Assembly (NCBI GenBank): GCA_029210695.1
Contig: JARGFH010000002.1
Span: 1-64,000 of the forward strand
From: Acidimicrobiia bacterium
Lineage (GTDB): Bacteria; Actinomycetota; Acidimicrobiia; Spongiisociales; JAHEDJ01
Length of the DNA stretch: 64,000 nt
Direction of reading: 5' to 3'
Part shown: in pieces, positions 1 to 64,000 of the stretch
Numbering within the stretch: position 1 is the first letter of the stretch
Layout of the letters: the number at the start of each line of letters is the position of its first letter
Translations under genes and position numbers: made by a program
The notes under the pieces: model-generated
The model's input: the letters and a program-made list of their open reading frames with translations, nothing else
The model's database searches: none
What the model was told of the DNA's origin: nothing

Positions 1-953
1 AACAACTAGCATCCAAACCCAACCCAAGGTGAGGAATTTCGATGAGCAACCCTGGGGAATTTCAGCGAGCGGCGTCATCTGCAAGGCATTGCAGTTCGCC
101 CCTTCCACCTACTACGCCGCCAAGGCCCGGGTCCCCTCGGCGAGAACGCTGCGGGATCAAGTGTTGATGCCGATCATCCTGGCCCTGTGGCAGGTCAACT
201 TCGAGGTGTACGGGGCCCGCAAGCTGTGGAAGGCAATGCTGCGGGCCGGCCACGACATCGGTCGGGACCAGACCGCCCGTCTCATGGCAGAACTGGGTAT
301 CCGGGGCGTGCGGAAAGGCAGGAAACCCAGGACCACCCGCTCGGATCCCCAAGCGGCCCGACCGCCCGACCTGGTCGACCGTCACTTCGTTGCTGACCGG
401 CCGAACGCTCTGTGGGTGACGGACTTGACGTATGTGGCGACCTGGTCGGGGATGGCGTACGTGTGTTTCATCACCGACGTGTTCAGCCGCATGATCGTGG
501 GCTGGCGGGTCGCTACCCACATGAGAACCAGCATGGTCCTCGACGCATTGGAGATGGCACGATGGTCCCGGGGCACCCGGCTCGAAGGGCTGGTATGCCA
601 CTCGGACGCCGGCAGTCAATATACGTCGATTCGTTACGGGGAGCGGCTCACCGAGCTCGGCGCCGTCCCCTCGATCGGCTCGGTCGCGGACTCACTCGAC
701 AACGCGATGGCCGAGGCGACCAACTCTTTGTACAAGGACGAACTGGTCCGCAACAAGGGGCCGTGGCGCGACGTCGACGAACTCGAACTCGCCACCCTCG
801 AATGGGTGACCTGGTTCAATCGGACTCGGCTCCACGGGGCCCTCGGCGACGTTCCACCCATCGAGCATGAGGAGGCTCACTACGCTCAACTGACCACTAC
901 CGGATGACTTGGAAACCAAACAACCGAGTCTCCATCAAACCCAGGGCGGTTCA
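1..953 (+). mobile_element. IS3-family insertion sequence, right-hand part
   Basis: The window opens inside an IS3-type element. It holds the orfB transposase and, after its stop, a terminal segment ending ...GGGCGGTTCA at about 953, typical of the right end of actinobacterial IS3 elements (TG...CA termini). The base after 953 resumes an interrupted IS21-like istA reading frame on the other strand, which fixes the boundary. The left end and orfA lie outside the window. Confidence 0.8.
29..907 (+). CDS. IS3-family transposase OrfB (DDE recombinase)
   Basis: This is the catalytic half of an IS3-type transposase, which cuts and joins transposon ends. It has an N-terminal HTH_21-like segment (PSTYYAAKAR near residue 26), then the rve integrase core. 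The DDE triad is visible as D in WVTDLTYV, D in CHSDAGSQYTS and E in NAMAEATNSLYKDEL. At 292 aa it is about normal for OrfB. In IS3 elements OrfB is usually made by -1 frameshifting from orfA, so the GTG at 29 is only the open-frame limit. The frame is intact, so the copy may be recent and active. Confidence 0.9.
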   Translation: MRNFDEQPWGISASGVICKALQFAPSTYYAAKARVPSARTLRDQVLMPIILALWQVNFEVYGARKLWKAMLRAGHDIGRDQTARLMAELGIRGVRKGRKPRTTRSDPQAARPPDLVDRHFVADRPNALWVTDLTYVATWSGMAYVCFITDVFSRMIVGWRVATHMRTSMVLDALEMARWSRGTRLEGLVCHSDAGSQYTSIRYGERLTELGAVPSIGSVADSLDNAMAEATNSLYKDELVRNKGPWRDVDELELATLEWVTWFNRTRLHGALGDVPPIEHEEAHYAQLTTTG

Positions 954-1170
954 GACGGACCCGCTCCAGCACCTGGCCGACGAACTCGTCGGTCAACTGG
1001 TCCTCACCGCCGTCACGATCCAAGCCCAGGCCTTCGCCGGCCTCGACGTAGCGGCGGACCGTCTTACGATCCACGCTCACCAGGCGGCTGATCGAGCGCA
1101 GCCCCTCACCACCCAGCCACAACCGCAGAATCTCACGAACTTCAAACACGGGAACCTCCCGGAACGCCAT
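954..1170 (-). pseudogene. IS21-family transposase IstA, N-terminal fragment
   Basis: From the ATG at 1170 the minus strand reads MAFREVPVFEVREILRLW followed by a helix-turn-helix (RSISRLVSVDRKTVRRYV), the standard start of IstA-type transposases. The frame is cut after ...QVLERVR by the IS3 right end at 953. Only about 72 of roughly 400-500 residues remain and no catalytic DDE residues are left, so it cannot transpose. Confidence 0.75.
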
Positions 1171-1247
1171 GCCGCCTCCTAATGGTCCTGTCAATACGAA
1201 CGGCGGCCAGCACAGCATCAACAGCACCGGATCCGGCGGACCCCGGA

Positions 1248-1327
1248 AGGTGGTCCCATCACTGGCGAGCAGGTGGTCCCATCCCCCTGGCGAAACTCAT
1301 CTCAAGGTGGTCCCATCCCGCTGGCGG
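1248..1327. repeat. IS21-type multiple terminal repeats (3 copies)
   Basis: AGGTGGTCCCATC occurs at 1248, 1271 and 1305, each followed after 0-3 bases by CTGGCG(A/G). IS21-family ends carry such multiple direct repeats as transposase-binding sites, and these lie just upstream of the istA fragment as expected. Confidence 0.75.
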
Positions 1328-1335
1328 GCGACACA

Positions 1336-1615
1336 CTCCAAACGGGAGAACCCGGGCGGTATCCCCGGTCCGCAACATCTCGACATGATCGATATGAGAA
1401 CCCCCGGCGATCAACGCCAAGACCAGTGTGAGAAACTTCGATGCTGGATTGGCGCCACCGACCCGGCCCGTCAATTTGACCGTCTGGTCGATCAAAGACT
1501 TCAAACCCAGCCGCGATACCAGGGTCGCTACCGGAAACAACCCGGCGTTCGCCACCAGATTCGGGTCATCAAAAACCGTTTCGACACGATCGAGGTTTGC
1601 TATCGTGGTGCTCAC
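1336..1615 (-). pseudogene. IS1380-family transposase, N-terminal fragment
   Basis: A GTG start at 1615 gives VSTTIANLDRVETVFDDP..., then a run containing RVGGANPASKFLTLVLALIAGGSHIDH and MLRTGDTARVLPF. This is the recognisable beginning of IS1380 transposases. The frame leaves the family at about 1336, where the IS21-like end begins. About 93 residues remain, so it is inactive. Confidence 0.75.
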
Positions 1616-1690
1616 TGAAAGTGCCTTCCGAATCTGGGTATCTGACTGCCTCTGACAGCGTCATTCTCCCAGGTCAGAAGGCATTTTCTA
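1336..1690 (-). mobile_element. IS1380-family element remnant
   Basis: This is the 5' end of an IS1380 element on the minus strand: the start of its transposase (1615 downwards), plus upstream sequence with TGCCTTCTGACCTGGGA near 1667-1690, which resembles IS1380 terminal sequence. The rest was displaced by the IS21-like insertion near 1336. Family assignment rests on the protein; the terminal repeat is a tentative match. Confidence 0.6.
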
Positions 1691-1748
1691 TGTCAATCCC
1701 AACCGTCAGACACCGATCAGACCGGTGGATCCAGGCTAAGCTCTCGGT

Positions 1749-2234
1749 ATGCCTACTTTCGACGTTGTCTCTGAAGTGGACCTCCAGGAGGTTCGCAATG
1801 CTGTTGATCAAGCCGCTCGTGAGACGGCCACCCGGTACGACTTCAAAGGCACTGCCACCACTGTTGTTCTACAGGGCGATGAGATAGTCACCGAATCGTC
1901 GACCGAAGATCGACTGCGGGCCGCGGTCGAGGTCCTCAAAGAGAAGCTCATTCGAAGGACCGTGTCACTCAAATCACTCGGAGGTGGCGAGCCCAAGGAG
2001 GTGGGCGGCGGCCGGTATCGCTCCGTTTTCACTGTGAATCAGGGTATCGCCCAGGATGCGGCTCGCGAGCTCAACAAGCACGTGAAGGGCCTGAAACTAA
2101 AGGTCCAGGTGCAAATCCAAGGAGATCGGTTGCGGATCTCAGGAAAGAAGCGGGACGACCTTCAGGAAGCCATCACCGCCTTGAAAGATCTCGACTACCG
2201 GATACCGCTTCAGTTCATCAACTTCCGCGACTGA
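1749..2234 (+). CDS. yajQ: YajQ-family nucleotide-binding protein
   Basis: This is a complete 161-aa YajQ/UPF0234 protein, opening with the family signature PTFDVVSEVDLQEVRNAVDQ and including ATRYDFKGT and the C-terminal DYRIPLQFINFRD. Homologues bind cyclic di-GMP or nucleic acid and tune transcription; no enzymatic activity is established. It is cytosolic. The 3' end overlaps the convergent ABC exporter gene by 17 bp. The ATG start lies 60 bp beyond the IS1380 remnant, so the promoter must fall in that short gap or in IS sequence. Confidence 0.93.
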   Translation: MPTFDVVSEVDLQEVRNAVDQAARETATRYDFKGTATTVVLQGDEIVTESSTEDRLRAAVEVLKEKLIRRTVSLKSLGGGEPKEVGGGRYRSVFTVNQGIAQDAARELNKHVKGLKLKVQVQIQGDRLRISGKKRDDLQEAITALKDLDYRIPLQFINFRD

Positions 2235-4131
2235 GCTGGGATTCCTCGCCTCGGAACTGTGTCTCGAACAGGTCGGCGTAGAGACCGCCCTTCTCTAGGA
2301 GCGCTCGATGGTTGCCCTGTTCGACCAGCCGCCCACCATCGATCACGAGGATGCGGTCGGCGGCCAGGATCGTAGACAGACGATGTGCGATCACCACGGA
2401 TGTCCTGCCCTTCATCACCCGTTCTAGCGCCTCCTGGATCAGTGCTTCGGATTGTGAGTCGAGGTGCGAGGTCGCTTCGTCGAGAATGAGGATCCGCGGG
2501 TCCTTGAGGATCACTCTGGCCAGCGCCAGGCGTTGCTTCTCACCTCCCGACAACCGGTAGCCGCGCTCACCGACGACGGTCTCGAACCCATCCGGGAGAT
2601 CGGCGATGAAGTCATAGATGTTGGCAGCCCTGGTGGCGGCTTCGATTTCGGTCGCAGTAGCTTCCGGACGGGCGTAAGCCAGATTGGCGGCGATCGAGTC
2701 GTGGAACAGGTAGGACTCCTGGGTGACAACTCCAATGGCATCTGCGAGCGTGTCGAGCGTCAGGTTCCGGATGTCGTGCCCATCGATCTCGATCGCTCCC
2801 GTCGTCACATCGTAGATGCGGGGCAGCAGGTAGCTCATGGTCGTTTTGCCGGCTCCGCTCCGCCCGACCAGCGCCACGAGTTCCCCGGGAGCAACGTCAA
2901 ACGAGATCCGCTCGATCGCCCACTCTCTGGTGGCCACCATTGCGGTCTCAGGAATCGACTGCTCGAAGGTAGCACCCCGGCCAAATCGCTTCACCTGGGT
3001 CAGACCCTCCGGTCCGTCGGATTGATAACGAAACGACACGTCGTTGAACCGGATGGCACCTTCGACGTGGTCAAGGTGAACGGCTCCGTCTGCCTGCCGG
3101 ATTTCCTGGGGTAGGTCGATCACCTCGAATACCCGTTCGAATGAGACCAGCGACGTGGCGAACTCGACCCGGGCGTTGGACAGCGCGGAGAGCGGACCGT
3201 ATAGCTGGGCCAGGAGCGCCGAGAACATCACGACCACACCGATTTTCAGATCGCCGTTGATGACGAGCCAGCCTCCCACCCAGAACACTGCCGCCGTCCC
3301 GACCGCGCCGACCAGCCCAAGGGCGGCGAAGAACCATCTTCCGATCAAGGCCCGCCGAACTCCGAGATCTCGCACTGCGGCAGCTTCCGTGTTGAAGCGG
3401 ACCTGCTCGTCGTCACTCCGATTGAAGAGCTTGACGAGTAGCGCTCCGCTCACGTTGAACGTCTCCTGCAAGATGGCCGACATCGAGGCGTTGTGTTCCA
3501 TCTGAGCTTCCGCCACGCGTCGAAGGATCTTGGCCACGCCCCGCGCCGGCAGCACGAACAGCGGAAGTGCGGCGATGGCCAATAGCGTCAGACGCCACTC
3601 GGCTTGCAGCATGACGACGAGGATGAACACCACAGAGATCACATTCGAGGCGATCGTGATGAACGTGCCGGTCACTGCCTGCTGCGCTCCGACTACGTCG
3701 TTGTTGATGCGAGAGATCAGCTCACCGGTGCGGGTGGCCGTGAAGAAGCGCAACGACATCCCCTGGATGTGTGCGAACAGTTCCCGCCGCAGGTCGAAGA
3801 TGATCCCCTCCCCTGCTCTGGCACTGAGCCAGCGCTGCAGGGTGCCGAGGACTGCATTGACCAGAGGCACCGCGATCATCCCGGCGCCGAGCCACGACAG
3901 CAGTGCCAGGTCCCGGTTCGGTATCGCATCGTCGACGAGAAACCGAATGAGGATCGGCGGAACGACACTCAGCGCCGAGATCACCACGATCGTGCCGAGT
4001 ACACCAACGATCCAGGTCTGATAGGGACGCCCGTATGCGAAGACTCTGCGCAGAAGGGCGCGATCGACCTGCGGGCGGTCCTGGTTTTCGTCGTAGGTCA
4101 GCCGGGCGTACCAGCCCCCGGAGTGGAAAAT
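2218..4131 (-). CDS. ABC exporter, fused permease-ATPase (probable ATT start)
   Basis: This is a type-I ABC half-transporter of about 637 aa. An N-terminal six-helix membrane domain (residues about 50-370, opening ALSVVPPILIRFLVDDAIP) precedes a nucleotide-binding domain with Walker A GRSGAGKT, signature LSGGEKQR, Walker B ILILDEATSHLD and switch histidine IAHRL. Substrate (lipid, drug or peptide) cannot be read from sequence. The first ATG/GTG/TTG in frame is a GTG at 3987, which would cut into the first membrane helix. The frame runs upstream 48 more sensible codons (GGWYARLTYDENQDRPQVDRA) to an ATT at 4129-4131, preceded by AGGGAG at a 6-nt spacing. I take ATT as the start. Confidence 0.88.
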   Translation of the reverse strand: MFHSGGWYARLTYDENQDRPQVDRALLRRVFAYGRPYQTWIVGVLGTIVVISALSVVPPILIRFLVDDAIPNRDLALLSWLGAGMIAVPLVNAVLGTLQRWLSARAGEGIIFDLRRELFAHIQGMSLRFFTATRTGELISRINNDVVGAQQAVTGTFITIASNVISVVFILVVMLQAEWRLTLLAIAALPLFVLPARGVAKILRRVAEAQMEHNASMSAILQETFNVSGALLVKLFNRSDDEQVRFNTEAAAVRDLGVRRALIGRWFFAALGLVGAVGTAAVFWVGGWLVINGDLKIGVVVMFSALLAQLYGPLSALSNARVEFATSLVSFERVFEVIDLPQEIRQADGAVHLDHVEGAIRFNDVSFRYQSDGPEGLTQVKRFGRGATFEQSIPETAMVATREWAIERISFDVAPGELVALVGRSGAGKTTMSYLLPRIYDVTTGAIEIDGHDIRNLTLDTLADAIGVVTQESYLFHDSIAANLAYARPEATATEIEAATRAANIYDFIADLPDGFETVVGERGYRLSGGEKQRLALARVILKDPRILILDEATSHLDSQSEALIQEALERVMKGRTSVVIAHRLSTILAADRILVIDGGRLVEQGNHRALLEKGGLYADLFETQFRGEESQLSRGS

Positions 4132-4183
4132 GCCTATCTCCCTGGTTGCTCGGCATAGAGACTAGGCCGGCACCTCCGTCTAC

Positions 4184-4975
4184 CTATCCTTCGGCGGCGG
4201 CAGGCGCAGCCTGGCCGTCAGCCGGCAGCAGAGAGTCGGCGCCGGTGGACGTGGTCACGGTGGCGAGCGGAATCATCGCCGAGGCCATCTCGAGAGCCAT
4301 CTTGGAGTCGACCTGCGATCGATGAAACAGCTCATACTGGTAATCACCGGGAATCCAGGCCAGAGTCTCGTCACCGCCGGACATGAGCCGCCAGGCTACC
4401 AAGCCGGCGAACGCGACGGTTTCGCAGGAATCAAAATCCCGGTTGTCGAATCGCTCGCATCCGGACTTCTCGGGATCCGGATAGGTCACCCAGAGCACGC
4501 CGTACTGACCGACCGTCCGGCTGATCGTGTATGGCTCCGCCGTCCACATACCGAATGCCGCGATGAAATCGTCGGACAGGCTCCCATCCCCGTCGAAGAG
4601 GAGTTGTGAAGAGACGAATTCGATGTCGTCGGGAAGAAACTCGGGAAAGGCAATCCCGGGTAGTGCGCCGACGATTTCGGTGCGGGCCGCCTGCACGAAC
4701 TTGTCCCCGGCCTCCCTGCGTTTCCACACAGCCTGAATCGTTTCTTCGGGAGCAACCGGGTCGGGGGCAAGGAAGTCGTTGGACCAGGCCACCTCTGAGA
4801 CCGGCCGCAGCGTGGGTGCCGGTTCCGTTGACACCGTCGTCTTGCCCTCGCCGGCGGTTCGCTCACCGATCCAGTGGTTGGTCGCCTCGCCGACGTTGGA
4901 TAACGGGTTCTCAGAGCACGCGGTGGCAAACATCGCGCAGGCGACGAGCAACATGAATATCCCTCGACTCGTCAT
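4184..4975 (-). CDS. Putative lipoprotein of unknown function
   Basis: The 263-aa product begins with a hydrophobic signal ending in the lipobox FATAC at residue about 19, so it should be lipid-anchored outside the membrane. The mature part is acidic with no recognised domain; four cysteines (two in KSGCERFDNRDFDSCETV) could form a disulfide. The ATG at 4975 is chosen because GGAGG lies just upstream; longer frames have no such site. It follows the ABC exporter gene on the same strand but is upstream of it by 52 bp, so the two may be co-transcribed. Confidence 0.75.
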   Translation of the reverse strand: MTSRGIFMLLVACAMFATACSENPLSNVGEATNHWIGERTAGEGKTTVSTEPAPTLRPVSEVAWSNDFLAPDPVAPEETIQAVWKRREAGDKFVQAARTEIVGALPGIAFPEFLPDDIEFVSSQLLFDGDGSLSDDFIAAFGMWTAEPYTISRTVGQYGVLWVTYPDPEKSGCERFDNRDFDSCETVAFAGLVAWRLMSGGDETLAWIPGDYQYELFHRSQVDSKMALEMASAMIPLATVTTSTGADSLLPADGQAAPAAAEG

Positions 4976-5046
4976 GACCCCCCTCCACCTGGAGGATATA
5001 CCCGGTCGTCTACAGTACAGACGCTCCCGGATTGCGAGAAGTTCCC

Positions 5047-5793
5047 ATGTTGTCCGTCTACGCCGAGTCCTTCTCCCCGTCACTCGACACTGCCGTCTCA
5101 CATGCTTTGCTGCGAATGGTGGCCGACGGCGACTGCGGTGAATCTCTGCGCTTGTATCGACCAGATGATGTCGTCGCCTTCGGCAAGCGAGACGTGGTAA
5201 CCCACGGATTCCTCCAGGCAGTTGAGTCGGCGGGGAAGGCGGGTTTCGATTCGATCATCCGGTTGGCCGGCGGGCGGGCTGCCGTCTTCCATCGCGACAC
5301 AGTTGCCTTCGCCTGGACCATGCCCGCACCATCGCCTCGCGCCGGCATCAACGAGCGGTTCGAGCGCTTGTCGGATCTCCTGCTGGGCGCCTTCCGAGCG
5401 CTCGGGGCCGACGCCCGAATCGGCGAGGTCCCCGGCGAGTACTGCCCGGGCGAATTCAGCATCAACCTCGGCGGTAGGTCCAAGGTCATGGGTGTCGGTC
5501 AACGACTGATCGCCGGAGCGGCACACCTTGGCGGCGTGATCGTCGTCGATCGAGGTGACCGGATCGCGGAGGTTCTCGTCCCGGTCTATCGCGATCTCGG
5601 CCTCGAGTGGGACCCCGGCACATCCGGTGACCTGGCTTCCGGTGTCCCCGGTCTCACCTGGCCACAGGTTCACGAGGCAGTGCTGGGATCATTCGCGGAG
5701 ATCGCCGACATTGCCCCGGCGGCCATCCCGGCTGCGGTGCTGGCCCGAGCCAAAGGGTTAGAGCCGGCGCATGCAGTAGGCAATAGGCAATAG
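5047..5793 (+). CDS. Lipoate-protein ligase A / octanoyltransferase-like protein
   Basis: This is a biotin/lipoate A/B ligase-fold protein of about 248 aa. RLAGGRAAVFHRDTVAFAW matches the substrate-loop signature of LplA proteins, and GRSKVMGVGQRL carries the conserved lysine. The family attaches lipoate or octanoate to E2 and GcvH proteins; whether this is a ligase or a transferase cannot be told. The ATG at 5047 is preferred to the TTG at 5032. The last codons (AVGNRQ-stop) are made of a 7-bp tandem repeat, so the native C-terminus was probably altered by repeat growth. Confidence 0.8.
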   Translation: MLSVYAESFSPSLDTAVSHALLRMVADGDCGESLRLYRPDDVVAFGKRDVVTHGFLQAVESAGKAGFDSIIRLAGGRAAVFHRDTVAFAWTMPAPSPRAGINERFERLSDLLLGAFRALGADARIGEVPGEYCPGEFSINLGGRSKVMGVGQRLIAGAAHLGGVIVVDRGDRIAEVLVPVYRDLGLEWDPGTSGDLASGVPGLTWPQVHEAVLGSFAEIADIAPAAIPAAVLARAKGLEPAHAVGNRQ

Positions 5794-5800
5794 GCCTACT
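5773..5800. repeat. Heptanucleotide tandem repeat at convergent gene ends
   Basis: GCAGTAG, GCAATAG, GCAATAG run from 5773 to 5793 and are followed by the inverted unit GCCTACT. The array supplies the stop codon of the lipoate ligase gene (TAG at 5791), and the inverted unit supplies the stop of the facing gene (5796-5798). Confidence 0.85.
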
Positions 5801-6716
5801 TGGCAACGCTCACGAACTCGAACGTGTATTTCTCGTACGTCGTCTCGTTCTTGACCTTGACGACAAATGCTTTGCCGGCCGGCGCCGTCGGGAACTCGAC
5901 TCTGACCCAATATGCCCCCTCGGCATTGGCTACGGTCGAGCCTGAGCCGTAGTCGGAAAGAACGAGAATGGTCGTGCCGGGTGCAGCAGTGCCGGAGTAC
6001 TCGTCGTAGGGAGGGATCTCGGCGCATTCACCGTATGTGGCGTAGGCCGTGAAGACCCACTCAGACGGCGGAGCCTCCGGCTTGGTGGTGGTCGTCGTCT
6101 CGGGCGGGTCGTAGAAGACGACGATGGCAGCCTCGGACGTATTGCCCGCGGCATCGGTGGCAGAGAATGAGGCTTTGTTGCCGCCCGCTCCCAGGATCAG
6201 GACAATCGACCACTCGCCATCCTCAGAAACGGTCGCCTCGTACGGGCCGGCCATCACGATGGCGCCCGGTTCGGTGCGCCCCGCGAAGGCGACGGCCGTG
6301 TCCTTCAGGTGCTCTCCGTCGGCCGGTGAGGTCACCACGAGTTCGGGAGGTACGGTGTCCGGCGGTGCGACCGGCGGGATCTCACCGCTCTGCTCGATTG
6401 GCCCCGGCTCTCCACCTTCGGGTGGAACGGATGGGATGGCGGCCACTGTGGTCACAGTGGCCGGCTCGGTCGTCGACGTGCTCGCCACCGTGGTCGGCGT
6501 CGTTTCAGCGGTTTCCGCCTCATCAGATGCAAACATGTTGGTCTGGAACACCGTCAGACCAACGATGATGACCAGACCGAAGGCGCCTGCGAACGACAAA
6601 ACCTTGGGGAACAGCGGAAGCGGCCCGGGCGACGAGGTCATCATGAGCAGCGGATGACCGGATATGCTCGACTTGAGTCCGTCCGCCGCCCGCCCCGCTC
6701 TCTGATCTAGGTTCAT
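5796..6716 (-). CDS. Membrane-anchored protein with two Ig-like domains, likely partner (anti-sigma-like) of the ECF sigma factor
   Basis: The 306-aa protein has a cytoplasmic N-terminus of about 40 residues, one membrane helix (SFAGAFGLVIIVGLTVF), a Thr/Pro-rich linker and two extracytoplasmic Ig-like domains (about 118-205 and 213-306). The first includes ELVVTSPADGEHL and GEWSIVLILGAGGN; the second includes PPYDEYSGTAAPGTTI. Both domains are clearly homologous to repeats in the protein at 17108-18466. The ATG overlaps the sigma factor stop (ATGA), so the two are translationally coupled. The topology suits an anti-sigma factor sensing the envelope, but no known anti-sigma domain is recognised in the short N-terminus. 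Confidence 0.8.
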   Translation of the reverse strand: MNLDQRAGRAADGLKSSISGHPLLMMTSSPGPLPLFPKVLSFAGAFGLVIIVGLTVFQTNMFASDEAETAETTPTTVASTSTTEPATVTTVAAIPSVPPEGGEPGPIEQSGEIPPVAPPDTVPPELVVTSPADGEHLKDTAVAFAGRTEPGAIVMAGPYEATVSEDGEWSIVLILGAGGNKASFSATDAAGNTSEAAIVVFYDPPETTTTTKPEAPPSEWVFTAYATYGECAEIPPYDEYSGTAAPGTTILVLSDYGSGSTVANAEGAYWVRVEFPTAPAGKAFVVKVKNETTYEKYTFEFVSVAK

Positions 6717-7228
6717 TCCGGCACCACCAGTCGGTCGGCGAGGTTCTTCCTACCTTTGTGGAGGTGGACCTTGGCGGTGCTGGCCGTACAGCCGAGAATC
6801 TCCGCAACTTCGGCCACGGGCCGGTCCTCGAGATAGTGCAATGCAATGGCCTGGGCCTGCCGCTTCGGCAATGATCGGACGGCCCGCCAGAAGTCCGCGT
6901 CGGCCGGCTCGAGCTCCGGCAGCGGGATCTGGCGGTCCAACGCCACTCGCGCCAATGCTCGTGCTTCCGCCGCCTTCCGACGGTAGAGAGACACGGATTT
7001 GTTCGAAACGACTCGGCGCACCCAGGCACCGGGAGCTTCATAACGCCCGACCTTCTCCCATTGCTGGTGTGCCGTCATGAAAGCATCCTGCGCCAGATCC
7101 TCCGCCGCCAGCCGACTCCCGGACAGGGCGTAGGCGAGTCCGACAACGGCCCTGAACTCACGCTGATAAAACACGTCGAACCGTTCCGGCCGTGCAATGA
7201 CCTGCATGTCGTTCACGTGCCGCACCAC
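6713..7228 (-). CDS. ECF-type RNA polymerase sigma factor
   Basis: This is a 171-aa group-4 sigma-70 factor. The sigma2 region is FYQREFRAVVGLAYALSG...AEDLAQDAFMTAHQQW and the sigma4 region is LPKRQAQAIALHYLEDRPVAEVAEILGCTASTAKVHLHKGR. It would direct RNA polymerase to a small regulon. It resembles the SigE/SigM-like factors common in actinobacteria. The GTG at 7228 has GAGAGAGG upstream; an ATG at 7207 is an alternative. The membrane partner gene overlaps its stop. A promoter motif shared with the gene at 17108 lies 50-82 bp upstream, implying autoregulation. Confidence 0.92.
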   Translation of the reverse strand: MVRHVNDMQVIARPERFDVFYQREFRAVVGLAYALSGSRLAAEDLAQDAFMTAHQQWEKVGRYEAPGAWVRRVVSNKSVSLYRRKAAEARALARVALDRQIPLPELEPADADFWRAVRSLPKRQAQAIALHYLEDRPVAEVAEILGCTASTAKVHLHKGRKNLADRLVVPE

Positions 7229-7279
7229 GCGGTACGCCTCTCTCTCGTCGCATTACTTCCCTACGGGTCGTGACACCCT

Positions 7280-7310
7280 TAACTCGTATCGGCGTCGAGA
7301 AAGGTTTACC
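7280..7310 (-). promoter_or_regulatory. Putative ECF-sigma promoter of the sigma factor operon
   Basis: On the minus strand GGTAAACCTTTCT is followed after 11 nt by CGAGTTA. The same two blocks with the same spacing occur upstream of the Ig-repeat gene at 17108. The bipartite form suits an ECF promoter (-35 around AAACCTTTC, -10 around CGAGTTA), about 50 bp before the sigma start codon. Confidence 0.6.
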
Positions 7311-7394
7311 TAACGGAATTGACCGGCCCGGCAGGCGCTCACCGTTCTAGCCACCCGTTTTTCCGCAGGTTCTGAGTCGGCGTACCATTCGCCC

Positions 7395-7895
7395 ATGGAG
7401 TTTGTTCTCGGCGCGGCATCGGTGCGGCGCGTGGGAGTGTTGCGATTCCCGGTCTCAATTGTCGAGGGTGAGGATGGGCACGTGCTCGCCCGCCTTGGCC
7501 GGGGCGGATGGTTCAAGGTGTTCTTCGGCAGGGGCCGCCGGGTTGAGCTCCCCGACGGGACTGCCTGGCGGGTGACGGCGACTGGAGCCGGTTCCTGCAT
7601 AGTGCCCATGGTGACGTGCTCGGGCGGCAAGCTGGCGGTGGCCGCACCTCACGGGAAACGGTCCTACGGCATAAACGGCCGCGCCTATGCCTACAACATC
7701 TACCCGGCTAGCCAAGCCGGTTTGCGCAGATGGTCGCTCCGGGAGCACGAAACCGAACTCGGCAGGTTCGGCTCGCACTCCATGTATGCCAGCCACCCGA
7801 TACCGCTCGCAACCGCGCTGCTGTGCTTTACCCTGATCAGGTACGGCGTACCCGGAGACGCCGATCTCGGGGTCCCCGGGTTCCGCTGGGGATGA
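7395..7895 (+). CDS. Conserved hypothetical protein, beta-rich
   Basis: The 166-aa predicted protein has no membrane segment or signal. It alternates short hydrophobic strands with glycines (GWFKVFFGRGRRVELPDGTAWRV), recalling tubby/LURP-one-like beta-barrel proteins, but I cannot assign a family with confidence. A hydrophobic stretch near the end (IPLATALLCFTLIRYG) could be a buried helix. It lies 57 bp upstream of the AroQ fusion gene on the same strand. Coding is supported by an ATG start and a normal codon pattern; the opposite strand is also open, so the call is moderate. Confidence 0.55.
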   Translation: MEFVLGAASVRRVGVLRFPVSIVEGEDGHVLARLGRGGWFKVFFGRGRRVELPDGTAWRVTATGAGSCIVPMVTCSGGKLAVAAPHGKRSYGINGRAYAYNIYPASQAGLRRWSLREHETELGRFGSHSMYASHPIPLATALLCFTLIRYGVPGDADLGVPGFRWG

Positions 7896-7952
7896 CCTCC
7901 CGAGGTCCGCACGGCAGCCTTCACCTGCAACGGCCGGTAGCCTGTTCTCACC

Positions 7953-9140
7953 ATGCGTCGCATCCTCATCCTCAACGGCCCAAACTTGAATCTCCTTGGG
8001 ACCCGGAAACCCGAAATGTACGGATCCACCACACTCGGTGAGCTCGATCGGTTGTGCACCGAGTGGGGTGCACTTCACGGTCTCGACGTCGAAACGTTTC
8101 AGTCGAATCACGAGGGTGTTCTGATCGACCGGTTGCACCAGGCTCGCGAAGACATCGACGGGATCGTTCTCAATCCCGGAGCGCTCACGCACTACTCCTA
8201 CGCTTTGCACGATGCAATCGAGGCGATTGGACTACCGGTCGTTGAGGTCCACATCTCGAATATCAAGGAAAGAGAGTCATGGCGCGCCCATTCGGTGGTC
8301 ACGCCGGCTTGCGTCCACACCATCTACGGTCGCGGGGTCGACGGCTACCGCTGGGCGATCGACCATCTCGTCCACCGGGAGACGCGACCGCCCAGAGCAC
8401 TGGAATACGCGACCGGCGACAGCCACGTCGGTGACCTTCGCCTGCCGGATGGCGAGGGCCCGCACCCTGTCGCCGTTCTCATTCATGGTGGATTCTGGCG
8501 GCACCATTGGACCCGCGACACCCTGGACGCTCTCGCAGTCGATCTTGCCGCCAGGGGATTCGCAACGTGGAACATCGAATACCGTCGCGTCGGCATGGGT
8601 GGCGGGTATCCGGCCACCCTGCAGGACGTGGCGGCCGCCATCGATCATCTCGATGAGCTGGCGGCTGAGTATCACCTCGATCTGCAACGCGTCGTCGTGC
8701 TCGGCCATTCGGCAGGTGGTCAGCTCGCTCTTTGGGCGGCCAACCGCCACCGCCTCAAAGAGGATGATCCGGGTGCCGGGCCGCGGGTGCTGCCCGAAGC
8801 GGCAGTCTCGCTGGCCGGAGTCACAGACCTTGAGGCCGCCGAAACAACGAACCTTGGTGACGGGGCGGTGGACGGTTTCCTGGGCAAGGCGCCGCGTGAC
8901 GAAGCGTACCGGGTGGCTTCCCCGCTCCATTCGCTGCCCGCGGACCGGCCGCACCTGATCGTTCACGGCACGAAAGACGACCGGGTGCCGATCTCGTTCG
9001 CGCACTCCTACGTCGAGGCGGCTCGCCGGCCGGGCACCAAAGTGGAGCTCATCGAGATCAACGGTGCCGACCACTTCGATCCGATCGCACCGACAGGACC
9101 TGCCTGGGCTGCGGTAGTCGAGCGACTAGCCACGCTCTGA
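7953..9140 (+). CDS. aroQ: Fusion: type II 3-dehydroquinate dehydratase + alpha/beta hydrolase
   Basis: Residues 1 to about 145 are a complete AroQ: ILNGPNLNLLGTRKPEMYG carries the catalytic Tyr and Arg on the lid, LNPGALTHYSYALHDA the conserved Asn/His, and EVHISNIKERESWRAHSV the His and Arg. This domain converts 3-dehydroquinate to 3-dehydroshikimate in the shikimate pathway. Residues about 150-395 form an esterase-type alpha/beta hydrolase with oxyanion motif HGGFW, nucleophile elbow GHSAGG, acid HGTKDDRVP and histidine GADHFDP, resembling BD-FAE and kynurenine-formamidase-like enzymes. The reading frame is continuous with no stop between them. The hydrolase substrate is unknown. The next gene overlaps its stop by 1 bp. 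Confidence 0.88.
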   Translation: MRRILILNGPNLNLLGTRKPEMYGSTTLGELDRLCTEWGALHGLDVETFQSNHEGVLIDRLHQAREDIDGIVLNPGALTHYSYALHDAIEAIGLPVVEVHISNIKERESWRAHSVVTPACVHTIYGRGVDGYRWAIDHLVHRETRPPRALEYATGDSHVGDLRLPDGEGPHPVAVLIHGGFWRHHWTRDTLDALAVDLAARGFATWNIEYRRVGMGGGYPATLQDVAAAIDHLDELAAEYHLDLQRVVVLGHSAGGQLALWAANRHRLKEDDPGAGPRVLPEAAVSLAGVTDLEAAETTNLGDGAVDGFLGKAPRDEAYRVASPLHSLPADRPHLIVHGTKDDRVPISFAHSYVEAARRPGTKVELIEINGADHFDPIAPTGPAWAAVVERLATL

Positions 9141-9784
9141 TGTTCCCAGCGTTGGCGGCGACTACCGCAGTGGCCATGGCGGTGCTGGTCTGGGCTGAAT
9201 GGAAGCACTCGAAGATCCGGTTGATCGCCAAGCCACTCGCCTCCGCCGGCTTCGTTGCCGCCGCACTCCAACGGGGAGCCTTCGATTCGACGTACGGGAG
9301 GATCCTGCTACTCGGCCTGGTGCTGGCTGCAATCGGCGACGTTCTCCTGCTCGGCTCGACTCGCCGGATGTTCCTGGCCGGCCTGGTCAGCTTCCTGCTC
9401 GGTCACGTGGCGTATGGGGTTGCCTTTTCGACCCTTGGGCTACGGCACGGCACAGACATCGACTTCATCTGGACGGCGGCGGTGAGCTTGCCGATCGCCG
9501 CCGTCTCCTACGTGGTGTTCAGATGGCTGAAGCCGCACCTATCGGACGATATGCGCAGCCCGGTGTTGGCGTACGTGCTCGTCATCACGGTCATGGTGTT
9601 GACTGCGTTCTTCGCAGTCGAAGGTGGCGCCACGGGCTTGATCCTGGTCGGTGCGGTTGGGTTCTTCCTATCAGATCTGGCCGTCGCTCGTAATCTCGTA
9701 GTCGAATCGATCACAAATCGGGTGTGGGGCCTGCCGCTGTATTACGCCGCCCAATTGGTGCTGGCCTGGACGGCCGGGACCTGA
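9140..9784 (+). CDS. YhhN/TMEM86-family membrane protein
   Basis: The 214-aa integral membrane protein has about seven to eight hydrophobic helices. It carries the family's acidic and polar motifs GDVLLLGSTRRMFLAGLVSFLLGH and FFLSDLAVARN. Eukaryotic TMEM86 relatives are lysoplasmalogenases that cleave vinyl-ether lipids; bacterial function is mostly inferred. It is translationally coupled to the AroQ-hydrolase gene (TGATG). Its stop codon directly abuts the stop of the convergent ferritin gene. Confidence 0.8.
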   Translation: MFPALAATTAVAMAVLVWAEWKHSKIRLIAKPLASAGFVAAALQRGAFDSTYGRILLLGLVLAAIGDVLLLGSTRRMFLAGLVSFLLGHVAYGVAFSTLGLRHGTDIDFIWTAAVSLPIAAVSYVVFRWLKPHLSDDMRSPVLAYVLVITVMVLTAFFAVEGGATGLILVGAVGFFLSDLAVARNLVVESITNRVWGLPLYYAAQLVLAWTAGT

Positions 9785-10294
9785 TTATTCGCCTTCGGCC
9801 GACGGCTGGCGGGCTCCGAGCTCACGATCGAGCATCAGCAGCGCCGTTCGATCGTCACCGATCATCTTGAGTTGCTCCACTATCAAGCCGACGTTTGCCT
9901 CTTCTTCGATCTGCTCCTCTACGAACCAGTTGAGCAATGGATAGCTGGCGAAGTCCCGATCGTCGGTGGCCAGTGCGTACAGGTTGTTGATGGCGGCCGT
10001 GACCTTCTGCTCATGCCCGAGCGACGCTTCGAATGCCGACCGGGCGGTGGTCAGAGAGAGCCCCGGGGCGGCGATCGCTTCCAGTTCGATATGGCCCTCC
10101 CGGTCGAGCACGAAATCGAAGAACTTCATCGCATGAACTCGCTCTTCCTCAGCCTGGAGTCGCATCCAGGCGGACATACCCGGCAAATTCTCCTCGTCCA
10201 GGAAGGCGGCCATTTGGAGGTATGCGTAGGAGGAAGCCAACTCCAGATTGATCTGGTCGTTGAAGGCGGCTTCGAGTTTCGTGCTGATCGGCAT
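9785..10294 (-). CDS. Ferritin (non-haem)
   Basis: The 169-aa four-helix ferritin oxidises Fe(II) and stores iron in a 24-mer shell. Ferroxidase ligands are visible in LELASSYAYLQMA and RLQAEEERVHAMKFF (Glu, Glu-x-x-His), with further Glu residues in NWFVEEQIEEEANV. No haem-binding bacterioferritin methionine is evident, so FtnA/BfrB-type is preferred. The ATG at 10294 follows AGGAG by 9 nt; a longer open frame upstream has no such site. It is divergent from the kinase gene at 10413, with a 118-bp shared control region. Confidence 0.93.
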   Translation of the reverse strand: MPISTKLEAAFNDQINLELASSYAYLQMAAFLDEENLPGMSAWMRLQAEEERVHAMKFFDFVLDREGHIELEAIAAPGLSLTTARSAFEASLGHEQKVTAAINNLYALATDDRDFASYPLLNWFVEEQIEEEANVGLIVEQLKMIGDDRTALLMLDRELGARQPSAEGE

Positions 10295-10315
10295 GTTGTC
10301 GTCTCCTGGATCTGG

Positions 10316-10345
10316 CGAACGGTATCCATGATATCCGGCCGTTCG
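10316..10345. promoter_or_regulatory. Inverted repeat in ferritin upstream region
   Basis: CGAACGG (10316-10322) and CCGTTCG (10339-10345) are perfect 7-bp arms with a 16-nt spacer, in the 118-bp region between divergent ferritin and kinase genes. It could be an operator for either gene; it does not match an IdeR or Fur consensus. Confidence 0.4.
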
Positions 10346-10412
10346 ATTCTGGAATCCGGCTGCATTCCGCCCGGTTACCCTGGCGGCCGTCGACGACAAA
10401 AGGAGCGCGAAC

Positions 10413-11057
10413 ATGCGCGGTGACATCATCATTGTGGAAGAGCACCACCGGGCCGCCGCCGCGGACATCGTCGCCCATCTCCTCCCGGCGATTCGTGCGC
10501 GACACGACCGCTACACCATCACCGTGGCGGGCGAATCGGGAAGCGGCAAGTCCGAAACGGCCAAAGCGCTCGAAGAGGAACTCGGCCGGCACGGTGTCAA
10601 CGCCGGCATCCTGCAACAGGACGACTACTTCGTGTATCCGCCACGCACCAACCACGAGGCCCGGGTAGAGGATATCTCCTGGGTGGGTGCCAATGAGGTT
10701 CACCTCGATCTTCTCGATGAACACCTGGCCTCCGCCCGCGCAGGAGCGACCTCACTCGAGAAGCCGTTGGTGATCTATGAAGACGATTCGATCACTACCG
10801 AAGTGATGTCGCTCGCCGGACTGGAGGTTGTAATCGCCGAAGGCACCTACACGAGCCTGCTCGCCAACGTCGACACGCGGATCTTCATCGCTCGCAACCG
10901 TCTCGAGACCCTGGCCGCCAGGCAGAATCGGGGACGTGAAGCCATGGATCCGTTCATCGAACAAGTGCTGGAGATCGAGCACGCCATCATCGGCCCACAG
11001 GTCGAACGAGCAGACATCGTGATCACGCGGGACTATGCGGTCGAGTTCAACACCTGA
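10413..11057 (+). CDS. Uridine kinase / phosphoribulokinase-family P-loop kinase
   Basis: This is a 214-aa P-loop NTPase with Walker A GESGSGKSETAK. It has the family's QQDDYFVYPPRTNHEARVE segment (substrate-site Asp/Tyr) and VVIAEGTYTSLL, the counterpart of the EG motif of uridine kinases. A nucleoside or sugar substrate is likely but not resolvable. It appears cytosolic. AGGAG lies 7 nt before the ATG. Divergent from ferritin; no operon partner is visible downstream. Confidence 0.78.
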   Translation: MRGDIIIVEEHHRAAAADIVAHLLPAIRARHDRYTITVAGESGSGKSETAKALEEELGRHGVNAGILQQDDYFVYPPRTNHEARVEDISWVGANEVHLDLLDEHLASARAGATSLEKPLVIYEDDSITTEVMSLAGLEVVIAEGTYTSLLANVDTRIFIARNRLETLAARQNRGREAMDPFIEQVLEIEHAIIGPQVERADIVITRDYAVEFNT

Positions 11058-11236
11058 AAGCCTCGATTGGGATCACCGACGCGCAGGCGGGTCGGTGAGA
11101 CTCCGGTCGGGAAACAGCCCGGGCGCTGCCCGGTACTCCGCCCCCTACCACTATCTGCCAGGTCGAGACTTGTCCTAGCCCATCAATCGGCATACCCTGC
11201 TCCGGGCTGGACCATCCGGCCGGGAGTTTCTCCTTC

Positions 11237-12059
11237 ATGCGCCGTGCCGCTTACCTCATCTTCGCAGGCATCACACTCGTTGCCTTGTCATTCGCCGGTT
11301 TCGCAGTCTTTGCACCGGTTGCCGTCGACGCGCCCGAAATCCCAGTCCAGATAGACCTTCCAGACGGGCGAGGTCTGGCGGCGGGACGCCTGGCCAGCAT
11401 GTCGTTCACGGCCGTGGCATCGAGCGTCGAGATACAGTCCGGCGGCGGCAGCCTCATGGCTGCGTCGCCGGTACCGGGCAATCGCGTGGAGATCCTCGAA
11501 GCAGCAACCACGACTATCCCCAGGTCCTCCTCGTCCTCCTCGTCCTCCTCCTCCACCACCACCCCCCCCCTCCTCGACAACTTCGACGACCACTACCGCA
11601 CCACCTGTGACCACAACAACACTGCCCGAGACCACGACCACCACCACGGTGGCGGAGTCGACCACGACGACGGTGGCCCCCACAACGACGACAACGACCC
11701 TCCCGGACACGACGACGACCACCACCACCCTCCCGCCGACCGGACCTTTGACTGAAGCGGAGATGCGTGAGCTCGCCGCCGGGTTCTTCCCCGCCGAAGA
11801 AGTCGACAAGGCCGTGCTGATCGCCGAGTGTGAATCTGGACTGAATCCGAGCGCGTACAACCCGAGCGGACCATACGGAGGGCTCTATCAGCACCTGGAG
11901 GCAGCCTGGGACTCCAGAGCTGCGGCAGCCGGTTACCCCGGAGCCAGCATTTTCGATGCTGAAGCCAACACAGCGGCCGCATATCTGCTCTGGTCGTCCA
12001 GCGGGTGGAGCCCGTGGCCGTGGTGCGATGCGTGGGCCGACGGGCAACTCGGGGGCTGA
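11237..12059 (+). CDS. Secreted/anchored lysozyme-like protein with Thr-rich linker, interrupted by a frameshift at a C9 tract
   Basis: Two frames make one gene. The first (from ATG 11237) has a signal or membrane helix (YLIFAGITLVALSFAGFAVF) and a periplasmic stretch, then enters a Ser/Thr run. The second carries on the Thr/Pro linker (TTTTLPETTTT...) from about 11571 and ends in an SLT/lysozyme-like domain, with the likely catalytic Glu in LIAECESGLNPSAYNPSGPYGG. The frames meet at nine consecutive C bases (11562-11570); eight would restore a single reading frame. It may act on peptidoglycan, like transglycosylases or Rpf proteins. As written it is broken. Confidence 0.75.
11562..11570 (+). 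repeat. Homopolymeric C9 tract at the frameshift point
   Basis: Nine C bases sit between the Ser/Thr codons and the Thr-rich linker. Removing one (or adding two) joins the signal-peptide frame to the lysozyme-domain frame. Poly-C tracts of this length are prone to slippage and to sequencing error. Confidence 0.9.
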
Positions 12060-12062
12060 TCG

Positions 12063-12731
12063 TCAGCGTCGGACGTACCGGACCGAGTTGCCGTCTTTTC
12101 CCGCCATGTCCAGCACAGACAGCTCCCGCAGGCAGTAGGTCATCTGTTGCGCCAGGCGCCGGGAGACGTTGAGTTTCTCCGCCAAATCCGAGGTCGTGAA
12201 CGGCTCGATCAGGTCGGCCGGCAGGAACCCGGCCAGGTCCTCTACAGATCTGATCAGCACCGACTCATCGACCTTGTGCAGCGCCCGACCTACAACGACC
12301 CAGCCTTTACGCCTCCATGCCTTGCCAGGTTCGTGCACCCGGTACTCGTCTTCGGAAGTAATCAACACCTCGAGTTCGAACCGGTCTTTCTGTATGAGGC
12401 CCGGGATGCTCACCAGCCGGCTGAAGATGTCCTCGAGCCGGCCGTGCTTGGGGGACTGACGGGCAGACAAGATCTCGCCACCGGTGCCGAGTTTCACGAT
12501 GCGACGGTCGGTGGCAATGGGAGCCACCAGCCGGACTGGATGTGACTCAAGCAGGTTGCTCAGCTTCGTGCGGAGGGAGGCGAATCCACCTGTCTGGACC
12601 TCGATGAGCAGCTCCCCACGGACCAAGTCGATGACATAGCCATCGACGGGTTGCTCAAAGATGTCTCCATCGACGGCATACCATTCCTTGAGTTGGGCGT
12701 GTAGCGACCCCTCGTTGAGTGTTCCGATCAC
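12063..12731 (-). CDS. Unknown protein: possible PD-(D/E)XK-like domain plus C-terminal winged helix
   Basis: The 222-aa protein is of no recognised family. Near the N-terminus GYVIDLVRGELLIEVQTGG has the spacing of a nuclease-fold motif (D ... E-x-Q), where Q replaces the usual K. The last about 60 residues read as a winged helix-turn-helix (FTTSDLAEKLNVSRRLAQQMTYCLRELSVLDMAGK). A DNA-binding or DNA-processing role is therefore possible, but inferred. It starts from ATG 12731 and faces the lysozyme-like gene, with only 3 bp between their ends. The vapBC locus lies upstream on the same strand. Confidence 0.65.
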   Translation of the reverse strand: MIGTLNEGSLHAQLKEWYAVDGDIFEQPVDGYVIDLVRGELLIEVQTGGFASLRTKLSNLLESHPVRLVAPIATDRRIVKLGTGGEILSARQSPKHGRLEDIFSRLVSIPGLIQKDRFELEVLITSEDEYRVHEPGKAWRRKGWVVVGRALHKVDESVLIRSVEDLAGFLPADLIEPFTTSDLAEKLNVSRRLAQQMTYCLRELSVLDMAGKDGNSVRYVRR

Positions 12732-12790
12732 AGGTCCATGCTCCCAGCCCGCCGCCGATGGAGGGGGATTTCCAGCACGGCGGTGTTGCT

Positions 12791-13204
12791 CTAGGGGAGA
12801 AGCTCGAAGCTGTGGACGTGAGCGGGGCGGACGATTGAGAAGTGTTTCCGGTCGAGGGTTGCGATTTCGGTTACGTCGAGGCGCTCGGCCGCTGCAACCA
12901 CCGATGCGTCAACGGATCCAAGGGGAAGATCCCGGTACTGGTGCACAAACTCGGCGATTCGGAGCCAGTCGCCGGCCCTCACCGGCTCGACAGTGAACTC
13001 CCCCGCAGCGAGGTCGCCGAGGAACCGGACTTCAGCGTCTGCGCCCAGACGACTTCCGATCAGGTAGACGACCTCAGTGATGACGAGCGTCGGGATGATC
13101 AGCGGCCCAGGGTGGGTGAGCAGAAGCTCAAGAGATTGGCCGTGGTGGCGGTCGTCGGCGTCGACGTAGGCGTAGAGCGGTCCGGCGTCGACCAGAGTGG
13201 CTAT
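12791..13204 (-). CDS. vapC: VapC-type PIN-domain ribonuclease toxin (ATA start)
   Basis: The 137-residue PIN-domain protein has the full acidic active site: D6 (TLVDAGPLYAYVD), E44 (VITEVVYLIG), D99 (GSVDASVVAAAE) and D118 (IATLDRKHF). VapC toxins cleave tRNA or rRNA, and the Mg-binding acids are conserved here. There is no ATG, GTG or TTG before residue 75. The frame begins inside the vapB stop as ATAG, exactly where a coupled ATGA would sit, so ATA at 13202-13204 is the likely start. Gene finders requiring canonical starts would miss or truncate it. Confidence 0.82.
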   Translation of the reverse strand: MATLVDAGPLYAYVDADDRHHGQSLELLLTHPGPLIIPTLVITEVVYLIGSRLGADAEVRFLGDLAAGEFTVEPVRAGDWLRIAEFVHQYRDLPLGSVDASVVAAAERLDVTEIATLDRKHFSIVRPAHVHSFELLP

Positions 13205-13422
13205 CTCGCCACCTCGGCGGCCAGGATCTCTTCAATGCGCTCGGAGATGTCCTCGCGGCCACTGCGACCCGCACCGGCTGCTCGCAGGTGACGTGGTCGG
13301 CTGCCGAGGTGGTGTTCGATGGCTTCACGGGTCAGGTTGGAGACGGTTATTCCGCGTCGCTCAGCCTCGTGGCGGAGCTTGGCGTCGAGCTCGTCGGGGA
13401 GTTTGACCGTAGTTCGCTTCAT
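13201..13422 (-). CDS. vapB: VapB-type ribbon-helix-helix antitoxin
   Basis: The 73-aa protein has an N-terminal ribbon-helix-helix (KRTTVKLPDELDAKLRHEAERRGITVSNLTREAIEHHLG). A flexible basic C-terminus would wrap the toxin. It would neutralise VapC and repress its own operon. The stop overlaps the vapC start by 4 bp. A perfect 6-bp inverted repeat abuts the ATG. Confidence 0.85.
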   Translation of the reverse strand: MKRTTVKLPDELDAKLRHEAERRGITVSNLTREAIEHHLGSRPRHLRAAGAGRSGREDISERIEEILAAEVAR

Positions 13423-13438
13423 GGTATGTCAGCATACC
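13423..13438. promoter_or_regulatory. Probable VapB operator palindrome
   Basis: GGTATG-TCAG-CATACC is a perfect inverted repeat with a 4-nt spacer, immediately upstream of the vapB ATG (13422). It fits an RHH autoregulatory operator. No Shine-Dalgarno is visible between it and the ATG, so the mRNA may be leaderless. Confidence 0.6.
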
Positions 13439-13484
13439 CGCCTGGTCGATCAGGGGGAAGGGTTTCGAATTGCGGCCTGCACCT

Positions 13485-13519
13485 CGACTGCAGACATCGA
13501 GCCGCTAGCTCTGCAGTCG
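13485..13519. terminator. Inverted repeat downstream of dnaE2
   Basis: CGACTGCAGA (13485-13494) and TCTGCAGTCG (13510-13519) are perfect 10-bp arms around a 15-nt loop. They lie 50 bp past the dnaE2 stop on the minus strand. There is no T-tract, so termination is only a guess; it could also be an upstream site for vapBC. Confidence 0.3.
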
Positions 13520-13569
13520 TCTCGCCGGCGGGCAGCTGGAGTGGTTCGGCACACTCTCCAGCGGGAATG

Positions 13570-16500
13570 TCACCGGAAATCCCGTGACGTGACCCCCATG
13601 GCCGGCCACGGGGTAAACGATCTGGCAACGAAGTTCGTGACACCGTCCCGAAACTCGAGGACACCTTCAATAACCAGACCGGGATTCCTTCTGGCGACGT
13701 CACGATTGGCCGTCCAGATATCGGGCAGCACGATCACATTGAGCAAGCCGGTCTCGTCTTCGAGGTTGAAGAAGATCACCCCATTGGCCGTAGACGGACG
13801 TTGCCGGTGGGTAACGATGCCTCCAATCCGAGCGCGAACACCGTTGCGTTCGGTCGCCAATGCCTGAGCGACCGTGCGACATCCCAACCGGTCGAGGCGG
13901 TCCCGCACGAATTCAACCGGATGTCGAACCGAGATCCCGGTTGCCCACAGGTCGGCCTCTGCCTCATTCTCTTCGCTCATCCCCGGGAGTTGGGGCGCCT
14001 CTGCTCCCGGCGAGAGCGGCAATCGGTCTGGACTGATCTCGGCGAGAGCCCCCGCCGCCCACAAACCCTCCCGCCTGGTCAAACCCAACGACTCGAGCGC
14101 CCCGGCAGCCGCTAGTCCTTCCAGTGCATCTACCCTCAACCCCGTTCGATGAGCGAGGTCCTGCGGTGATTGGAACCGGCCGCCGGCCTGCCGGGCTGCC
14201 TCCACCCTGGTGATCTCGGCCTCTCCGAGGTTACGGACATATCGCAAGCCGAGTCGCACGGCGACGGAAGGCCGCAGCGGATCTTCAACCGGTCCCCTCC
14301 CCCGCCGCCACGCCTGCCCGTAGTACTCGGCCAGGTCGTCGGGGTCCGCATCGTGCGGTTCGATCGTGCAGTCGTGCCAGGAGGCGTTCACATCGGGACT
14401 GCGAACTACCACCCCATGGCGGGCGGCGTCCTGTACCAGGCTATTCGGGCTGTAGAAGCCCATCGGGTATGCGTTGAGCAGGCCGGCCAGGAACTCTGCC
14501 GGCCAGTGATACTTCAACCAGGCAGACATGTAGACGATGTATGCGAAACTCACCGAGTGACTCTCAGGAAACCCGAACGAGGCAAACCCCTGGAGCTTCT
14601 CCCAGATCTCATCGGCTGCCGGCCCGATGATCCCGTTGGACGCCATCCCATCGAACACCTCGTCACGCAGACGTCCCATCGCCTCGTCTGACCGCTTGTG
14701 GGTCATGGCAGAGCGCAGTCGATCTGACTGATTGCCGTCGAAACCTGCACACACCCTGGCGAGTTCCATCAATTGCTCCTGAAAGATGGGAACGCCCAGT
14801 GTCTTGCGCAGCACCGGTTCTGTGAGCGGGTGAGGAAATCGGATCTCCTCCTCACCGTTTCGACGTCGTAGGTACGGATGTACCGACTGCCCCTGGATCG
14901 GCCCCGGCCGAATCAGAGCTACCTCGACGGCCAGATCGTAGAACGTCTTCGGCTTCATCTTCGGCAGCGTCGCCATCTGCGCTCTGGACTCGACCTGAAA
15001 CACGCCGACGGTGTCCGCTTTGGTCAACATCCGGTAAACGGCCGGTTCTTGCGGGATCGTGGCCAGATCGATCGACAAACCGTGGGCCGACTGGATCATG
15101 TCTGCGGTGAGGTGCAGAGCATTGAGCATCCCCAATCCCAGCAGATCGAACTTGACGATCCCGATCGAGGCACAATCGTCCTTATCCCATTGAATAACCG
15201 ATCGGCCTTCCATCCGTCCCCACTCCACCGGCACGACCTGCCACAACGGCCGATCGGCGATCACCATTCCACCGGAGTGAATCCCTAGATGACGGGGGAA
15301 CCCATCCATGCGGTGGCAGACGTCGTAGACGAACTCAGCCGTCATCCCTTCCGGAAGCGGAGCTTCGAGGCGCAGCTTTGCCGGGTTTCGCGTATCGACG
15401 TACTTCGAAAGTCCATCGACCTGCGCCTGGGTGAATCCGAAGGCCTTGCCGACATCACGCAAAACCGACCGGGCCCGGTAGGTGATGACGTTGGCGACCA
15501 TCGCCGCCCGCTCCCGCCCGTAGCGTCGATAGCAGTACTGGATCACCTCTTCCCGGCGGTCCGCCTCCAGGTCGAGGTCGATGTCGGGTGGTCGTCCGCG
15601 TTCCTCAGTGAGAAATCGCTCGAATGGAAGTCCGAGCCGTATCGGATCAACCCTGGTCAAACCGATACATCGACACACTGCCGAGTCGGCTCCCGAACCC
15701 CGGATCTGACAGTAGATATCCTGGCTCCTGGCGAACTGCACGATGTCCCAGACGACCAGGAAGTATCCGGGGAAGTTGAGCTTGCCTATCACCGCCAGTT
15801 CATGTTCGAGTCGCTGCACTGCCCGGGGATCAACTCCTCCCGCCCCGTCCGGATAGACCTCCCTGGCGCCTTCGAAGGTCAGGTGCCGGAGGTATTCCAT
15901 CTCGGAACGGAAGTGGCCCGGCATCGGAAAGTCCGGTAGTTGCGGCGCCACCAGGTTGAGGTCGAAGGCCAGCGATTCTCCCAACCGCACAGAACGTTCC
16001 ACCACACCGGGGTAGGCGGAGAAGCGTTCGATCATCTCGACCGGACGCTTGAGATGGCGTTCGTCGGTGGCCGGTCGATAGCCGTCTTGTTCGGTGAGCG
16101 ACCGCCGTCCGGCAATGGCTGCAGCAACATCCGCCAGGGCTGCCTCGCCCCGATCGTGGTAGTGAACATTGTTGGTCGCCACCATCGGAAGCCGTAACCG
16201 TCGCCCTACTTCCCACAACACGTCGTTGCGGACATCATCCTCTGGCAGGCGGTGATGCCAGAGTTCGAGGTGCAGACGGTTGCCAAAGATCTCACGGAGG
16301 GGCCGTGCTGCCGCCAGGGCGGCGTCGAGGTCGCCCCTTCTCGCCGCGGCCGGGACCGCACCTTGCCAGCACCCGGTGAGCGCCACCAGGTGGCCGACCC
16401 GGGCGGCTTCGTCGAGATCTGCCCAGGAGTAGACGGGCCGATCCTTCTCGCCCCGGAACTGGGCTCTGGTGACGAGGTGACTGATCGCTGCATAACCCGC

Positions 16501-16902
16501 CGGCGAGGGGGCCAGCAGGACGAGATGATCGGTGGGCGGCGGATCGACGGGTTTGGTGCCGTGCATCTTCCGGGTCCGACCCCTACGGGCCGCCGGTAGC
16601 TCGCCGCGAGTCGCGAGCCTCTCGATGTCCCGCTGCGACGCCAAAGCGATCGGTTCTGACTCGCGACCAGCAACTCGCGACTCGCGACTCAGACCGATCT
16701 CTACCCCGTACACCGCTGGAAGGCCGACTTCCTTGGCCGCTCTGGCGAACCGTACAGCCCCATACATGCCGTCGTGATCGGTGACCGCCAGCGCCCGATA
16801 ATCGAGGGCGGCAGCCCGCTCGACCAGAGCCTCCGGGTGTGACACTCCATCGAGGAAGCTGAAGTTCGTATGACTGTGAAGTTCTGCGTATGAGGATGAC
16901 AT
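13570..16902 (-). CDS. dnaE2: Error-prone DNA polymerase III alpha subunit
   Basis: DnaE2 of about 1110 aa carries out mutagenic translesion synthesis with ImuA'/ImuB. The order is an N-terminal PHP domain (AELHSHTNFSFLDG, VTDHDGMYG), the PolIII palm with the catalytic aspartates (GRPPDIDLDLE, GSGADSAVCRCIGLTR), a helix-hairpin-helix region and a C-terminal OB fold. The ATG at 16902 is chosen because the LexA-controlled promoter lies just before it (-10 at 16921-16926); a longer open frame runs through the promoter and is rejected. An insert of about 50 residues near residue 70-130 includes codons made of a 7-bp repeat (SRESRVAGRESE). Confidence 0.93.
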   Translation of the reverse strand: MSSSYAELHSHTNFSFLDGVSHPEALVERAAALDYRALAVTDHDGMYGAVRFARAAKEVGLPAVYGVEIGLSRESRVAGRESEPIALASQRDIERLATRGELPAARRGRTRKMHGTKPVDPPPTDHLVLLAPSPAGYAAISHLVTRAQFRGEKDRPVYSWADLDEAARVGHLVALTGCWQGAVPAAARRGDLDAALAAARPLREIFGNRLHLELWHHRLPEDDVRNDVLWEVGRRLRLPMVATNNVHYHDRGEAALADVAAAIAGRRSLTEQDGYRPATDERHLKRPVEMIERFSAYPGVVERSVRLGESLAFDLNLVAPQLPDFPMPGHFRSEMEYLRHLTFEGAREVYPDGAGGVDPRAVQRLEHELAVIGKLNFPGYFLVVWDIVQFARSQDIYCQIRGSGADSAVCRCIGLTRVDPIRLGLPFERFLTEERGRPPDIDLDLEADRREEVIQYCYRRYGRERAAMVANVITYRARSVLRDVGKAFGFTQAQVDGLSKYVDTRNPAKLRLEAPLPEGMTAEFVYDVCHRMDGFPRHLGIHSGGMVIADRPLWQVVPVEWGRMEGRSVIQWDKDDCASIGIVKFDLLGLGMLNALHLTADMIQSAHGLSIDLATIPQEPAVYRMLTKADTVGVFQVESRAQMATLPKMKPKTFYDLAVEVALIRPGPIQGQSVHPYLRRRNGEEEIRFPHPLTEPVLRKTLGVPIFQEQLMELARVCAGFDGNQSDRLRSAMTHKRSDEAMGRLRDEVFDGMASNGIIGPAADEIWEKLQGFASFGFPESHSVSFAYIVYMSAWLKYHWPAEFLAGLLNAYPMGFYSPNSLVQDAARHGVVVRSPDVNASWHDCTIEPHDADPDDLAEYYGQAWRRGRGPVEDPLRPSVAVRLGLRYVRNLGEAEITRVEAARQAGGRFQSPQDLAHRTGLRVDALEGLAAAGALESLGLTRREGLWAAGALAEISPDRLPLSPGAEAPQLPGMSEENEAEADLWATGISVRHPVEFVRDRLDRLGCRTVAQALATERNGVRARIGGIVTHRQRPSTANGVIFFNLEDETGLLNVIVLPDIWTANRDVARRNPGLVIEGVLEFRDGVTNFVARSFTPWPAMGVTSRDFR
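16605..16694. repeat. Inverted pair of heptamer arrays inside dnaE2
   Basis: CTCGCGA recurs in 7-bp register at 16660, 16674 and 16681, with diverged units at 16667 (CCAGCAA) and 16688 (CTCAGAC). The inverse, CGCGAGT-CGCGAGC, lies at 16605-16618. The block encodes part of a low-complexity insert between the PHP strands and the HLVLLA segment. Confidence 0.7.
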
Positions 16903-16920
16903 GGGTTGAATCGCCCGGTC

Positions 16921-16949
16921 ATCATATCGAACATACGTTCGATCGGCTA
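16921..16949 (-). promoter_or_regulatory. SOS promoter of dnaE2 with LexA box
   Basis: On the minus strand -35 TAGCCG (16944-16949) and -10 TATGAT (16921-16926) are 17 bp apart. The spacer contains the palindrome TCGAACGTATGTTCGA (16927-16942), an exact GAAC-N4-GTTC LexA box. LexA binding would occlude the promoter. The predicted leader is only about 12 nt. Confidence 0.88.
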
Positions 16950-17017
16950 GCGGTAGATTGCGGTCACAAACGGCAAGGCGTCCGAGACGCCAAGACCTCT
17001 CTAAGGCACCGACGGTG

Positions 17018-17048
17018 GGTAAACCTTTCTTCGCCCTGTTGCGAGTAA
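17018..17048 (+). promoter_or_regulatory. Putative ECF-sigma promoter of the Ig-repeat gene
   Basis: GGTAAACCTTTCT (17018-17030), 11 nt, then CGAGTAA (17042-17048): the same blocks and spacing as upstream of the ECF sigma gene at 7280-7310. The start codon follows 60 bp downstream. Confidence 0.6.
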
Positions 17049-17107
17049 CCACCGTATGTGACCTTATGGCCACTATGTGTGACAACCCACTCACCAGGAG
17101 GAGCAAC

Positions 17108-18466
17108 GTGTTTCGCAGATTCGGCATCTTCGCCATCACCTTCGTCGTCGTGATCGCCGGCGGCATCGCCTTTGCCCAGATGGGCGAGTACCTACCATCT
17201 GCCGACGATGCCCCGGCCGGAGTTGGCGCCATTGACCCGGGCAGCATCTTCTATACGGGCGACACCCAACCGGACTCCCCGACCACAGAGGCGCCGGCCG
17301 AGAAGCCGGATATAACCGAGACGACGAAAGTCGAGGACGAAGCTTCGGCCGCCGAAGAGACACCGGCACCGGAGAAGCAGGCCGCTGAAACCCCCGTGAA
17401 GGAAGAAGTGACCGACACCGATCCTCCCGACCTCGTCATCACCTCGCCGGCCAACGAAGCAGTAGTCAAAACAAGAGAGCTGAAGTTCTCAGGCAGCGTT
17501 GAACCCGGCGCAACAGTCAAGGCGGCCGGATACCGGGCGGAGGTCACCCCCGATGGTTTCTGGTCGATCGTCCTCATGCTCGAACCGGGAGGAAACCTCG
17601 CCACGATCAAAGCATTCGACGAGGCCGGCAACGTTTCCGAGGCAACCGTGAAGGTCTTCTACGAAGCACCGGAGGGCGAGCATGCGTTCTCTGCCTCCCA
17701 GCAATACAAGACGTCTGCGTCCAACCCGCCCTACGACGTCTTCTACGGGACGGGACGACCGGGTGCCACGATCACGGCTACGTCGGACTTCGGTTCGGGT
17801 TCGACCACGGTCAACGAAAAAGGGAAATGGGAGATGAAGGTCACCTTCCCGACGGCCCCGTATTACGAGTGGTTTGCAGTTGAAATCGCCGACTCCGACG
17901 GACACACAAAGACGTTTGAGTTCAAGAGCAAGTACAACCCGGGCGCCACCTACGAGTTCACCATAACGCAGAAGTACCATCAGAACACCGACCCGTGGGA
18001 GAAGTTCACCGGAACGGCCGCGCCCGGCACGGTCATCGGAGCCTATTCGGACTTCGGCTCGGCAGAGACCGTCGCCGAGGGCGGAGAGTTCTACCTCAAG
18101 GTGCACTTCGAGGGATTGAAGCCCGGGCAGACGATCGACATCGTGGTCGAAACATCTGCAGGTGACCGCAGGGAGTTCACATTCATGTATGCGCCGGCTC
18201 CGATCGAGTTCAGCGTCACCCAGAAGTACGCGTCGTGCAGCGAGAACCCGCCGTACGACGTCTTCTACGGGACGGCGACGCCCGGAGCCACGATCTGGGC
18301 GGAGTCCCCGTACGGGGCCGTCAGCACGATCGCCGGCGATCTCGGGAAATGGGACCTCAAGGTCATCTTTGAGGGTGCACTCCCCGGCCCGGCCTTCAAC
18401 GTGACGATCGGCGACTCTGAAGGCCATTCCAAGACCTTCACCTTCACCGTGCTCGAAGCCAAGTAA
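17108..18466 (+). CDS. Exported protein with four Ig-like repeats
   Basis: The 452-aa protein has a signal or anchor helix (FGIFAITFVVVIAGGIAF), then an acidic Pro/Glu/Thr-rich linker to about residue 104. Four tandem Ig-like domains of 80-95 aa follow (about 105-192, 193-278, 279-361, 362-452). Repeats 2 and 4 share NPPYDVFYGT with a following PGATI; repeat 1 has DLVITSPANEAVVKTRELKFSG. The first two correspond to the two domains of the sigma-partner protein at 5796-6716. It is likely a cell-surface or wall-associated adhesive or structural protein. The GTG at 17108 is chosen for AGGAGGAG directly upstream. Confidence 0.8.
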   Translation: MFRRFGIFAITFVVVIAGGIAFAQMGEYLPSADDAPAGVGAIDPGSIFYTGDTQPDSPTTEAPAEKPDITETTKVEDEASAAEETPAPEKQAAETPVKEEVTDTDPPDLVITSPANEAVVKTRELKFSGSVEPGATVKAAGYRAEVTPDGFWSIVLMLEPGGNLATIKAFDEAGNVSEATVKVFYEAPEGEHAFSASQQYKTSASNPPYDVFYGTGRPGATITATSDFGSGSTTVNEKGKWEMKVTFPTAPYYEWFAVEIADSDGHTKTFEFKSKYNPGATYEFTITQKYHQNTDPWEKFTGTAAPGTVIGAYSDFGSAETVAEGGEFYLKVHFEGLKPGQTIDIVVETSAGDRREFTFMYAPAPIEFSVTQKYASCSENPPYDVFYGTATPGATIWAESPYGAVSTIAGDLGKWDLKVIFEGALPGPAFNVTIGDSEGHSKTFTFTVLEAK

Positions 18467-18482
18467 CCGTCCCTCCTCGGGA

Positions 18483-18514
18483 GCCGCCGGCCCTCCGGGA
18501 GGAGGGCCGGCGGC
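18483..18514. terminator. Perfect 14-bp hairpin between convergent genes
   Basis: GCCGCCGGCCCTCC (18483-18496), loop GGGA, then GGAGGGCCGGCGGC (18501-18514). The stem lies 17 bp after the Ig-repeat stop and 4 bp before the LLM gene stop. It lacks a U-tract, as is common in high-GC actinobacteria, and could serve both strands. Confidence 0.7.
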
Positions 18515-18518
18515 GCGC

Positions 18519-19544
18519 TCACAGAAGAAGCTCCGCCAGAGTTCGAAGGGTCACGAAATCCGTCGTTCCGACCAGAAGCGAGGTCACCCCCGACTCCCTC
18601 CATGCCTCGAGCCGGTCCCGCACTCTCTCCCGGGGCCCAACCAAACTGGTCAGGTCTACGAGCGCATCAGGAACGCGGGCAATTGCCTCTTTCTTCTTGC
18701 CGGCGAGGTACAGATCCTGGATCTCAACGGCCTCCCGCTCGAATCCGTAACGTCCCGCCAGATCGTTGTAGAAGTTCCGGCTCCTGGCTCCCATACCCCC
18801 GATGTAGAGGGCCAGCAACGGTTTGACCTGGGCGCGTCCGTAGTCGAGGTCATCGGTGATGATCGCCGAGACGGTCGGTGCCACGTCGAACGATGATGAC
18901 CGCTGCGCATTCCCCGACCTCCGAAATCCGTCTTCGAGATTCGGCCAGAACACCCGGCGGGCATGATCGGGCGAAAAAAAGACCGGAAGCCATCCGTCTG
19001 CGATCTCGGCCGTGAGCGCCACATTCCTCGGGCCAATGGAAGCGAGATAGATCGGCAGGTCCGGCCGGAGCGGACGGCCGATGAGCATCAAGGGCTTCCC
19101 AAGCCCGGTGGCGTCCGGACCTCTATACGGGATCTGGTAGTGCTCGCCGTCATGCTCGAGGCGCCTGCGACGCTGAAGGACCCGACGGACGATCGAGACA
19201 TACTCGCGGGTCTTTCCGAGCGGCTTTCCGTACGGAACCCCATGCCACCCTTCGACTACCTGCGGGCCGGATAGTCCAAGACCGAGTCGAAAGCGCCCAC
19301 CCGACAGCTCATCGAGCGTATAGGCCGTCATGGCAGTCATGGCCGGAGTCCTGGCCGGCATTTGCAGGACAGCCGAGCCGAGGTGGATTCGCTCGGTCCT
19401 GGCTGCCAGCCAGGCCAGGACCGTTACCGCGTCGTAGCCCCACGCTTCTGCCGCCCACACCGAGTCATAGCCCAGTTGCTCAGCCTCGACCACTAGTTCG
19501 ATCGAACCAACGCCCGCATAACCCAGGTTGAGTCCTAATCGCAA
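18519..19544 (-). CDS. LLM-class (F420-dependent) oxidoreductase
   Basis: This is a luciferase-like monooxygenase-fold TIM barrel of about 341 aa: [39 protein letters not shown] at the N-terminus, then [25 protein letters not shown] and [22 protein letters not shown]. These features match actinobacterial F420-binding members (LLM F420 family) rather than FMN luciferases. The substrate is unknown. The TTG at 19544 is preferred since GGAGGTG precedes it by 5 nt. Divergent from the SGNH hydrolase gene, with about 50 bp between starts. Confidence 0.85.
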
Positions 19545-19593
19545 TACATCACCTCCGCGGCGTCCATGGTACGTTGTGCACGGGAAGTGGAAC

Positions 19594-20361
19594 ATGATGA
19601 CGCCGGAGCGCAGACTCACACGGACCTTCCGCAATGCGGGAGCGGCGCTGTTCGTGGTTCTGTGGATGGAGCAGCAGTGGGCGGCTCACCACGACTTCCC
19701 TTCGTTTCCAGATCTCGACCCGTCCGGGCTCTTCGGCGATCCAGCCCTCCCTCTGCGATCTATCGCTCTACTCGGAGACAGCACCATCACCGGACCGGGT
19801 CTGGAGACTGCCGAAGACATCTGGATACGGCAGATGGTGCCGCGACTCACAGAACGCTACCGCGTCCAGATCGACAACTTCGCGTTCGGCGGCGCCCGTC
19901 TACGAGACGTCCTGGCCCGCCAGCTCCCGCAGCTGACCGGGCGATACGACGTGGCCTTCATCTCGGCGGGTTCGAACGACGCTCTGCGCGGCATGACTCA
20001 GCTTCAGATGCGTTCGCTGCTGAGCACCATCTGTGCCGGTGCACTCGAGCAAGCAGACGTAATCGTGCTCGCCGGGGCCGGCGACATCGGTACCGCGCCG
20101 CGATTGCCTTTTCCGCTTGATGCGATGGCCACCACCAGAGCTAGAGCGACCGATGTCACCCATGCACGGGCTGCAGCCTCAAATGACCGCATCCTCCACA
20201 TCCCGATGTGGGAGTTGACCACCCCCACGTTCCGGTCGGACAAAGACCTCTTTTCGGGCGATCGCTTCCATCCCAACCGCCGCGGCCACCGGGTGTGGGC
20301 AGATGCAGCTCTGCCCACTGTGCTCGCCGCACTCGATCTCTGCTCACCACCCGGACACTGA
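19594..20361 (+). CDS. SGNH/GDSL-family hydrolase
   Basis: The protein is about 255 aa with SGNH blocks: [11 protein letters not shown] (block I Ser), [11 protein letters not shown] (Gly), [11 protein letters not shown] (Asn) and [16 protein letters not shown] (Asp/His). It is probably an esterase or lipase on lipid or acylated glycan. A short hydrophobic N-terminal stretch ([13 protein letters not shown]) could be a membrane anchor. It is the first gene of a run with MFS and PlsC genes at close spacing, suggesting a lipid or envelope operon. Start at ATG 19594 after GGGAAGTGG; GTG at 19576 is possible. Confidence 0.8.
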
Positions 20362-20378
20362 CCTCCTACACTCGCCCG

Positions 20379-21626
20379 ATGCCCAACCGCTTCGATCGTC
20401 CCGATCGCGTCCGCCGAAAACTCACCGGCGTGCTCTTCGGCGGGGTGGGGCTCACCAGCACCGGATTCATCGCCGCCATCACCGTGGCCGGTTTGGCCGC
20501 GGAGGACCTGACCGGTTCATCGAGCCTTGCCGGCATCCCGGCCGCAGCCTCCACGATCGGCACGGCGCTCGGCTCGGCCGTCCTCGCCGCAGTGACGGTG
20601 CGGCTGGGCAGGCGATCGGTTCTGATCGGCGCCTACGTGCTCGCCGGAACGGCCGCAGCTGTGGCTGCTGCAGCCATCGGATCGGCCTCGTTCGCACTGC
20701 TGATCTTCGCCATGTTCGCACTTGGTTTCGGGAACAGTGCCAGCCATCTCACGCGCTACGCGGCTGCCGACCTCCATCAGCCGAGCCGCCGGACCGCCGC
20801 GATCGGTTGGATCGTTTGGGCAAGCACCGTCGGGTCGGTGGCGGGCCCCAATCTGCTGGGAGTGTCGGCAGATGCGGCTGAGGGGGCTGGACTGGCAGCA
20901 TTTGCAGGTCCATACCTGGTGGCTGCCATCGCCTTCCTGAGCGCGGCGGTCTTCTACGTGATCTTCCTCCGACCCGATCCACTCCGGATGGTCGTCTCCA
21001 CCGATGAAGAATTCACCGCCCCAGCACTTCCGCTGGCGACGTTGCTGGCGAGGCCCCGGGTGCAAGTTGCCGTCGTCTCCATGGTGACGAGTCACTTCGT
21101 GATGGTGCTGATCATGGCGATGACACCGATCTTCTTGCGGAACGGTGGCGCCAAGCTAGGGATCGTCGGCATCGTCATTTCTGCCCACACGCTCGGCATG
21201 TTCGCCCTCTCCCCCATCACAGGGATTCTGGGCGACCGCTTCGGTCGTCCGCAGGTGGCCGCCGCCGGGATGGTGATCGTGCTGGTGTCGGTCACCCTGG
21301 CCGGCCTGGCGCCGGCGGATGCCACGGCAACACTCATTCTTGCGCTTTTCCTGCTCGGCCTCGGATGGAATTTCGCATTCATCGGAGGCAGCGCCATCCT
21401 GACAGAGGGCCTGGCCATCGATGAGCGGTTGCGCCTGCAGGGGGCAGTCGATGCCTCCGTCTGGTTGTCGGGGGCGGGCGCCAGCCTGTCTTCAGGATTC
21501 ATCCTGGCCATCGCCGGATACCCCATCCTGAACGCCCTGGGCGCGGCCCTGCTGGTTGCCCCGGCCGCCGTGTTCCTGCGTCACCGGAACGTATTCGCCC
21601 GAACCCCGGCCGCTACGCTGCCATGA
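20379..21626 (+). CDS. Major facilitator superfamily transporter
   Basis: The 415-aa protein has 11-12 hydrophobic helices and an MFS A-like motif (VTVRLGRRSVLIGAYVLAG), plus GDRFGRPQVAAAGM in the second half. It is likely a drug- or metabolite-proton antiporter; the substrate is unknown. ATG 20379 is 17 bp after the SGNH stop. The TGA overlaps the plsC ATG (ATGA), so translation is coupled to the acyltransferase. Confidence 0.85.
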   Translation: MPNRFDRPDRVRRKLTGVLFGGVGLTSTGFIAAITVAGLAAEDLTGSSSLAGIPAAASTIGTALGSAVLAAVTVRLGRRSVLIGAYVLAGTAAAVAAAAIGSASFALLIFAMFALGFGNSASHLTRYAAADLHQPSRRTAAIGWIVWASTVGSVAGPNLLGVSADAAEGAGLAAFAGPYLVAAIAFLSAAVFYVIFLRPDPLRMVVSTDEEFTAPALPLATLLARPRVQVAVVSMVTSHFVMVLIMAMTPIFLRNGGAKLGIVGIVISAHTLGMFALSPITGILGDRFGRPQVAAAGMVIVLVSVTLAGLAPADATATLILALFLLGLGWNFAFIGGSAILTEGLAIDERLRLQGAVDASVWLSGAGASLSSGFILAIAGYPILNALGAALLVAPAAVFLRHRNVFARTPAATLP

Positions 21627-22354
21627 TGCTCCGCCGTTTGCTTTCGCCGTTCCGAACCGTGGTTGCCGTTGCGGTCGCCCTCCTGGCGACCTGGACGGCT
21701 GCCTGGACGGTCACAGTTGTCGCCTGGCGGAATCCAGGGTCGCCGTTCATCGAAGGAGTCATCAATCGATGGAGCACCATCATCCTGGCTGTTGCCGGCG
21801 TTTCACTGACGGTCCGCGGGGTGGAGAACATCGAACCCGGACGTTCGTACGTCATCGTCTCGAATCACCAGTCTTCCTTCGACATCCCCGCCCACTTCCT
21901 CGCCCTGCCGATGCCGATCAGATTCTTCGCCAAGAAGGAGCTCTTCAGAATTCCTATCTTCGGCACGGCCCTTCGAGCCATCGGCATCGTCGAAGTCGAC
22001 CGGCACGCAGGGGCAGTGGTCCACCAACAAATCAATTCGCAAGCAGCCGAAGTGATGCGACGTGGCCATTCGATCCTCGTGTTTGCCGAAGGCACTCGTT
22101 ATCTCGATGGGCAGGTCCGGCAGTTCAAACGGGGGGCATTCTCGATCGCCATCGCCTCCGGCCTGCCTATTCTTCCTGTCGTGGTGAACGGCGGTCACCT
22201 CGCCTGGCCGAAGCGCCATCCGATCCTCGGTGGACCGATCACGGTGATGATCTCGAAGCCAATCGAGACCTCTGCGCTCGTCCACAAGGACGTACCGATG
22301 CTACGAGATCAGACTAAGGACGAGATCGAGCGGATGATCCGCGCGGTCGGCTAG
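21623..22354 (+). CDS. plsC: 1-acyl-sn-glycerol-3-phosphate acyltransferase (PlsC-type)
   Basis: The 243-aa membrane-associated acyltransferase makes phosphatidic acid from lysophosphatidic acid. Motif I is NHQSSFDIP (the usual H-x4-D), motif II is FFAKKELFRIPIFG, motif III is FAEGTRYLDGQ and motif IV is LPILPVVVNGG. It has one N-terminal membrane helix. The start overlaps the MFS stop. The end overlaps the stop of the convergent MarR gene by 4 bp. Confidence 0.9.
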   Translation: MMLRRLLSPFRTVVAVAVALLATWTAAWTVTVVAWRNPGSPFIEGVINRWSTIILAVAGVSLTVRGVENIEPGRSYVIVSNHQSSFDIPAHFLALPMPIRFFAKKELFRIPIFGTALRAIGIVEVDRHAGAVVHQQINSQAAEVMRRGHSILVFAEGTRYLDGQVRQFKRGAFSIAIASGLPILPVVVNGGHLAWPKRHPILGGPITVMISKPIETSALVHKDVPMLRDQTKDEIERMIRAVG

Positions 22355-22818
22355 AGGCGGTTCGCCTGTTCCGTGTCGAATGCGGCGGCGGTGTTCAGCC
22401 GTTCGAGCAGCCGCAGCAGCGTTTCTCTCTCTTCGGACTCGAGGACGGACAAGAACCGTCGTGCTACCAGGGATTGATAGCCCGGCATGACGTCCTCTAG
22501 GTGGCGTCGGCCGGCGCTCGTGATAACCGCGTAGGCGCCCCGCTTGTCGCTTGGAACTGATGCGCGCTCGACGAGTCCCTGGCTCTTGAGTCGATCGACC
22601 CGTCTGGTGAGACCGCTGCGACTGGCACTGATACTGTGGGCGAGCTCCGCCATCCGCATCCTCCCGCCGCTCTCGTTGATTGAGGCGAGGACCTCGAGAT
22701 CCCCCAGAGACACATCGGTGAGGCCGCCCAGTTCGGATTCGATCCCGGTAACAATGGCTACCTGTGCGGCGAGAAATGCTCTCCATAACCGGAATTCATC
22801 CGGTTTGATCTCGTACAC
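22351..22818 (-). CDS. MarR-family transcriptional regulator
   Basis: The 155-aa winged-helix regulator has GRMRMAELAHSISASRSGLTRRVDRLKSQGLVERASVPSDKRG, the typical MarR recognition helix and wing. It dimerises through flanking helices and usually represses neighbouring genes in response to small ligands. GTG 22818 follows AGGGAG. Its target may be the convergent MFS/plsC set or its own gene; no operator was identified. Confidence 0.9.
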   Translation of the reverse strand: MYEIKPDEFRLWRAFLAAQVAIVTGIESELGGLTDVSLGDLEVLASINESGGRMRMAELAHSISASRSGLTRRVDRLKSQGLVERASVPSDKRGAYAVITSAGRRHLEDVMPGYQSLVARRFLSVLESEERETLLRLLERLNTAAAFDTEQANRL

Positions 22819-22876
22819 ACCACTCCCTGGTCCGGCTCTGCACGGCGATTCTAGAAAGATTATCCGCAAAGGGCGA

Positions 22877-24343
22877 TCAATCGTAAACACCAACGACGTA
22901 GGTCCTCCCGTCTCGCACCTCACACAGCAACGCGGCGGCAGACGTCACGACCTGATAGCGCTCAACCGATGCCTCTCCCTCCCACCATCGCCCGGCCAGG
23001 TGCCACGGCCCCGCCCAGGCCGTCACCATCTCCCACCGGCTTCGCAAACGAACCCGCATGGGCATTCCTCCATCCCACTCGACCTCGATGGTTTGCGGTT
23101 CGGGTGGGACCAGCACCGGTGTCGGCGACGGCACAGCCCCCGGCCACGGCGCGTCGGGACTCCGTTGTGGCGAGGGTGGTCCTTCACCCCACCGGAACCA
23201 ACTCACCTGTTCAGAAGGCCTCCGTCCACCCTGCACACGGGCTTGCAGCACCGCATCGGGTCCAACCAGGGTCTGGGCGCGGGCGAAAGCCCTGGCTGCC
23301 TCGAGCTGCGACGCCGAATCGTCCTCGAGTGCGAGCTGCCGGCCAGCGTCTGATAGGTCTGCAGGCTGGAGGCGGAGTCTGACAATTCCGCCCGGCACCC
23401 CGGCCGTCTCCACCCAGGCCCGCAGCTGCCACCAGACCCGCTCGGTGAGAGCATGCTCGGTGAAGGGCTCGGCGCTTCTCCAGACTCTGACCCGTTCTGA
23501 GCCGTCGGCCGCCCACGCCGAAACCTCGACGCGATACGGAGCCGCTCCACGTTCCCCCAGTGCTGCGATCAGCCGTCCGGAAAGCGCCCTGGCGGCAAAC
23601 CCGACCCGATCGAGCGCGTGAAGCGGCTCCTCGTAACGCTGCTCGACGGAACCGTCGTCGTTGATCCCGCGGGGAGCCAGCATCCGGTCTTCTCCGCTCG
23701 CCAGCCGGTGGGCAGCCAGTCCTGATTCGCCGAACCTCGAGGCCATTGCCCCTCTCGGCAGCTGCGACAGCTCTCCGAGTGTCCCGATCCCCAGCCATCT
23801 AAACGTCGCCACCAGGCCTTCTTCTGGAAGGACATCAACGGGAAGCGCAGCAAGGAAGGCAGCGTCGTCGTCAACGCACAACGGTGATTCGATGGCCAGG
23901 GCGGCTGCTCTCCTGGCTGCGAACGGACCACGGGCAACGCCCAACTGCCCGCCCGGCCACGCCCCCAGACGTTCCACTATCCGTTCGATGAGCTGCGGTT
24001 CGCCACCGTAGTAGCGAAGCGCCCCCTGAATGGGAACGAAGACCAGGCCGGGTTCGACCACCTCGACCTTCGGTACCAGATCCTCGATGGCAACCACGAC
24101 CGGTTCGAAATCAATGGTCTCCGCTCCGAGATCTCGTTCGAGTACCACGGCACCGGGACATAGCCCTTCTGCCTCCCGACGGGTCATGCCCTGAGCGATA
24201 CCGGAGCTGCGTGCTGCGGTATCGGCCGTGACCACGCGGAAACCGCCGGCTCCCGGCTGCACGACAAAAGAGGGGCTATACGGCGGCGCGTCCTGTCGAC
24301 GAAGCGACCATTCCGGCCACCACACGCATAGTGTTCTCGCCAT
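22877..24343 (-). CDS. imuB: ImuB, Y-family polymerase-like mutasome adaptor
   Basis: The roughly 488-aa protein is of DinB/UmuC fold: it opens ARTLCVWWPEWSLRR, where the polymerase's catalytic acidic residues are absent. It has SGIAQGMTRREAEGLCPG, the GIGTLGELSQLPRGAMASRFG helix-hairpin-helix and an imuB-specific C-terminus. Known ImuB is catalytically dead and links DnaE2 to the beta clamp and ImuA'. ATG 24343 follows GGAGG and overlaps imuA' by 68 bp, so the pair forms one SOS transcript. Confidence 0.9.
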   Translation of the reverse strand: MARTLCVWWPEWSLRRQDAPPYSPSFVVQPGAGGFRVVTADTAARSSGIAQGMTRREAEGLCPGAVVLERDLGAETIDFEPVVVAIEDLVPKVEVVEPGLVFVPIQGALRYYGGEPQLIERIVERLGAWPGGQLGVARGPFAARRAAALAIESPLCVDDDAAFLAALPVDVLPEEGLVATFRWLGIGTLGELSQLPRGAMASRFGESGLAAHRLASGEDRMLAPRGINDDGSVEQRYEEPLHALDRVGFAARALSGRLIAALGERGAAPYRVEVSAWAADGSERVRVWRSAEPFTEHALTERVWWQLRAWVETAGVPGGIVRLRLQPADLSDAGRQLALEDDSASQLEAARAFARAQTLVGPDAVLQARVQGGRRPSEQVSWFRWGEGPPSPQRSPDAPWPGAVPSPTPVLVPPEPQTIEVEWDGGMPMRVRLRSRWEMVTAWAGPWHLAGRWWEGEASVERYQVVTSAAALLCEVRDGRTYVVGVYD

Positions 24344-24917
24344 CGTCCTCCACCTCGAATAACCGCTCGGCTCCACCCATCCCTTTGCCCCAGGCACGCA
24401 TCTGAAGGTGCCGGTGCCGGAGACGTCCGTGACCCGCATCTACGCCCTCCCACACCACCCGTTCGGATTGCAGGGTGAGATGGGTCACACCGGGAGGAAG
24501 CCGGCCGTCGAGCGGCCGCAGCAACAACGCTCCTCGCCTTGCTCTGGCAAGAGCCGATAGCCGCCGCAAGTGGGTATCGGCTATACCAGCCGGCACCTCG
24601 GCATAGACCACCTGGATCCCTTCGAGTAGGGCTGCCACCACCTGTGACCACTGCTGCCTCTCGGCACTCCGCACGATCACCAGGTGCCCGGGATCGATGC
24701 CGACCTCGAAGGCAGCCAGCGGCGAAAGCCAGCCACGCACATCGACAACGGCAACAGGAGCCCGCTGCGAAGGCTCGGCCAGTAGTGAGAGACCGATCCT
24801 GGTCAGGCCGCCACCGGCGGTTCCCAGCAGCCCGATGGTTCGGCCGGGCTCCGCCCGGAGATCCCATCTGGTATCTCCGGGCTTCGTTGCCATCCGCGCC
24901 GTCGCCGTTTTCTCCAC
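24276..24917 (-). CDS. imuA': ImuA'-type RecA-like mutasome component
   Basis: The roughly 213-aa protein has a degenerate RecA-like core (GRTIGLLGTAGGGLTRIGLSLLAE in place of a true Walker A; VAVVDVRGWLSPLAAFEVGIDPGHLVIVRS). Actinobacterial ImuA' occupies this position upstream of imuB and interacts with it and with RecA. The GTG at 24917 (GAGG 9 nt upstream) is preferred to the ATG at 24893. The frame upstream runs through the SOS promoter and is not coding. Confidence 0.82.
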   Translation of the reverse strand: MEKTATARMATKPGDTRWDLRAEPGRTIGLLGTAGGGLTRIGLSLLAEPSQRAPVAVVDVRGWLSPLAAFEVGIDPGHLVIVRSAERQQWSQVVAALLEGIQVVYAEVPAGIADTHLRRLSALARARRGALLLRPLDGRLPPGVTHLTLQSERVVWEGVDAGHGRLRHRHLQMRAWGKGMGGAERLFEVEDDGENTMRVVAGMVASSTGRAAV

Positions 24918-24944
24918 CCGCGCCGTCCTCGGAAAGGACTCGGC

Positions 24945-24973
24945 ATTGTATCGAACATACGTTCGATCGGCAA
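24945..24973 (-). promoter_or_regulatory. SOS promoter of imuA'-imuB with LexA box
   Basis: The minus strand has -35 TTGCCG (24968-24973), a 17-bp spacer and -10 TACAAT (24945-24950). The LexA palindrome TCGAACGTATGTTCGA (24951-24966) fills the spacer. The box is identical to the dnaE2 one. The divergent DUF4349 gene starts 52 bp away. Confidence 0.88.
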
Positions 24974-25025
24974 ACGGGAACCTGGAGGTATCTGGTTGCG
25001 TCCTATGCTCAGGAGGGAACACATT

Positions 25026-25961
25026 ATGCGAACCATCATCATCACGCTCATGGCCATGACCCTGTTCCTCAGTGCTTGCTCCGGGCAGGACACGAGCGAT
25101 CTGGAGGTGTCCGATGGAGCCACCGGAGCCCCCGCCATGAACGACATGGGCGACGTAGGCGGTGAGTCGGTGGATGCGGAGGCCCCACGGGATGAGCAGC
25201 TCCTCGCCTATCAGCGGGATGTTCTCGAGAACCGCAAGATCATTCAACAGGCCACACTGGAACTGACCGATGACGACACCGAAGGCCTGTTCAGTCGAAT
25301 CACGATGCTGGTCGAGCGATCCGGTGGCTTTGTGGCATCTGCCGAACTCACCCGCTCGGACGACGAGGGCCGTGGGCCATTCATCAACCTGACCATTCGT
25401 ATTCCGGCAGACGAGATGACGTCGACCCTGTCGTCCATCGAGGACCTCGCCGATGAAGTGACTGCCAAAACCATCGGTAGCCAGGATGTCACGGAGGAAT
25501 ACTCCGATATCGAGGCACAGCTCAGAAACCTGACCGCCTACGAGGATGAGTTGCTCGTGATCCTCACCGAGGTGCGCGAGAGCTCAACATCCAAGGCCGA
25601 CGAACTACTCAGCGTCTTCGAACGGATCCGGCAGGTACGCGACGAAATCGAGCGCCTCGAAGGCCGGCAGCGCCTGCTGGACGACCTGATCAGCCTCGCC
25701 ACGATCGACGTCTCCCTATTCCCTGAATACGAAGGTGCGCCGATCGTCGACGAAGGTTGGCAGCCGGGTGACGTGGTCCGCGATGCGCTCCGCGCCACGG
25801 TCGATGCCTTCCAGTCCATCGTTGACGGCCTCATCTGGGTTGCTCTGGGGATACTTCCGATCCTTCTGGCGATCGGGATCCCGCTGTTTGGCATCGTATG
25901 GTTCTGGCGGAAGAGGTCGCGAGCGCGCCGACCGAACATCAAGACCGAAGCTCAGCAGTAG
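25026..25961 (+). CDS. DUF4349 lipoprotein
   Basis: The 311-aa protein has a signal peptide and lipobox (FLSAC), an extracytoplasmic DUF4349 region (KIIQQATLELTDDD, SGGFVASAELTRSD, coiled-coil EEYSDIEAQLRNLTAYEDELL) and a C-terminal membrane helix (LIWVALGILPILLAIGIPLFGIVWFW) with a basic tail. It is therefore anchored at both ends. Function is unknown; family members are often near stress or secretion genes. ATG 25026 follows AGGAGGG. The stop codon TAG lies in the first unit of a heptamer array. Confidence 0.85.
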   Translation: MRTIIITLMAMTLFLSACSGQDTSDLEVSDGATGAPAMNDMGDVGGESVDAEAPRDEQLLAYQRDVLENRKIIQQATLELTDDDTEGLFSRITMLVERSGGFVASAELTRSDDEGRGPFINLTIRIPADEMTSTLSSIEDLADEVTAKTIGSQDVTEEYSDIEAQLRNLTAYEDELLVILTEVRESSTSKADELLSVFERIRQVRDEIERLEGRQRLLDDLISLATIDVSLFPEYEGAPIVDEGWQPGDVVRDALRATVDAFQSIVDGLIWVALGILPILLAIGIPLFGIVWFWRKRSRARRPNIKTEAQQ

Positions 25962-26043
25962 GCAGTAGGCAGTAGGCAATAGGCAATAGGCAATAGGCAA
26001 TAGGCAAGCGTGCTACCTACGGCCTACAGCCTATGGTCTATGG
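25955..26043. repeat. Heptanucleotide array with inverted counterpart
   Basis: GCAGTAG x3 then GCAATAG x4 (25955-26003) and a partial unit GCAAGCG. From 26011 a diverged inverse array follows (CTACG, GCCTACA, GCCTATG, GTCTATG). The two halves could fold into an imperfect hairpin between the DUF4349 and DUF1801 genes. It begins at the DUF4349 stop codon. Confidence 0.9.
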
Positions 26044-26094
26044 CTTTTCGCCACATTGGTTTCCGGCGACGTAAGATTTCGCACGGAGGGACCT

Positions 26095-26553
26095 ATGCAA
26101 TCAGAAGCCACCACGATCGACGATTATCTGGCCGGCCTGCCCGAAGAACGCCGCATTGCTATCGAGACCGTTCGAAACACCATTCTCGAGAACCTTCCCG
26201 CCGGCTACGAAGAAACAATGAACTGGGGCATGATCACCTACCAGGTGCCGCTCGACACCTTCCCCGACACGTACAACGGCAAGCCATTGATGTATGCAGC
26301 TCTGGCCTCGCAGAAAAACCACATGGCCGTCTACCTGACCAGCGTCTACGCACTGCCGGGCAAGGCCGAGGAGTTCGAAGCCGCCTACCTGGCAACCGGC
26401 AAGCGCTACGACATGGGCAAGTCGTGTGTGCGGTTCCGCAAACTCGAAGATCTACCCCTCGACTTGATCGGCAAGACGATTGGGGCCGTCGATGTCGATA
26501 CCTTCACCACCGACGTTGAGAATGCTCGCAAGACTCGTAAACGGCGGTCCTGA
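26095..26553 (+). CDS. DUF1801 / YdhG-like domain protein
   Basis: The 152-aa protein matches the DUF1801 fold: TIDDYLAGLPEERRIAIETVRNTILENLPAGYEETMNWGMITY, then LASQKNHMAVYL and CVRFRKLEDLPLDLIGKTI. The molecular role is unknown; relatives occur in iron-binding frataxin-like folds. Soluble. ATG 26095 is preceded by GGAGGG. It lies 57 bp upstream of asnA on the same strand. Confidence 0.82.
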   Translation: MQSEATTIDDYLAGLPEERRIAIETVRNTILENLPAGYEETMNWGMITYQVPLDTFPDTYNGKPLMYAALASQKNHMAVYLTSVYALPGKAEEFEAAYLATGKRYDMGKSCVRFRKLEDLPLDLIGKTIGAVDVDTFTTDVENARKTRKRRS

Positions 26554-26609
26554 GGTCGTGTAGGTTCGAGGTGGGGTGGACCTTGAACGTCGACCACAAG
26601 GAGGACGTG

Positions 26610-27737
26610 ATGGACGCCGATAAGACGGCGGATCTCGCCGGCCCCGGCATCGGCAACTACGCCGATCTCGCCAGAGAACTCCCCGACTCATACCAGTCGG
26701 ATCTCACCCCCCGGGAGACGATGGAAGCACTGTTCGCCGCCAAGCGCTCCATTGAGGACGGTCTTTGCCGCGAGTTGAATCTCACGATGGTGCAGGTTCC
26801 CTTGATCGTCGACGCGGCCAGCGGTGTCAACGACTACCTGGACCGCGACGGATCCCGCACACCAATCGAATTCCCGTGCGGGCTCGGTCTCGACCGACCT
26901 ATCACCGCCCAGGTAGTCCAGGCGGCCACGAAATGGAAGCGAATGGCGCTGCAGCAGTTCGACATGGCGCCCGGTGAGGGGATCTGCACCGACATGAAGG
27001 CGGTGCGGAAGGACTACTTCCTCGATCACGACCACAGCGCCTACGTGGACCAATGGGATTGGGAGAAGACAATCACCGCCGAGGACCGCACCCTCGACTA
27101 CCTCACCGGCGTCGTGAGCAAGATCTGGAAGGTTCTCTACGAAGCCGGCGAACTCGTTGCCGACATGTTCCCCCAACTGAAGGACGGGTATCCGAGGATT
27201 CCGGAGGAACTCACGTTCCTTCATGCTGAAGAGATCCTCGAGATGTTCCCGGATCTCCCCCGCAAAAAGCGTGAAACGGCCGTGCTGCAACAGTATCCGG
27301 CCGTGTTCATATACGGAATCGGATATACCCTCGCCGATGGCTATCCCCACGAGATGCGAGCCGCCGACTACGACGACTGGGTAACTGAAACGGTGTCGGC
27401 CGATGGGCGTCCAATGCACGGTCTCAACGGCGACATCCTGGTCTGGAATCCGATCACCAACCGGCGTCACGAACTGACCTCGATGGGCGTGCGGGTGACG
27501 AAGGAGACACTCCGCCGGCAACTCGAGATCACCGGTCAACTCGATTTCCTGAAGCTCCCCTATCACCAGGCCATCCTCAACGATGAGATTCCTCTCTCGA
27601 TAGGTGGTGGCATCGGCCAGTCGCGCACGTACATGTATCTTCTGCGCAAGGCTCATCTCGGCGAGGTCAGCGTCACCGTGTGGCCCGACGTCCTCAAAGA
27701 ACTCGGGGTTGCGAGGAACATCTTCGTGTTGGAATGA
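26610..27737 (+). CDS. asnA: Aspartate-ammonia ligase
   Basis: The 375-aa AsnA makes asparagine from aspartate, ammonia and ATP, with a class II tRNA-synthetase-like fold. Landmarks are AKRSIEDGLCRELNLTMVQVPLIVDAASGVNDYL, FDMAPGEGICTDMKAVRKDYFLDHDHSAYVDQWDWEK and SIGGGIGQSRTYMYLL. It is longer than E. coli AsnA (330 aa), with a family-typical insert in some actinobacteria and Gram-positives. ATG 26610 follows GGAGG. Most actinobacteria use glutamine-dependent AsnB, so this enzyme is notable. Confidence 0.92.
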   Translation: MDADKTADLAGPGIGNYADLARELPDSYQSDLTPRETMEALFAAKRSIEDGLCRELNLTMVQVPLIVDAASGVNDYLDRDGSRTPIEFPCGLGLDRPITAQVVQAATKWKRMALQQFDMAPGEGICTDMKAVRKDYFLDHDHSAYVDQWDWEKTITAEDRTLDYLTGVVSKIWKVLYEAGELVADMFPQLKDGYPRIPEELTFLHAEEILEMFPDLPRKKRETAVLQQYPAVFIYGIGYTLADGYPHEMRAADYDDWVTETVSADGRPMHGLNGDILVWNPITNRRHELTSMGVRVTKETLRRQLEITGQLDFLKLPYHQAILNDEIPLSIGGGIGQSRTYMYLLRKAHLGEVSVTVWPDVLKELGVARNIFVLE

Positions 27738-27775
27738 TCCGCCCCACTGCACCCCGATCGACTAGCTTCGCACAC

Positions 27776-28327
27776 ATGAGATACAGGCGCAGTGTCACAC
27801 GGACGGTCATGACGTTGATGGTGCTCGGCGGCCTCCTGCTTGTCGGACTCGGAGCCGGGGCCGCGGTTGATGGACCATGCAGCGGGACGGTGACGATAGA
27901 CGGCGTCGTCTATTCAGAAGCGAACGACAACGCCGGCGATCCGATCGTCATCCCAGACGAAGACGGCTTGATCGCCTTCTGGGAAGGCTCGACAGAAGTG
28001 CCGATCACGGACTACACAGGGGAACTCGGCGTGGTGGTTGGCCCGGCGACGATCGACATAGCCTCTTGGAGTGGTGCAAACGCCAATCTGGAGACCGGAT
28101 CGGGCGGTTCTTACTTCATAGATGAGGCTCGCGACGTTCTTCCCATCAACCTCGTCGGCTTGTACGAAGTGTCCGGATTCCATCGCGGCGAAGGCGGGGA
28201 CTGTGACGGATCCGTCATGGTGCTGCTCGAGGGCAACCCGCTCGTCAACCCGGTCGGCGCCGGAGCCGCAGCCGGGACGGTCCTCGCCGGACTCGGTGTC
28301 CTATCGGCAGGAAGGAGGCGCCCATGA
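27776..28327 (+). CDS. Exported protein with C-terminal membrane/sorting-like tail
   Basis: The 183-aa protein has an N-terminal signal (TVMTLMVLGGLLLVGLGAGAAVDG), an acidic extracellular region with two cysteines (PCSGT, GGDCDG) and a C-terminal hydrophobic segment ending in basic residues (GTVLAGLGVLSAGRRRP). This resembles a single-helix tail anchor. No family is recognised. The stop overlaps the next small membrane gene (ATGA), so the two are co-expressed. Confidence 0.65.
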   Translation: MRYRRSVTRTVMTLMVLGGLLLVGLGAGAAVDGPCSGTVTIDGVVYSEANDNAGDPIVIPDEDGLIAFWEGSTEVPITDYTGELGVVVGPATIDIASWSGANANLETGSGGSYFIDEARDVLPINLVGLYEVSGFHRGEGGDCDGSVMVLLEGNPLVNPVGAGAAAGTVLAGLGVLSAGRRRP

Positions 28328-28503
28328 CCGGACGTCCATTCCTGGGAGCCGTCTCCGGCTTGTTTCTCGGCTTATTCGTCGCCCTCGACCTTCAACAGTT
28401 TGGCTTCAGACCACTAGACAGCTTCGGTGTCTTCGGTCTGCCACTCATCGGGCTCATCCTCGGTGCAGCCTTCGGGATGTGGGCACCACTCGGGAGAAAG
28501 TAG
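28324..28503 (+). CDS. Small membrane protein, 59 aa
   Basis: Translation from ATG 28324 (overlapping the previous TGA) gives MTGRPFLGAVSGLFLGLF followed by a second hydrophobic helix (FGLPLIGLILGAAFGMW) and the end LGRK. Two transmembrane helices joined by a short loop are predicted. It is likely a partner of the exported protein upstream. It is short enough to be missed by gene finders. Confidence 0.65.
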   Translation: MTGRPFLGAVSGLFLGLFVALDLQQFGFRPLDSFGVFGLPLIGLILGAAFGMWAPLGRK

Positions 28504-28560
28504 TTCAAGGGCTAGCGGCTGTCCGTCGGCGCCGATCAACCGCTCGTGGGCGACTGCGCC

Positions 28561-29457
28561 TTACTCGCGCTCTTCCAGCTCCTCCAGCGTCTTCGGCCAG
28601 TCGCCTTTCAAGAGCCGCGACAGCGACCGATCAGCCAGGAGCTTTCCGCCGGTCTGGCAGGTCGCGCAGTAGTTGGTCTCGTTGGCGGCGTAGACGATGC
28701 GCTGGACTTTCGACCCGCACACAGGACACGGTTGGCCGTACTTGCCGTGGACGGCCATATCGACCCGAAAAGCCGTGACTCCCTTGTCCGGGAATCCACC
28801 GGCGGATTCCTCACGCAGCCGATCGGTCCACTCGATGAGCATTCGTTGCGTTGCGGTGAAGAGGCGTTCGATCTCATCACCGGCTAACCCGCTCGTCCTC
28901 TTGACCGGCGAGAGTTGGGCGGCGTGGAGGATCTCGTCGGAGTAGGCGTTGCCGATGCCCGAAAAGATGCGCGGGTCCGTCAGCGCTCGCTTGAGCGTGC
29001 GGTTCTCACGAGTGAGGGCATCGGCAAATCCACCGAGGTCAACATCGAGTGGCTCGACGCCGCCTCTGTCGTGTTCGGCGAGGCCCTCCTCTCCTCTCAC
29101 GATCCACACACCGGCCCGCTTCTTGGTGGCCGCCTCGCGCAGGAGGAGCGTTCCCGCCTCGAAATCCAGGGCGGCGAGCCCCACCTTCCTGGGAATGACC
29201 GCCCCGGGTTTCGCCCAGGCCAGCCGGCCGGAAATCATCAAGTGAACAACCAGGAAGAGTTCTTCGTCGAATTCGAAGACGATGCGCTTCCCTATCCGCC
29301 GGAGTGCCCGCACGCTCTGTCCCTCGACTGCAGACATCGGCGGATCGTAAGTGCGCAAGAGTTGCGGCGCCGTCACTCGAAAACGTCGCAGGACTTCTCC
29401 AACCACCCGCGTTTCGAGTGCCTCGATGTAGACGACGATGTCGGGCAGTTCGGGCAT
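28561..29457 (-). CDS. Formamidopyrimidine-DNA glycosylase family protein (Fpg/Nei)
   Basis: The 298-aa base-excision repair glycosylase/AP lyase has the catalytic N-terminal Pro-Glu after Met removal (PELPDIVVYIEAL), the H2TH region (GIGNAYSDEILHAAQLSPVKRT) and a C-terminal zinc finger (CPVCGSKVQRIVYAANETNYCATCQ) with four cysteines. Fpg removes 8-oxoguanine; Nei removes oxidised pyrimidines. The choice cannot be made from sequence alone. It is monocistronic by spacing. Confidence 0.9.
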   Translation of the reverse strand: MPELPDIVVYIEALETRVVGEVLRRFRVTAPQLLRTYDPPMSAVEGQSVRALRRIGKRIVFEFDEELFLVVHLMISGRLAWAKPGAVIPRKVGLAALDFEAGTLLLREAATKKRAGVWIVRGEEGLAEHDRGGVEPLDVDLGGFADALTRENRTLKRALTDPRIFSGIGNAYSDEILHAAQLSPVKRTSGLAGDEIERLFTATQRMLIEWTDRLREESAGGFPDKGVTAFRVDMAVHGKYGQPCPVCGSKVQRIVYAANETNYCATCQTGGKLLADRSLSRLLKGDWPKTLEELEERE

Positions 29458-29510
29458 CGCAGTGGACGCTAGCCGTGCCGAAGGCCCGTCGGGTGGGTCT
29501 GCGGACGCAA

Positions 29511-30314
29511 CTACGCCCGCGCCACGACCTCGCCGTTGATGAAGATGAATACGCCGCCTGGATTCGTCGCCCAGTCCTGAAACCCTGTTCCGAGTTCCGC
29601 CAATTCTTCAGCGGTGCTCAACCCAAGCTCCTCGACCCGCTCGACGTACTTCGTGACCCCGGTCCGGCCTGCCCACAGATCGGCCCACCAGGTGCGACCT
29701 TCCTGCGTCGCGAACTGCCAACTCGAAGTGGTGTATACGGGACTGGAGAATCCGGCTGCCTGGACCCACGAGAGCAACCGTCGCCCGGCGTCGGGCTCTC
29801 CCCGATTGCACCGCGCAACCTGTCCGTAGATCTCAAACAACCGCACCACCCTTGCATCGACGGGATGGTGCGTCATCGTCCCGTAGTCGGCGTCCCTTAC
29901 CGCCACATGACCACCGGGCTTCAGCACCCGGAGGAATTCCCCCAGTGCATCGACAGGGCGCCCGAGATGTTGCAGGAGTTGGTGGGCATACACGACGTCG
30001 AATGAACCATCCGGAAACGCCAGATCGTAGGCGTCGCCCAACTGGAAGGACACGTTATCCACGCCTTCCGTATTGGCCCGGCTTCGCCCGTGCTCGAGCA
30101 CCGAAGCCGCGGCGTCGATTCCAACCACCTCACCATCGGGGACCCAACGAGCGAGACCACAAGTGATGGAACCCGGTCCACACCCGGCGTCGAGGATTCG
30201 CATCTGCGGCCGTATGTAAGGACGAACGAAGTCGGCTGCCTCCTCGGCCGTCCGGCGCCCGTGCGCATCCACCACCACCTGGTCGTGGGAGTGGGTGTAG
30301 ACCTCGTGCGGCAT
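29511..30314 (-). CDS. SAM-dependent methyltransferase (class I)
   Basis: The 267-aa Rossmann-fold enzyme binds SAM through motif I (ILDAGCGPGSITCGLARWV), the acidic motif II residue (VVGIDAAASVLEHGRS) and FPDGSFDVVYAHQLLQHLGRPVDALGEFLRVLKPGG, as in UbiE/Methyltransf_11 proteins. The substrate is unknown. The ATG at 30314 is chosen; the frame upstream reads through the pnp terminator and is not coding. Confidence 0.88.
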   Translation of the reverse strand: MPHEVYTHSHDQVVVDAHGRRTAEEAADFVRPYIRPQMRILDAGCGPGSITCGLARWVPDGEVVGIDAAASVLEHGRSRANTEGVDNVSFQLGDAYDLAFPDGSFDVVYAHQLLQHLGRPVDALGEFLRVLKPGGHVAVRDADYGTMTHHPVDARVVRLFEIYGQVARCNRGEPDAGRRLLSWVQAAGFSSPVYTTSSWQFATQEGRTWWADLWAGRTGVTKYVERVEELGLSTAEELAELGTGFQDWATNPGGVFIFINGEVVARA

Positions 30315-30338
30315 CCCGTGAGTATGGCAGGACACAGA

Positions 30339-30366
30339 AAGGGGCCGGCCCGGAGGCCGACCCCTT
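30339..30366 (-). terminator. Rho-independent terminator after pnp
   Basis: Read on the minus strand, AAGGGGTCGGCC and GGCCGGCCCCTT pair over 12 bp (one mismatch) round a TCCG loop, followed by a short T-rich run (TCTGTGT). The hairpin lies 22 bp past the pnp stop and before the methyltransferase gene. Confidence 0.75.
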
Positions 30367-30387
30367 GTCTTCAGATGATTGGTTCGT

Positions 30388-32853
30388 TCAGTCGTCGAGG
30401 CCTGACTCGAACTGGTCTTCGAAAGAGACCACCCGACGGCCCGGCTTGTCGGCGCCGGCCTGATCACGCTTCTCACTGCCGCGGTCACGGCTCGGGTTGC
30501 GATCGCGGCTCTCGCCGCCCCGACTTGGGTTGCGATCCCGATCGCGTCCGTCACGACTCTCGCCGCCTCGACTCGATCCGCGCTCACGGTCACGGCCGCC
30601 GCGGTCACGGCCACCACGATCACGACTGTCACCGCCGCCATCACGATCACGGCCACCACGATCCCGTTCAACTGCGGCCGGACGCTCGCCTGCGCCTTCC
30701 TTCGGCTCCAGGGGCGCCGCCAGGTCGAGGTTGACCTTGCCGGCCCGGTCGATCTCACGAACGATCACCTTGATCTTGTCACCGAGGGTCACGTAGTCAT
30801 CAACTCGCTCCACCCGGCGCTCTGCGTCGAGTTTCGAGATGTGGATGAGGCCGTCACGCCCGGGCAGGATGTTGACGAACGCTCCGAAGCTGGTGATGTT
30901 CACCACCTCACCGTCGTACGTTTCGCCGACTTCGGCCTCCGGCGGGAAGGCGATCTGCATCACCTTCTCCTTGGCTGCCGCCAAGGCATCGGCATCGTTG
31001 GTGCCGATGCGAACGATGCCGAAGGCTCCGTCCTCTTCGATCTCGATGGTGGCACCCGTGGTTTCTTCGAGCTCACGGATGTTCTTGCCCTTCGGGCCGA
31101 TGATCTCACCGATCTTGTCCTTGGGGATCTTCACGGCTTCGATGCGGGGCGCCCAGGCGTTCAGCTCCGGGCGGGGCCCGTCGATGGCATCATTCATGGC
31201 CTGGAGGATCGCCAGACGGGCCTCCTTGGCCTGGTCGAGCGCTGCCGCCAGTACCTCAGAGGGCAGACCCGATATCTTCGTGTCGAGCTGCAATGCCGTG
31301 ATGATGTCGGCCGTTCCCGCCACCTTGAAGTCCATGTCGCCCAGCGCGTCTTCGGCGCCGAGGATGTCGGTCAGGGTGACGAAGCCGCCCTCGTGGGCGA
31401 TCAGGCCCATGGCGATACCCGCCACCGGGGCGACGATAGGAACACCCGCATCCATCAACGAGAGGCTCGACGCGCAGACCGAAGCCATCGAACTCGAACC
31501 GTTCGACGACAACACCTCGGAAACGAGCCGCAACGCATAGGGGAACTCGTCGGCGGTCGGCACCACCGGCAGCACGGCCTTTTCGGCAAGTGCGCCGTGG
31601 CCAATCTCGCGACGCTTCGGACCGCGCATGAAGCCGGCCTCGCCCGTCGAGAACGGCGGGAAGTTGTAGTGGTGCATGTACCGCTTGGATTCCTCGATCG
31701 AGAGGGTGTCCAGCATCTGCTCCATCTTCAACATGCCCAGTGTCGCCAGGTTGAGCACCTGTGTCTCGCCTCGCTGGAACAGGCCGGAACCGTGGGTTCG
31801 GGGCACGACGCCGACGTCAACGGTCAACTCACGGAGATCACGCAGGCCACGGCCGTCGAGTCGGATTCCTTCGTTGACAACGCGCTCTCGCATCATCCTC
31901 TTCAGCACGCTACGAGCTGCTTTCTTGGCGGTGGCTAGTTCGGCTTCGTCCTCGATGGCGAGTTCCGTCAGGATTGCCTCAGTGGCCTCGTCCTCAGCTG
32001 CGTTGCGCTCCTGCTTTCCGGCGATCGTAACCACCGAGGCATACTTGGGACGAGCGACTTCTTCGACCCGGGCGGCCATTTCATCTGAGTAGTCGACGAG
32101 GAGCGGCCACTCGAATTCCGGAATGTCCACCTGGGCGGCCAGCTCGTTCTGAAGATCGATGAACTGGGCCACAAAGGCCTTCGCCTCTTCCAGTCCGCGG
32201 GCCACAGTCACCTCGTCACTGGCAGGCTGACCGTCGTTGATCAGTCGGACGCCGTCTTCGGTGGCTCCAGCCTCGACCATGATGATGTCGATCTCGCCGT
32301 TGGCATTTCGGCCGCCGGCGACCGTCAGCTCGAACACCGAGCCCTCGAGTTCCTCGTAGGTTGGTAGCGCGGTCCAATCGCCGTCTTTGAGCGACATGCG
32401 GACTGCACCGATCGGCCCCTCGAACGGAATCGACGAAACACTCAACGCCGCCGAAGCACCGTTGAGTGAGATGATGTCGTACGCATTGACGTTATCGACC
32501 GACAGGATGGTTCCCACGATCTGGGTCTCGCAGCGGAAGCCGTCCTTGAACGACGGGCGCAGAGGCCGATCGATCAGACGGCAGGTGAGAATGGCCCTTT
32601 CCGTAGCGCGTCCTTCGCGCCGGAAGAACGAGCCGGGGATCTTTCCTGCCGCGTACATGCGCTCTTCGATGTCAACGGTCAGTGGGAAGAAGTCGACGCC
32701 TTCGCGCATCTTCTTGTTGGCAGTGGCTGTGACGAGCACCTCAGTGTCGCCGAGGCGGATGGTGACTGCACCATCGGCCTGGCCGGCAAGCTTGCCGGTC
32801 GTGATCGTGACTTCCTTGTCACCGATCACTCCGCGTACCGAATATTCGGGCAC
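30388..32853 (-). CDS. pnp: Polynucleotide phosphorylase with a long RGG-like tail
   Basis: The roughly 821-aa PNPase degrades RNA 3'-5' using phosphate and can add tails. Two RNase PH domains come first, the second with the catalytic region (SSSMASVCASSLSLMDAGV, DILGAEDALGDMDFKVAGT). A KH domain follows (VKIPKDKIGEIIGPKGKNIRELEETTGA), then S1 (GETYDGEVVNITSFGAFVNILPGRDGLIHIS). The last about 100 residues are a disordered Arg/Gly/Asp-rich tract (GGRDRDGG, RDRGGRDRGG). GTG 32853 follows AGGAG. A hairpin sits in the leader and a terminator follows the stop. Confidence 0.95.
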   Translation of the reverse strand: MPEYSVRGVIGDKEVTITTGKLAGQADGAVTIRLGDTEVLVTATANKKMREGVDFFPLTVDIEERMYAAGKIPGSFFRREGRATERAILTCRLIDRPLRPSFKDGFRCETQIVGTILSVDNVNAYDIISLNGASAALSVSSIPFEGPIGAVRMSLKDGDWTALPTYEELEGSVFELTVAGGRNANGEIDIIMVEAGATEDGVRLINDGQPASDEVTVARGLEEAKAFVAQFIDLQNELAAQVDIPEFEWPLLVDYSDEMAARVEEVARPKYASVVTIAGKQERNAAEDEATEAILTELAIEDEAELATAKKAARSVLKRMMRERVVNEGIRLDGRGLRDLRELTVDVGVVPRTHGSGLFQRGETQVLNLATLGMLKMEQMLDTLSIEESKRYMHHYNFPPFSTGEAGFMRGPKRREIGHGALAEKAVLPVVPTADEFPYALRLVSEVLSSNGSSSMASVCASSLSLMDAGVPIVAPVAGIAMGLIAHEGGFVTLTDILGAEDALGDMDFKVAGTADIITALQLDTKISGLPSEVLAAALDQAKEARLAILQAMNDAIDGPRPELNAWAPRIEAVKIPKDKIGEIIGPKGKNIRELEETTGATIEIEEDGAFGIVRIGTNDADALAAAKEKVMQIAFPPEAEVGETYDGEVVNITSFGAFVNILPGRDGLIHISKLDAERRVERVDDYVTLGDKIKVIVREIDRAGKVNLDLAAPLEPKEGAGERPAAVERDRGGRDRDGGGDSRDRGGRDRGGRDRERGSSRGGESRDGRDRDRNPSRGGESRDRNPSRDRGSEKRDQAGADKPGRRVVSFEDQFESGLDD

Positions 32854-32886
32854 GCTGTCTCCTCTTGTATGGGAGGCGTTCCAATG

Positions 32887-32928
32887 GTCAGTCGTGGCCG
32901 CTCCTTCACTGAAGCGGTCGCCACTGAC
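32887..32928 (-). promoter_or_regulatory. Stem-loop in the pnp leader
   Basis: GTCAGT...CCGCT and AGCGG...ACTGAC pair across an approximately 18-bp imperfect stem (15 pairs counting one G-T) with a small loop, 34 bp upstream of the pnp start between rpsO and pnp. RNase III processing of a leader hairpin controls pnp in E. coli and Streptomyces; a similar role is plausible. Confidence 0.6.
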
Positions 32929-33043
32929 AACTGGACAACGCCCCCGTCGTGTTTCGAGATGATCCCGGCTGAAAGCCGGTACTGAATCGTTGAGTCCGTG
33001 TGGGATCAACGGCGAGGAGCGGCCGGAGCCGCTTCCTCGAGAA

Positions 33044-33301
33044 CTATCGGCGCAAGCCGAGTCGTGCGATGAGCTGTCGATATCGTTCGACGTCTTCGCG
33101 CTTCAGGTAGTTGAGCTGCCTGCGACGCTGGCCGACCATCATCAGCAGCCCGCGCCGGCTGTGGTGATCGTGCTTGTGGGTGCGGAGATGTTCGATCAGA
33201 TGATTGATGCGGTCACTCAGGAGGGCCACCTGGACCTCCGGTGAGCCGGTGTCACTGTCGTGCTGACCGTACTCCGAAATTATTTCTTTGGTCGTCTTCA
33301 T
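33044..33301 (-). CDS. rpsO: Ribosomal protein uS15
   Basis: The 85-aa protein of the small subunit has the signatures [36 protein letters not shown] and [20 protein letters not shown]. It binds the 16S rRNA central domain. ATG 33301; family length is 88-89 aa, so it is complete. Gene order ribF-rpsO-pnp is standard. 190 bp separate it from pnp. Confidence 0.97.
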
Positions 33302-33436
33302 TTCACGCTTCGCTCAGAGGTTGGAAGGGATAGACCAGAGTGTAACAGCTGCGCGCGGTAGCGCCACAATCCGGGAGCAGCAGTGTACCGCGCAGGACGT
33401 AGTGTGACTGCAGAGCAAGCGACCCGTGATCCGCGC

Positions 33437-34363
33437 CTAGGCCAGCGCTGTACGGGCCGCCTCCACGTCACTCCCGATCTGAGCCACCAATGCGTCGATT
33501 CCCGCGAACCTCTGCTCATCCCGCAGTCGGCGCTCGAACAGCACTCCGATCTCCTTGCCGTACAACTCATCCTCGAAGTCGAGGAGGTGCGCTTCGATCA
33601 ACTCCTCCTCCCCGTCGAACGTGGGGCGTACTCCGATGTTCACCACCGCCGGAAACAACCGTGCCCCGACCCGGACCCTGGCCGCATAAACCCCGCGTAG
33701 CGGAATCGCCATGCCGGACGGAGGTTGCACGTTGGCGGTCGGGAACCCGATCGACCGGCCGCGGCGATCACCACCGATTACCTCGCCCCGGAGTTCGAAT
33801 GCCCGGCCCAACGCCTGGCGGGCGTCGTCGACGGCACCTTGAGCGATCATGGTCCGGATACTCGATGATGACACCGGGCCACGTCCCTCCAATAGCGGAA
33901 CAACATCTACCTCAAACCCGAATGCTGCTCCCCCGGTCCGCAGGCTTTCAACATCGCCGGCCCGGTCATGCCCGAATCGGAAGTTGGACCCGACGGCCAC
34001 TACCCGGGCGCCGAGACCGCGAGCCAGGACGTTTGAGACGAACTCCTGCGGTGTCATCGTTCGTACGTGTTCGAAGGGAAGAACACCAACAGTGTCCACA
34101 CCGAGATACTCGAGGATCTCGATCCGCTGCTCGATCGTGGTCAGCAAACGGGGGGCATGGTCCGGAGCCATCAACGCCATCGGATGGGGATCGAACGTCA
34201 GGACGGCTCTGGCGACACCGCCCAGCGCGCCGGCGCGTTCGGCCAGGTCGGCGAGCACCGTTTGATGGCCAAGGTGGACACCGTCGTAGTTTCCGATCGT
34301 GACTGCGAAACCGGAAGCCGTTGGCTCCGGCCAGGCGCGCGGATCGCCGTCGAGCACTCTCAC
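33437..34363 (-). CDS. ribF: Bifunctional riboflavin kinase / FMN adenylyltransferase
   Basis: The 308-aa RibF makes FMN then FAD. The N-terminal adenylyltransferase has FAVTIGNYDGVHLGHQTVL and RFGHDRAGD. The C-terminal kinase has RSIGFPTANVQPP, the Mg/ATP PTAN motif, and LRGVYAARVRV. GTG 34363 overlaps the truB stop (GTGA). Confidence 0.96.
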   Translation of the reverse strand: MRVLDGDPRAWPEPTASGFAVTIGNYDGVHLGHQTVLADLAERAGALGGVARAVLTFDPHPMALMAPDHAPRLLTTIEQRIEILEYLGVDTVGVLPFEHVRTMTPQEFVSNVLARGLGARVVAVGSNFRFGHDRAGDVESLRTGGAAFGFEVDVVPLLEGRGPVSSSSIRTMIAQGAVDDARQALGRAFELRGEVIGGDRRGRSIGFPTANVQPPSGMAIPLRGVYAARVRVGARLFPAVVNIGVRPTFDGEEELIEAHLLDFEDELYGKEIGVLFERRLRDEQRFAGIDALVAQIGSDVEAARTALA

Positions 34364-35244
34364 GCCAGGACAACCTCGGCGCGGGCCACCGCGCCGTTCG
34401 ATGCATAAACGCCGAGTAGCTCCCCGTATTCGTCGAACACGCAGAACGGGACTTCCCCCATCGAGGCCGGAACGAGGTCGAGGGACAACGATCGTCCGTT
34501 GCGAACTCCAAGCGCATCACGCCCGCTCACCACGACCTCCGGCAGCTCGCCTCCGAGCACCTGATTCATCGAAAGCACGGCGGCCTCGGCCGATTCCAGA
34601 TCTTCGAGGTCGTCGATCGTGTGGGCGTCTTCCACATGCAATGAACCCACCCTGGTCCGGCGCAACGCGATCAAGTGGGCGTCGCCGCCCAGCGCCCGAC
34701 CCATGTCGCTGGCGAGGGTCCGGATGTAGGTGCCGCTCCCGCACTCGACTCGCATCGTCACTTCGGGATAGCTTCCTGGGGCGAAATCGAGGACCTCGAT
34801 TTCAGTCACTGTGACCGGTCTCGCCTGACGCTCCACTTCCTTGCCCTCCCGGGCCAGGTCATAGAGACGGCGCCCGTCGATCTTGAGCGCCGAGACCATC
34901 GGCGGAACCTGCATGATTGTGCCGATGAACCTCGGAATGACGATCGCCAGATCGCCTTCCTCGAACTCCATCGGCGAGCGGCTCAGCACAGCGCCATCGG
35001 CATCGAGCGTATCCGTCGCCACTCCGAATTGGGCCGTGGCGATATAGGTCTTGGTCGTTTCCTGCACGTATCGAAGCATCCTGGTCGCCCGACCGACTCC
35101 CAGCACGACCAGGCCCGTCGCCATGGGGTCGAGGGTGCCGGAATGGCCAACCTTCTTCTGGCCGAGCAGGCGGCGCACTTTGGCCACCACATCGTGAGAC
35201 GTCCATCCGCCGCCCTTGTCGACGAGTACGAACCCGTCAATCAC
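34360..35244 (-). CDS. truB: tRNA pseudouridine(55) synthase
   Basis: The roughly 294-aa TruB modifies U55 in the T-loop of tRNA. It opens IDGFVLVDKGGGWTSHDVV, has the catalytic Asp in HSGTLDPMATGLV, and continues YIRTLASDMGRALGGDAHL. GTG 35244 overlaps the rbfA stop by 8 bp and is the natural coupled start; the longer open frame lies within rbfA. Confidence 0.95.
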   Translation of the reverse strand: MIDGFVLVDKGGGWTSHDVVAKVRRLLGQKKVGHSGTLDPMATGLVVLGVGRATRMLRYVQETTKTYIATAQFGVATDTLDADGAVLSRSPMEFEEGDLAIVIPRFIGTIMQVPPMVSALKIDGRRLYDLAREGKEVERQARPVTVTEIEVLDFAPGSYPEVTMRVECGSGTYIRTLASDMGRALGGDAHLIALRRTRVGSLHVEDAHTIDDLEDLESAEAAVLSMNQVLGGELPEVVVSGRDALGVRNGRSLSLDLVPASMGEVPFCVFDEYGELLGVYASNGAVARAEVVLA

Positions 35245-35611
35245 CGTCGGTATCCCCGGCGGCCGCGTCCTTCTCTTCGATCTCATGGAGGATGGCGGCA
35301 ATGTGGGCGCCTCGTTCGATCGCTTGATCTGCCACAAACTCCAGGCGCGGAGTGAACTTGAGGCGAATCTCATGGCCGACCTGAGTACGGATCTTCGACG
35401 ACGCCGCTCGAAGTGCCTCGAGAGACTCGTCTCGTTCTTCGGGGGCTCCGAGAACCGAGAAGAACACTCGGGCGTTGTGTAGGTCCGGTGATGTCTCTAC
35501 CCCGGTGATCGTCACGAACCCGAGGCGCGGATCCTTGAGGTCGGCCACATGCTCGGCAATCGCTTGTTTGAGGAGTGAGTTGACCCGCCGCATTCGATCT
35601 CCGCGACTCAT
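35237..35611 (-). CDS. rbfA: 30S ribosome-binding factor A
   Basis: The 124-aa KH-like cold-shock assembly factor for 16S rRNA maturation has RMRRVNSLLKQAIAEHVADLKDPRLGFVTITGVE and FTPRLEFVADQAIERGAHIAAIL. The start overlaps the DUF503 stop by 4 bp. It sits between ylxP-like and truB, the usual order. Confidence 0.94.
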   Translation of the reverse strand: MSRGDRMRRVNSLLKQAIAEHVADLKDPRLGFVTITGVETSPDLHNARVFFSVLGAPEERDESLEALRAASSKIRTQVGHEIRLKFTPRLEFVADQAIERGAHIAAILHEIEEKDAAAGDTDGD

Positions 35612-35901
35612 TCCCGATCCTCCAGATGACTCACGCCGATCCCGATCACTTCGAGATCGACTCGTTCACTGAGCATTCGTCGCACCGTGGCGATTCGCTG
35701 TTCCAGCTCAGACGCATTGGTCGCAACGAGTGCTACTCCCACGGTAGACCGCTGCCAAACATCGTGATGATCGATCTCGGCAACCGACACCGACATCCGG
35801 TTCCGCAAATCTGCAGTGGCCGATTGCAGAACCCGCCGCTTCGCCTTCAGCGACCTGGCTTCCGGGATACGGAGTTCGATCCGCAGGGCTGCGGCGTGCA
35901 T
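35608..35901 (-). CDS. DUF503 (YlxP-like) protein
   Basis: The 97-aa protein opens MHAAALRIELRIPEARSLKAKRRVLQS, the DUF503 signature, and carries VSVAEIDHHDVWQRSTVGVALVA. It is found next to rbfA in most Gram-positives; the precise role is unknown, with a link to ribosome assembly assumed from position. It starts 5 bp after infB. Confidence 0.92.
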   Translation of the reverse strand: MHAAALRIELRIPEARSLKAKRRVLQSATADLRNRMSVSVAEIDHHDVWQRSTVGVALVATNASELEQRIATVRRMLSERVDLEVIGIGVSHLEDRE

Positions 35902-35906
35902 GGCAC

Positions 35907-37961
35907 TCAGGTGCGAGCGACCTCACGGACTTCGTAGACCTCGATGACATCGCCTTCCTTGATGTCATTGAACGTCTCGAAGCCGATGCCACATTCGTAG
36001 CCGCTCGATACCTGCCGCACATCTTCCTTGAATCGTCGCAGAGAGCCAATGCGTCCATCGTGGACGACGATGCCTCCTCGCAACACTCTTGCCCGGGACC
36101 CGCGAGTGATCTCGCCCTCGGTGATATACGATCCGGCGATGGTCCCCGCCCGTGGCGTCCTGAACAAGGCGCGGACCTCCGCCGAACCGATAACCGCTTC
36201 GACCTCATCAGGAGCGAGCCTCCCGACGAGCATCTGTTCGATCTCATCGAGCATCTCGTAGATCACCCGGTAGGTGCGAATCTCGATGCCCTTGTCCTCT
36301 GCCGCCCGACGGGCTTTGGCATCAGGGCGCACGTTGAATCCGACAATCACCGATTCGGTGACTTCTGCGAGGCTGACATCGTTCTCCGAGATACCGCCGA
36401 CGGCGCCCTGCACCGTGGTGATCTTGCCGCCCTCACGACCGATCTTGGCGATCGACTCACGAATCGCTTCGAGAGATCCATGGGCATCGGCCCTGATGAT
36501 CAACCTGAGGTCGGCCTCGTCCTGGGTCCGGAGTTGCTCCAGCAGTTGGGCGAGACGCTCACGAGCGGTCGGGATGACCATTTCGTCGGCCTTGAGCAGT
36601 TCCGACGACTTCGCAGCCATATTGCGCGCAGTACGTTCGTTCTTGACTGCCTGGAATGCATCGCCGGCAGTCGGAACGTCGGACCAACCCATGACCAGGA
36701 CCGGAGTCGACGGCCCAGCCGCCTCGACCTTCGCACCTGCCTCGTCGAGCATCGACCTCACACGACCCGAAACCGGTCCGGCCACGATGGCATCACCCTG
36801 TCTAAGGGTGCCACGCTGAACGATCACCGTCGCCACCGGTCCGCGACCGATATCGAGCTGGCTCTCGACCACGACACCCTCCCCTGCCGGCTTGGGATTG
36901 CCTTTGAACTCCTCGAGTTGGGCAACTAGGTCGATCATCTCGAGCAGATGCTCGACACCCTCGCCGGTCTTTGCGGAGAGTTCGACTGTGGTGATGTCGC
37001 CACCGAGCTCTTCCGCGACAAGCTCGTACTCGGTCAACTGAGCACGAATATTGGTCGGATCTGCCCCCGGCTTGTCCATCTTGTTGATGGCGATGATGAT
37101 CGGAACGCGAGCCGCCTTGGCATGGCTGATCGCTTCAATGGTCTGGGGCATGACCCCGTCATCTGCGGCCACGATTAGCACGACGATGTCGGTGACCTCG
37201 GCGCCGCGGGCGCGCAGGGCGGTGAAGGCTTCGTGGCCCGGCGTGTCGAGGAAGGTGATCTTGTTGCCGCCGACGTCGACCTGATACGCGCCGATGTGCT
37301 GAGTGATGCCACCGTGCTCACCCTCAACGACGTTGGTGTGGCGGATGTGGTCCAGCAGGGTTGTCTTGCCGTGATCCACGTGACCCATCACCGTGACGAC
37401 CGGCGGTCGCTGCACCAGAGTGGCGGGATCGTCATCGTAGGTTTTCTTCGGCCGGACTCGGGAGCCGGTCTTGGCGGAAGGAGCCGGGCGGGTGATTTCG
37501 ATCGTGAAGTTGAAATGATCCGCGAGCAACTCGAGCGCATCGTCGGGGATAGGTGTGACGGCACCGATCATCTCGCCCATTTGGATGAGCGTCTGGACGA
37601 TCTCAGTCACCGGCCTACTGATAACTGGGGAGAGGCCTTCCGGCGTCACCCCTGATTCAACCGTCACCCCCACCGACTGCTCTGCCTCCGGCTCGTCTTC
37701 GGTCTCCGTCGGCTCGGGCTCCGGCTCCGCAGCGGTCTCAGCCTCCGGCTCCGGTTCCGGCTCCGGAAGCACCTCGGGCTCCGACACCGGTTGGACTTCT
37801 TCCGTAGACGCGTAGGACTGCCGCACCGTGCCGGCATCGACGGGTTCAAGTCCCGAAGAGGCCGTCTTGGCCTCGATGCCTAGTTCATGGACGCGCGCCA
37901 GCACATCCTTCGACTCGAGGCCCAGTTCACGAGCCAGTTCATATACCCGAATCTTCGCCAC
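35907..37961 (-). CDS. infB: Translation initiation factor IF-2
   Basis: The 684-aa GTPase places fMet-tRNA on the 30S subunit. The IF2_N domain is [25 protein letters not shown]. An acidic low-complexity linker of alternating Glu/Pro (about 55-105) follows, then the G domain with [20 protein letters not shown] and NKMD, and domains II-IV. The linker is much shorter than the roughly 300-residue one of Streptomyces IF-2. No ylxR gene lies between nusA and infB (gap 12 bp). Confidence 0.96.
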
Positions 37962-37973
37962 TATCTCTCCGCG

Positions 37974-39242
37974 CTATTCGTCTTCGGTGGGAGTGTCGCC
38001 GTCTTGTGCGATCTCGCCAAACTCATCGCCCTCACCGGGTTCTTCCGGGGTTTCTTCTTCAACGCTCTCCTCGTCGGAGATGGCCTCCACGTCCGCCGCT
38101 TCGACCACCGGGGCAACGTCCGCCGCCGGTTCGTCGCCGGCGTCCAACTCTGCAGATTCGGCAGATTCGGCAGATTCGATCGGTTCCTCTATAGGATCCG
38201 GTCCGCTCGCATCGGCGACTTCGGTGGGGATGATCGCCGCCTCCGCCACAGCCAGGTCGGCAACCTTGCCCGCCTCTTCGAGGTCGGAACGGATATCGAC
38301 CCGATAGCCGGACAAACGGGCGGCGAGACGAGCGTTCTGACCCTCTTTTCCAATCGCCAGCGACAGCTGGTGATCACTCACGATCACAACGGCCGTCTCG
38401 GTCTCCTCGTCGATACGTACTTCCTGAACCTTGGCCGGACCAAGCGCCTCGGCGATGAACTGGGCCTTATCCTCTCGCCACTCCACGACGTCGACCTTCT
38501 CGCCCCTCAATTCGTTGACGACCTGCCGAACCCGCGCTCCGCGAGCGCCCACACAGGCGCCCTTGGGATCGACGTTTGGATCGTTCGACGAAACCGCGAT
38601 CTTCGTCCGGTTGCCCGGCTCACGGGCGATAGCCTTGATCTCGATAGTTCCGTCGAGCAATTCGGGGACCTCGAGTTCCAGCAGCCGGCGGACGAAATCC
38701 GGGTGGCTGCGGCTAACGACGATCTGCGGACCCTTTGCCTCATTCCGCACTTCAAGCACGAAGGCCTTGACCCTGTTGCCGCGCTCCAACCGCTCATACG
38801 GCATCCGTTCGGAGCCGGGAAGCAATGCCTCGGCATCGCCGAGATCCAGAATCGAATAGCGGTAGTCGACCTGTTGGATGATGCCCGTCACTAGGTCGCC
38901 TTCGCGGCCCTCATAGACGTCGTACACCTGATCACGCTTGGCCTCACGCAGACGCTGGGCGATGACCTGCTTGGCAGTCTGTGCGGCAATACGACCGAAA
39001 TCTTCTGGAGTATCTTCCCACTCCTTGGTTACGTTGCCGTCTTCATCGAGTTCCTGGGCATAGACGACGATGTCGCCACTTCCCGAGTCGATCACCACGC
39101 GAGCCTCTTCGGCCGCTCCCGGGCTCCGTTTGTAAGCCGATACGAGCGCGTTGGCCAGGGCGTCGAGGATGGTGTCGACAGGAACGCCGCGCTCACGCTC
39201 GAGCAGTTCGAGCGCTTCCATCACCTGTTCGTCGATCTTCAT
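37974..39242 (-). CDS. nusA: Transcription elongation/termination factor NusA
   Basis: The 422-aa protein comprises the NusA N-domain (MKIDEQVMEALELLERERGVPVDTILDALANALVSAYKR), S1 (GDLVTGIIQQVDYRYSILDLGDAEALLP), and KH1/KH2 (DPKGACVGARGARVRQVVNEL, AIGKEGQNARLAARLSG). A C-terminal acidic Glu/Asp-rich extension of about 75 residues has the repeats ESAESAESAE. It modulates pausing and antitermination. rimP precedes it by 4 bp. Confidence 0.96.
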   Translation of the reverse strand: MKIDEQVMEALELLERERGVPVDTILDALANALVSAYKRSPGAAEEARVVIDSGSGDIVVYAQELDEDGNVTKEWEDTPEDFGRIAAQTAKQVIAQRLREAKRDQVYDVYEGREGDLVTGIIQQVDYRYSILDLGDAEALLPGSERMPYERLERGNRVKAFVLEVRNEAKGPQIVVSRSHPDFVRRLLELEVPELLDGTIEIKAIAREPGNRTKIAVSSNDPNVDPKGACVGARGARVRQVVNELRGEKVDVVEWREDKAQFIAEALGPAKVQEVRIDEETETAVVIVSDHQLSLAIGKEGQNARLAARLSGYRVDIRSDLEEAGKVADLAVAEAAIIPTEVADASGPDPIEEPIESAESAESAELDAGDEPAADVAPVVEAADVEAISDEESVEEETPEEPGEGDEFGEIAQDGDTPTEDE

Positions 39243-39246
39243 ACCA

Positions 39247-39738
39247 TCAACTCCTCGTGGCCTTCTTCCCGGGCTTCGGCTTCCGCTCCCAGCGGAACAC
39301 CGTTCGTGCCGACCTCACCTGCTCGAATTCGATCCGCCGGTTTTCGCCGTCGACATCCATCACCATGCCGTTGTCGTCCGACTCGACGAGGAAGCCGGCG
39401 TGGTTCCGTTCGCCGCCGATCTCGATGCGAGTCCTGACCGCGACTTCTTTTCCGATCGACTTGGCGAAGTGCGCCGGGCGACGGAGCTTTCGCTCGAGTC
39501 CCGGCGATGTCACCTCGAGGGTGTACGACCCATCGAGGTCGGACTCGTGGTCGAGCAACCGCGAGATCCCTCTTGAGAGTTCGGCGAGATGATCCACGCC
39601 GACATCCGGACCGTCGATAACGACGCGCAGAATTCGGCCCCGCTCTTGACCCAGCATCTCTAGATCATCGAGTTCGAGGCGTTCCGCTCCTAGATAATCG
39701 CCGATGAGCTTTTCCAAGCTCGCGGATACGTCGTTCAC
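39247..39738 (-). CDS. rimP: Ribosome maturation factor RimP
   Basis: The 163-aa protein with LVESDDNGMVMDVDGENRRIEFEQVRSART and YTLEVTSPGLERKLRRPAHFAKSIG is the standard RimP of the nusA operon. It aids 30S maturation. GTG 39738 has GGAG upstream. First gene of the rimP-nusA-infB operon. Confidence 0.94.
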   Translation of the reverse strand: MNDVSASLEKLIGDYLGAERLELDDLEMLGQERGRILRVVIDGPDVGVDHLAELSRGISRLLDHESDLDGSYTLEVTSPGLERKLRRPAHFAKSIGKEVAVRTRIEIGGERNHAGFLVESDDNGMVMDVDGENRRIEFEQVRSARTVFRWERKPKPGKKATRS

Positions 39739-39810
39739 CTAAATCTCCACACACAAAGAAAGCGGGCACGGCCGCCCACTTCCGCAGTAGCGTCCTCATT
39801 TGTCCCACTA

Positions 39811-39840
39811 AGTATAACCCGACACGCGACGGCACCCGGC
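39811..39840 (-). promoter_or_regulatory. Possible rimP-operon promoter
   Basis: The minus strand has TATACT (39811-39816), a good sigma-A -10, in the 127-bp gap before rimP; the -35 region is a poor match. A small GC hairpin (GGGCGGCCGTGCCCGC) follows in the leader at about 39760-39777. Confidence 0.4.
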
Positions 39841-39865
39841 GCCACGTGTACGCCGAAAACCGCTG

Positions 39866-41569
39866 CTACTGCGCGATCAGTCGAATCACATGGGAAATCG
39901 CGTCCCCGACCGCGACTTCTTCGGCTGTGCCGCCGGCCCGGTCCTGGATTTCCACGATGCCGTTTTCGAGGCCGCGGGGACCCACGGTCACCCGGTACGG
40001 GATGCCGATCAGTTCCGCGTCGGCAAATTTCACGCCTGGACGTTCTACCCGATCGTCCAGAATCGTGTCGATACCGGCCTCCTGGTAGTCCCGGTAGAGG
40101 CGTTCGCCTGCTTCGAGCACCTCGGCGACGTCGGCGCGCAGGACAGTAATGACCACGACGTACGGAGCGATGGCAACCGGCCAGACGATTCCCTTCTCGT
40201 CGTGGTGAGTTTCGACGACGGCGGCGATATTCCGCTCGAGACCGATCCCGTAGGAGCCCATGATCACGGTCTTCGCCGCTCCCTCTTCATCGAGAACCGA
40301 AACACCGAAAGCCTCCGCATACTTGGTCCCCAACTTGAAGATGTGGCCTACTTCGATCGCTTTGAAGACTTCCAGGGGCTCGCCACAAGTGACACAGGCC
40401 TCCCCGTCCGTGATCTCGCGCATATCCATCCAGGTGGTGACCTCGATGTCGCGTTCGACATCGACTCCCCGCAGGTGGAACTCGTCTTGATTGGCTCCCG
40501 TGACCATGTTGAAGCGGCCGGCGAGGGCTTGATCGGCCAGGATCGGGATTCCCTTGACTCCCACTGCCCCGAGGCTTCCCGGGTTGGCACCAAGGGCGGC
40601 CTGGATCTCCTCGGGATGGGCAGGTCGGATGTCGATCGCACCCGTGCCATCTTGCAGCTTCTGTTCGACCAATGCATGGTCGCCTCGCAGCAAGACGAGC
40701 GTAGGTTCACCGCCGATCATGTAGACGAGCGACTTGACCTGGGACTCCTTTGCCGCACCGCCCTCGAACGTGGCCAGGTCGAGAATCGTGCGAACCCCGG
40801 GCGTTGCGAACCTCTCAACCTCGGCATGGACCGCGCCGTCTTCGATTGCGTCGATTCTGGACGTTGCCCGTTCCATGTTGGCGGCATATCCGCAGGCGCC
40901 GCAGAAGACGACATCGTCTTCGCCGGATTTGCTCCGCACCATGAACTCGATCGAGTCGCTCCCTCCCATGGCTCCGGAGGAAGCCTCCACCGGCACGGCA
41001 TCGAGGCCGAGACGAGCGAAGATACGCTCATATGCCTCGAAGTGGCGATCGAATGAAGCATCGAGGCCGGCCGATTCCATATCGAACGAGTAGGAGTCCT
41101 TCATCGTGAACTCACGGGTACGGAGCACGCCGCCCTTGGGCCGGGGTTCGTCACGGAACTTCGTTTGTATCTGATACCAGAACTGAGGTAGGTCCCGATA
41201 GCTCCGCAACTCGAGTGCCAGAGTGCTGAAGATCTCCTCATGGGTCATTCCGAGAGCGAGATCAGCGCCTTTGCGGTCTCGCAGTCTGAACATCTCATCG
41301 CCCATGATCTCCCAGCGGCCGCTCTTCTGCCAGATCTCGGCAGGATGCACGGCCGGTAGGAGGAACTCCTGACCGCCGATCCGATCCATCTCTTCACGGA
41401 TCACCGCCGCCACCTTCGCACGAACCCGAATCATCAACGGCAGCAGTGAGTACGCCCCCGCCATCAGTTGGCGCAGGTATCCGCCGCGGACCAGAAGGCG
41501 ATGACTGATTGCTTCTGCGTCTGTGGGATCGTCACGAAGGGTGGGAATGAAGGCTTGCGACCAGCGCAT
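39866..41569 (-). CDS. proS: Prolyl-tRNA synthetase (bacterial type)
   Basis: The 567-aa class II synthetase has motif 1 around LLPAVHPAEIWQKSGRW, motif 2 (FRDEPRPKGGVLRTREFTMKDSYSFD) and motif 3 (SYGIGLERNIAAV). The editing INS domain lies between and an anticodon-binding domain is C-terminal. It charges tRNA-Pro. The ATG at 41569 is solid. 64 bp separate it from ispG on the same strand. Confidence 0.96.
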   Translation of the reverse strand: MRWSQAFIPTLRDDPTDAEAISHRLLVRGGYLRQLMAGAYSLLPLMIRVRAKVAAVIREEMDRIGGQEFLLPAVHPAEIWQKSGRWEIMGDEMFRLRDRKGADLALGMTHEEIFSTLALELRSYRDLPQFWYQIQTKFRDEPRPKGGVLRTREFTMKDSYSFDMESAGLDASFDRHFEAYERIFARLGLDAVPVEASSGAMGGSDSIEFMVRSKSGEDDVVFCGACGYAANMERATSRIDAIEDGAVHAEVERFATPGVRTILDLATFEGGAAKESQVKSLVYMIGGEPTLVLLRGDHALVEQKLQDGTGAIDIRPAHPEEIQAALGANPGSLGAVGVKGIPILADQALAGRFNMVTGANQDEFHLRGVDVERDIEVTTWMDMREITDGEACVTCGEPLEVFKAIEVGHIFKLGTKYAEAFGVSVLDEEGAAKTVIMGSYGIGLERNIAAVVETHHDEKGIVWPVAIAPYVVVITVLRADVAEVLEAGERLYRDYQEAGIDTILDDRVERPGVKFADAELIGIPYRVTVGPRGLENGIVEIQDRAGGTAEEVAVGDAISHVIRLIAQ

Positions 41570-41633
41570 ATCTCTCTCGAGTTGGGATATGGGAGGTTAG
41601 TCACCCGGCCGGGAGGGCAAGGGACAATAGGCT

Positions 41634-42845
41634 TCAAGGGCTGCTTTTCGCGACCTCCGCGACTCGAGCCCGGCGCTCCTCGGTGTGGTTCGCATCACCC
41701 TGGATCTGGAGTATCTCCTCGGCCGCCTCGGCAGCAAGTTGCTCTGCGACTCCGTCGGCCGCGGCAAGACGGGCCTCCACCCCCTCTTCAACGAGCTTCC
41801 GCGCCTCGTCGAGCAAGGCGTCGACCATCTCCGCCTCCGGGACCACCCGCACCACGTTTCCCTTGATGAACAGATGTCCTTTGCCACGCCCCGCCGCGAT
41901 ACCGATATCGGCCTCTCTCGCTTCGCCGGGTCCGTTGACCACGCAGCCCATCACCGCTACCTGGATGGGCAGATCGGCCTCTTCGAGTCGTCGTTGGGCT
42001 TCCTTGACCACCTCGATGACATCGACCTCAGCCCGGCCGCATGATGGGCAGGCGATGAGGTCCAATCCGGCCCGCTCACGCAGGCCGAGATACTCGAGCA
42101 ACTGCCTGCCCGCCTTCGCCTCCTCAACCGGGTCGGCCGTGAGCGAGAAGCGGATCGTGTCGCCGATCCCTTCGAGCAGCAAAGTGGCGATTCCGGCGAC
42201 GGACTTGATGAGACCCCCGGGCGGCGGTCCTGCTTCGGTAACACCGAGATGGAGGGGGTATTCGACTTTCTCGCTGAGCAGTCGGTACGACTCGACCATC
42301 GACGGCACGTGGGAGTGCTTCACCGAGATCTTGATGTCGTAGAAACCGACATCTTCCAGGTAATGGATCTCAGTTTCGGCGGATTCGACGAGGGCCGCCG
42401 GGACTGCCGACCCGTACTTAGCCAGCAGGTCTTTGTCGAGTGAACCCCCGTTGACGCCCATACGAATCGGCACTCCACGCTCCCCCGCCGCCCTGGCGAC
42501 TTCTTTGATGTGCGCTTCGTTTCGGATATTGCCGGGATTCAGCCGAAGTGCGTGCACGCCGGCTTCCAAAGCAGCAAGCGCCAGCTTGTACTGGAAATGG
42601 ACGTCGGCGACGATCGGGACCGGGGAACGAGGCACGATCTCCGCCAGTCCCTGCGCAGCGTCGACGTCGTTGCAGGTGATGCGCACGATATCCGCACCAG
42701 CGCCCGTCAGTGCATATACCTGAGCGAGCGTGCCGTCGACGTCCGCGGTCTTGGTGGTGGTCATCGATTGCACCGTCACCGGTGCTCCTCCCCCAACCGG
42801 GACGGAACCGACCTGAATCTGGCGAGTCGGGCGTCGCTCGATCAT
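41634..42845 (-). CDS. ispG: 4-hydroxy-3-methylbut-2-enyl diphosphate synthase
   Basis: The 403-aa IspG of the MEP isoprenoid pathway converts MEcPP to HMBPP with a [4Fe-4S] cluster. The TIM barrel is RQIQVGSVPVGGGAPVTVQSMTTTKTADVDGTLAQV. Cluster cysteines are in IACPSCGR and VMGCVVNGPGEAREADIG. It overlaps the rseP stop by 1 bp; dxr, another MEP gene, lies two genes upstream. Confidence 0.96.
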   Translation of the reverse strand: MIERRPTRQIQVGSVPVGGGAPVTVQSMTTTKTADVDGTLAQVYALTGAGADIVRITCNDVDAAQGLAEIVPRSPVPIVADVHFQYKLALAALEAGVHALRLNPGNIRNEAHIKEVARAAGERGVPIRMGVNGGSLDKDLLAKYGSAVPAALVESAETEIHYLEDVGFYDIKISVKHSHVPSMVESYRLLSEKVEYPLHLGVTEAGPPPGGLIKSVAGIATLLLEGIGDTIRFSLTADPVEEAKAGRQLLEYLGLRERAGLDLIACPSCGRAEVDVIEVVKEAQRRLEEADLPIQVAVMGCVVNGPGEAREADIGIAAGRGKGHLFIKGNVVRVVPEAEMVDALLDEARKLVEEGVEARLAAADGVAEQLAAEAAEEILQIQGDANHTEERRARVAEVAKSSP

Positions 42846-43954
42846 CAGAACCGAATGGGTTGGACGATATCGAGGAGGATGCTGACAAACCCGATGAACA
42901 CCATCAGCAGGATCACTGTGGCCGCGACCGGGATCAACTTGCGAATGTCTGCTTGCTTGTGCGTGATCTTCTCGTACAGGGCGATGGCGAAGTGCCCGCC
43001 GTCCAGCGGAAGGAGCGGCAGCACATTGAATGCTCCCAGGATGATGTTGAACACGGCCAGGAAGGCGATGAGTGTGCTCGCTCCCAGGACGTCGACCTGG
43101 GAGCCCACCTGAGCAACGCCGATCAGGCTGACGGGGCGGATCTCGTCGGGAACGGGCTCACCGAAGATGCCCTGGACGAGTTGAGCGATCGAAGTCGGCT
43201 TGAAAACGTTCCAGAGGGTCTTGTAGGCCTCGCCGGTGATATCGATGACCTCTCGACCGGCCAGACCTGCTGCCGAGAAGAACCCGACGTCGACCCGCTC
43301 GATGACCGGAGCGACGCCGAGATATCCGCTCGGCTCTGATCCACCCGTGTCGATCGACGCGAGTGTGGCCGTCAAGGTCTTCTGCAGGCCGTCCCGCAGA
43401 ATTACGATATCGACCTGCTCGCCGGGCCGATCGGCAATCACCGCGGAGACCTCGTCCCACGACTCGACTGTCTCGCCGTCGATCGAGACGAACTCATCGC
43501 CGGACTCGAGTCCAATCAATGCGGCGGGGGCAATCTCATTGCTTCCCGCGATCTCAGCCCGGACCTCTTCGACTACAGGTTGAATCTCGACTCTGCCGTT
43601 GACCGCCAGCAGGCCGAAAAAGATCAGATAGGCAATCACAAAGTTGGCGGCAATCCCGGATAGGACGACGACGCTCTTCTTCCAGAACTCCTTCTCGCGG
43701 TAGGTGCGTCCCATGTCTTCGGGATCCACGTCTTCCAGGACGCTCATGCCGACGATGCGTACGTAACCTCCGGCCGGGATGGCTTTCACGCCATATTCGG
43801 TTTCGCCCCTCTGGACCGACCAGATCCGCGGTCCGAAGCCGACGAAGAACTCGCTCACCTTGATCCCGAGCGCCTTGGCCGCGAAGAAGTGGCCCGCCTC
43901 ATGGGCGAGAATGAAGACCACGAACGCGGCCAGCATCGATACGGCACCGGTCAT
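42845..43954 (-). CDS. rseP: Site-2 intramembrane metalloprotease (RseP-like)
   Basis: The 369-aa M50 protease has zinc motif HEAGH (FILAHEAGHFFAAKALG) in the first helix and the third ligand LDGGH near the end. A PDZ domain (LIGLESGDEFVSIDGETVESWDEVSAVI) lies between. It cleaves membrane anti-sigma factors or signal-peptide remnants in relatives. The dxr-rseP-ispG order is the standard actinobacterial cluster. It could process the anti-sigma-like protein at 5796, which is only inference. Confidence 0.93.
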   Translation of the reverse strand: MTGAVSMLAAFVVFILAHEAGHFFAAKALGIKVSEFFVGFGPRIWSVQRGETEYGVKAIPAGGYVRIVGMSVLEDVDPEDMGRTYREKEFWKKSVVVLSGIAANFVIAYLIFFGLLAVNGRVEIQPVVEEVRAEIAGSNEIAPAALIGLESGDEFVSIDGETVESWDEVSAVIADRPGEQVDIVILRDGLQKTLTATLASIDTGGSEPSGYLGVAPVIERVDVGFFSAAGLAGREVIDITGEAYKTLWNVFKPTSIAQLVQGIFGEPVPDEIRPVSLIGVAQVGSQVDVLGASTLIAFLAVFNIILGAFNVLPLLPLDGGHFAIALYEKITHKQADIRKLIPVAATVILLMVFIGFVSILLDIVQPIRF

Positions 43955-44066
43955 TTCGACTCCCTGATGTCAACCACCACGGTACCCCAGCGGGGGGTTA
44001 ATATTTTTCTCAGCAATGCAGTGGCGCGTGACAATGCACAGTATTGCGGAGAAAACGGATGAACGA

Positions 44067-45212
44067 TCAACACGAGCCTCCAAGGAGGCTGTGGGCAACC
44101 GCTCTCGCTTCCCGATCTACCTCGAGAACGTCGTCGACCGTCACGAGGTCCACCACCGGGACCTGTTCGAGCGTGCGCTCCACCACCTCCGGGATACCCA
44201 TGAACCCGAGCCGGCCATCCAGGAAGGCGTGGACGGCGACTTCATCTGCTGCATTCAATACCGCCGGAGCCGAACGTCCGATCCGCCCGGCTGCGTATGC
44301 GAGATCGAGCGCCGGGAAGGACCGGCGATCCGGAGGGTCAAACGTGAGCGAGCGTCCCGAGAAGTCGAACGCCTCCAGCCCTCCCACAGCACGATCCGGG
44401 TAGGTGATGGCATATTGGATCGGCACCCGCATGTCGGGCTCCCCGACATGCGCCTTGAGCGAGCCGTCCACGAACTCAACGAGTGAATGCACGATGCTCT
44501 GCGGATGCACAACAACCTCGATCCGGTCATAGGGCATGTCGAAGAGGTAGTGGGCCTCGATTACCTCCAAACCTTTGTTGAACAGCGTCGCCGAATCGAC
44601 CGTGATCCGCTTCCCCATCTTCCAAGTCGGATGGGCGAGGGCCTGTGCCGGCGTGACCTTTTCGAGGTCATCGATCGAATATCCACGGAACGGGCCCCCG
44701 GAGGCGGTGAGTACCAGCCGCCGCACTGCTGTGATCTGCTCGCCGACGAGGCACTGAAACAGAGCAGAATGCTCCGAGTCCACGGGCAACAAGCTCCCTC
44801 CACCGCGTTGGAGCGCCCGCAAGACAACGGGGCCACCGGCCACCAGGCTCTCCTTGTTGGCCAGCGCCAGACGGTTGCCTGCCTCGAGCGCGGCGATCGA
44901 GGCCCGCAACCCGGCGGCTCCAACAACGCCGTTGACAACCGTCACGCCCTGACGGGACGCCAATGCCTCAAGAGCCTCCGACCCGACTTCCAGCCGGTCT
45001 CCCAGCAAGCCTGACAGGCGCTCGCGCTCTTCTCCGGTCGGCGCGGTCGCCACAATCCGTGCGTCAGGCCAATCGCCGGCCAGTGCTGCCAGATCGTCGG
45101 ACCCACGTCGGGCGGCAATGCCCTGGACGTCGATACCGAGACGGGAAGCCACATCGAGTGTTTGGCGCCCGATCGACCCGGTCGCGCCGAGGACGACGAG
45201 CGGTGGATTCAC
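44067..45212 (-). CDS. dxr: 1-deoxy-D-xylulose 5-phosphate reductoisomerase
   Basis: The 381-aa MEP-pathway enzyme has NADPH-binding LGATGSIGRQTLDVASRLG, VDSEHSALFQCL and HPTWKMGKRITVDSATLFNKGLEVIEAHYLFDMPYDRIEVVVHPQSIVHSLVEF. It makes MEP from DXP. GTG 45212 overlaps the cdsA stop (GTGA). It ends about 110 bp before rseP. Confidence 0.96.
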   Translation of the reverse strand: MNPPLVVLGATGSIGRQTLDVASRLGIDVQGIAARRGSDDLAALAGDWPDARIVATAPTGEERERLSGLLGDRLEVGSEALEALASRQGVTVVNGVVGAAGLRASIAALEAGNRLALANKESLVAGGPVVLRALQRGGGSLLPVDSEHSALFQCLVGEQITAVRRLVLTASGGPFRGYSIDDLEKVTPAQALAHPTWKMGKRITVDSATLFNKGLEVIEAHYLFDMPYDRIEVVVHPQSIVHSLVEFVDGSLKAHVGEPDMRVPIQYAITYPDRAVGGLEAFDFSGRSLTFDPPDRRSFPALDLAYAAGRIGRSAPAVLNAADEVAVHAFLDGRLGFMGIPEVVERTLEQVPVVDLVTVDDVLEVDREARAVAHSLLGGSC

Positions 45213-46354
45213 GCCAGAAGTCCGGCCAATCGAAAGAAGAAGTAGGCGACCGGAATAGTGAACAGGAACCCGTCCACCCGATCGAGGACTCCACCGTGAC
45301 CGGGAAGGATCGCCCCCATGTCCTTGATGCCGAGGGAGCGCTTGATGAGCGACTCGGCGAGGTCCCCCACCGGGCCGAATACCGCGACGACAGCCGCCAG
45401 TCCCAACCCAGCTTTCCAGTCGAGTGGCTCAAACCACGGGATGAAGGTGAGAAGCACGGTCACCGCAGTCGCAAGCAGGATTCCTCCGAGCAGACCTTCA
45501 ACCGTCTTATTCGGCGAGAGTTGAGGTGACAATCTGCGACGCCCCCAGCGCTTGCCTGCGAAGAACGAACCAATGTCCAGGATGCCGGTGGCGACTACGA
45601 CTGCGATGATCAACGGCCGGTGATCTGCATGGCGGGCGATGGGCGCCGCGAACGAGAACATGACCGGGATCCACAGCACGCCGAGCATGGTGATCGCGGC
45701 ATTTCCGAGTGGATTCTTGCGCACCAGCAGCGAGTACCACAGCAAGATGGCGACGGCGGTGCCGGCGGTGAACCCTGCGGCAGCAATCGGACCGGCCACC
45801 CACGCTCCCACCAGGGCTCCGACAGCACCGACGATCCCGAAGAGGGACAATGGGGCGAACCCAACCCGGCGCATCGCCGTGTAGAACTCGATGAGTCCGA
45901 TGATCGAAAGCGCTCCCACCAGGAGCATCAACCAACCGCCACCTGCAAACAGCGAAGCGATGACGGCGACCGCCAGAACCAGACCGGTGATGACCCTGCT
46001 CGGAAGATCTGACGGAGTTTGATCCGGAAGGTCTGTTGGTTCGATCTCGCCGGTCACGTCCTCGAAACCGACCATTCCGGTCTCGAGGCCAGGCATGCTC
46101 GCCGATACGGCAGCAAGCTGATGGTCTTCGCGTTCTGCTTCGGAGATTGCCTCCGCCAGACCCTGGTATTCCCGGGTGGTGGCTGCGATGTAGTCCTCAT
46201 GAGTGAAGTCGTCGAGGGCCGACGAGCCGTTGGTCAACGAATCCAGGTCGTCTCGCTCATCTGGCACTTCGTCCTCGTGCTGCATTCGATCCGTCGGGAA
46301 GGGGAGGACGTCGCCACCCTCATCGTCCCGATCGGTGTCATCAGAATCACTCAA
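45209..46354 (-). CDS. cdsA: Phosphatidate cytidylyltransferase with acidic N-terminal extension
   Basis: The 381-aa integral membrane enzyme makes CDP-diacylglycerol. The C-terminal half has eight or so helices and the CDP-DG signature SLIKRSLGIKDMGAILPGHGGVLDRVD. Unlike most CdsA, about 115 acidic cytosolic residues precede the first helix (DSDDTDRDDEGGDV...REDHQ). TTG 46354 overlaps the frr stop (TTGA). Confidence 0.93.
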   Translation of the reverse strand: MSDSDDTDRDDEGGDVLPFPTDRMQHEDEVPDERDDLDSLTNGSSALDDFTHEDYIAATTREYQGLAEAISEAEREDHQLAAVSASMPGLETGMVGFEDVTGEIEPTDLPDQTPSDLPSRVITGLVLAVAVIASLFAGGGWLMLLVGALSIIGLIEFYTAMRRVGFAPLSLFGIVGAVGALVGAWVAGPIAAAGFTAGTAVAILLWYSLLVRKNPLGNAAITMLGVLWIPVMFSFAAPIARHADHRPLIIAVVVATGILDIGSFFAGKRWGRRRLSPQLSPNKTVEGLLGGILLATAVTVLLTFIPWFEPLDWKAGLGLAAVVAVFGPVGDLAESLIKRSLGIKDMGAILPGHGGVLDRVDGFLFTIPVAYFFFRLAGLLA

Positions 46355-46902
46355 ACTTCGAGCAGCTCCTGCTCCTTGTGCTCCGTGAGTTCGTCGATCC
46401 GCCTGGTGTGCTGATCGGTGAGTTCCTGGAGTTCCTTCTCGCCCCGGCGAATGTCATCTTCCGACACCTCGCCCTCCAAAGCCTCGATGTCGTCTTTGGT
46501 GTGGCGTCGGATTTGACGGATGGCCACCCGGCCGTCCTCCGCCATGTGCTTCACCACCCGGATGAGATCCCTTCGGCGCTCTTCGGTCAGAGGGGGAAAG
46601 GCCAGCCTGATCACATTTCCGTCATTTGAAGGGTTCAACCCGAGATCGGAAGCTTGGATCGCCTTCTCGATGTTGTGGAGTGCGCTCTTGTCGAAGAGTT
46701 GCAGCACCAGCAATCGTGGCTCCGGAACGGAGAACGACGCGAGTTGCTGGAGCGGCGTCGGTGTTCCGTAGTAATCCACCATGACCTTGTGAAGTATGCC
46801 GGGGTTCGCACGTCCGGTCCGAACCGTGCCGAACTCGCCGAGCGTGTGCTCAACCGCCTGATCCATCCGCCGATCGGCGTCGGACAGCAATTCCCGGATC
46901 AT
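46351..46902 (-). CDS. frr: Ribosome recycling factor
   Basis: The 183-aa RRF splits post-termination ribosomes with EF-G. It has VRTGRANPGILHKVMVDYYGTPTPLQQLASFSVPEPRLLVL and ALHNIEKAIQASDLGLNPSNDGNVIRLAFPPLTEERRRDL. The ATG follows pyrH by 9 bp. Confidence 0.96.
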   Translation of the reverse strand: MIRELLSDADRRMDQAVEHTLGEFGTVRTGRANPGILHKVMVDYYGTPTPLQQLASFSVPEPRLLVLQLFDKSALHNIEKAIQASDLGLNPSNDGNVIRLAFPPLTEERRRDLIRVVKHMAEDGRVAIRQIRRHTKDDIEALEGEVSEDDIRRGEKELQELTDQHTRRIDELTEHKEQELLEV

Positions 46903-46911
46903 TCAGCCTCC

Positions 46912-47628
46912 TCAGTGAACCAGCGTGCCGAAGCGTTCTCCCCGGACCGCCCTAACGATGTTCCCCGGTTTGGAAATGTTGAACACCGTGATTGGTAAAT
47001 TGTGATCCTTACACATGGTAATCGCAGTCGAGTCCATCACCCGGAGATCTTCTGCGATGACCCGCAGATAGGTCACTTCATCGAGAAGCGCGGCGTCGGG
47101 ATGTGTGCTCGGATCGGCGTCGTAGACTCCGTCGACGTTGGTCGCTTTCAGCACAACCTCAGCCCCGATCTCCACCGCCCGCAATGCGGCTGTCGTGTCG
47201 GTTGTGAAGAATGGGTTCCCGGTACCTGCCGCAAAGATGACGACCCGACCCTTCTCGAGGTGCCGGATAGCGCGCAACCGGATATAGGGCTCGCTGAGCT
47301 GGCGCATGCTGATCGCGCTCTGCACCCGGGTCGGCACGTCGATCTTTTCGAGTGCGTCTCGGAGCGCCAGAGCGTTGATGACGGTTGCCAGCATGCCCAT
47401 GTAGTCGGCGCTGGCCGGGTCCATGCCTTCGGCGGCCTTGGACACGCCTCTGAAGATGTTCCCACCACCCACCACGACGGCCATTTCGACGCCGGTCGCG
47501 TGAGCTTCCGAGATCTCCGTGGCAACCCGGCGAACCGTGACCGGATCGATGCCGTATCCGATCACCGGGTCGGCGAAGGACTCACCCGACAACTTCAGAA
47601 CCACTCGCCGCGGTGCTGCCTCCGTCAT
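46912..47628 (-). CDS. pyrH: UMP kinase
   Basis: The 238-aa hexameric UMP kinase of the amino-acid-kinase fold has [43 protein letters not shown] and [15 protein letters not shown]. It makes UDP for pyrimidine nucleotide synthesis. It starts 1 bp after tsf. Confidence 0.96.
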
Positions 47629-47629
47629 G

Positions 47630-48244
47630 TCACTCCTCTCCGATGGTCAGCCGCGCGAATCTACGAATCGAGATGTTCTCACCCATCCTGGCGGCCAACT
47701 GGGTGACCATCTCGCCGATCGTCCCCTCGAACTTTGTCGAATTCGCAAAGGTCTGATCCAAGAGTACGTGGTCCTTGTAGAAGGACTCGAGGCGGCCCTC
47801 AATGATCTTGGGAATGATGTGCTCCGGTTTGCCCTCGTTCAGAGCTTGCTTGGAGATCATCTCGGTTTCTTTGGCGATCATCTCTTCGGGAACCTCTTCC
47901 CGGGTCGTCCAGGACGGTTTGCCCCAGGCAACGTGCATTGCGATGTCTTTGGCCACGGCCACGAACTCAGGCGTCTTGGCGACGAAGTCCGTCTCGGATG
48001 TGAGTTCGACCAGAACGCCGCTGATGGGACGATCATCCTGCATGTGAAGGTAGGAACCGATGGCTCCTTCAGAGGCCTCGCGGTCTGCCCGCTTGGCCGC
48101 GGCGGCTAGCCCGCGCTCGCGTAGCAACTCGAAGGCACGGTCGAGTTCGCCTCCGGACTCGCTGAGAGCCTTCTTGGCGTCCATCATTCCCACTCCCGCC
48201 TGTTGCCGGAGCTGTTGTACGTCTTTGGCAGTGAAGTCGGCCAC
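47630..48244 (-). CDS. tsf: Elongation factor Ts
   Basis: The 204-aa EF-Ts reloads EF-Tu with GTP. The UBA-like N-terminus is [41 protein letters not shown], and the core has [29 protein letters not shown]. It is a short form with one core subdomain, as in many actinobacteria and Thermus. It starts 2 bp after rpsB. Confidence 0.95.
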
Positions 48245-48246
48245 CT

Positions 48247-49053
48247 TTAGCCTTCTTCCGTCGCGGTCGCGACAACTGCATCCTCGAGGGCCGGCGTAAC
48301 CACTTCCTCTGAGGCCGGCTCAATCTCTTTCTCAAACGCCGGCTCAACGTCGTGCATCGAATCCTTGCCGACGAGGTCACGTCCCTCCCGGCATGCATCC
48401 GCAATCACCGAAGCAAACAGGTCCGCGGAGCGTATCGCGTCATCGTTTCCGGGGATCACGACGTCGATGAGATCAGGATCACAATTCGTATCTACGAGGG
48501 CGACGATCGGGATACCCAACCTGCTCGCCTCTTTGACGGCAGTGGCCTCGGTGTTGACATCCACGATGAACACAACATCCGGCAGTCCATTCAGATTGCG
48601 GACTCCGCCGAGGTTGCGGACGAGCTTGTCGCGCTCGCGCCGCAGCCGCAGACGCTCTTTTTTGGGACGGGCATCCATTTCGCCCGTCTCGTCCATGCGC
48701 TCGAGTTCCTTCATGTAGGCGATCCGCTTCTGGATCGTCTGGAAGTTGGTGAGCATGCCGCCGAGCCAGCGGAAGTTGACGTACGGCATTTCCGCCCGGT
48801 CGGCGTTGTCGGCGACGGCTGATTGGGCTTGCTTCTTCGTTCCGACGAAGAGAACGGTTCCACCCGCTTGCACGATTCCGCGCACGAATTGGTGGGCATG
48901 CAGGGCTTGCTGGAGGGTCTGGCGTAAATCCACGATGTGGATCCCGTTGCGCTCGCCGTAGATGTACGGCTGCATCTTGGGGTTCCACCGTTGGGTCTGA
49001 TGACCGAAGTGGACGCCGGCTTCCAGCAACTGCTTCATTGTCACTGCTGACAC
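48247..49053 (-). CDS. rpsB: Ribosomal protein uS2
   Basis: The 268-aa S2 has [45 protein letters not shown] and [36 protein letters not shown]. The C-terminal tail is long and Glu-rich. First gene of rpsB-tsf-pyrH-frr. The 182-bp gap upstream has a T-rich heptamer array but no obvious S2 leader motif. Confidence 0.96.
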
Positions 49054-49204
49054 AGTTGCTCCTTTGTGGTTGTTCCTCCGCCCCGGCGATGACCGCTCCC
49101 GCGAAGCATCGGCTTCGACCGTGGGAGCTCACACGAGGCGTGCGTAGTTGGCGAAAGCGTACCAGGAGAGACCAGGCGATGAGCAATCGGCCCGGCAGCC
49201 GCCA

Positions 49205-49231
49205 ACCTAAAACCCAAAACCTAGAACCTGA
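49205..49231. repeat. Heptanucleotide array after whiG
   Basis: CCTAAAA, CCCAAAA, CCTAGAA, CC... runs with a 7-bp period (49205-49227) a few bases past the whiG stop. On the minus strand the unit reads GGTTTTA, matching the GGNNNTA pattern of the GGCAATA arrays. Confidence 0.7.
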
Positions 49232-49235
49232 TTAA

Positions 49236-50027
49236 TCACCGATAGCTGGGCTCGGTCATCCGATTGCGCAGACTCATCACCGACTTCGTATGGATCTGAC
49301 ACACACGGGATTCAGTGACTCCGAGGACGTCTCCGATCTCGGAGAGGGTGAGCCCTTCGTAGTAGTAGAGGGTCACGACCAGGCGTTCCCGATCGGGCAG
49401 CCGGTTGATGGCGTCGGCCAGGACCCGTTTCATCTCTTCGATCTGGAACGCTGCTTCCGGGCTGGTGCCGCGCGGGTCCGGGAGCACATCGCCGACGGTG
49501 GATGAGTCCCGATCCCTGCCCAGCAACTCGTCGAGAGCAACCAGACCGAGAGTTGAGATCTCAGCGAGGTTGTCCTGCAACTCATTGAGAGGCATGTCCA
49601 TGTGGGACGCCAGCTCTTCCTCGCTCGGCGTCCGCTTGAACCGGTGTTCGAGCTCGACGAGCGAACGTTCGATCTCGCGTGCTCTGGCGCGGACGGAACG
49701 CGGAACCCAATCGAGTTGCCGGAGCTCATCGAGAATGGCACCTCGGATTCGGTTGATGGCGTAGGTTTCGAACTTGAAGCCCCGTTCGAGGTCGAACTTG
49801 TCGATGGCATCGATCAACCCAAAGATGCCGTATGAGATGAGGTCGGACTGCTCAACGTTGCGTGGCAGACCCACACCGACACGACCGGCAACGAACTTCA
49901 CGAGAGGCGAGTAATGGAGGATCAGCGCGTCTCTGACCTTGTCCTCACCCGACTCTTTGAAGCGTCGCCACAACCCCATTACGTGGTCGTCTGAGGATTG
50001 TTCAGGCTCGCGGATGGCTTCGTTCAT
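49236..50027 (-). CDS. whiG: FliA/WhiG-family sigma factor
   Basis: The 263-aa group-3 sigma-28 factor has region 2 (LVKFVAGRVGVGLPRNVEQSDLISYGIFGLIDAIDKFD, FETYAINRIRGAILDELRQLDWVPRSVR), region 3, and region 4 (LPDRERLVVTLYYYEGLTLSEIGDVLGVTESRVCQIHTK). In Streptomyces WhiG starts spore development; in motile relatives FliA drives flagella. It overlaps xerC by 26 bp. Confidence 0.92.
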   Translation of the reverse strand: MNEAIREPEQSSDDHVMGLWRRFKESGEDKVRDALILHYSPLVKFVAGRVGVGLPRNVEQSDLISYGIFGLIDAIDKFDLERGFKFETYAINRIRGAILDELRQLDWVPRSVRARAREIERSLVELEHRFKRTPSEEELASHMDMPLNELQDNLAEISTLGLVALDELLGRDRDSSTVGDVLPDPRGTSPEAAFQIEEMKRVLADAINRLPDRERLVVTLYYYEGLTLSEIGDVLGVTESRVCQIHTKSVMSLRNRMTEPSYR

Positions 50028-50898
50028 ATGTCGCCTTGAGGTGGTCCCTGGTTACCGAAGTGTAAATCTGGGTCGTTGACAGATCAATGTGCCCCAACAA
50101 TTCCTGCACTGATCGTAGATCAGCGCCACCCTCTAAGAGGTGCGTTGCGAAAGAATGTCTAAATGCGTGAGGGAATGTGCCAGCCCGCCGGCGGACGATT
50201 CGTCTGATTCCCCGGGCATCGAGCGGGCCGCCGCGAGCACCGATCCACAGCGCCTCGCCGGCCCCATTACCCGCCAGCTGACCTCGCACGGATCTCAGGT
50301 AGTGGTCGACGGCGCGAACTGCAGGATCGCCGAGCGGCACAATACGCTGGCGGTCGCCTTTGCCGACGACTCGAATCATGTCACGCCCCTCGACGTCGTT
50401 CACGCGCAGTGAGGCCAGTTCGGCGACGCGGAGTCCGGAGGCATACAGCACCTCCAGAATGGCCTTATCCCGAATCTCGAGCGGATCATCACCATCGAGC
50501 GCGTCCAGCACGCCCAGCATCGCTCGTTGCGGAAGGGCCGATGGCAGCGTCCTGGGCAGCTTGAGTCGCGCCACTTGCTCGGCCGGATTGAACGGCAGCG
50601 CGCCCCGTCGGGTCAGGTCGGCGAAAAACGCTCGGACCGCTGAGGCTTTCCGGGCAATGGATCGCCGGGCATAACCGACGGTGTCCAGATAGGCGAGGTA
50701 TCGCCTCACGATTCGACGATCGACCTCTGACGGGGCGGAGATGCCGGCGCGATCGCAGAAGGAGAAGAACTGCGTCAGATCGCGTCGATATGCATCAATC
50801 GTGTGCGGAGAGGCGCCGCGCTGACTCGCCTTCCTTTCGAGATAGGCGGCGACGTCGGCTGCTGCCCATCCGGGCATCGGGGGGATCTTTGCCACCAC
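50002..50898 (-). CDS. xerC: Tyrosine recombinase XerC
   Basis: The 298-aa integrase has an SAM-like N-domain and catalytic R (LYASGLRVAELASL), K (GKGDRQRIVPL), H-x-x-R (HAFRHSFATHLLEGG), H (LLGHIDLSTTQIYTSV) with the nucleophile Tyr. Xer proteins resolve chromosome dimers at dif. The GTG start is at 50898. It is tucked between whiG and dprA as in many actinobacteria. Confidence 0.92.
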   Translation of the reverse strand: MVAKIPPMPGWAAADVAAYLERKASQRGASPHTIDAYRRDLTQFFSFCDRAGISAPSEVDRRIVRRYLAYLDTVGYARRSIARKASAVRAFFADLTRRGALPFNPAEQVARLKLPRTLPSALPQRAMLGVLDALDGDDPLEIRDKAILEVLYASGLRVAELASLRVNDVEGRDMIRVVGKGDRQRIVPLGDPAVRAVDHYLRSVRGQLAGNGAGEALWIGARGGPLDARGIRRIVRRRAGTFPHAFRHSFATHLLEGGADLRSVQELLGHIDLSTTQIYTSVTRDHLKATYERSHPRA

Positions 50899-50950
50899 CC
50901 CATCCTCGCTGCGGGCAGCACCTGGGTCAACGACCTGCCCTCAGCCCGGT

Positions 50951-51985
50951 TCATCCACCGACCCGGGAACCCGGAACCACCAGGCCGTTGGTTCGATGGA
51001 TCTCTCCGGCAGCTTCGAGGCGAGCCAGGTCGGCGAGGACGTCGGCTACCCGGCGGCCGGTCTGTTCGACGATCCAGTCGACCGTTCGGCCGATCGGTCC
51101 GATCAATGCAACGAGATCGCTGTACTTGCGGACCGTCGCGCCGGCCGGCGGCCCCAACACGAGCGAGACCGCGGCAACCAGGTCTTGAGCCCCCAGGACG
51201 GGTATGGCTCCGTCTCTGATGAGGAGATTGCACCCCTCAGAGGCTGGCCGGTCGACGTCCCCGGGCACGGCCAGCACCTCACGCCCATGCTCGATTGCCG
51301 ACCTGGCCGTGATCAACGCTCCTCCGTCCCGACGCGCCTCGACAACAACCGTGACGGCGGAGAGCCCGGAGATGATGCGATTGCGGGGCGGGAACCGCCA
51401 ACCAGATGGGGGCGTACCGGGCGGATACTCCGAGACCACTGCTCCGTTCGCCTCCAGGATGGATTCGCCGAGCCGACGGTGCATCGCCGGATACCATCGG
51501 TCGGGGCCACAACCGAGCACCGCCACCGTGACCCCTCCAGCCGCAATCGCTCCCCGGTGGGCTGCCCCATCGACGCCTTTAGCCAGGCCACTGACGACCG
51601 GCCAACCGGCCACTGCCAGTGCGTGACCGAACTGCTCCGCAAGACGCAGGCCGTAGGTGGTGGCCCTTCTGGTTCCAACAACAGCCACACCGCGATCGAA
51701 AGGAAGCCGTCCACGGAGAAATAGCGCATCTGGTGCGTCCGGAAGCGAAGCCAGGTGGTCGGGGAGGTCCTCCCGATAGGCGATCTGTATTCCGGCCGCC
51801 GCCAGTTCCTCACGCCGATCGCTTGCAGGCACTAGCGCGGCATGGCGGGCGTGATCGGGAACCTTCTCGGCGCCCTGTTCGATTCGCGATAGGACGCGTC
51901 GGGCCGACCCGTACTTCTCGAGTAGCAAATTCCGTCTGGTTGGGTGCATCCCCACAAAGGCCAGCCTGAGCCGCTCGTCGTTCAT
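50951..51985 (-). CDS. dprA: DNA-processing protein DprA
   Basis: The roughly 344-aa Rossmann-fold ssDNA-binding protein loads RecA during transformation. The core has GVAVVGTRRATTYGLRLAEQFGHALAVAGWPVVSGLAKGVDGAAHRGA, PPSGWRFPPRNRIISGLS and EHGREVLAVPGDVD. A C-terminal winged helix is present. The ATG at 51985 forms ATGA with the comM stop. Together with comM it suggests natural competence. Confidence 0.93.
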   Translation of the reverse strand: MNDERLRLAFVGMHPTRRNLLLEKYGSARRVLSRIEQGAEKVPDHARHAALVPASDRREELAAAGIQIAYREDLPDHLASLPDAPDALFLRGRLPFDRGVAVVGTRRATTYGLRLAEQFGHALAVAGWPVVSGLAKGVDGAAHRGAIAAGGVTVAVLGCGPDRWYPAMHRRLGESILEANGAVVSEYPPGTPPSGWRFPPRNRIISGLSAVTVVVEARRDGGALITARSAIEHGREVLAVPGDVDRPASEGCNLLIRDGAIPVLGAQDLVAAVSLVLGPPAGATVRKYSDLVALIGPIGRTVDWIVEQTGRRVADVLADLARLEAAGEIHRTNGLVVPGSRVGG

Positions 51986-53457
51986 GTCCATTCCCCCCGA
52001 TAGGAGAGCGCTTCTGCGACATGTGGTTCCGTGATTACCTCGGACCCGGCCAGATCAGCGACGGTGCGAGCCACCCTCCGAATTCGGTCGAACCCGCGCC
52101 CGGAGATCTCCTGAAGATCGAAAGCTCGCTCCAGCAGGTGTCGGGCACCGGACTCCCAAACCTGGACGTCCAATCGATCGCGCCGGAGAGCGCGATTCAG
52201 CGACCCTCGATCGACCTGGCGCCGTCGCGCCAGGGCTACCCGCTCCTTCACTGCTTCGCTCGACTCGCCGGGGGGTCCCAGCAATGACGGACGATCAATC
52301 CGGGGAACCGGAACCCGCAAATCGAAACGATCGATTATCGGCCCGGAGAGGCGGCGACGGTACCGATCCAGTTGCGAAACCGAACAGCGGCACGCAACCA
52401 GACGATCGCCCATGAAGCCGCAGGGACACGGGTTGGTAGCCCCCACAGTCTGGAGAGCGGCCGGGAACTGCACGGTGGCACCCTTGCGCGCAACAGTGAC
52501 GCGCTGGTCTTCCAGCGGTTGCCGAAGCGCATCGAGGAGGTTGGCCGGAAACTCGCCCAACTCGTCGAGGAACAGCACACCGCGGTGGGCCAGGGACACT
52601 TCGCCGGGCACCGGGATTCCACTGCCACCCCCCACCATGGCCGCCACCGTCGCTGTGTGATGCGGTGACCGGAACGGCGGTCTGGTCCTGGATGGTCGTC
52701 CGCGACCGGACGCCGACCACACCTGCGCAACATCGAGCGCCTCACCATCGGTGAGATCCGGCAAGATCCCCGGCAATGCTCTCGCCAGCATCGTCTTACC
52801 CGACCCGGGCGGACCCCACATCAGAAGGTGGTGGCCACCCGCGGCCGCCACCTCCAGAGCCCGCTTCGCCAGCATCTGCCCCCGTATCTCCGCCATGTCG
52901 ACTTCGGGGACCACGTCCTCTTCCGGCAAAGCCAACAACGGCCGATCCGGGAGTTCACCAAGCGCGGCGGATACGGCCTCCGCCAGCGAACCAACCCCGA
53001 AGACCCGGCGGCAGCCGCCCAGAGCTGCCTCTGCGGCCGACTCCGAAGCGACCACGCACGGAAGTCCCTTGTGCTTGGCCAGCAAACCCGCAGCCAGGCC
53101 TCCCCTGGCCGGTCGCACCCCACCGTCCAGCGCCAGTTCACCAAGCGCAACCACACGACCTACTCCCGACGGCACCTGTCCCGCCGCGGCCAGAACAGCC
53201 AGCGCAATCGGCAAGTCATACGCTGAACCTTCCTTGGGAAGATCAGCCGGAGCCAGGTTCACGGTCACCCGCCGGCCCGGTAGGGCATAGCCGGAAGATG
53301 CGAGCGCCGCTCGCACCCGATCGCGGGCTTCCCGGATTGCCGTATCGGGCAACCCGACAACGGTCAAGCACGGCTTGGATGCACTGATATGAACTTCGAC
53401 CCTGACCGGTTGCGGGTCAACCCCAACCAGGGCAACGGAGGTAACTGAAGCGAACAT
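51982..53457 (-). CDS. comM: YifB/ComM Mg-chelatase-like ATPase
   Basis: The 491-aa protein has an N-terminal Lon-S16-like segment (VEVHISASKPCLTVVGLPDTAIREARDRVRAAL), an AAA+ domain with Walker A GPPGSGKTML and Walker B LFLDELGEF, and a C-terminal lid. A cysteine-rich segment lies at NPCPCGFMGDRLVACRC. ComM is a branch-migration helicase needed for efficient transformation. ATG 53457. Confidence 0.9.
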   Translation of the reverse strand: MFASVTSVALVGVDPQPVRVEVHISASKPCLTVVGLPDTAIREARDRVRAALASSGYALPGRRVTVNLAPADLPKEGSAYDLPIALAVLAAAGQVPSGVGRVVALGELALDGGVRPARGGLAAGLLAKHKGLPCVVASESAAEAALGGCRRVFGVGSLAEAVSAALGELPDRPLLALPEEDVVPEVDMAEIRGQMLAKRALEVAAAGGHHLLMWGPPGSGKTMLARALPGILPDLTDGEALDVAQVWSASGRGRPSRTRPPFRSPHHTATVAAMVGGGSGIPVPGEVSLAHRGVLFLDELGEFPANLLDALRQPLEDQRVTVARKGATVQFPAALQTVGATNPCPCGFMGDRLVACRCSVSQLDRYRRRLSGPIIDRFDLRVPVPRIDRPSLLGPPGESSEAVKERVALARRRQVDRGSLNRALRRDRLDVQVWESGARHLLERAFDLQEISGRGFDRIRRVARTVADLAGSEVITEPHVAEALSYRGEWT

Positions 53458-53502
53458 ACGAGCACCGTATGCCCGGGGAGGGACAGAAAGGGCCGCGGCT
53501 CT

Positions 53503-54462
53503 CTACATCACAATTCCGTCGATGCGCTCCATCACCTCGTCATCGAGACGGTCCATCACCTCGAGAGCGACCATGTTCTCGTGGACCTGCTCGGCGCGAC
53601 TCGCGCCGGTTATCACGGTCGACACATGCGGGTTCTTCGCACACCAGGCGATCGACAGCTGAGCAAGGCTGCAACCGAGATCGTCGGCGACCGTCTTGAG
53701 ATTCCGGACTTTCGTCAGATTCGCCTCGTCCGTTAGGAACTCGCGAAGCCACTCGTATCCCTCGAGTGACCCGCGACTGCCTTCGGGGATGCCGTCGAGG
53801 TACTTTCCGGTCAACAGTCCGGAGGCGAGCGGGCTCCAGATGGTGGTGCCGAGTCCGAGGTCGGCGTAGAGACGGGAATACTCTTTCTCGACCTTCTTGC
53901 GGTGTAACAGGTTGTACTGGGGTTGCTCCATCTGCGGTTTGTGCAAATGGTGGCGTTCGGCGATCTCCCAGGCGGCGCGAATCTCGTCCGCGTGCCATTC
54001 AGAGGTGCCCCAGTACAGGGCTTTTCCGGACGCGATGATGTCGTGCATTGCCCATACGGTCTCTTCAATTGGAGTGTTGGGATCGGCGCGATGGCAATAG
54101 ACCAGGTCGACGAAATCAAGCCCGAGTCGTTCGAGCGAACCGTCGATCGCGTGCATGAGGTACTTGCGGTTGAGCGTGTTGCGGGTGTTCACACCGTCGG
54201 TGATTCCCCAATAGAACTTGGTGGAGAGGATGTAGGAGGATCGCTCCCAGCCGAGGTCCCGAATCGCCTGGCCCATGATCCGCTCCGACTCTCCTCCGGC
54301 GTAAACCTCAGCGTTGTCGAAGAAGTTGACACCCGAATCGAACGCGGCCTGCATGCAGGCTGTCGCCGTTTCCAATCCCAGTTGAGTGTGGAACGAGACC
54401 CAGGACCCAAACGACAGAACGCTGACCTTCAGTCCCGAGTTTCCGAGCCGGCGATATTCCAT
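53503..54462 (-). CDS. Aldo/keto reductase, voltage-gated-channel-beta-like
   Basis: The 319-aa (beta/alpha)8 barrel opens [21 protein letters not shown] with active-site Asp/Tyr in [14 protein letters not shown], Lys in ILSTKFYW and His in [10 protein letters not shown]. The NADPH site is near [18 protein letters not shown]. It resembles AKR6 (Kv-beta). The physiological substrate is unknown. The longer upstream frame is rejected for lack of a start signal. Confidence 0.85.
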
Positions 54463-54867
54463 GACCTGCCTTCCATGAGGAGAAACCCTGAGACTAGAGC
54501 GGATGGACGGCGCGTTCACACAGTTCGGGCAGTCCAGGGATCGGGTTGAAGGTGAGGCCGTTGCGGCTGGAGCAGTCTCGAGTGCCAGCTCCGCCCGCAT
54601 CGTTGGCAACCAACCGCGCCTCTTCGGTCGGCGTCTGCTTCGAACCGGTGCGCTTTCCATTCGCACCAGTCGACCCTGACGGTTTCCTTTCGATGCTTGC
54701 CTGGCACGGTCGAACCTCCGAATGACAACACTGTCATTCATCGGCGCCGCCGGAGCAGACTGAAGGGTGGTTTGCGTGCACTTCGATTGACTAGCCACAG
54801 TCGATTGAACCGTTCGAAGGTTGGCCGTGAATTACACTGATGTAAGTCAACGGATGAAGGACGGACT
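54463..54867. other. Gene-poor 405-bp interval with a palindrome
   Basis: No convincing gene was seen; open frames on both strands lack start signals or a plausible composition. It contains the perfect palindrome GAATGACA-ACAC-TGTCATTC at 54720-54739. The last about 60 bp hold the promoter region of the gene at 54868. Confidence 0.5.
54720..54739. promoter_or_regulatory. Perfect 8-bp inverted repeat, putative operator
   Basis: GAATGACA and TGTCATTC are separated by ACAC. The palindrome lies 258 bp upstream of the aldo/keto reductase start and 128 bp upstream of the gene at 54868. The shape suits a TetR- or MarR-type dimer, but no such gene is adjacent. Confidence 0.5.
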
Positions 54868-55257
54868 GTGGCGCTCACGCTCACCAGAGAACTCACGGGC
54901 ATCGACGCGGTGGCAGAGGCGTGTCTCGACGTCTATCGCTCGACTGGAGAGGTGGCCGACCTGATGACCTGGAATCGTCTCTTCCTCGGTGAGTCGATCC
55001 ACCAGACGCCGGGAACGCCCACCGTCATTGTCCGCTCCACCCGTACGATCGAATGCGTTCTGCCCCATCGGGCTGATCCGGCCGACTACCTACCCGGCTT
55101 TCTGCGAATGGTGGGTGAGGAGTGGACGGTCCGGCTCCTGGTGCACAGTTCGGAGATCGGAACGGCCCATCGCCGACTGCGCGGAACCCCGATCACGATT
55201 CAGCCGTGGTGGTACGACGGAGGGTTTGTGCACTTCGGGCGGCCAGAGATTCCCTGA
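54868..55257 (+). CDS. Hypothetical protein, 129 aa
   Basis: This soluble, mixed-composition protein is of no recognised family. It begins at GTG 54868 and carries WNRLFLGESIHQTPGTPTVIVRSTRTIECVLPHRADPADY and a Trp-rich C-terminus (PWWYDGGFVHFGRPEIP). It ends 3 bp before the HAD gene, so it is probably co-transcribed with it. Confidence 0.6.
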   Translation: MALTLTRELTGIDAVAEACLDVYRSTGEVADLMTWNRLFLGESIHQTPGTPTVIVRSTRTIECVLPHRADPADYLPGFLRMVGEEWTVRLLVHSSEIGTAHRRLRGTPITIQPWWYDGGFVHFGRPEIP

Positions 55258-55260
55258 GCA

Positions 55261-56220
55261 ATGCCTCCGTCCCTCCACACTCAGACCGTCATCGCCTTCA
55301 TCTGGGATTTCGACAGAACGCTGATCCCGGGCAATCAACAGGATTCTCTTTTCGCCGCGTTCGGCGTCGACGGCAGAAACTTCTGGCGAGAGGTCGAAGG
55401 CCTGGTCGACCACTATCAGTCGAAAGGCATCGGCATCGCCCGAGACACTGCCTACCTGAACCACATCCTCACCTATGTTGACGCCGGCATCTTCCAGGGC
55501 CTCAATCGAGCCAAACTCCACGAACTGGGTGCGGACATCGAGGTGTCGCCCGGCATACCGGAGTTCTTCGAAGCAACCAGAGCCTACGTAGCCGAAACCC
55601 CCGCCTTTGCCAGGGAAGGGATAACGGTCGAACACTATGTCGTGTCGACCGGGATCCGATCGATGATCGAGGGCTGTCCGATTGCAGGACACATCGACGG
55701 AATCTGGGCGAACGACTTCATCGAGGCCCCGGCACCGCCCGGTTACCTCGATCGCCTCGACATTCGCGATACGGAGAGCCAGATCACGCGCCTCGGATAC
55801 ACCCTCGACAACACCGGCAAGACGAAGGCGGTCTTCGAGGTGAACAAGGGGGTCAACAAAAACCCGCAGGTCGACGTGAACTCGCGGATGTCCGAGGAAC
55901 AGCGCCGGGTTCCGTTCACCCACATGATCTACATAGCCGATGGACCAAGCGATGTTCCGGTGTTTTCGATCCTCAACCAGCACGGCGGCAAGACCCTCGG
56001 GGTCTACAACACCGAACCGGCCAACAACTTCCCACAAGTGAAGCGGCTCCAGGAGCAGGGACGAATCCAGGGGATGGCCAAAGCCGATTATCGCGAGGGC
56101 GAAGCGGCTTACCTATGGCTGATGGACAGCCTCGATCAAATCGCAAGTGAGATCGTCGAGGCGCGCCGGCGAGCGTTCGCCCAGATCCCCAGGGCCCCCG
56201 GCCACGTCGACGAGGACTGA
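55261..56220 (+). CDS. HAD-superfamily phosphatase-like protein
   Basis: The 319-aa haloacid-dehalogenase-fold protein has motif I WDFDRTLIPG (nucleophile Asp), motif II VVSTGIRS, a Lys in TKAVFEVNKG and motif IV IADGPSDVPVFS. A large cap sits between. It is probably an Mg-dependent phosphohydrolase; the substrate is unknown. ATG 55261. Confidence 0.8.
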   Translation: MPPSLHTQTVIAFIWDFDRTLIPGNQQDSLFAAFGVDGRNFWREVEGLVDHYQSKGIGIARDTAYLNHILTYVDAGIFQGLNRAKLHELGADIEVSPGIPEFFEATRAYVAETPAFAREGITVEHYVVSTGIRSMIEGCPIAGHIDGIWANDFIEAPAPPGYLDRLDIRDTESQITRLGYTLDNTGKTKAVFEVNKGVNKNPQVDVNSRMSEEQRRVPFTHMIYIADGPSDVPVFSILNQHGGKTLGVYNTEPANNFPQVKRLQEQGRIQGMAKADYREGEAAYLWLMDSLDQIASEIVEARRRAFAQIPRAPGHVDED

Positions 56221-56269
56221 ACACGACTTGCCGCCCATCCGACCCCGGCCCGCCATAACCTGACGCTTC

Positions 56270-57037
56270 TCATCTGCCGTTGAACTCCGGCGGGCGCTTC
56301 TCGAGAAACGACGCGACTCCTTCGGTCACATCCTCCGTCTGGAAGCAGATCAGCTGACCTTGGTGCTCGGCCTCCAGCGCTTCCTCGAATGAGAGCTCGA
56401 AGGAGCGGTTCATCGTTCGCTTGGCGAACATCTGAGGGATCGGGGCGGAGGAGGCGAGCAATTCCGCGATTTCCCGGGCTCTGTCGACGAGGTCGCTCGG
56501 ATCGACGACTTCCAGCACCAAGCCGATCTCCTTTGCCTCTCGTGCCCCGACGATACGACCGCTCAGCACTAGTTCCTTGGCTCTCTGGAGTCCGACCAGC
56601 CGGGGCAGCAGCCAGGTTCCCCCGAAGTCGACCGTCAATCCTCGCCGGACGAAGATCTCCGTGAATCTCGCTCGTGTGGAAGCCAGCACGATGTCACAGC
56701 CGAGTGCCAGGTTCATACCGGCCCCGGCCGCGATGCCGTCGACGGCGGCGATCGTGGGCTTGGTGAGCCGGTGGAGCCCCAGAGCGGCAGCTCCGACCTG
56801 CTTCATTCCATCGACCCGATCTGAGATCGACTCCGCCCGGTCTCCGCCGAGATCTGCGCCTGAGCAGAACTCATCTCCTGCCCCGGTCACAATCAGAACC
56901 CGCTGGTCGGACGCCTCGAAGGCTGCGAATTCGGATTCCAGCGCAGCCCACCCGGCGGCCGGGATGGCGTTCTTCCGTCCCGGTTGATTGAGGGTGAGCC
57001 AGCGGACCTGCCCGCGATCTGTGATCTCAATGAACAT
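56270..57037 (-). CDS. Enoyl-CoA hydratase/isomerase family protein
   Basis: The 255-aa crotonase-fold protein has oxyanion-hole segments GAGDEFCSGADLGG and AAVDGIAAGAGMNLALGCDIVLAS, and ARFTEIFVRRGLTVDFGGTWLLPRLVG with acidic residues in the expected place. It hydrates or isomerises acyl-CoA in fatty-acid or aromatic catabolism. The chain length preference is unknown. Confidence 0.87.
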   Translation of the reverse strand: MFIEITDRGQVRWLTLNQPGRKNAIPAAGWAALESEFAAFEASDQRVLIVTGAGDEFCSGADLGGDRAESISDRVDGMKQVGAAALGLHRLTKPTIAAVDGIAAGAGMNLALGCDIVLASTRARFTEIFVRRGLTVDFGGTWLLPRLVGLQRAKELVLSGRIVGAREAKEIGLVLEVVDPSDLVDRAREIAELLASSAPIPQMFAKRTMNRSFELSFEEALEAEHQGQLICFQTEDVTEGVASFLEKRPPEFNGR

Positions 57038-57102
57038 GCCCTGAGCCTATCCAGCCTCAGTATGTTCGCGCCGGCTTCGCCCGGAGATACCATGGGCGCG
57101 AG

Positions 57103-57213
57103 ATGGGATTCAATCCGTTCCGCCAACAGCGCACCACCGCGTTTGATCTCGCCCTCGTGGCTATCGCCATCGCGGTCACCATCGCGTTGATCATCTGGGC
57201 AATCGTCGGATGA
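57103..57213 (+). CDS. Single-pass membrane peptide, 36 aa
   Basis: From ATG 57103 the frame reads MGFNPFRQQRTTAFDL then one hydrophobic helix (ALVAIAIAVTIALIIWAIVG). The stop overlaps the next start (GATGA). Translational coupling to the zinc-ribbon gene argues it is real. No homologue is recognised. There is only a weak ribosome-binding site. Confidence 0.55.
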   Translation: MGFNPFRQQRTTAFDLALVAIAIAVTIALIIWAIVG

Positions 57214-57404
57214 ACGAGGCAGTCGTGCCGGTCCAGCCGCACGCGGCCAGAAAGCAGTACCTCTGCCCGGGGTGTGAGGGGACAATCGAGCCCGGCACGT
57301 TTCACGTCGTCATCGTCCCGCCGGAGGAACCGGACCTCCGCCGCCACTGGCATCGGGGGTGTTGGTTCAAGGAACGGCGGAGACGCTACGGCCGCACTTC
57401 CTAA
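57210..57404 (+). CDS. Small zinc-ribbon-like protein, 64 aa
   Basis: This protein contains CPGCEGTIEPGTFHVV and RRHWHRGCWFKERRRR, i.e. C-x2-C and H-x2-C pairs that could bind zinc. Similar short proteins occur across actinobacteria. Function is unknown; a role in nucleic-acid or ribosome binding is plausible from the basic tail. It is translationally coupled to the 36-aa peptide. It converges on yraN with overlapping stops. Confidence 0.7.
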   Translation: MNEAVVPVQPHAARKQYLCPGCEGTIEPGTFHVVIVPPEEPDLRRHWHRGCWFKERRRRYGRTS

Positions 57405-57739
57405 GCGACGCATTTGAGCCAGCGCAACCGCACCCCGGACTCCATGAGCGAGATCGCGATCAGGTCGACGCGCGACGCGGGGGGATGCAGTTTGGAGGCC
57501 AACCGGCGCACAGTCCGCTCCTTGTCGGCGGTGAAGGCATCTTCGGCAGTCGGTGGTGCGAAGCCGACGGCGAGCACGGTCTTCACTTCAACAACCACCC
57601 GCCTGCCGCCGTCATCAGCGACGAGGTCGACCTCACCGCGCCCGACTCTCACGTTGCGGTCGATGATGGACAAACCGTGGCGCTCGAGGAACACGGCCGC
57701 GATCGACTCACCGAGGCGGCCAACGTCTCGCCAGTTCAG
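57401..57739 (-). CDS. yraN: YraN/UPF0102 family nuclease-like protein (probable CTG start)
   Basis: The roughly 112-aa protein has RLGESIAAVFLERHGLSIIDRNVRVGRGEVDLVADDGGRRVVVEVKTV, with the E-x-D and E-x-K motifs of a PD-(D/E)XK fold. No ATG, GTG or TTG occurs near the expected start; the next ATG codons lie inside DUF2469. A CTG at 57739 overlaps the DUF2469 stop as CTGA, matching the family length of about 115-120 aa. I favour that as start. Confidence 0.8.
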   Translation of the reverse strand: MNWRDVGRLGESIAAVFLERHGLSIIDRNVRVGRGEVDLVADDGGRRVVVEVKTVLAVGFAPPTAEDAFTADKERTVRRLASKLHPPASRVDLIAISLMESGVRLRWLKCVA

Positions 57740-58032
57740 ATCTGGACGCCGGGTTCGAGTTCCTCGATGTTGACGTCCCGGAATGTCATCACGCGCACGT
57801 TTTGTAAAAAGCGCGCCGGTCGATACATATCCCATACCCACGCATCCTCGAGTTCGATCTCGAAGTACACCGAACCATTCGACTCCTGCTTTGCGACACT
57901 GACCTGATTGGCGAGATAGAAGCGGCGCTCCGTCTCAACCACGAACTTGAACATCGAGAGGACGTCCCGATACTCCTTGTAGATCTGGAGTTCGGCTTCA
58001 GTTTCGTATCGTTCGAGATCTTCTTCGTGCAT
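57736..58032 (-). CDS. DUF2469 family protein
   Basis: The 98-aa protein matches the actinobacterial DUF2469 family: MHEEDLERYETEAELQIYKEYRDVLSMFKFVVETERRFYLAN and VYFEIELEDAWVWDMYRPARFLQNVRVMTFRDVNIEEL. It is conserved between lepB and yraN in this phylum; its role is unknown. ATG 58032. Confidence 0.93.
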   Translation of the reverse strand: MHEEDLERYETEAELQIYKEYRDVLSMFKFVVETERRFYLANQVSVAKQESNGSVYFEIELEDAWVWDMYRPARFLQNVRVMTFRDVNIEELEPGVQI

Positions 58033-58122
58033 TCACAGACTCCTCTGTGTGGTGCCTGGGGACCACGATCATACAGATCCCCCGACTCAACCGTTGTACC
58101 CTCCGGAGGGGACAGAAAATCC

Positions 58123-58857
58123 TCAGAGAGAACCGAATCTGTCGAACGGCCAAAGGCGAACAAAGGCCTTGCCGACGATGTGCTCCATTGAGATCGCGCC
58201 GAACTTCCTGCTGTCCTGGCTGGAGCTCCGATTGTCCCCCATGACGAACACCATCTCGTCGGGAATCGTCTGAGGACCGAAGTCCTGCATCACGATCCCG
58301 GGTGAAAGGTACGGCTCGTCTATCGGGTTCCCATCGATGAACACGGTGTTTTCCCGGATCTCGATCGACTCCCCCGGGAGGGCCATGATCCGCTTGATGA
58401 GATCGTCCGGAACGAGTGCCGTCTGGATGCCGAGTGACTCCTTGACCGCCCGCCAAGATGCAGCAATGAAAGTCTGATCATCTGTGACCGACGCGAACGG
58501 AGAATCGAAGACGACGACGTCGCCGCGCTCGGGTTCACCGAACACGTAGCTCAGCTTGTTGACCATGACCCGATCGTCGATCTCGAGTGTCGGAATCATG
58601 GAGCCCGATGGGATGAAGAACGCCTGAACGAAGAAGGTCTTGATGACGACGGCGACCACGAGCGCCACCAGAATGAGGACGGGCAGCTCGATGAGAAACG
58701 AAACGAGTCCGCCGCCCTTCTTGACGTGTTTCCTCCGCCCGGGGCGAGCTGCCGACTGTTCGGGAATTTGGCGAGAAGGGGCGTCCGGCACATCGAAATA
58801 CGGATCAGCATCGAAGGCGTTGGGCTCGGGTCTCGAAGCGGGATCATCACCGGACAT
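58123..58857 (-). CDS. lepB: Signal peptidase I
   Basis: The 244-aa protease removes signal peptides. The N-terminal cytosolic tail is disordered, followed by one helix (LIELPVLILVALVVAVVIKTFFVQAFFIP). The catalytic Ser is in PSGSMIPTL and the Lys in IKRIMALPGESIEI; the box E motif MGDNRSSSQDSR is present. ATG 58857 has GAGG upstream; GTG 58890 is an alternative. 60 bp from rplS. Confidence 0.93.
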   Translation of the reverse strand: MSGDDPASRPEPNAFDADPYFDVPDAPSRQIPEQSAARPGRRKHVKKGGGLVSFLIELPVLILVALVVAVVIKTFFVQAFFIPSGSMIPTLEIDDRVMVNKLSYVFGEPERGDVVVFDSPFASVTDDQTFIAASWRAVKESLGIQTALVPDDLIKRIMALPGESIEIRENTVFIDGNPIDEPYLSPGIVMQDFGPQTIPDEMVFVMGDNRSSSQDSRKFGAISMEHIVGKAFVRLWPFDRFGSL

Positions 58858-58917
58858 CGGACGCGAATCCTCAGCCAAGGCAAACCCCACTATCCGGCGT
58901 GCACCGGAGCGCGGTCA

Positions 58918-59259
58918 CTAACGCTGCTCTTTGATGCGGGCGGCCTTGCCGACCCGATCACGCAAGTAGTACAACTTGGCCCGGCGAACATCGCCACGGC
59001 GCATGACCTCGATGTTCTGGATGATCGGTGCATGCACGGGGAAAACGCGCTCAACGCCGACACCGAAGCTCATCTTTCGAACGGTGAAGGTGCTCCGGAG
59101 GCCGCCGCCGTCGCGGGCGATCACGACACCTTCGAATGCCTGCACGCGCTCACGTCCACCCTCGACCACGCGGACGTTCACCCGAACCGTATCGCCGGCT
59201 TTGAAGTCGGGGATGTTGTCACGCAGGTACGCGCTCTCAATGTGGTCAAGCTTGTTCAT
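58918..59259 (-). CDS. rplS: Ribosomal protein bL19
   Basis: The 113-aa protein with [52 protein letters not shown] and [36 protein letters not shown] is complete L19. ATG 59259 follows AAGGAG. trmD precedes it by 81 bp, lepB follows. Confidence 0.97.
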
Positions 59260-59340
59260 GGGAAACTCCTTGGGACGCGACGGACGACCGCCCGGCGGCA
59301 TCGCATTGTATACCGTCGCCAAGGTTGACGCCAAGATCGC

Positions 59341-60003
59341 CTAATCGAGGAGATCGGGCCGACGCAGGCGAGTCCGCTCGAGCCGTTGCGCTAGTCGCCA
59401 CTCCTCGATTCGAGCGTGGTCACCGGACAACAACACCTCGGGCACAGTCCATCCCCGGAACTCGGCGGGTCGGGTGTAGTGCGGTTCCGCCAGAAGCGCC
59501 CCTCTGAACGACTCACCGGCGATCGATTGGGCGTTGCCCAAGACCCCAGGAAGCAGGCGGGCGACACCTTCAATGATGGTGAGAGCGGCAGCCTCCCCGC
59601 CCGGAAGCACGAAGTCCCCAACGGACACCTCCTCATCGATGAGATGATCGGAGACGCGCTGGTCGACGCCCTCGTAGCGGCCGCATACGAGGGTGAGATG
59701 GTCGAGTTCGGCGAACCGATCGAGGATGGACTGGTCGAGAGGTCGCCCCGCCGGTGACATGAGCACCCGGGTCGTGCCGGCGAGTGGGTCCAATGCCTTC
59801 GCTAGAGGCTCGATCATCATCACCATCCCGGCACCCCCGCCGTAGGGAGCGTCGTCGACCTGGCGGTGCACATTCGTCGTGTAATCCCGCAAGTCAACGG
59901 TCTGCACGTCGAGATTCCCTGCCTCGATCGCCCGCCCGACGATCCCGACACCGAGCGGGCTCGAGAAATATTCAGGGAATATGGTTATGACTGTGATCTT
60001 CAC
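59341..60003 (-). CDS. trmD: tRNA (guanine-N1)-methyltransferase TrmD
   Basis: The 220-aa SPOUT enzyme methylates G37. It has DVQTVDLRDYTTNVHRQVDDAPYGGGAGMVMM, the deep-knot SAM site (LVCGRYEGVDQRVSDHLIDEEVSVGDFVLPGGEAAALTIIEGVARLLPG). ATG 60003. rimM, the usual upstream neighbour, is absent: the next gene is on the opposite strand. Confidence 0.95.
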   Translation of the reverse strand: MKITVITIFPEYFSSPLGVGIVGRAIEAGNLDVQTVDLRDYTTNVHRQVDDAPYGGGAGMVMMIEPLAKALDPLAGTTRVLMSPAGRPLDQSILDRFAELDHLTLVCGRYEGVDQRVSDHLIDEEVSVGDFVLPGGEAAALTIIEGVARLLPGVLGNAQSIAGESFRGALLAEPHYTRPAEFRGWTVPEVLLSGDHARIEEWRLAQRLERTRLRRPDLLD

Positions 60004-60074
60004 GACCGAAGAAAGCTAGTACGAATGAGCAGATGCGGTAAGCTCGCAGACCAGCCGCCCGGAGGGACAAGACC

Positions 60075-61865
60075 GTGTCCGACACAACAGACTCAGGTGC
60101 AGACCCCTGGGGTTTGCCTGAAGAATCATCGATCCCCGTTACCGATTCAGACGACGCGAAAGAAGATGCCGACCTCCTCGCGCCGGAAGCCGTTGCGGCA
60201 CCAGACGAGCCTTCAAACGCTCCTGCCTCGCCGATCTTTGATGTTGAGTTCGAGCCGGCCGGGTCATCGGACGGAGAAGAGGCGGTAGAACCAGACGCTC
60301 CTTCACCCGCGCCGTCTCCGCCGGAATCGCGCGGTCCACTCTCTCAAGTTCTGGCCGCCTCAGGACTCTTCGGAGGAACCCCCGTTCCCCACTCTGTGGA
60401 GCCCGCTGAGGAGGAGGAAGAGCCACAAAGCCTGGAAGACACCGCCGGCGAGGAGAGCGATTCCGACGGCAGCATCGATGTGGCGGCACTCGAACTCGCG
60501 GAAGTCGAGGTAGAACCTCCGGACCTATCGGCTCCCGCGGTCGGTTCAATCGTCGGTATCGGTGCAACGGACGCCGATCTTCCCTCAGAACCCCCACCCT
60601 GGATGGTCTCCCAGCCACCTGCCGTTGACCCGGATGAAGCAAGCCGGCTTGCCGACTTCACGCAGCCGGCCTTCAGCGAGGAGTCCGTTGACCTGGAAGC
60701 CGCCGCCGCGCTCGATGAAGCCGCCGCCGCGTTCGCGGAAATCTCATTTGTCGATGATGCGGCCCAGAGCATTGAGGTGCCTGATTTCGACGAGAGCGCC
60801 GAAAACGAGACGGCGATCGACGAGACACAGACGGCCGAGGCCGATCTCGAATCGCTGGTCGCCGAGCTGGCCGTTTCCGACCCCGGTAGCGATGAAGAGA
60901 TACCGCTCGACGACGTGGTCCCGGATATCACCATCGACCCCGCCGACACCCCGAGCGTCTATCGCGAACTGGAGGCCCTGACTGAGATCGAGCCGGCCGC
61001 ACCTGCCGTGACACCCGAGGAGGCCCCCATTGACGAGGTTGTCGAGACCAGCGGAGTCGGCATTGAGAAAGACCCTTCGAGCACCGACCAACTTGCCGAC
61101 GCGGTGGGCGAGGCGGGCGAGGCGGTAACCACCGATTCGGAATGGGCCGTCTTCGAATACGCCGACGAACCATCGGAGCCGGATGCGCCCGTCTTCGGCG
61201 TCACATTCGGCAAAGACCTCCCGAAATCCGCCCCTGAGGATGTCGAAGACCTTGACGCCGTCGATCTCGTCGAGGACGAGATCGAGGCTCTCACCGACAT
61301 TGCTGAAGCCGAACCGGATGAACTCGTACTGGAAGCGGACCGCGTCGATTTCGACTCGACTGAAGCCGATGTGCTCGCCACGTCGGAGCCTGCTGCAGTC
61401 GAAGAACCGGCAATCAAACCGTTTGCCGCAGCCGCACCGGCCCTCGAATCACCCGCCATACCGTCTCCGGAGGAGCCGTTCGCCGAATCGACCGCACAAT
61501 CTGTCGTGAGCGAAACGGCTCCGATCGAATGGGGATCGCGCTGGCAGGAGTCGGCTCAGGGATGGGTCGAAGACGAACAGGGCCGCAGCACCTGGCGACC
61601 GATCGTCACCACCAGTCCAATCCTGTCGGAGTGGCAGATCGACACCTACCTGGGTGTCGTGGCGGCCGACGTTGTGCTCGGGTCCGGTCCTATCGAAGTC
61701 GAGATGCCCTCAGGACGAACGGCGACAATACGCGCACTCGTCGACGAAGCCATGGCGCGCGGCGCACACGCGATCGTTGGAGTCTCGACCACAATGGCTT
61801 CACTGGGAGGTTCGACGGTGCTCACCGCAACCGGCACGGCGGTAACACTGAAAGCCCAGGACTAG
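60075..61865 (+). CDS. Large acidic repetitive protein with C-terminal YbjQ-type domain
   Basis: The 596-aa protein is Glu/Asp/Ala/Ser-rich for about 480 residues with no hydrophobic helix (e.g. DSDDAKEDADLLAPEAVAAPDEP), predicted disordered. The last about 90 residues match the YbjQ/UPF0145 fold: IDTYLGVVAADVVLGSGPIE, RALVDEAMARGAHAIVGVSTTMASLGGSTVLTATGTAV. The C-terminal domain forms pentameric rings in homologues, with unknown function. GTG 60075 follows GGAGGG. An intracellular scaffold is a possibility. Confidence 0.7.
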   Translation: MSDTTDSGADPWGLPEESSIPVTDSDDAKEDADLLAPEAVAAPDEPSNAPASPIFDVEFEPAGSSDGEEAVEPDAPSPAPSPPESRGPLSQVLAASGLFGGTPVPHSVEPAEEEEEPQSLEDTAGEESDSDGSIDVAALELAEVEVEPPDLSAPAVGSIVGIGATDADLPSEPPPWMVSQPPAVDPDEASRLADFTQPAFSEESVDLEAAAALDEAAAAFAEISFVDDAAQSIEVPDFDESAENETAIDETQTAEADLESLVAELAVSDPGSDEEIPLDDVVPDITIDPADTPSVYRELEALTEIEPAAPAVTPEEAPIDEVVETSGVGIEKDPSSTDQLADAVGEAGEAVTTDSEWAVFEYADEPSEPDAPVFGVTFGKDLPKSAPEDVEDLDAVDLVEDEIEALTDIAEAEPDELVLEADRVDFDSTEADVLATSEPAAVEEPAIKPFAAAAPALESPAIPSPEEPFAESTAQSVVSETAPIEWGSRWQESAQGWVEDEQGRSTWRPIVTTSPILSEWQIDTYLGVVAADVVLGSGPIEVEMPSGRTATIRALVDEAMARGAHAIVGVSTTMASLGGSTVLTATGTAVTLKAQD

Positions 61866-61881
61866 CCGGCAGATCCGGGCG

Positions 61882-62070
61882 TCAGCCCACCACGGACTTC
61901 CACAGCACGAACAGACCGACGAAGAACATCGGGATCCCGACGACGGCGCCGAAAACCGACAGGCTGATCAATACACCGAGCGCCATCAGCGCCACTGCGA
62001 TCATCGCCAGGGCCAACCGGAAGGCGACGCCGACCAGACCTCCGACGAAGCGCAACGGCCAGGTGATCAT
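61882..62070 (-). CDS. Small membrane protein, 62 aa
   Basis: Starting at ATG 62070 (overlapping the DUF4097 stop), this protein has two hydrophobic helices (FVGGLVGVAFRLALAMIAVALMALGVLI and VVGIPMFFVGLFVLWKSVVG). It is the last gene of the RHH-DUF4097 operon; function is unknown. Confidence 0.72.
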   Translation of the reverse strand: MITWPLRFVGGLVGVAFRLALAMIAVALMALGVLISLSVFGAVVGIPMFFVGLFVLWKSVVG

Positions 62071-62837
62071 GCTCGGTCCAACCGCACGTCACCGGACACC
62101 GATCGAAAGCGAATCGACACCGATTCCCCTCCCTCGCCATCCACCGACTCGCGCCGATCTTGCGGCAAGTGCACTGATCCGGTCATCGTCTGCAGATCCA
62201 CCTCGACTTTGCGACCGGCAGGAACACCGAGAGTCAGGTCGCCCGACACCGTCTTGCAGTCGATCTCTCCACCGAGGAACCGGGCGATGTCGACGTCACC
62301 GGACGCGGTCTTGAGCCTCACATCCCCCGAGACCTTCCCGATCTCGATATCACCTGAGGCTGTCGAGATCGTGCAGTGACGCCCGACGCTGTGAATTCCG
62401 ATATCCCCTGAAGCGGTAGTTATCTGCACCCTGCCGCCCACGTGATCGACGTCGACATCACCAGAGGCAGTCTTCAAAGTGAAGTCGCGTTCGATGCTTC
62501 TGGCCTTCACATCGCCGGATGCTGCCGAAACTCGCAAATCGCCGATGGGACACATCACGTCTACATCGGCAGACGCGACCGACGTATCGACTTCCGCGTC
62601 CGCCGGCACCCGCAGCGAAACACGATGCGAACCGCCGAACAAACCTCGCTCGGACGACTGGCGAACGGATATTCCGTCACCGTATTGCTCAACCGTGAAG
62701 CCGTCGGCGTTTTTACCGTCGACTCTCACCTCGACGCCACCTTCGTCGTGCCCTTCGATCATGATTCGGCCTGAGCTGATACGTACTTCGATGCGGGGAC
62801 GCCCCCCGACCTGGAAAAACTCGCGCCGTTCGCTCAT
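62067..62837 (-). CDS. DUF4097 beta-strand repeat protein
   Basis: The 256-aa protein consists of a repeated beta-helix pattern with TASGDVDV, TASGDIGI, TASGDIEI, KTASGDVDI and SVSGDVRL. Adhesin-like DUF4097 proteins are cytosolic or membrane-proximal here: no signal peptide is seen. The ATG overlaps the upstream gene stop by 4 bp. Confidence 0.88.
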   Translation of the reverse strand: MSERREFFQVGGRPRIEVRISSGRIMIEGHDEGGVEVRVDGKNADGFTVEQYGDGISVRQSSERGLFGGSHRVSLRVPADAEVDTSVASADVDVMCPIGDLRVSAASGDVKARSIERDFTLKTASGDVDVDHVGGRVQITTASGDIGIHSVGRHCTISTASGDIEIGKVSGDVRLKTASGDVDIARFLGGEIDCKTVSGDLTLGVPAGRKVEVDLQTMTGSVHLPQDRRESVDGEGGESVSIRFRSVSGDVRLDRA

Positions 62838-63283
62838 AACTCGAAGCTCCCTGTGACTTTCCCACCGCGCTCGGTCCGCTTTCGTGCCTTAGACGACAAG
62901 GCCTTGACGACCCAGGTGTTGACCGAGTCGCCGGACTGGCCGGCGTTCTCTTCGACCAGATCTTTGAGAAGCTCCGGGAGCCGCAATGTCAGACGGGCTT
63001 CATAGTCCCCGGGGGTCATCTCTCCACCGTCACCGTCGACGGCTCGAACGCGCAGTGCGGGGTCACCATCGACGAGCACAACCTCGACCTCGTAGTCGGG
63101 CAGTTGCGCGCCAACTTCATGTGCTGCCTGCTCGGCTAGGTCGATGGCGAGTTGCTTCATCGATGGCTCGATGGCAACCAGCACGGCCATGGCGGCGGCC
63201 TCGACGGTTGGATCACCACCTCCAATCGCGACCTGCTGTGCGACCGCCTGCTCCAGCGCGGCAACGGCTGCCGTGATGTTCAC
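62834..63283 (-). CDS. RHH/HicB-like protein upstream of DUF4097
   Basis: The 149-aa protein has an N-terminal alpha-helical segment, a charged middle and a C-terminal ribbon-helix-helix-like run (YEARLTLRLPELLKDLVEENAGQSGDSVNTWVVKAL). It probably binds DNA and represses the operon. GTG 63283 forms GTGA with the small gene upstream. DUF4097 follows with a 4-bp overlap. Confidence 0.72.
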   Translation of the reverse strand: MNITAAVAALEQAVAQQVAIGGGDPTVEAAAMAVLVAIEPSMKQLAIDLAEQAAHEVGAQLPDYEVEVVLVDGDPALRVRAVDGDGGEMTPGDYEARLTLRLPELLKDLVEENAGQSGDSVNTWVVKALSSKARKRTERGGKVTGSFEL

Positions 63284-63396
63284 TTCTTCCCCTTCTCACG
63301 ATGCTCCCAGCGGCGCTGCGACGGGCGAAAACTGCGCATGAGCTCTCCACTGTGAATGCGGTGATATTCCATTCCCATGATTGGTGTGGTCAACAT
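63280..63396 (-). CDS. Small basic protein, 38 aa
   Basis: From ATG 63396 (GAGG 8 nt upstream) the frame reads MLTTPIMGMEYHRIHSGE then RSFRPSQRRWEHREKGKK and stops inside the next start codon (GTGA). It is strongly basic and has no hydrophobic helix. Coupling to the RHH gene and a ribosome-binding site argue that it is translated. A shorter start at 63378 is possible. Confidence 0.55.
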   Translation of the reverse strand: MLTTPIMGMEYHRIHSGELMRSFRPSQRRWEHREKGKK

Positions 63397-63427
63397 CTCT
63401 CGGTCCTCTCTTCGGGGTGACAGCACT

Positions 63428-63456
63428 ATGATGTCATAATAATGTCACGCTGTCAA
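63428..63456 (-). promoter_or_regulatory. Promoter with TGTCA operator cluster for the RHH-DUF4097 operon
   Basis: The minus strand has -35 TTGACA (63451-63456), 17 bp, and CATCAT as -10 (63428-63433; four of six matches). Three TGTCA (63432, 63443, 63451) and one TGACA (63419) lie within 38 bp on the plus strand, as if bound by a multimeric regulator such as the RHH protein. Confidence 0.55.
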
Positions 63457-63493
63457 GAGGTCGACGCGAAATGCTTTTCACCTTCCGAGGCGC

Positions 63494-64000
63494 CTAGATG
63501 AGCTTCCGGTCTTGCGCCCAACGACTCAGCTCGTGCCGATTGGTTAGCTGCAGTTTGCGAAGAACGGATGAGACGTGTGTTTCCACGGTCTTCACCGAGA
63601 TGAAGAGCTGCTCTCCGATTTCCCGATAGGTGTAGCCGCGTGCGATGTGCTGGAGCACCTCGCGTTCGCGGGGGGTCAACTGGTCGAGATCGGGATCGAT
63701 GTCAGCGATGGGGATCGAGCTGAAGGCGTCCAGCACAAACCCCGCCAGCATGGGCGAGAAGACGGCATCCCCTGCCGCCACCCGCCGGATCGCCTCCGAC
63801 AACTCGGATGGGGAGATGGTCTTGGTGACGTAGCCTCGTGCGCCTGCCCTGACCACCGCAACGACATCCTCCGCCGCGTCCGAGGCGGACAAGGCGAGGA
63901 AAGCAACTTCGGGGTGGTTCGGGGCGATCGCCTCGATCACGGCTCTCCCCCCGCCGGCCGGCATGTGTACGTCCAGGAGCACAACGTCCGGAAGGCGTTC
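63494..64000 (-). CDS. NarL/FixJ-type response regulator (truncated at the window edge)
   Basis: At least 168 residues of a LuxR-type regulator are present. The receiver domain has the phosphoacceptor Asp in VLLDVHMPAGGG, Ser in LALSAS and Lys in YVTKTISP. A linker leads to an HTH (LTPREREVLQHIARGYTYREIGEQLFISVKTVETHVSSVLRKL). The N-terminus lies beyond 64000. Its sensor kinase is probably upstream. Confidence 0.92.
   Translation of the reverse strand, partial: ERLPDVVLLDVHMPAGGGRAVIEAIAPNHPEVAFLALSASDAAEDVVAVVRAGARGYVTKTISPSELSEAIRRVAAGDAVFSPMLAGFVLDAFSSIPIADIDPDLDQLTPREREVLQHIARGYTYREIGEQLFISVKTVETHVSSVLRKLQLTNRHELSRWAQDRKLI

Follow-up and report, generated by a model that had tools for sequence, protein, structure and literature searches.

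The window, a stretch of 64,000 nucleotides on contig C2 of genome G000 (3.9 Mb, 98% complete), carries a gene in which a type II 3-dehydroquinase (AroQ) and an alpha/beta-hydrolase are joined in one polypeptide chain. We regard it as a new and conserved type of fusion, one branch of which consists of hitherto unrecognised pseudoenzymes, and its function is in part inferred. A sequence-only reading of the window had known of no common fusion of this kind. As far as the literature goes this stands, with no published report found either of AroQ joined to a hydrolase or of pseudo-dehydroquinase domains (subscription literature lay outside the search), but within its own order of the Acidimicrobiia the fusion proved to be common.

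The fused gene and its spread

The fused gene (7953..9140, + strand) is open from an ATG at 7953 to a TGA and encodes 395 amino acids. Residues 3–139 (7959..8369, +) form a type II dehydroquinase domain (PF01220, DHquinase_II, E 8.6e-56) that scores above the curated cut-offs of both PF01220 (187.9 bits against 23.3) and the equivalog TIGR01088 (177.8 against 169.85). All type II catalytic residues are present (N13, R18, Y23, E98, H100 and R111), together with the further conserved residues N11, N74 and H80. The serine alpha/beta-hydrolase domain (PF20434/PF07859) occupies about residues 163–395 (8439..9137, +), with a BD-FAE/Abhydrolase_3 match over residues 163–374 in a Pfam search of the window protein (E 4.2e-29) and 102 bits for PF20434 (BD-FAE) against a cut-off of 26.8. 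Within it lie the oxyanion-hole motif HGGFW (residues 178–182, 8484..8498, +), the nucleophile elbow GHSAGG with Ser253 (residues 251–256, 8703..8720, +) and Asp342 within HGTKDDRVP (8976..8978, +); His374 (9072..9074, +) completes the Ser-Asp-His triad. The uninterrupted frame, the complete dehydroquinase and the three hydrolase motifs are thus all as the sequence-only reading had described them.

The interdomain segment (residues 140–162, 8370..8438, +) has no in-frame ATG, GTG or TTG, the sole such codon between codons 101 and 200 being GTG115, inside AroQ; production of a separate hydrolase from an internal start was ruled out on this ground. An AlphaFold2 model of the window protein, built with 48 window and relative sequences, shows two well-defined domains (pLDDT 94.3, pTM 0.93), with a pLDDT of about 93–97 for the interdomain segment. 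The modelled AroQ half superimposes on that of Corynebacterium glutamicum (8idr_D) with a TM score of 0.94 and 54% identity.

Of 59 genomes searched from the same order, 38 contain the full-length fusion if the window genome and one whose copy has an internal stop are counted; a class-wide sample added nine more from this order, giving 47 altogether. The fused homologues show 45–93% identity. Because the full-length fusion recurs at this range of identity in genomes of the same order, an assembly artefact or a chance frame can be excluded, and the fusion in the window is confirmed as a real, single chain. The prospect of two separate genes in relatives, which would have undone the earlier claim, did not materialise: relatives have either the fusion or an AroQ with no such hydrolase nearby. 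AroQ and hydrolase have been kept together across at least six families, and this order has carried the fusion for a long time. Elsewhere in the class, the class-wide sample yielded no intact fusion. In a different class, the intact form is also carried by two genomes that belong to a single genus (family f70; G451, locus L123, and G441, locus L124), and since their AroQ sits inside the order's AroQ tree, beside family f6, horizontal transfer of the fusion to them is suggested.

Both active sites are conserved among these proteins. In the AroQ half, N11, R18, Y23, N74, H80, E98, H100 and R111 are each kept in 48–50 of 50 fused homologues, and N13 in 43. In the hydrolase half of the intact fusions, H178 is kept in 48 of 49 and G179, G180 and W182 in all 49, as are Asp342 and His374, with Ser253 present in 48 of 49.

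The fusion is also the only dehydroquinase found in genome G000, where searches for both type I and type II enzymes gave nothing beyond it. Exactly one type II match was obtained in 44 of the 46 genomes with an intact-length fusion; the two exceptions are G012, with an extra 41-residue fragment, and G026, the one genome of the order with a second full-length aroQ (L206), which derives from outside the order's clade. The fusion of G026 (L296:4842-5933, G026:C103) carries a nonsense codon in its AroQ half (QSNH*GEL), the remainder being intact; this may be incipient AroQ decay, which would fit the pattern of decay seen elsewhere, or an assembly error.

In families f7 and f8 the corresponding locus contains an unfused aroQ, with a lipoyl-ligase-like gene upstream and a YhhN gene nearby. 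The lipoyl-ligase-like gene, found in the window at 5032..5793 (+; PF21948, E 3.6e-13), marks 24 of 26 fused loci and 12 of 14 loci with unfused aroQ. A hydrolase encoded as a separate neighbour in f7 and f8 was considered and rejected, no gene of that family being present within the flanks examined. In the AroQ tree the f7/f8 sequences are nested among fused forms (support for this nested group 97/94), so that these families have probably lost the hydrolase; a strict single clade of fused forms still passes the AU test (p-AU 0.08).

Decayed AroQ domains and fusion-specific residues

The same hydrolase was found with an N-terminal domain of about 100–140 residues in Nocardia albiluteola (L069), Rhodococcus (L078, L162), Nonomuraea gerenzanensis (L163) and other Actinomycetota genomes. 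Pfam does not recognise this domain, its best score being 11.9 bits against the cut-off of 23.3. A search with a fused-AroQ profile finds it in members of f77, f55 and G215 (E 7e-13 to 6e-7), and HHalign aligns the whole set of decayed N-domains with AroQ at E 1.6e-16; the Nocardia/Rhodococcus group alone aligns over the C-terminal 44 columns only (E 4.9e-7). The decayed domains have lost the catalytic motifs and retain the GRG motif. Homology and the loss of catalytic residues both point to an AroQ-derived pseudoenzyme.

When the Rhodococcus form was modelled with AlphaFold2, only two sequences covered the N-domain, which showed a beta-alpha-beta pattern at low to moderate confidence. A fold search with that model returned hydrolases only among the top 50 matches listed, and it therefore adds no independent evidence for an AroQ fold. 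The shortest decayed domains, of about 100 residues, are those of L149 and L154 (G383 and G470, family f84), in which the middle of the fold is apparently deleted.

Of 11 genomes with the decayed form, 10 also encode a separate type II dehydroquinase. For the decayed domain, pairwise dN/dS was roughly 0.25–0.6, thus below 1 and above that of the hydrolase, with synonymous sites partly saturated. That an AroQ domain without its catalytic residues remains attached where a spare aroQ exists suggests a structural role, in which the AroQ-derived domain would be kept as a partner of the hydrolase. The hydrolase tree places standalone forms on one side and fused and decayed forms on the other with weak support (60/92); a strict single clade of decayed forms is compatible with the data (p-AU 0.53), and decay may have happened once or several times.

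Residues specific to the fused forms were found in both halves. R127, within the GRG motif (residues 126–128, 8328..8336, +), marks fused forms whether intact or decayed, occurring in 50 of 50 intact fusions, 11 of 15 decayed fusions and 2 of 12 standalone AroQ of the same order. Shortly after HGGFW, a loop containing W186, R188, D189 and D192 (residues 186–192, 8508..8528, +) is found in fusions of both kinds, intact and decayed, but seldom in standalone hydrolases (D189: 100% of intact fusions, 93% of decayed fusions and 23% of standalone hydrolases). The GRG/R127 region and the W186–D192 loop are candidate contact surfaces between the halves.

The hydrolase family and its tryptophan-breakdown neighbours

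The HGGxW motif and the Ser-Asp-His triad are conserved in intact, decayed and standalone hydrolases alike; Ser253 is present in 14 of 14 decayed and 60 of 60 standalone forms, Asp342 in 14 of 14 decayed forms and His374 in 13 of 14. By sequence, the nearest solved relative is a carboxylesterase (9x6a), and the Drosophila kynurenine formamidase 4e11 ranks 9th of 52 (profile E 1.7e-12), with esterases scoring higher. In structure searches the kynurenine formamidase fold was one among many similar hydrolases, the top matches being carbohydrate/acetyl-xylan esterases and BD-FAE (6xyc/6tkx) the best match by both family and fold. The substrates of characterised BD-FAE enzymes are sugar esters; the genes scanned here showed no carbohydrate context.

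The gene neighbourhoods of several relatives point to tryptophan breakdown. Divergent from the decayed-fusion gene lie a tryptophan 2,3-dioxygenase gene in Nocardia and a kynureninase gene, above the equivalog cut-off, in G469. On a plasmid island of Rhodococcus NJ-530, a tryptophan dioxygenase gene with an adjacent class V aminotransferase gene is accompanied by an acyl-CoA aromatic hydroxylase operon, and the hydrolase gene is directly 3′ of a salicylyl-CoA 5-hydroxylase-type gene. Tryptophan dioxygenase and kynureninase-like genes accompany the hydrolase in G551 and in G470, in the latter both within about 11 kb. Kynureninase-like genes adjoin three standalone relatives (L059, L127 and L139), and for the majority of standalone homologues from other phyla no neighbour of this kind was seen. 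Tryptophan-pathway neighbours were present at 5 of 15 decayed-fusion loci (two of the five at ~10 kb) and 1 of 62 controls, namely AroQ-only and intact-fusion loci (p 0.0008), or at 3 of 15 when only close neighbours are counted (p 0.02); these p values ignore relatedness, and flank lengths were unequal. None of 28 intact fusions had pathway genes beside it. A free-standing aroQ in G045 (L203) has a kynureninase-like gene ~0.8 kb away, the sole case among AroQ-only loci.

At the level of whole genomes of the order, matches to the tryptophan dioxygenase family were found in 11 of 39 with the fusion and in 0 of 11 without the hydrolase (p 0.045). In the window's genus (G000, G002 and G003) there was no match to tryptophan dioxygenase (PF03301), and therefore no obvious source of N-formylkynurenine; a search for indoleamine dioxygenase, run without a positive control, was likewise empty. 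Genome G000, without a tryptophan dioxygenase, has a kynureninase-like gene (L295:4948-6246, G000:C15) of 142 bits against an equivalog cut-off of 246. PF04199 cyclases (KynB type) are too broad a family to tell whether another formamidase exists. In f3 (L294:3516-7351 and L283:3509-7365), an operon combines an SDR gene, a tryptophan-dioxygenase-family gene that is divergent in sequence (172.6 bits against a cut-off of 390.7), a kynureninase-like gene, also divergent, and a gene for 258 amino acids without a Pfam match, and may represent a variant pathway.

Since relatives adjoin tryptophan 2,3-dioxygenase and/or kynureninase genes, our best guess from gene context is that the hydrolase family is kynurenine-formamidase-like, as its HGGxW motif had led the sequence-only reading to propose. 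The proposal gains from these neighbours and is weaker for the window's own organism, which has no tryptophan dioxygenase match. A coupling of the shikimate pathway to a hydrolytic step, which that reading also entertained, is conjectural.

Explanations, known relatives and the downstream gene

The reading that we favour, with somewhat better than even confidence, combines a working AroQ with an arylformamidase-like hydrolase, the AroQ half serving as a cap or scaffold and decaying where a spare aroQ exists. Judging from its conserved residues, the N-terminal half would be a functional type II dehydroquinase that performs this step of the shikimate pathway for the cell. The C-terminal half, an HGGxW serine hydrolase, would be a putative arylformamidase acting on N-formylkynurenine or a related aryl-formamide or ester. 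The AroQ half would pack on the hydrolase, probably at the entrance to its active site through the GRG/R127 region and the W186–D192 loop, and may act there as a cap or as an assembly scaffold. Where a genome has its own aroQ, the dehydroquinase site of the fusion would decay and the domain would stay. A bolder formulation, in which a formamidase of tryptophan catabolism took over a core shikimate enzyme as a lasting structural domain that, with a spare aroQ at hand, gave rise to an unrecognised family of pseudo-dehydroquinases, is tentative, and we would put it rather below an even chance.

The proteins might instead be two independent enzymes sharing a chain, with a generic esterase brought next to AroQ by a deletion between neighbouring genes and a link of no functional meaning. 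The absence of a pathway joining the two in the window's genus agrees with this, as does the loss of the hydrolase in f7 and f8 with no obvious replacement nearby, but it sits poorly with a pair kept across so many families, with fusion-specific residues in both halves and with the constraint under which decayed AroQ domains persist in genomes that could do without them, and we think it unlikely. A hydrolase that frees a substrate of the shikimate pathway, such as quinate from a quinate ester, and channels it to the dehydroquinase would suit a best Pfam match to BD-FAE, a family that includes feruloyl esterases, and the esterases among the top folds. Such channelling is improbable, however: the hydrolase of the relatives sits with tryptophan and aromatic acyl-CoA catabolism, no quinate dehydrogenase neighbour occurred among the genes scanned, and the AroQ half of the relatives is without its catalytic residues, which rules channelling out as the common function. 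The hydrolase tree fixes neither the root nor the order of intact and decayed forms, which leaves room for a history in the opposite direction, in which a dehydroquinase-like domain was at first a non-catalytic partner and this order acquired or regained catalysis. We give this very little credence, as regain of every type II catalytic residue is implausible and the intact forms fit an ordinary AroQ tree.

Compared with known AroQ enzymes (EC 4.2.1.10, for example C. glutamicum 8idr), the window protein has the same full domain, fold and set of catalytic residues, and adds the C-terminal hydrolase and the R127/GRG signature of the fused forms. With the alpha/beta-hydrolase kynurenine formamidases (EC 3.5.1.9; Drosophila 4e11/4e15) it shares HGGxW, GHSAG, the Ser-Asp-His triad and the fold; it differs in being distant in sequence, in its fusion to AroQ (in relatives, to a decayed AroQ) and in coming from a genus without the pathway genes. 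Other shikimate fusions include the plant DHQ dehydratase–shikimate dehydrogenase and the AROM complex, both of which use a type I dehydroquinase. Bifunctional shikimate enzymes, among them DAHP synthase–chorismate mutase (PMC12202928), likewise unite a shikimate enzyme with a second catalytic domain; they link steps within one pathway (or a regulator), whereas AroQ is joined here to a hydrolase foreign to the pathway.

If the favoured reading is correct, one chain would unite a reaction from the early part of aromatic synthesis with one of tryptophan breakdown. The same fusion with a live or a dead first half is a natural experiment in enzyme recruitment: as live and dead AroQ halves occur in genes that are otherwise kept, a structural role would be separable from catalysis. 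In Streptomyces kynurenine-pathway clusters, arylformamidases are found alongside tryptophan dioxygenase and kynureninase (PMC4194701, PMC6521150). The decayed forms may point to the formamidase in certain tryptophan-degradation clusters of actinobacteria; the annotation of the gene there reads simply alpha/beta hydrolase, and Pfam misses its first domain.

Downstream of the fused gene, a YhhN-family membrane protein is encoded at 9140..9784 (+; PF07947, E 4.9e-34). A YhhN gene adjoins the fusion in L220 too and lies near a standalone aroQ in L194, and it is probably unrelated in function to the fusion. In the window its ATG overlaps the TGA of the fusion in a TGATG at 9138-9142, an arrangement that suggests translational coupling of the two genes in the window's genus.
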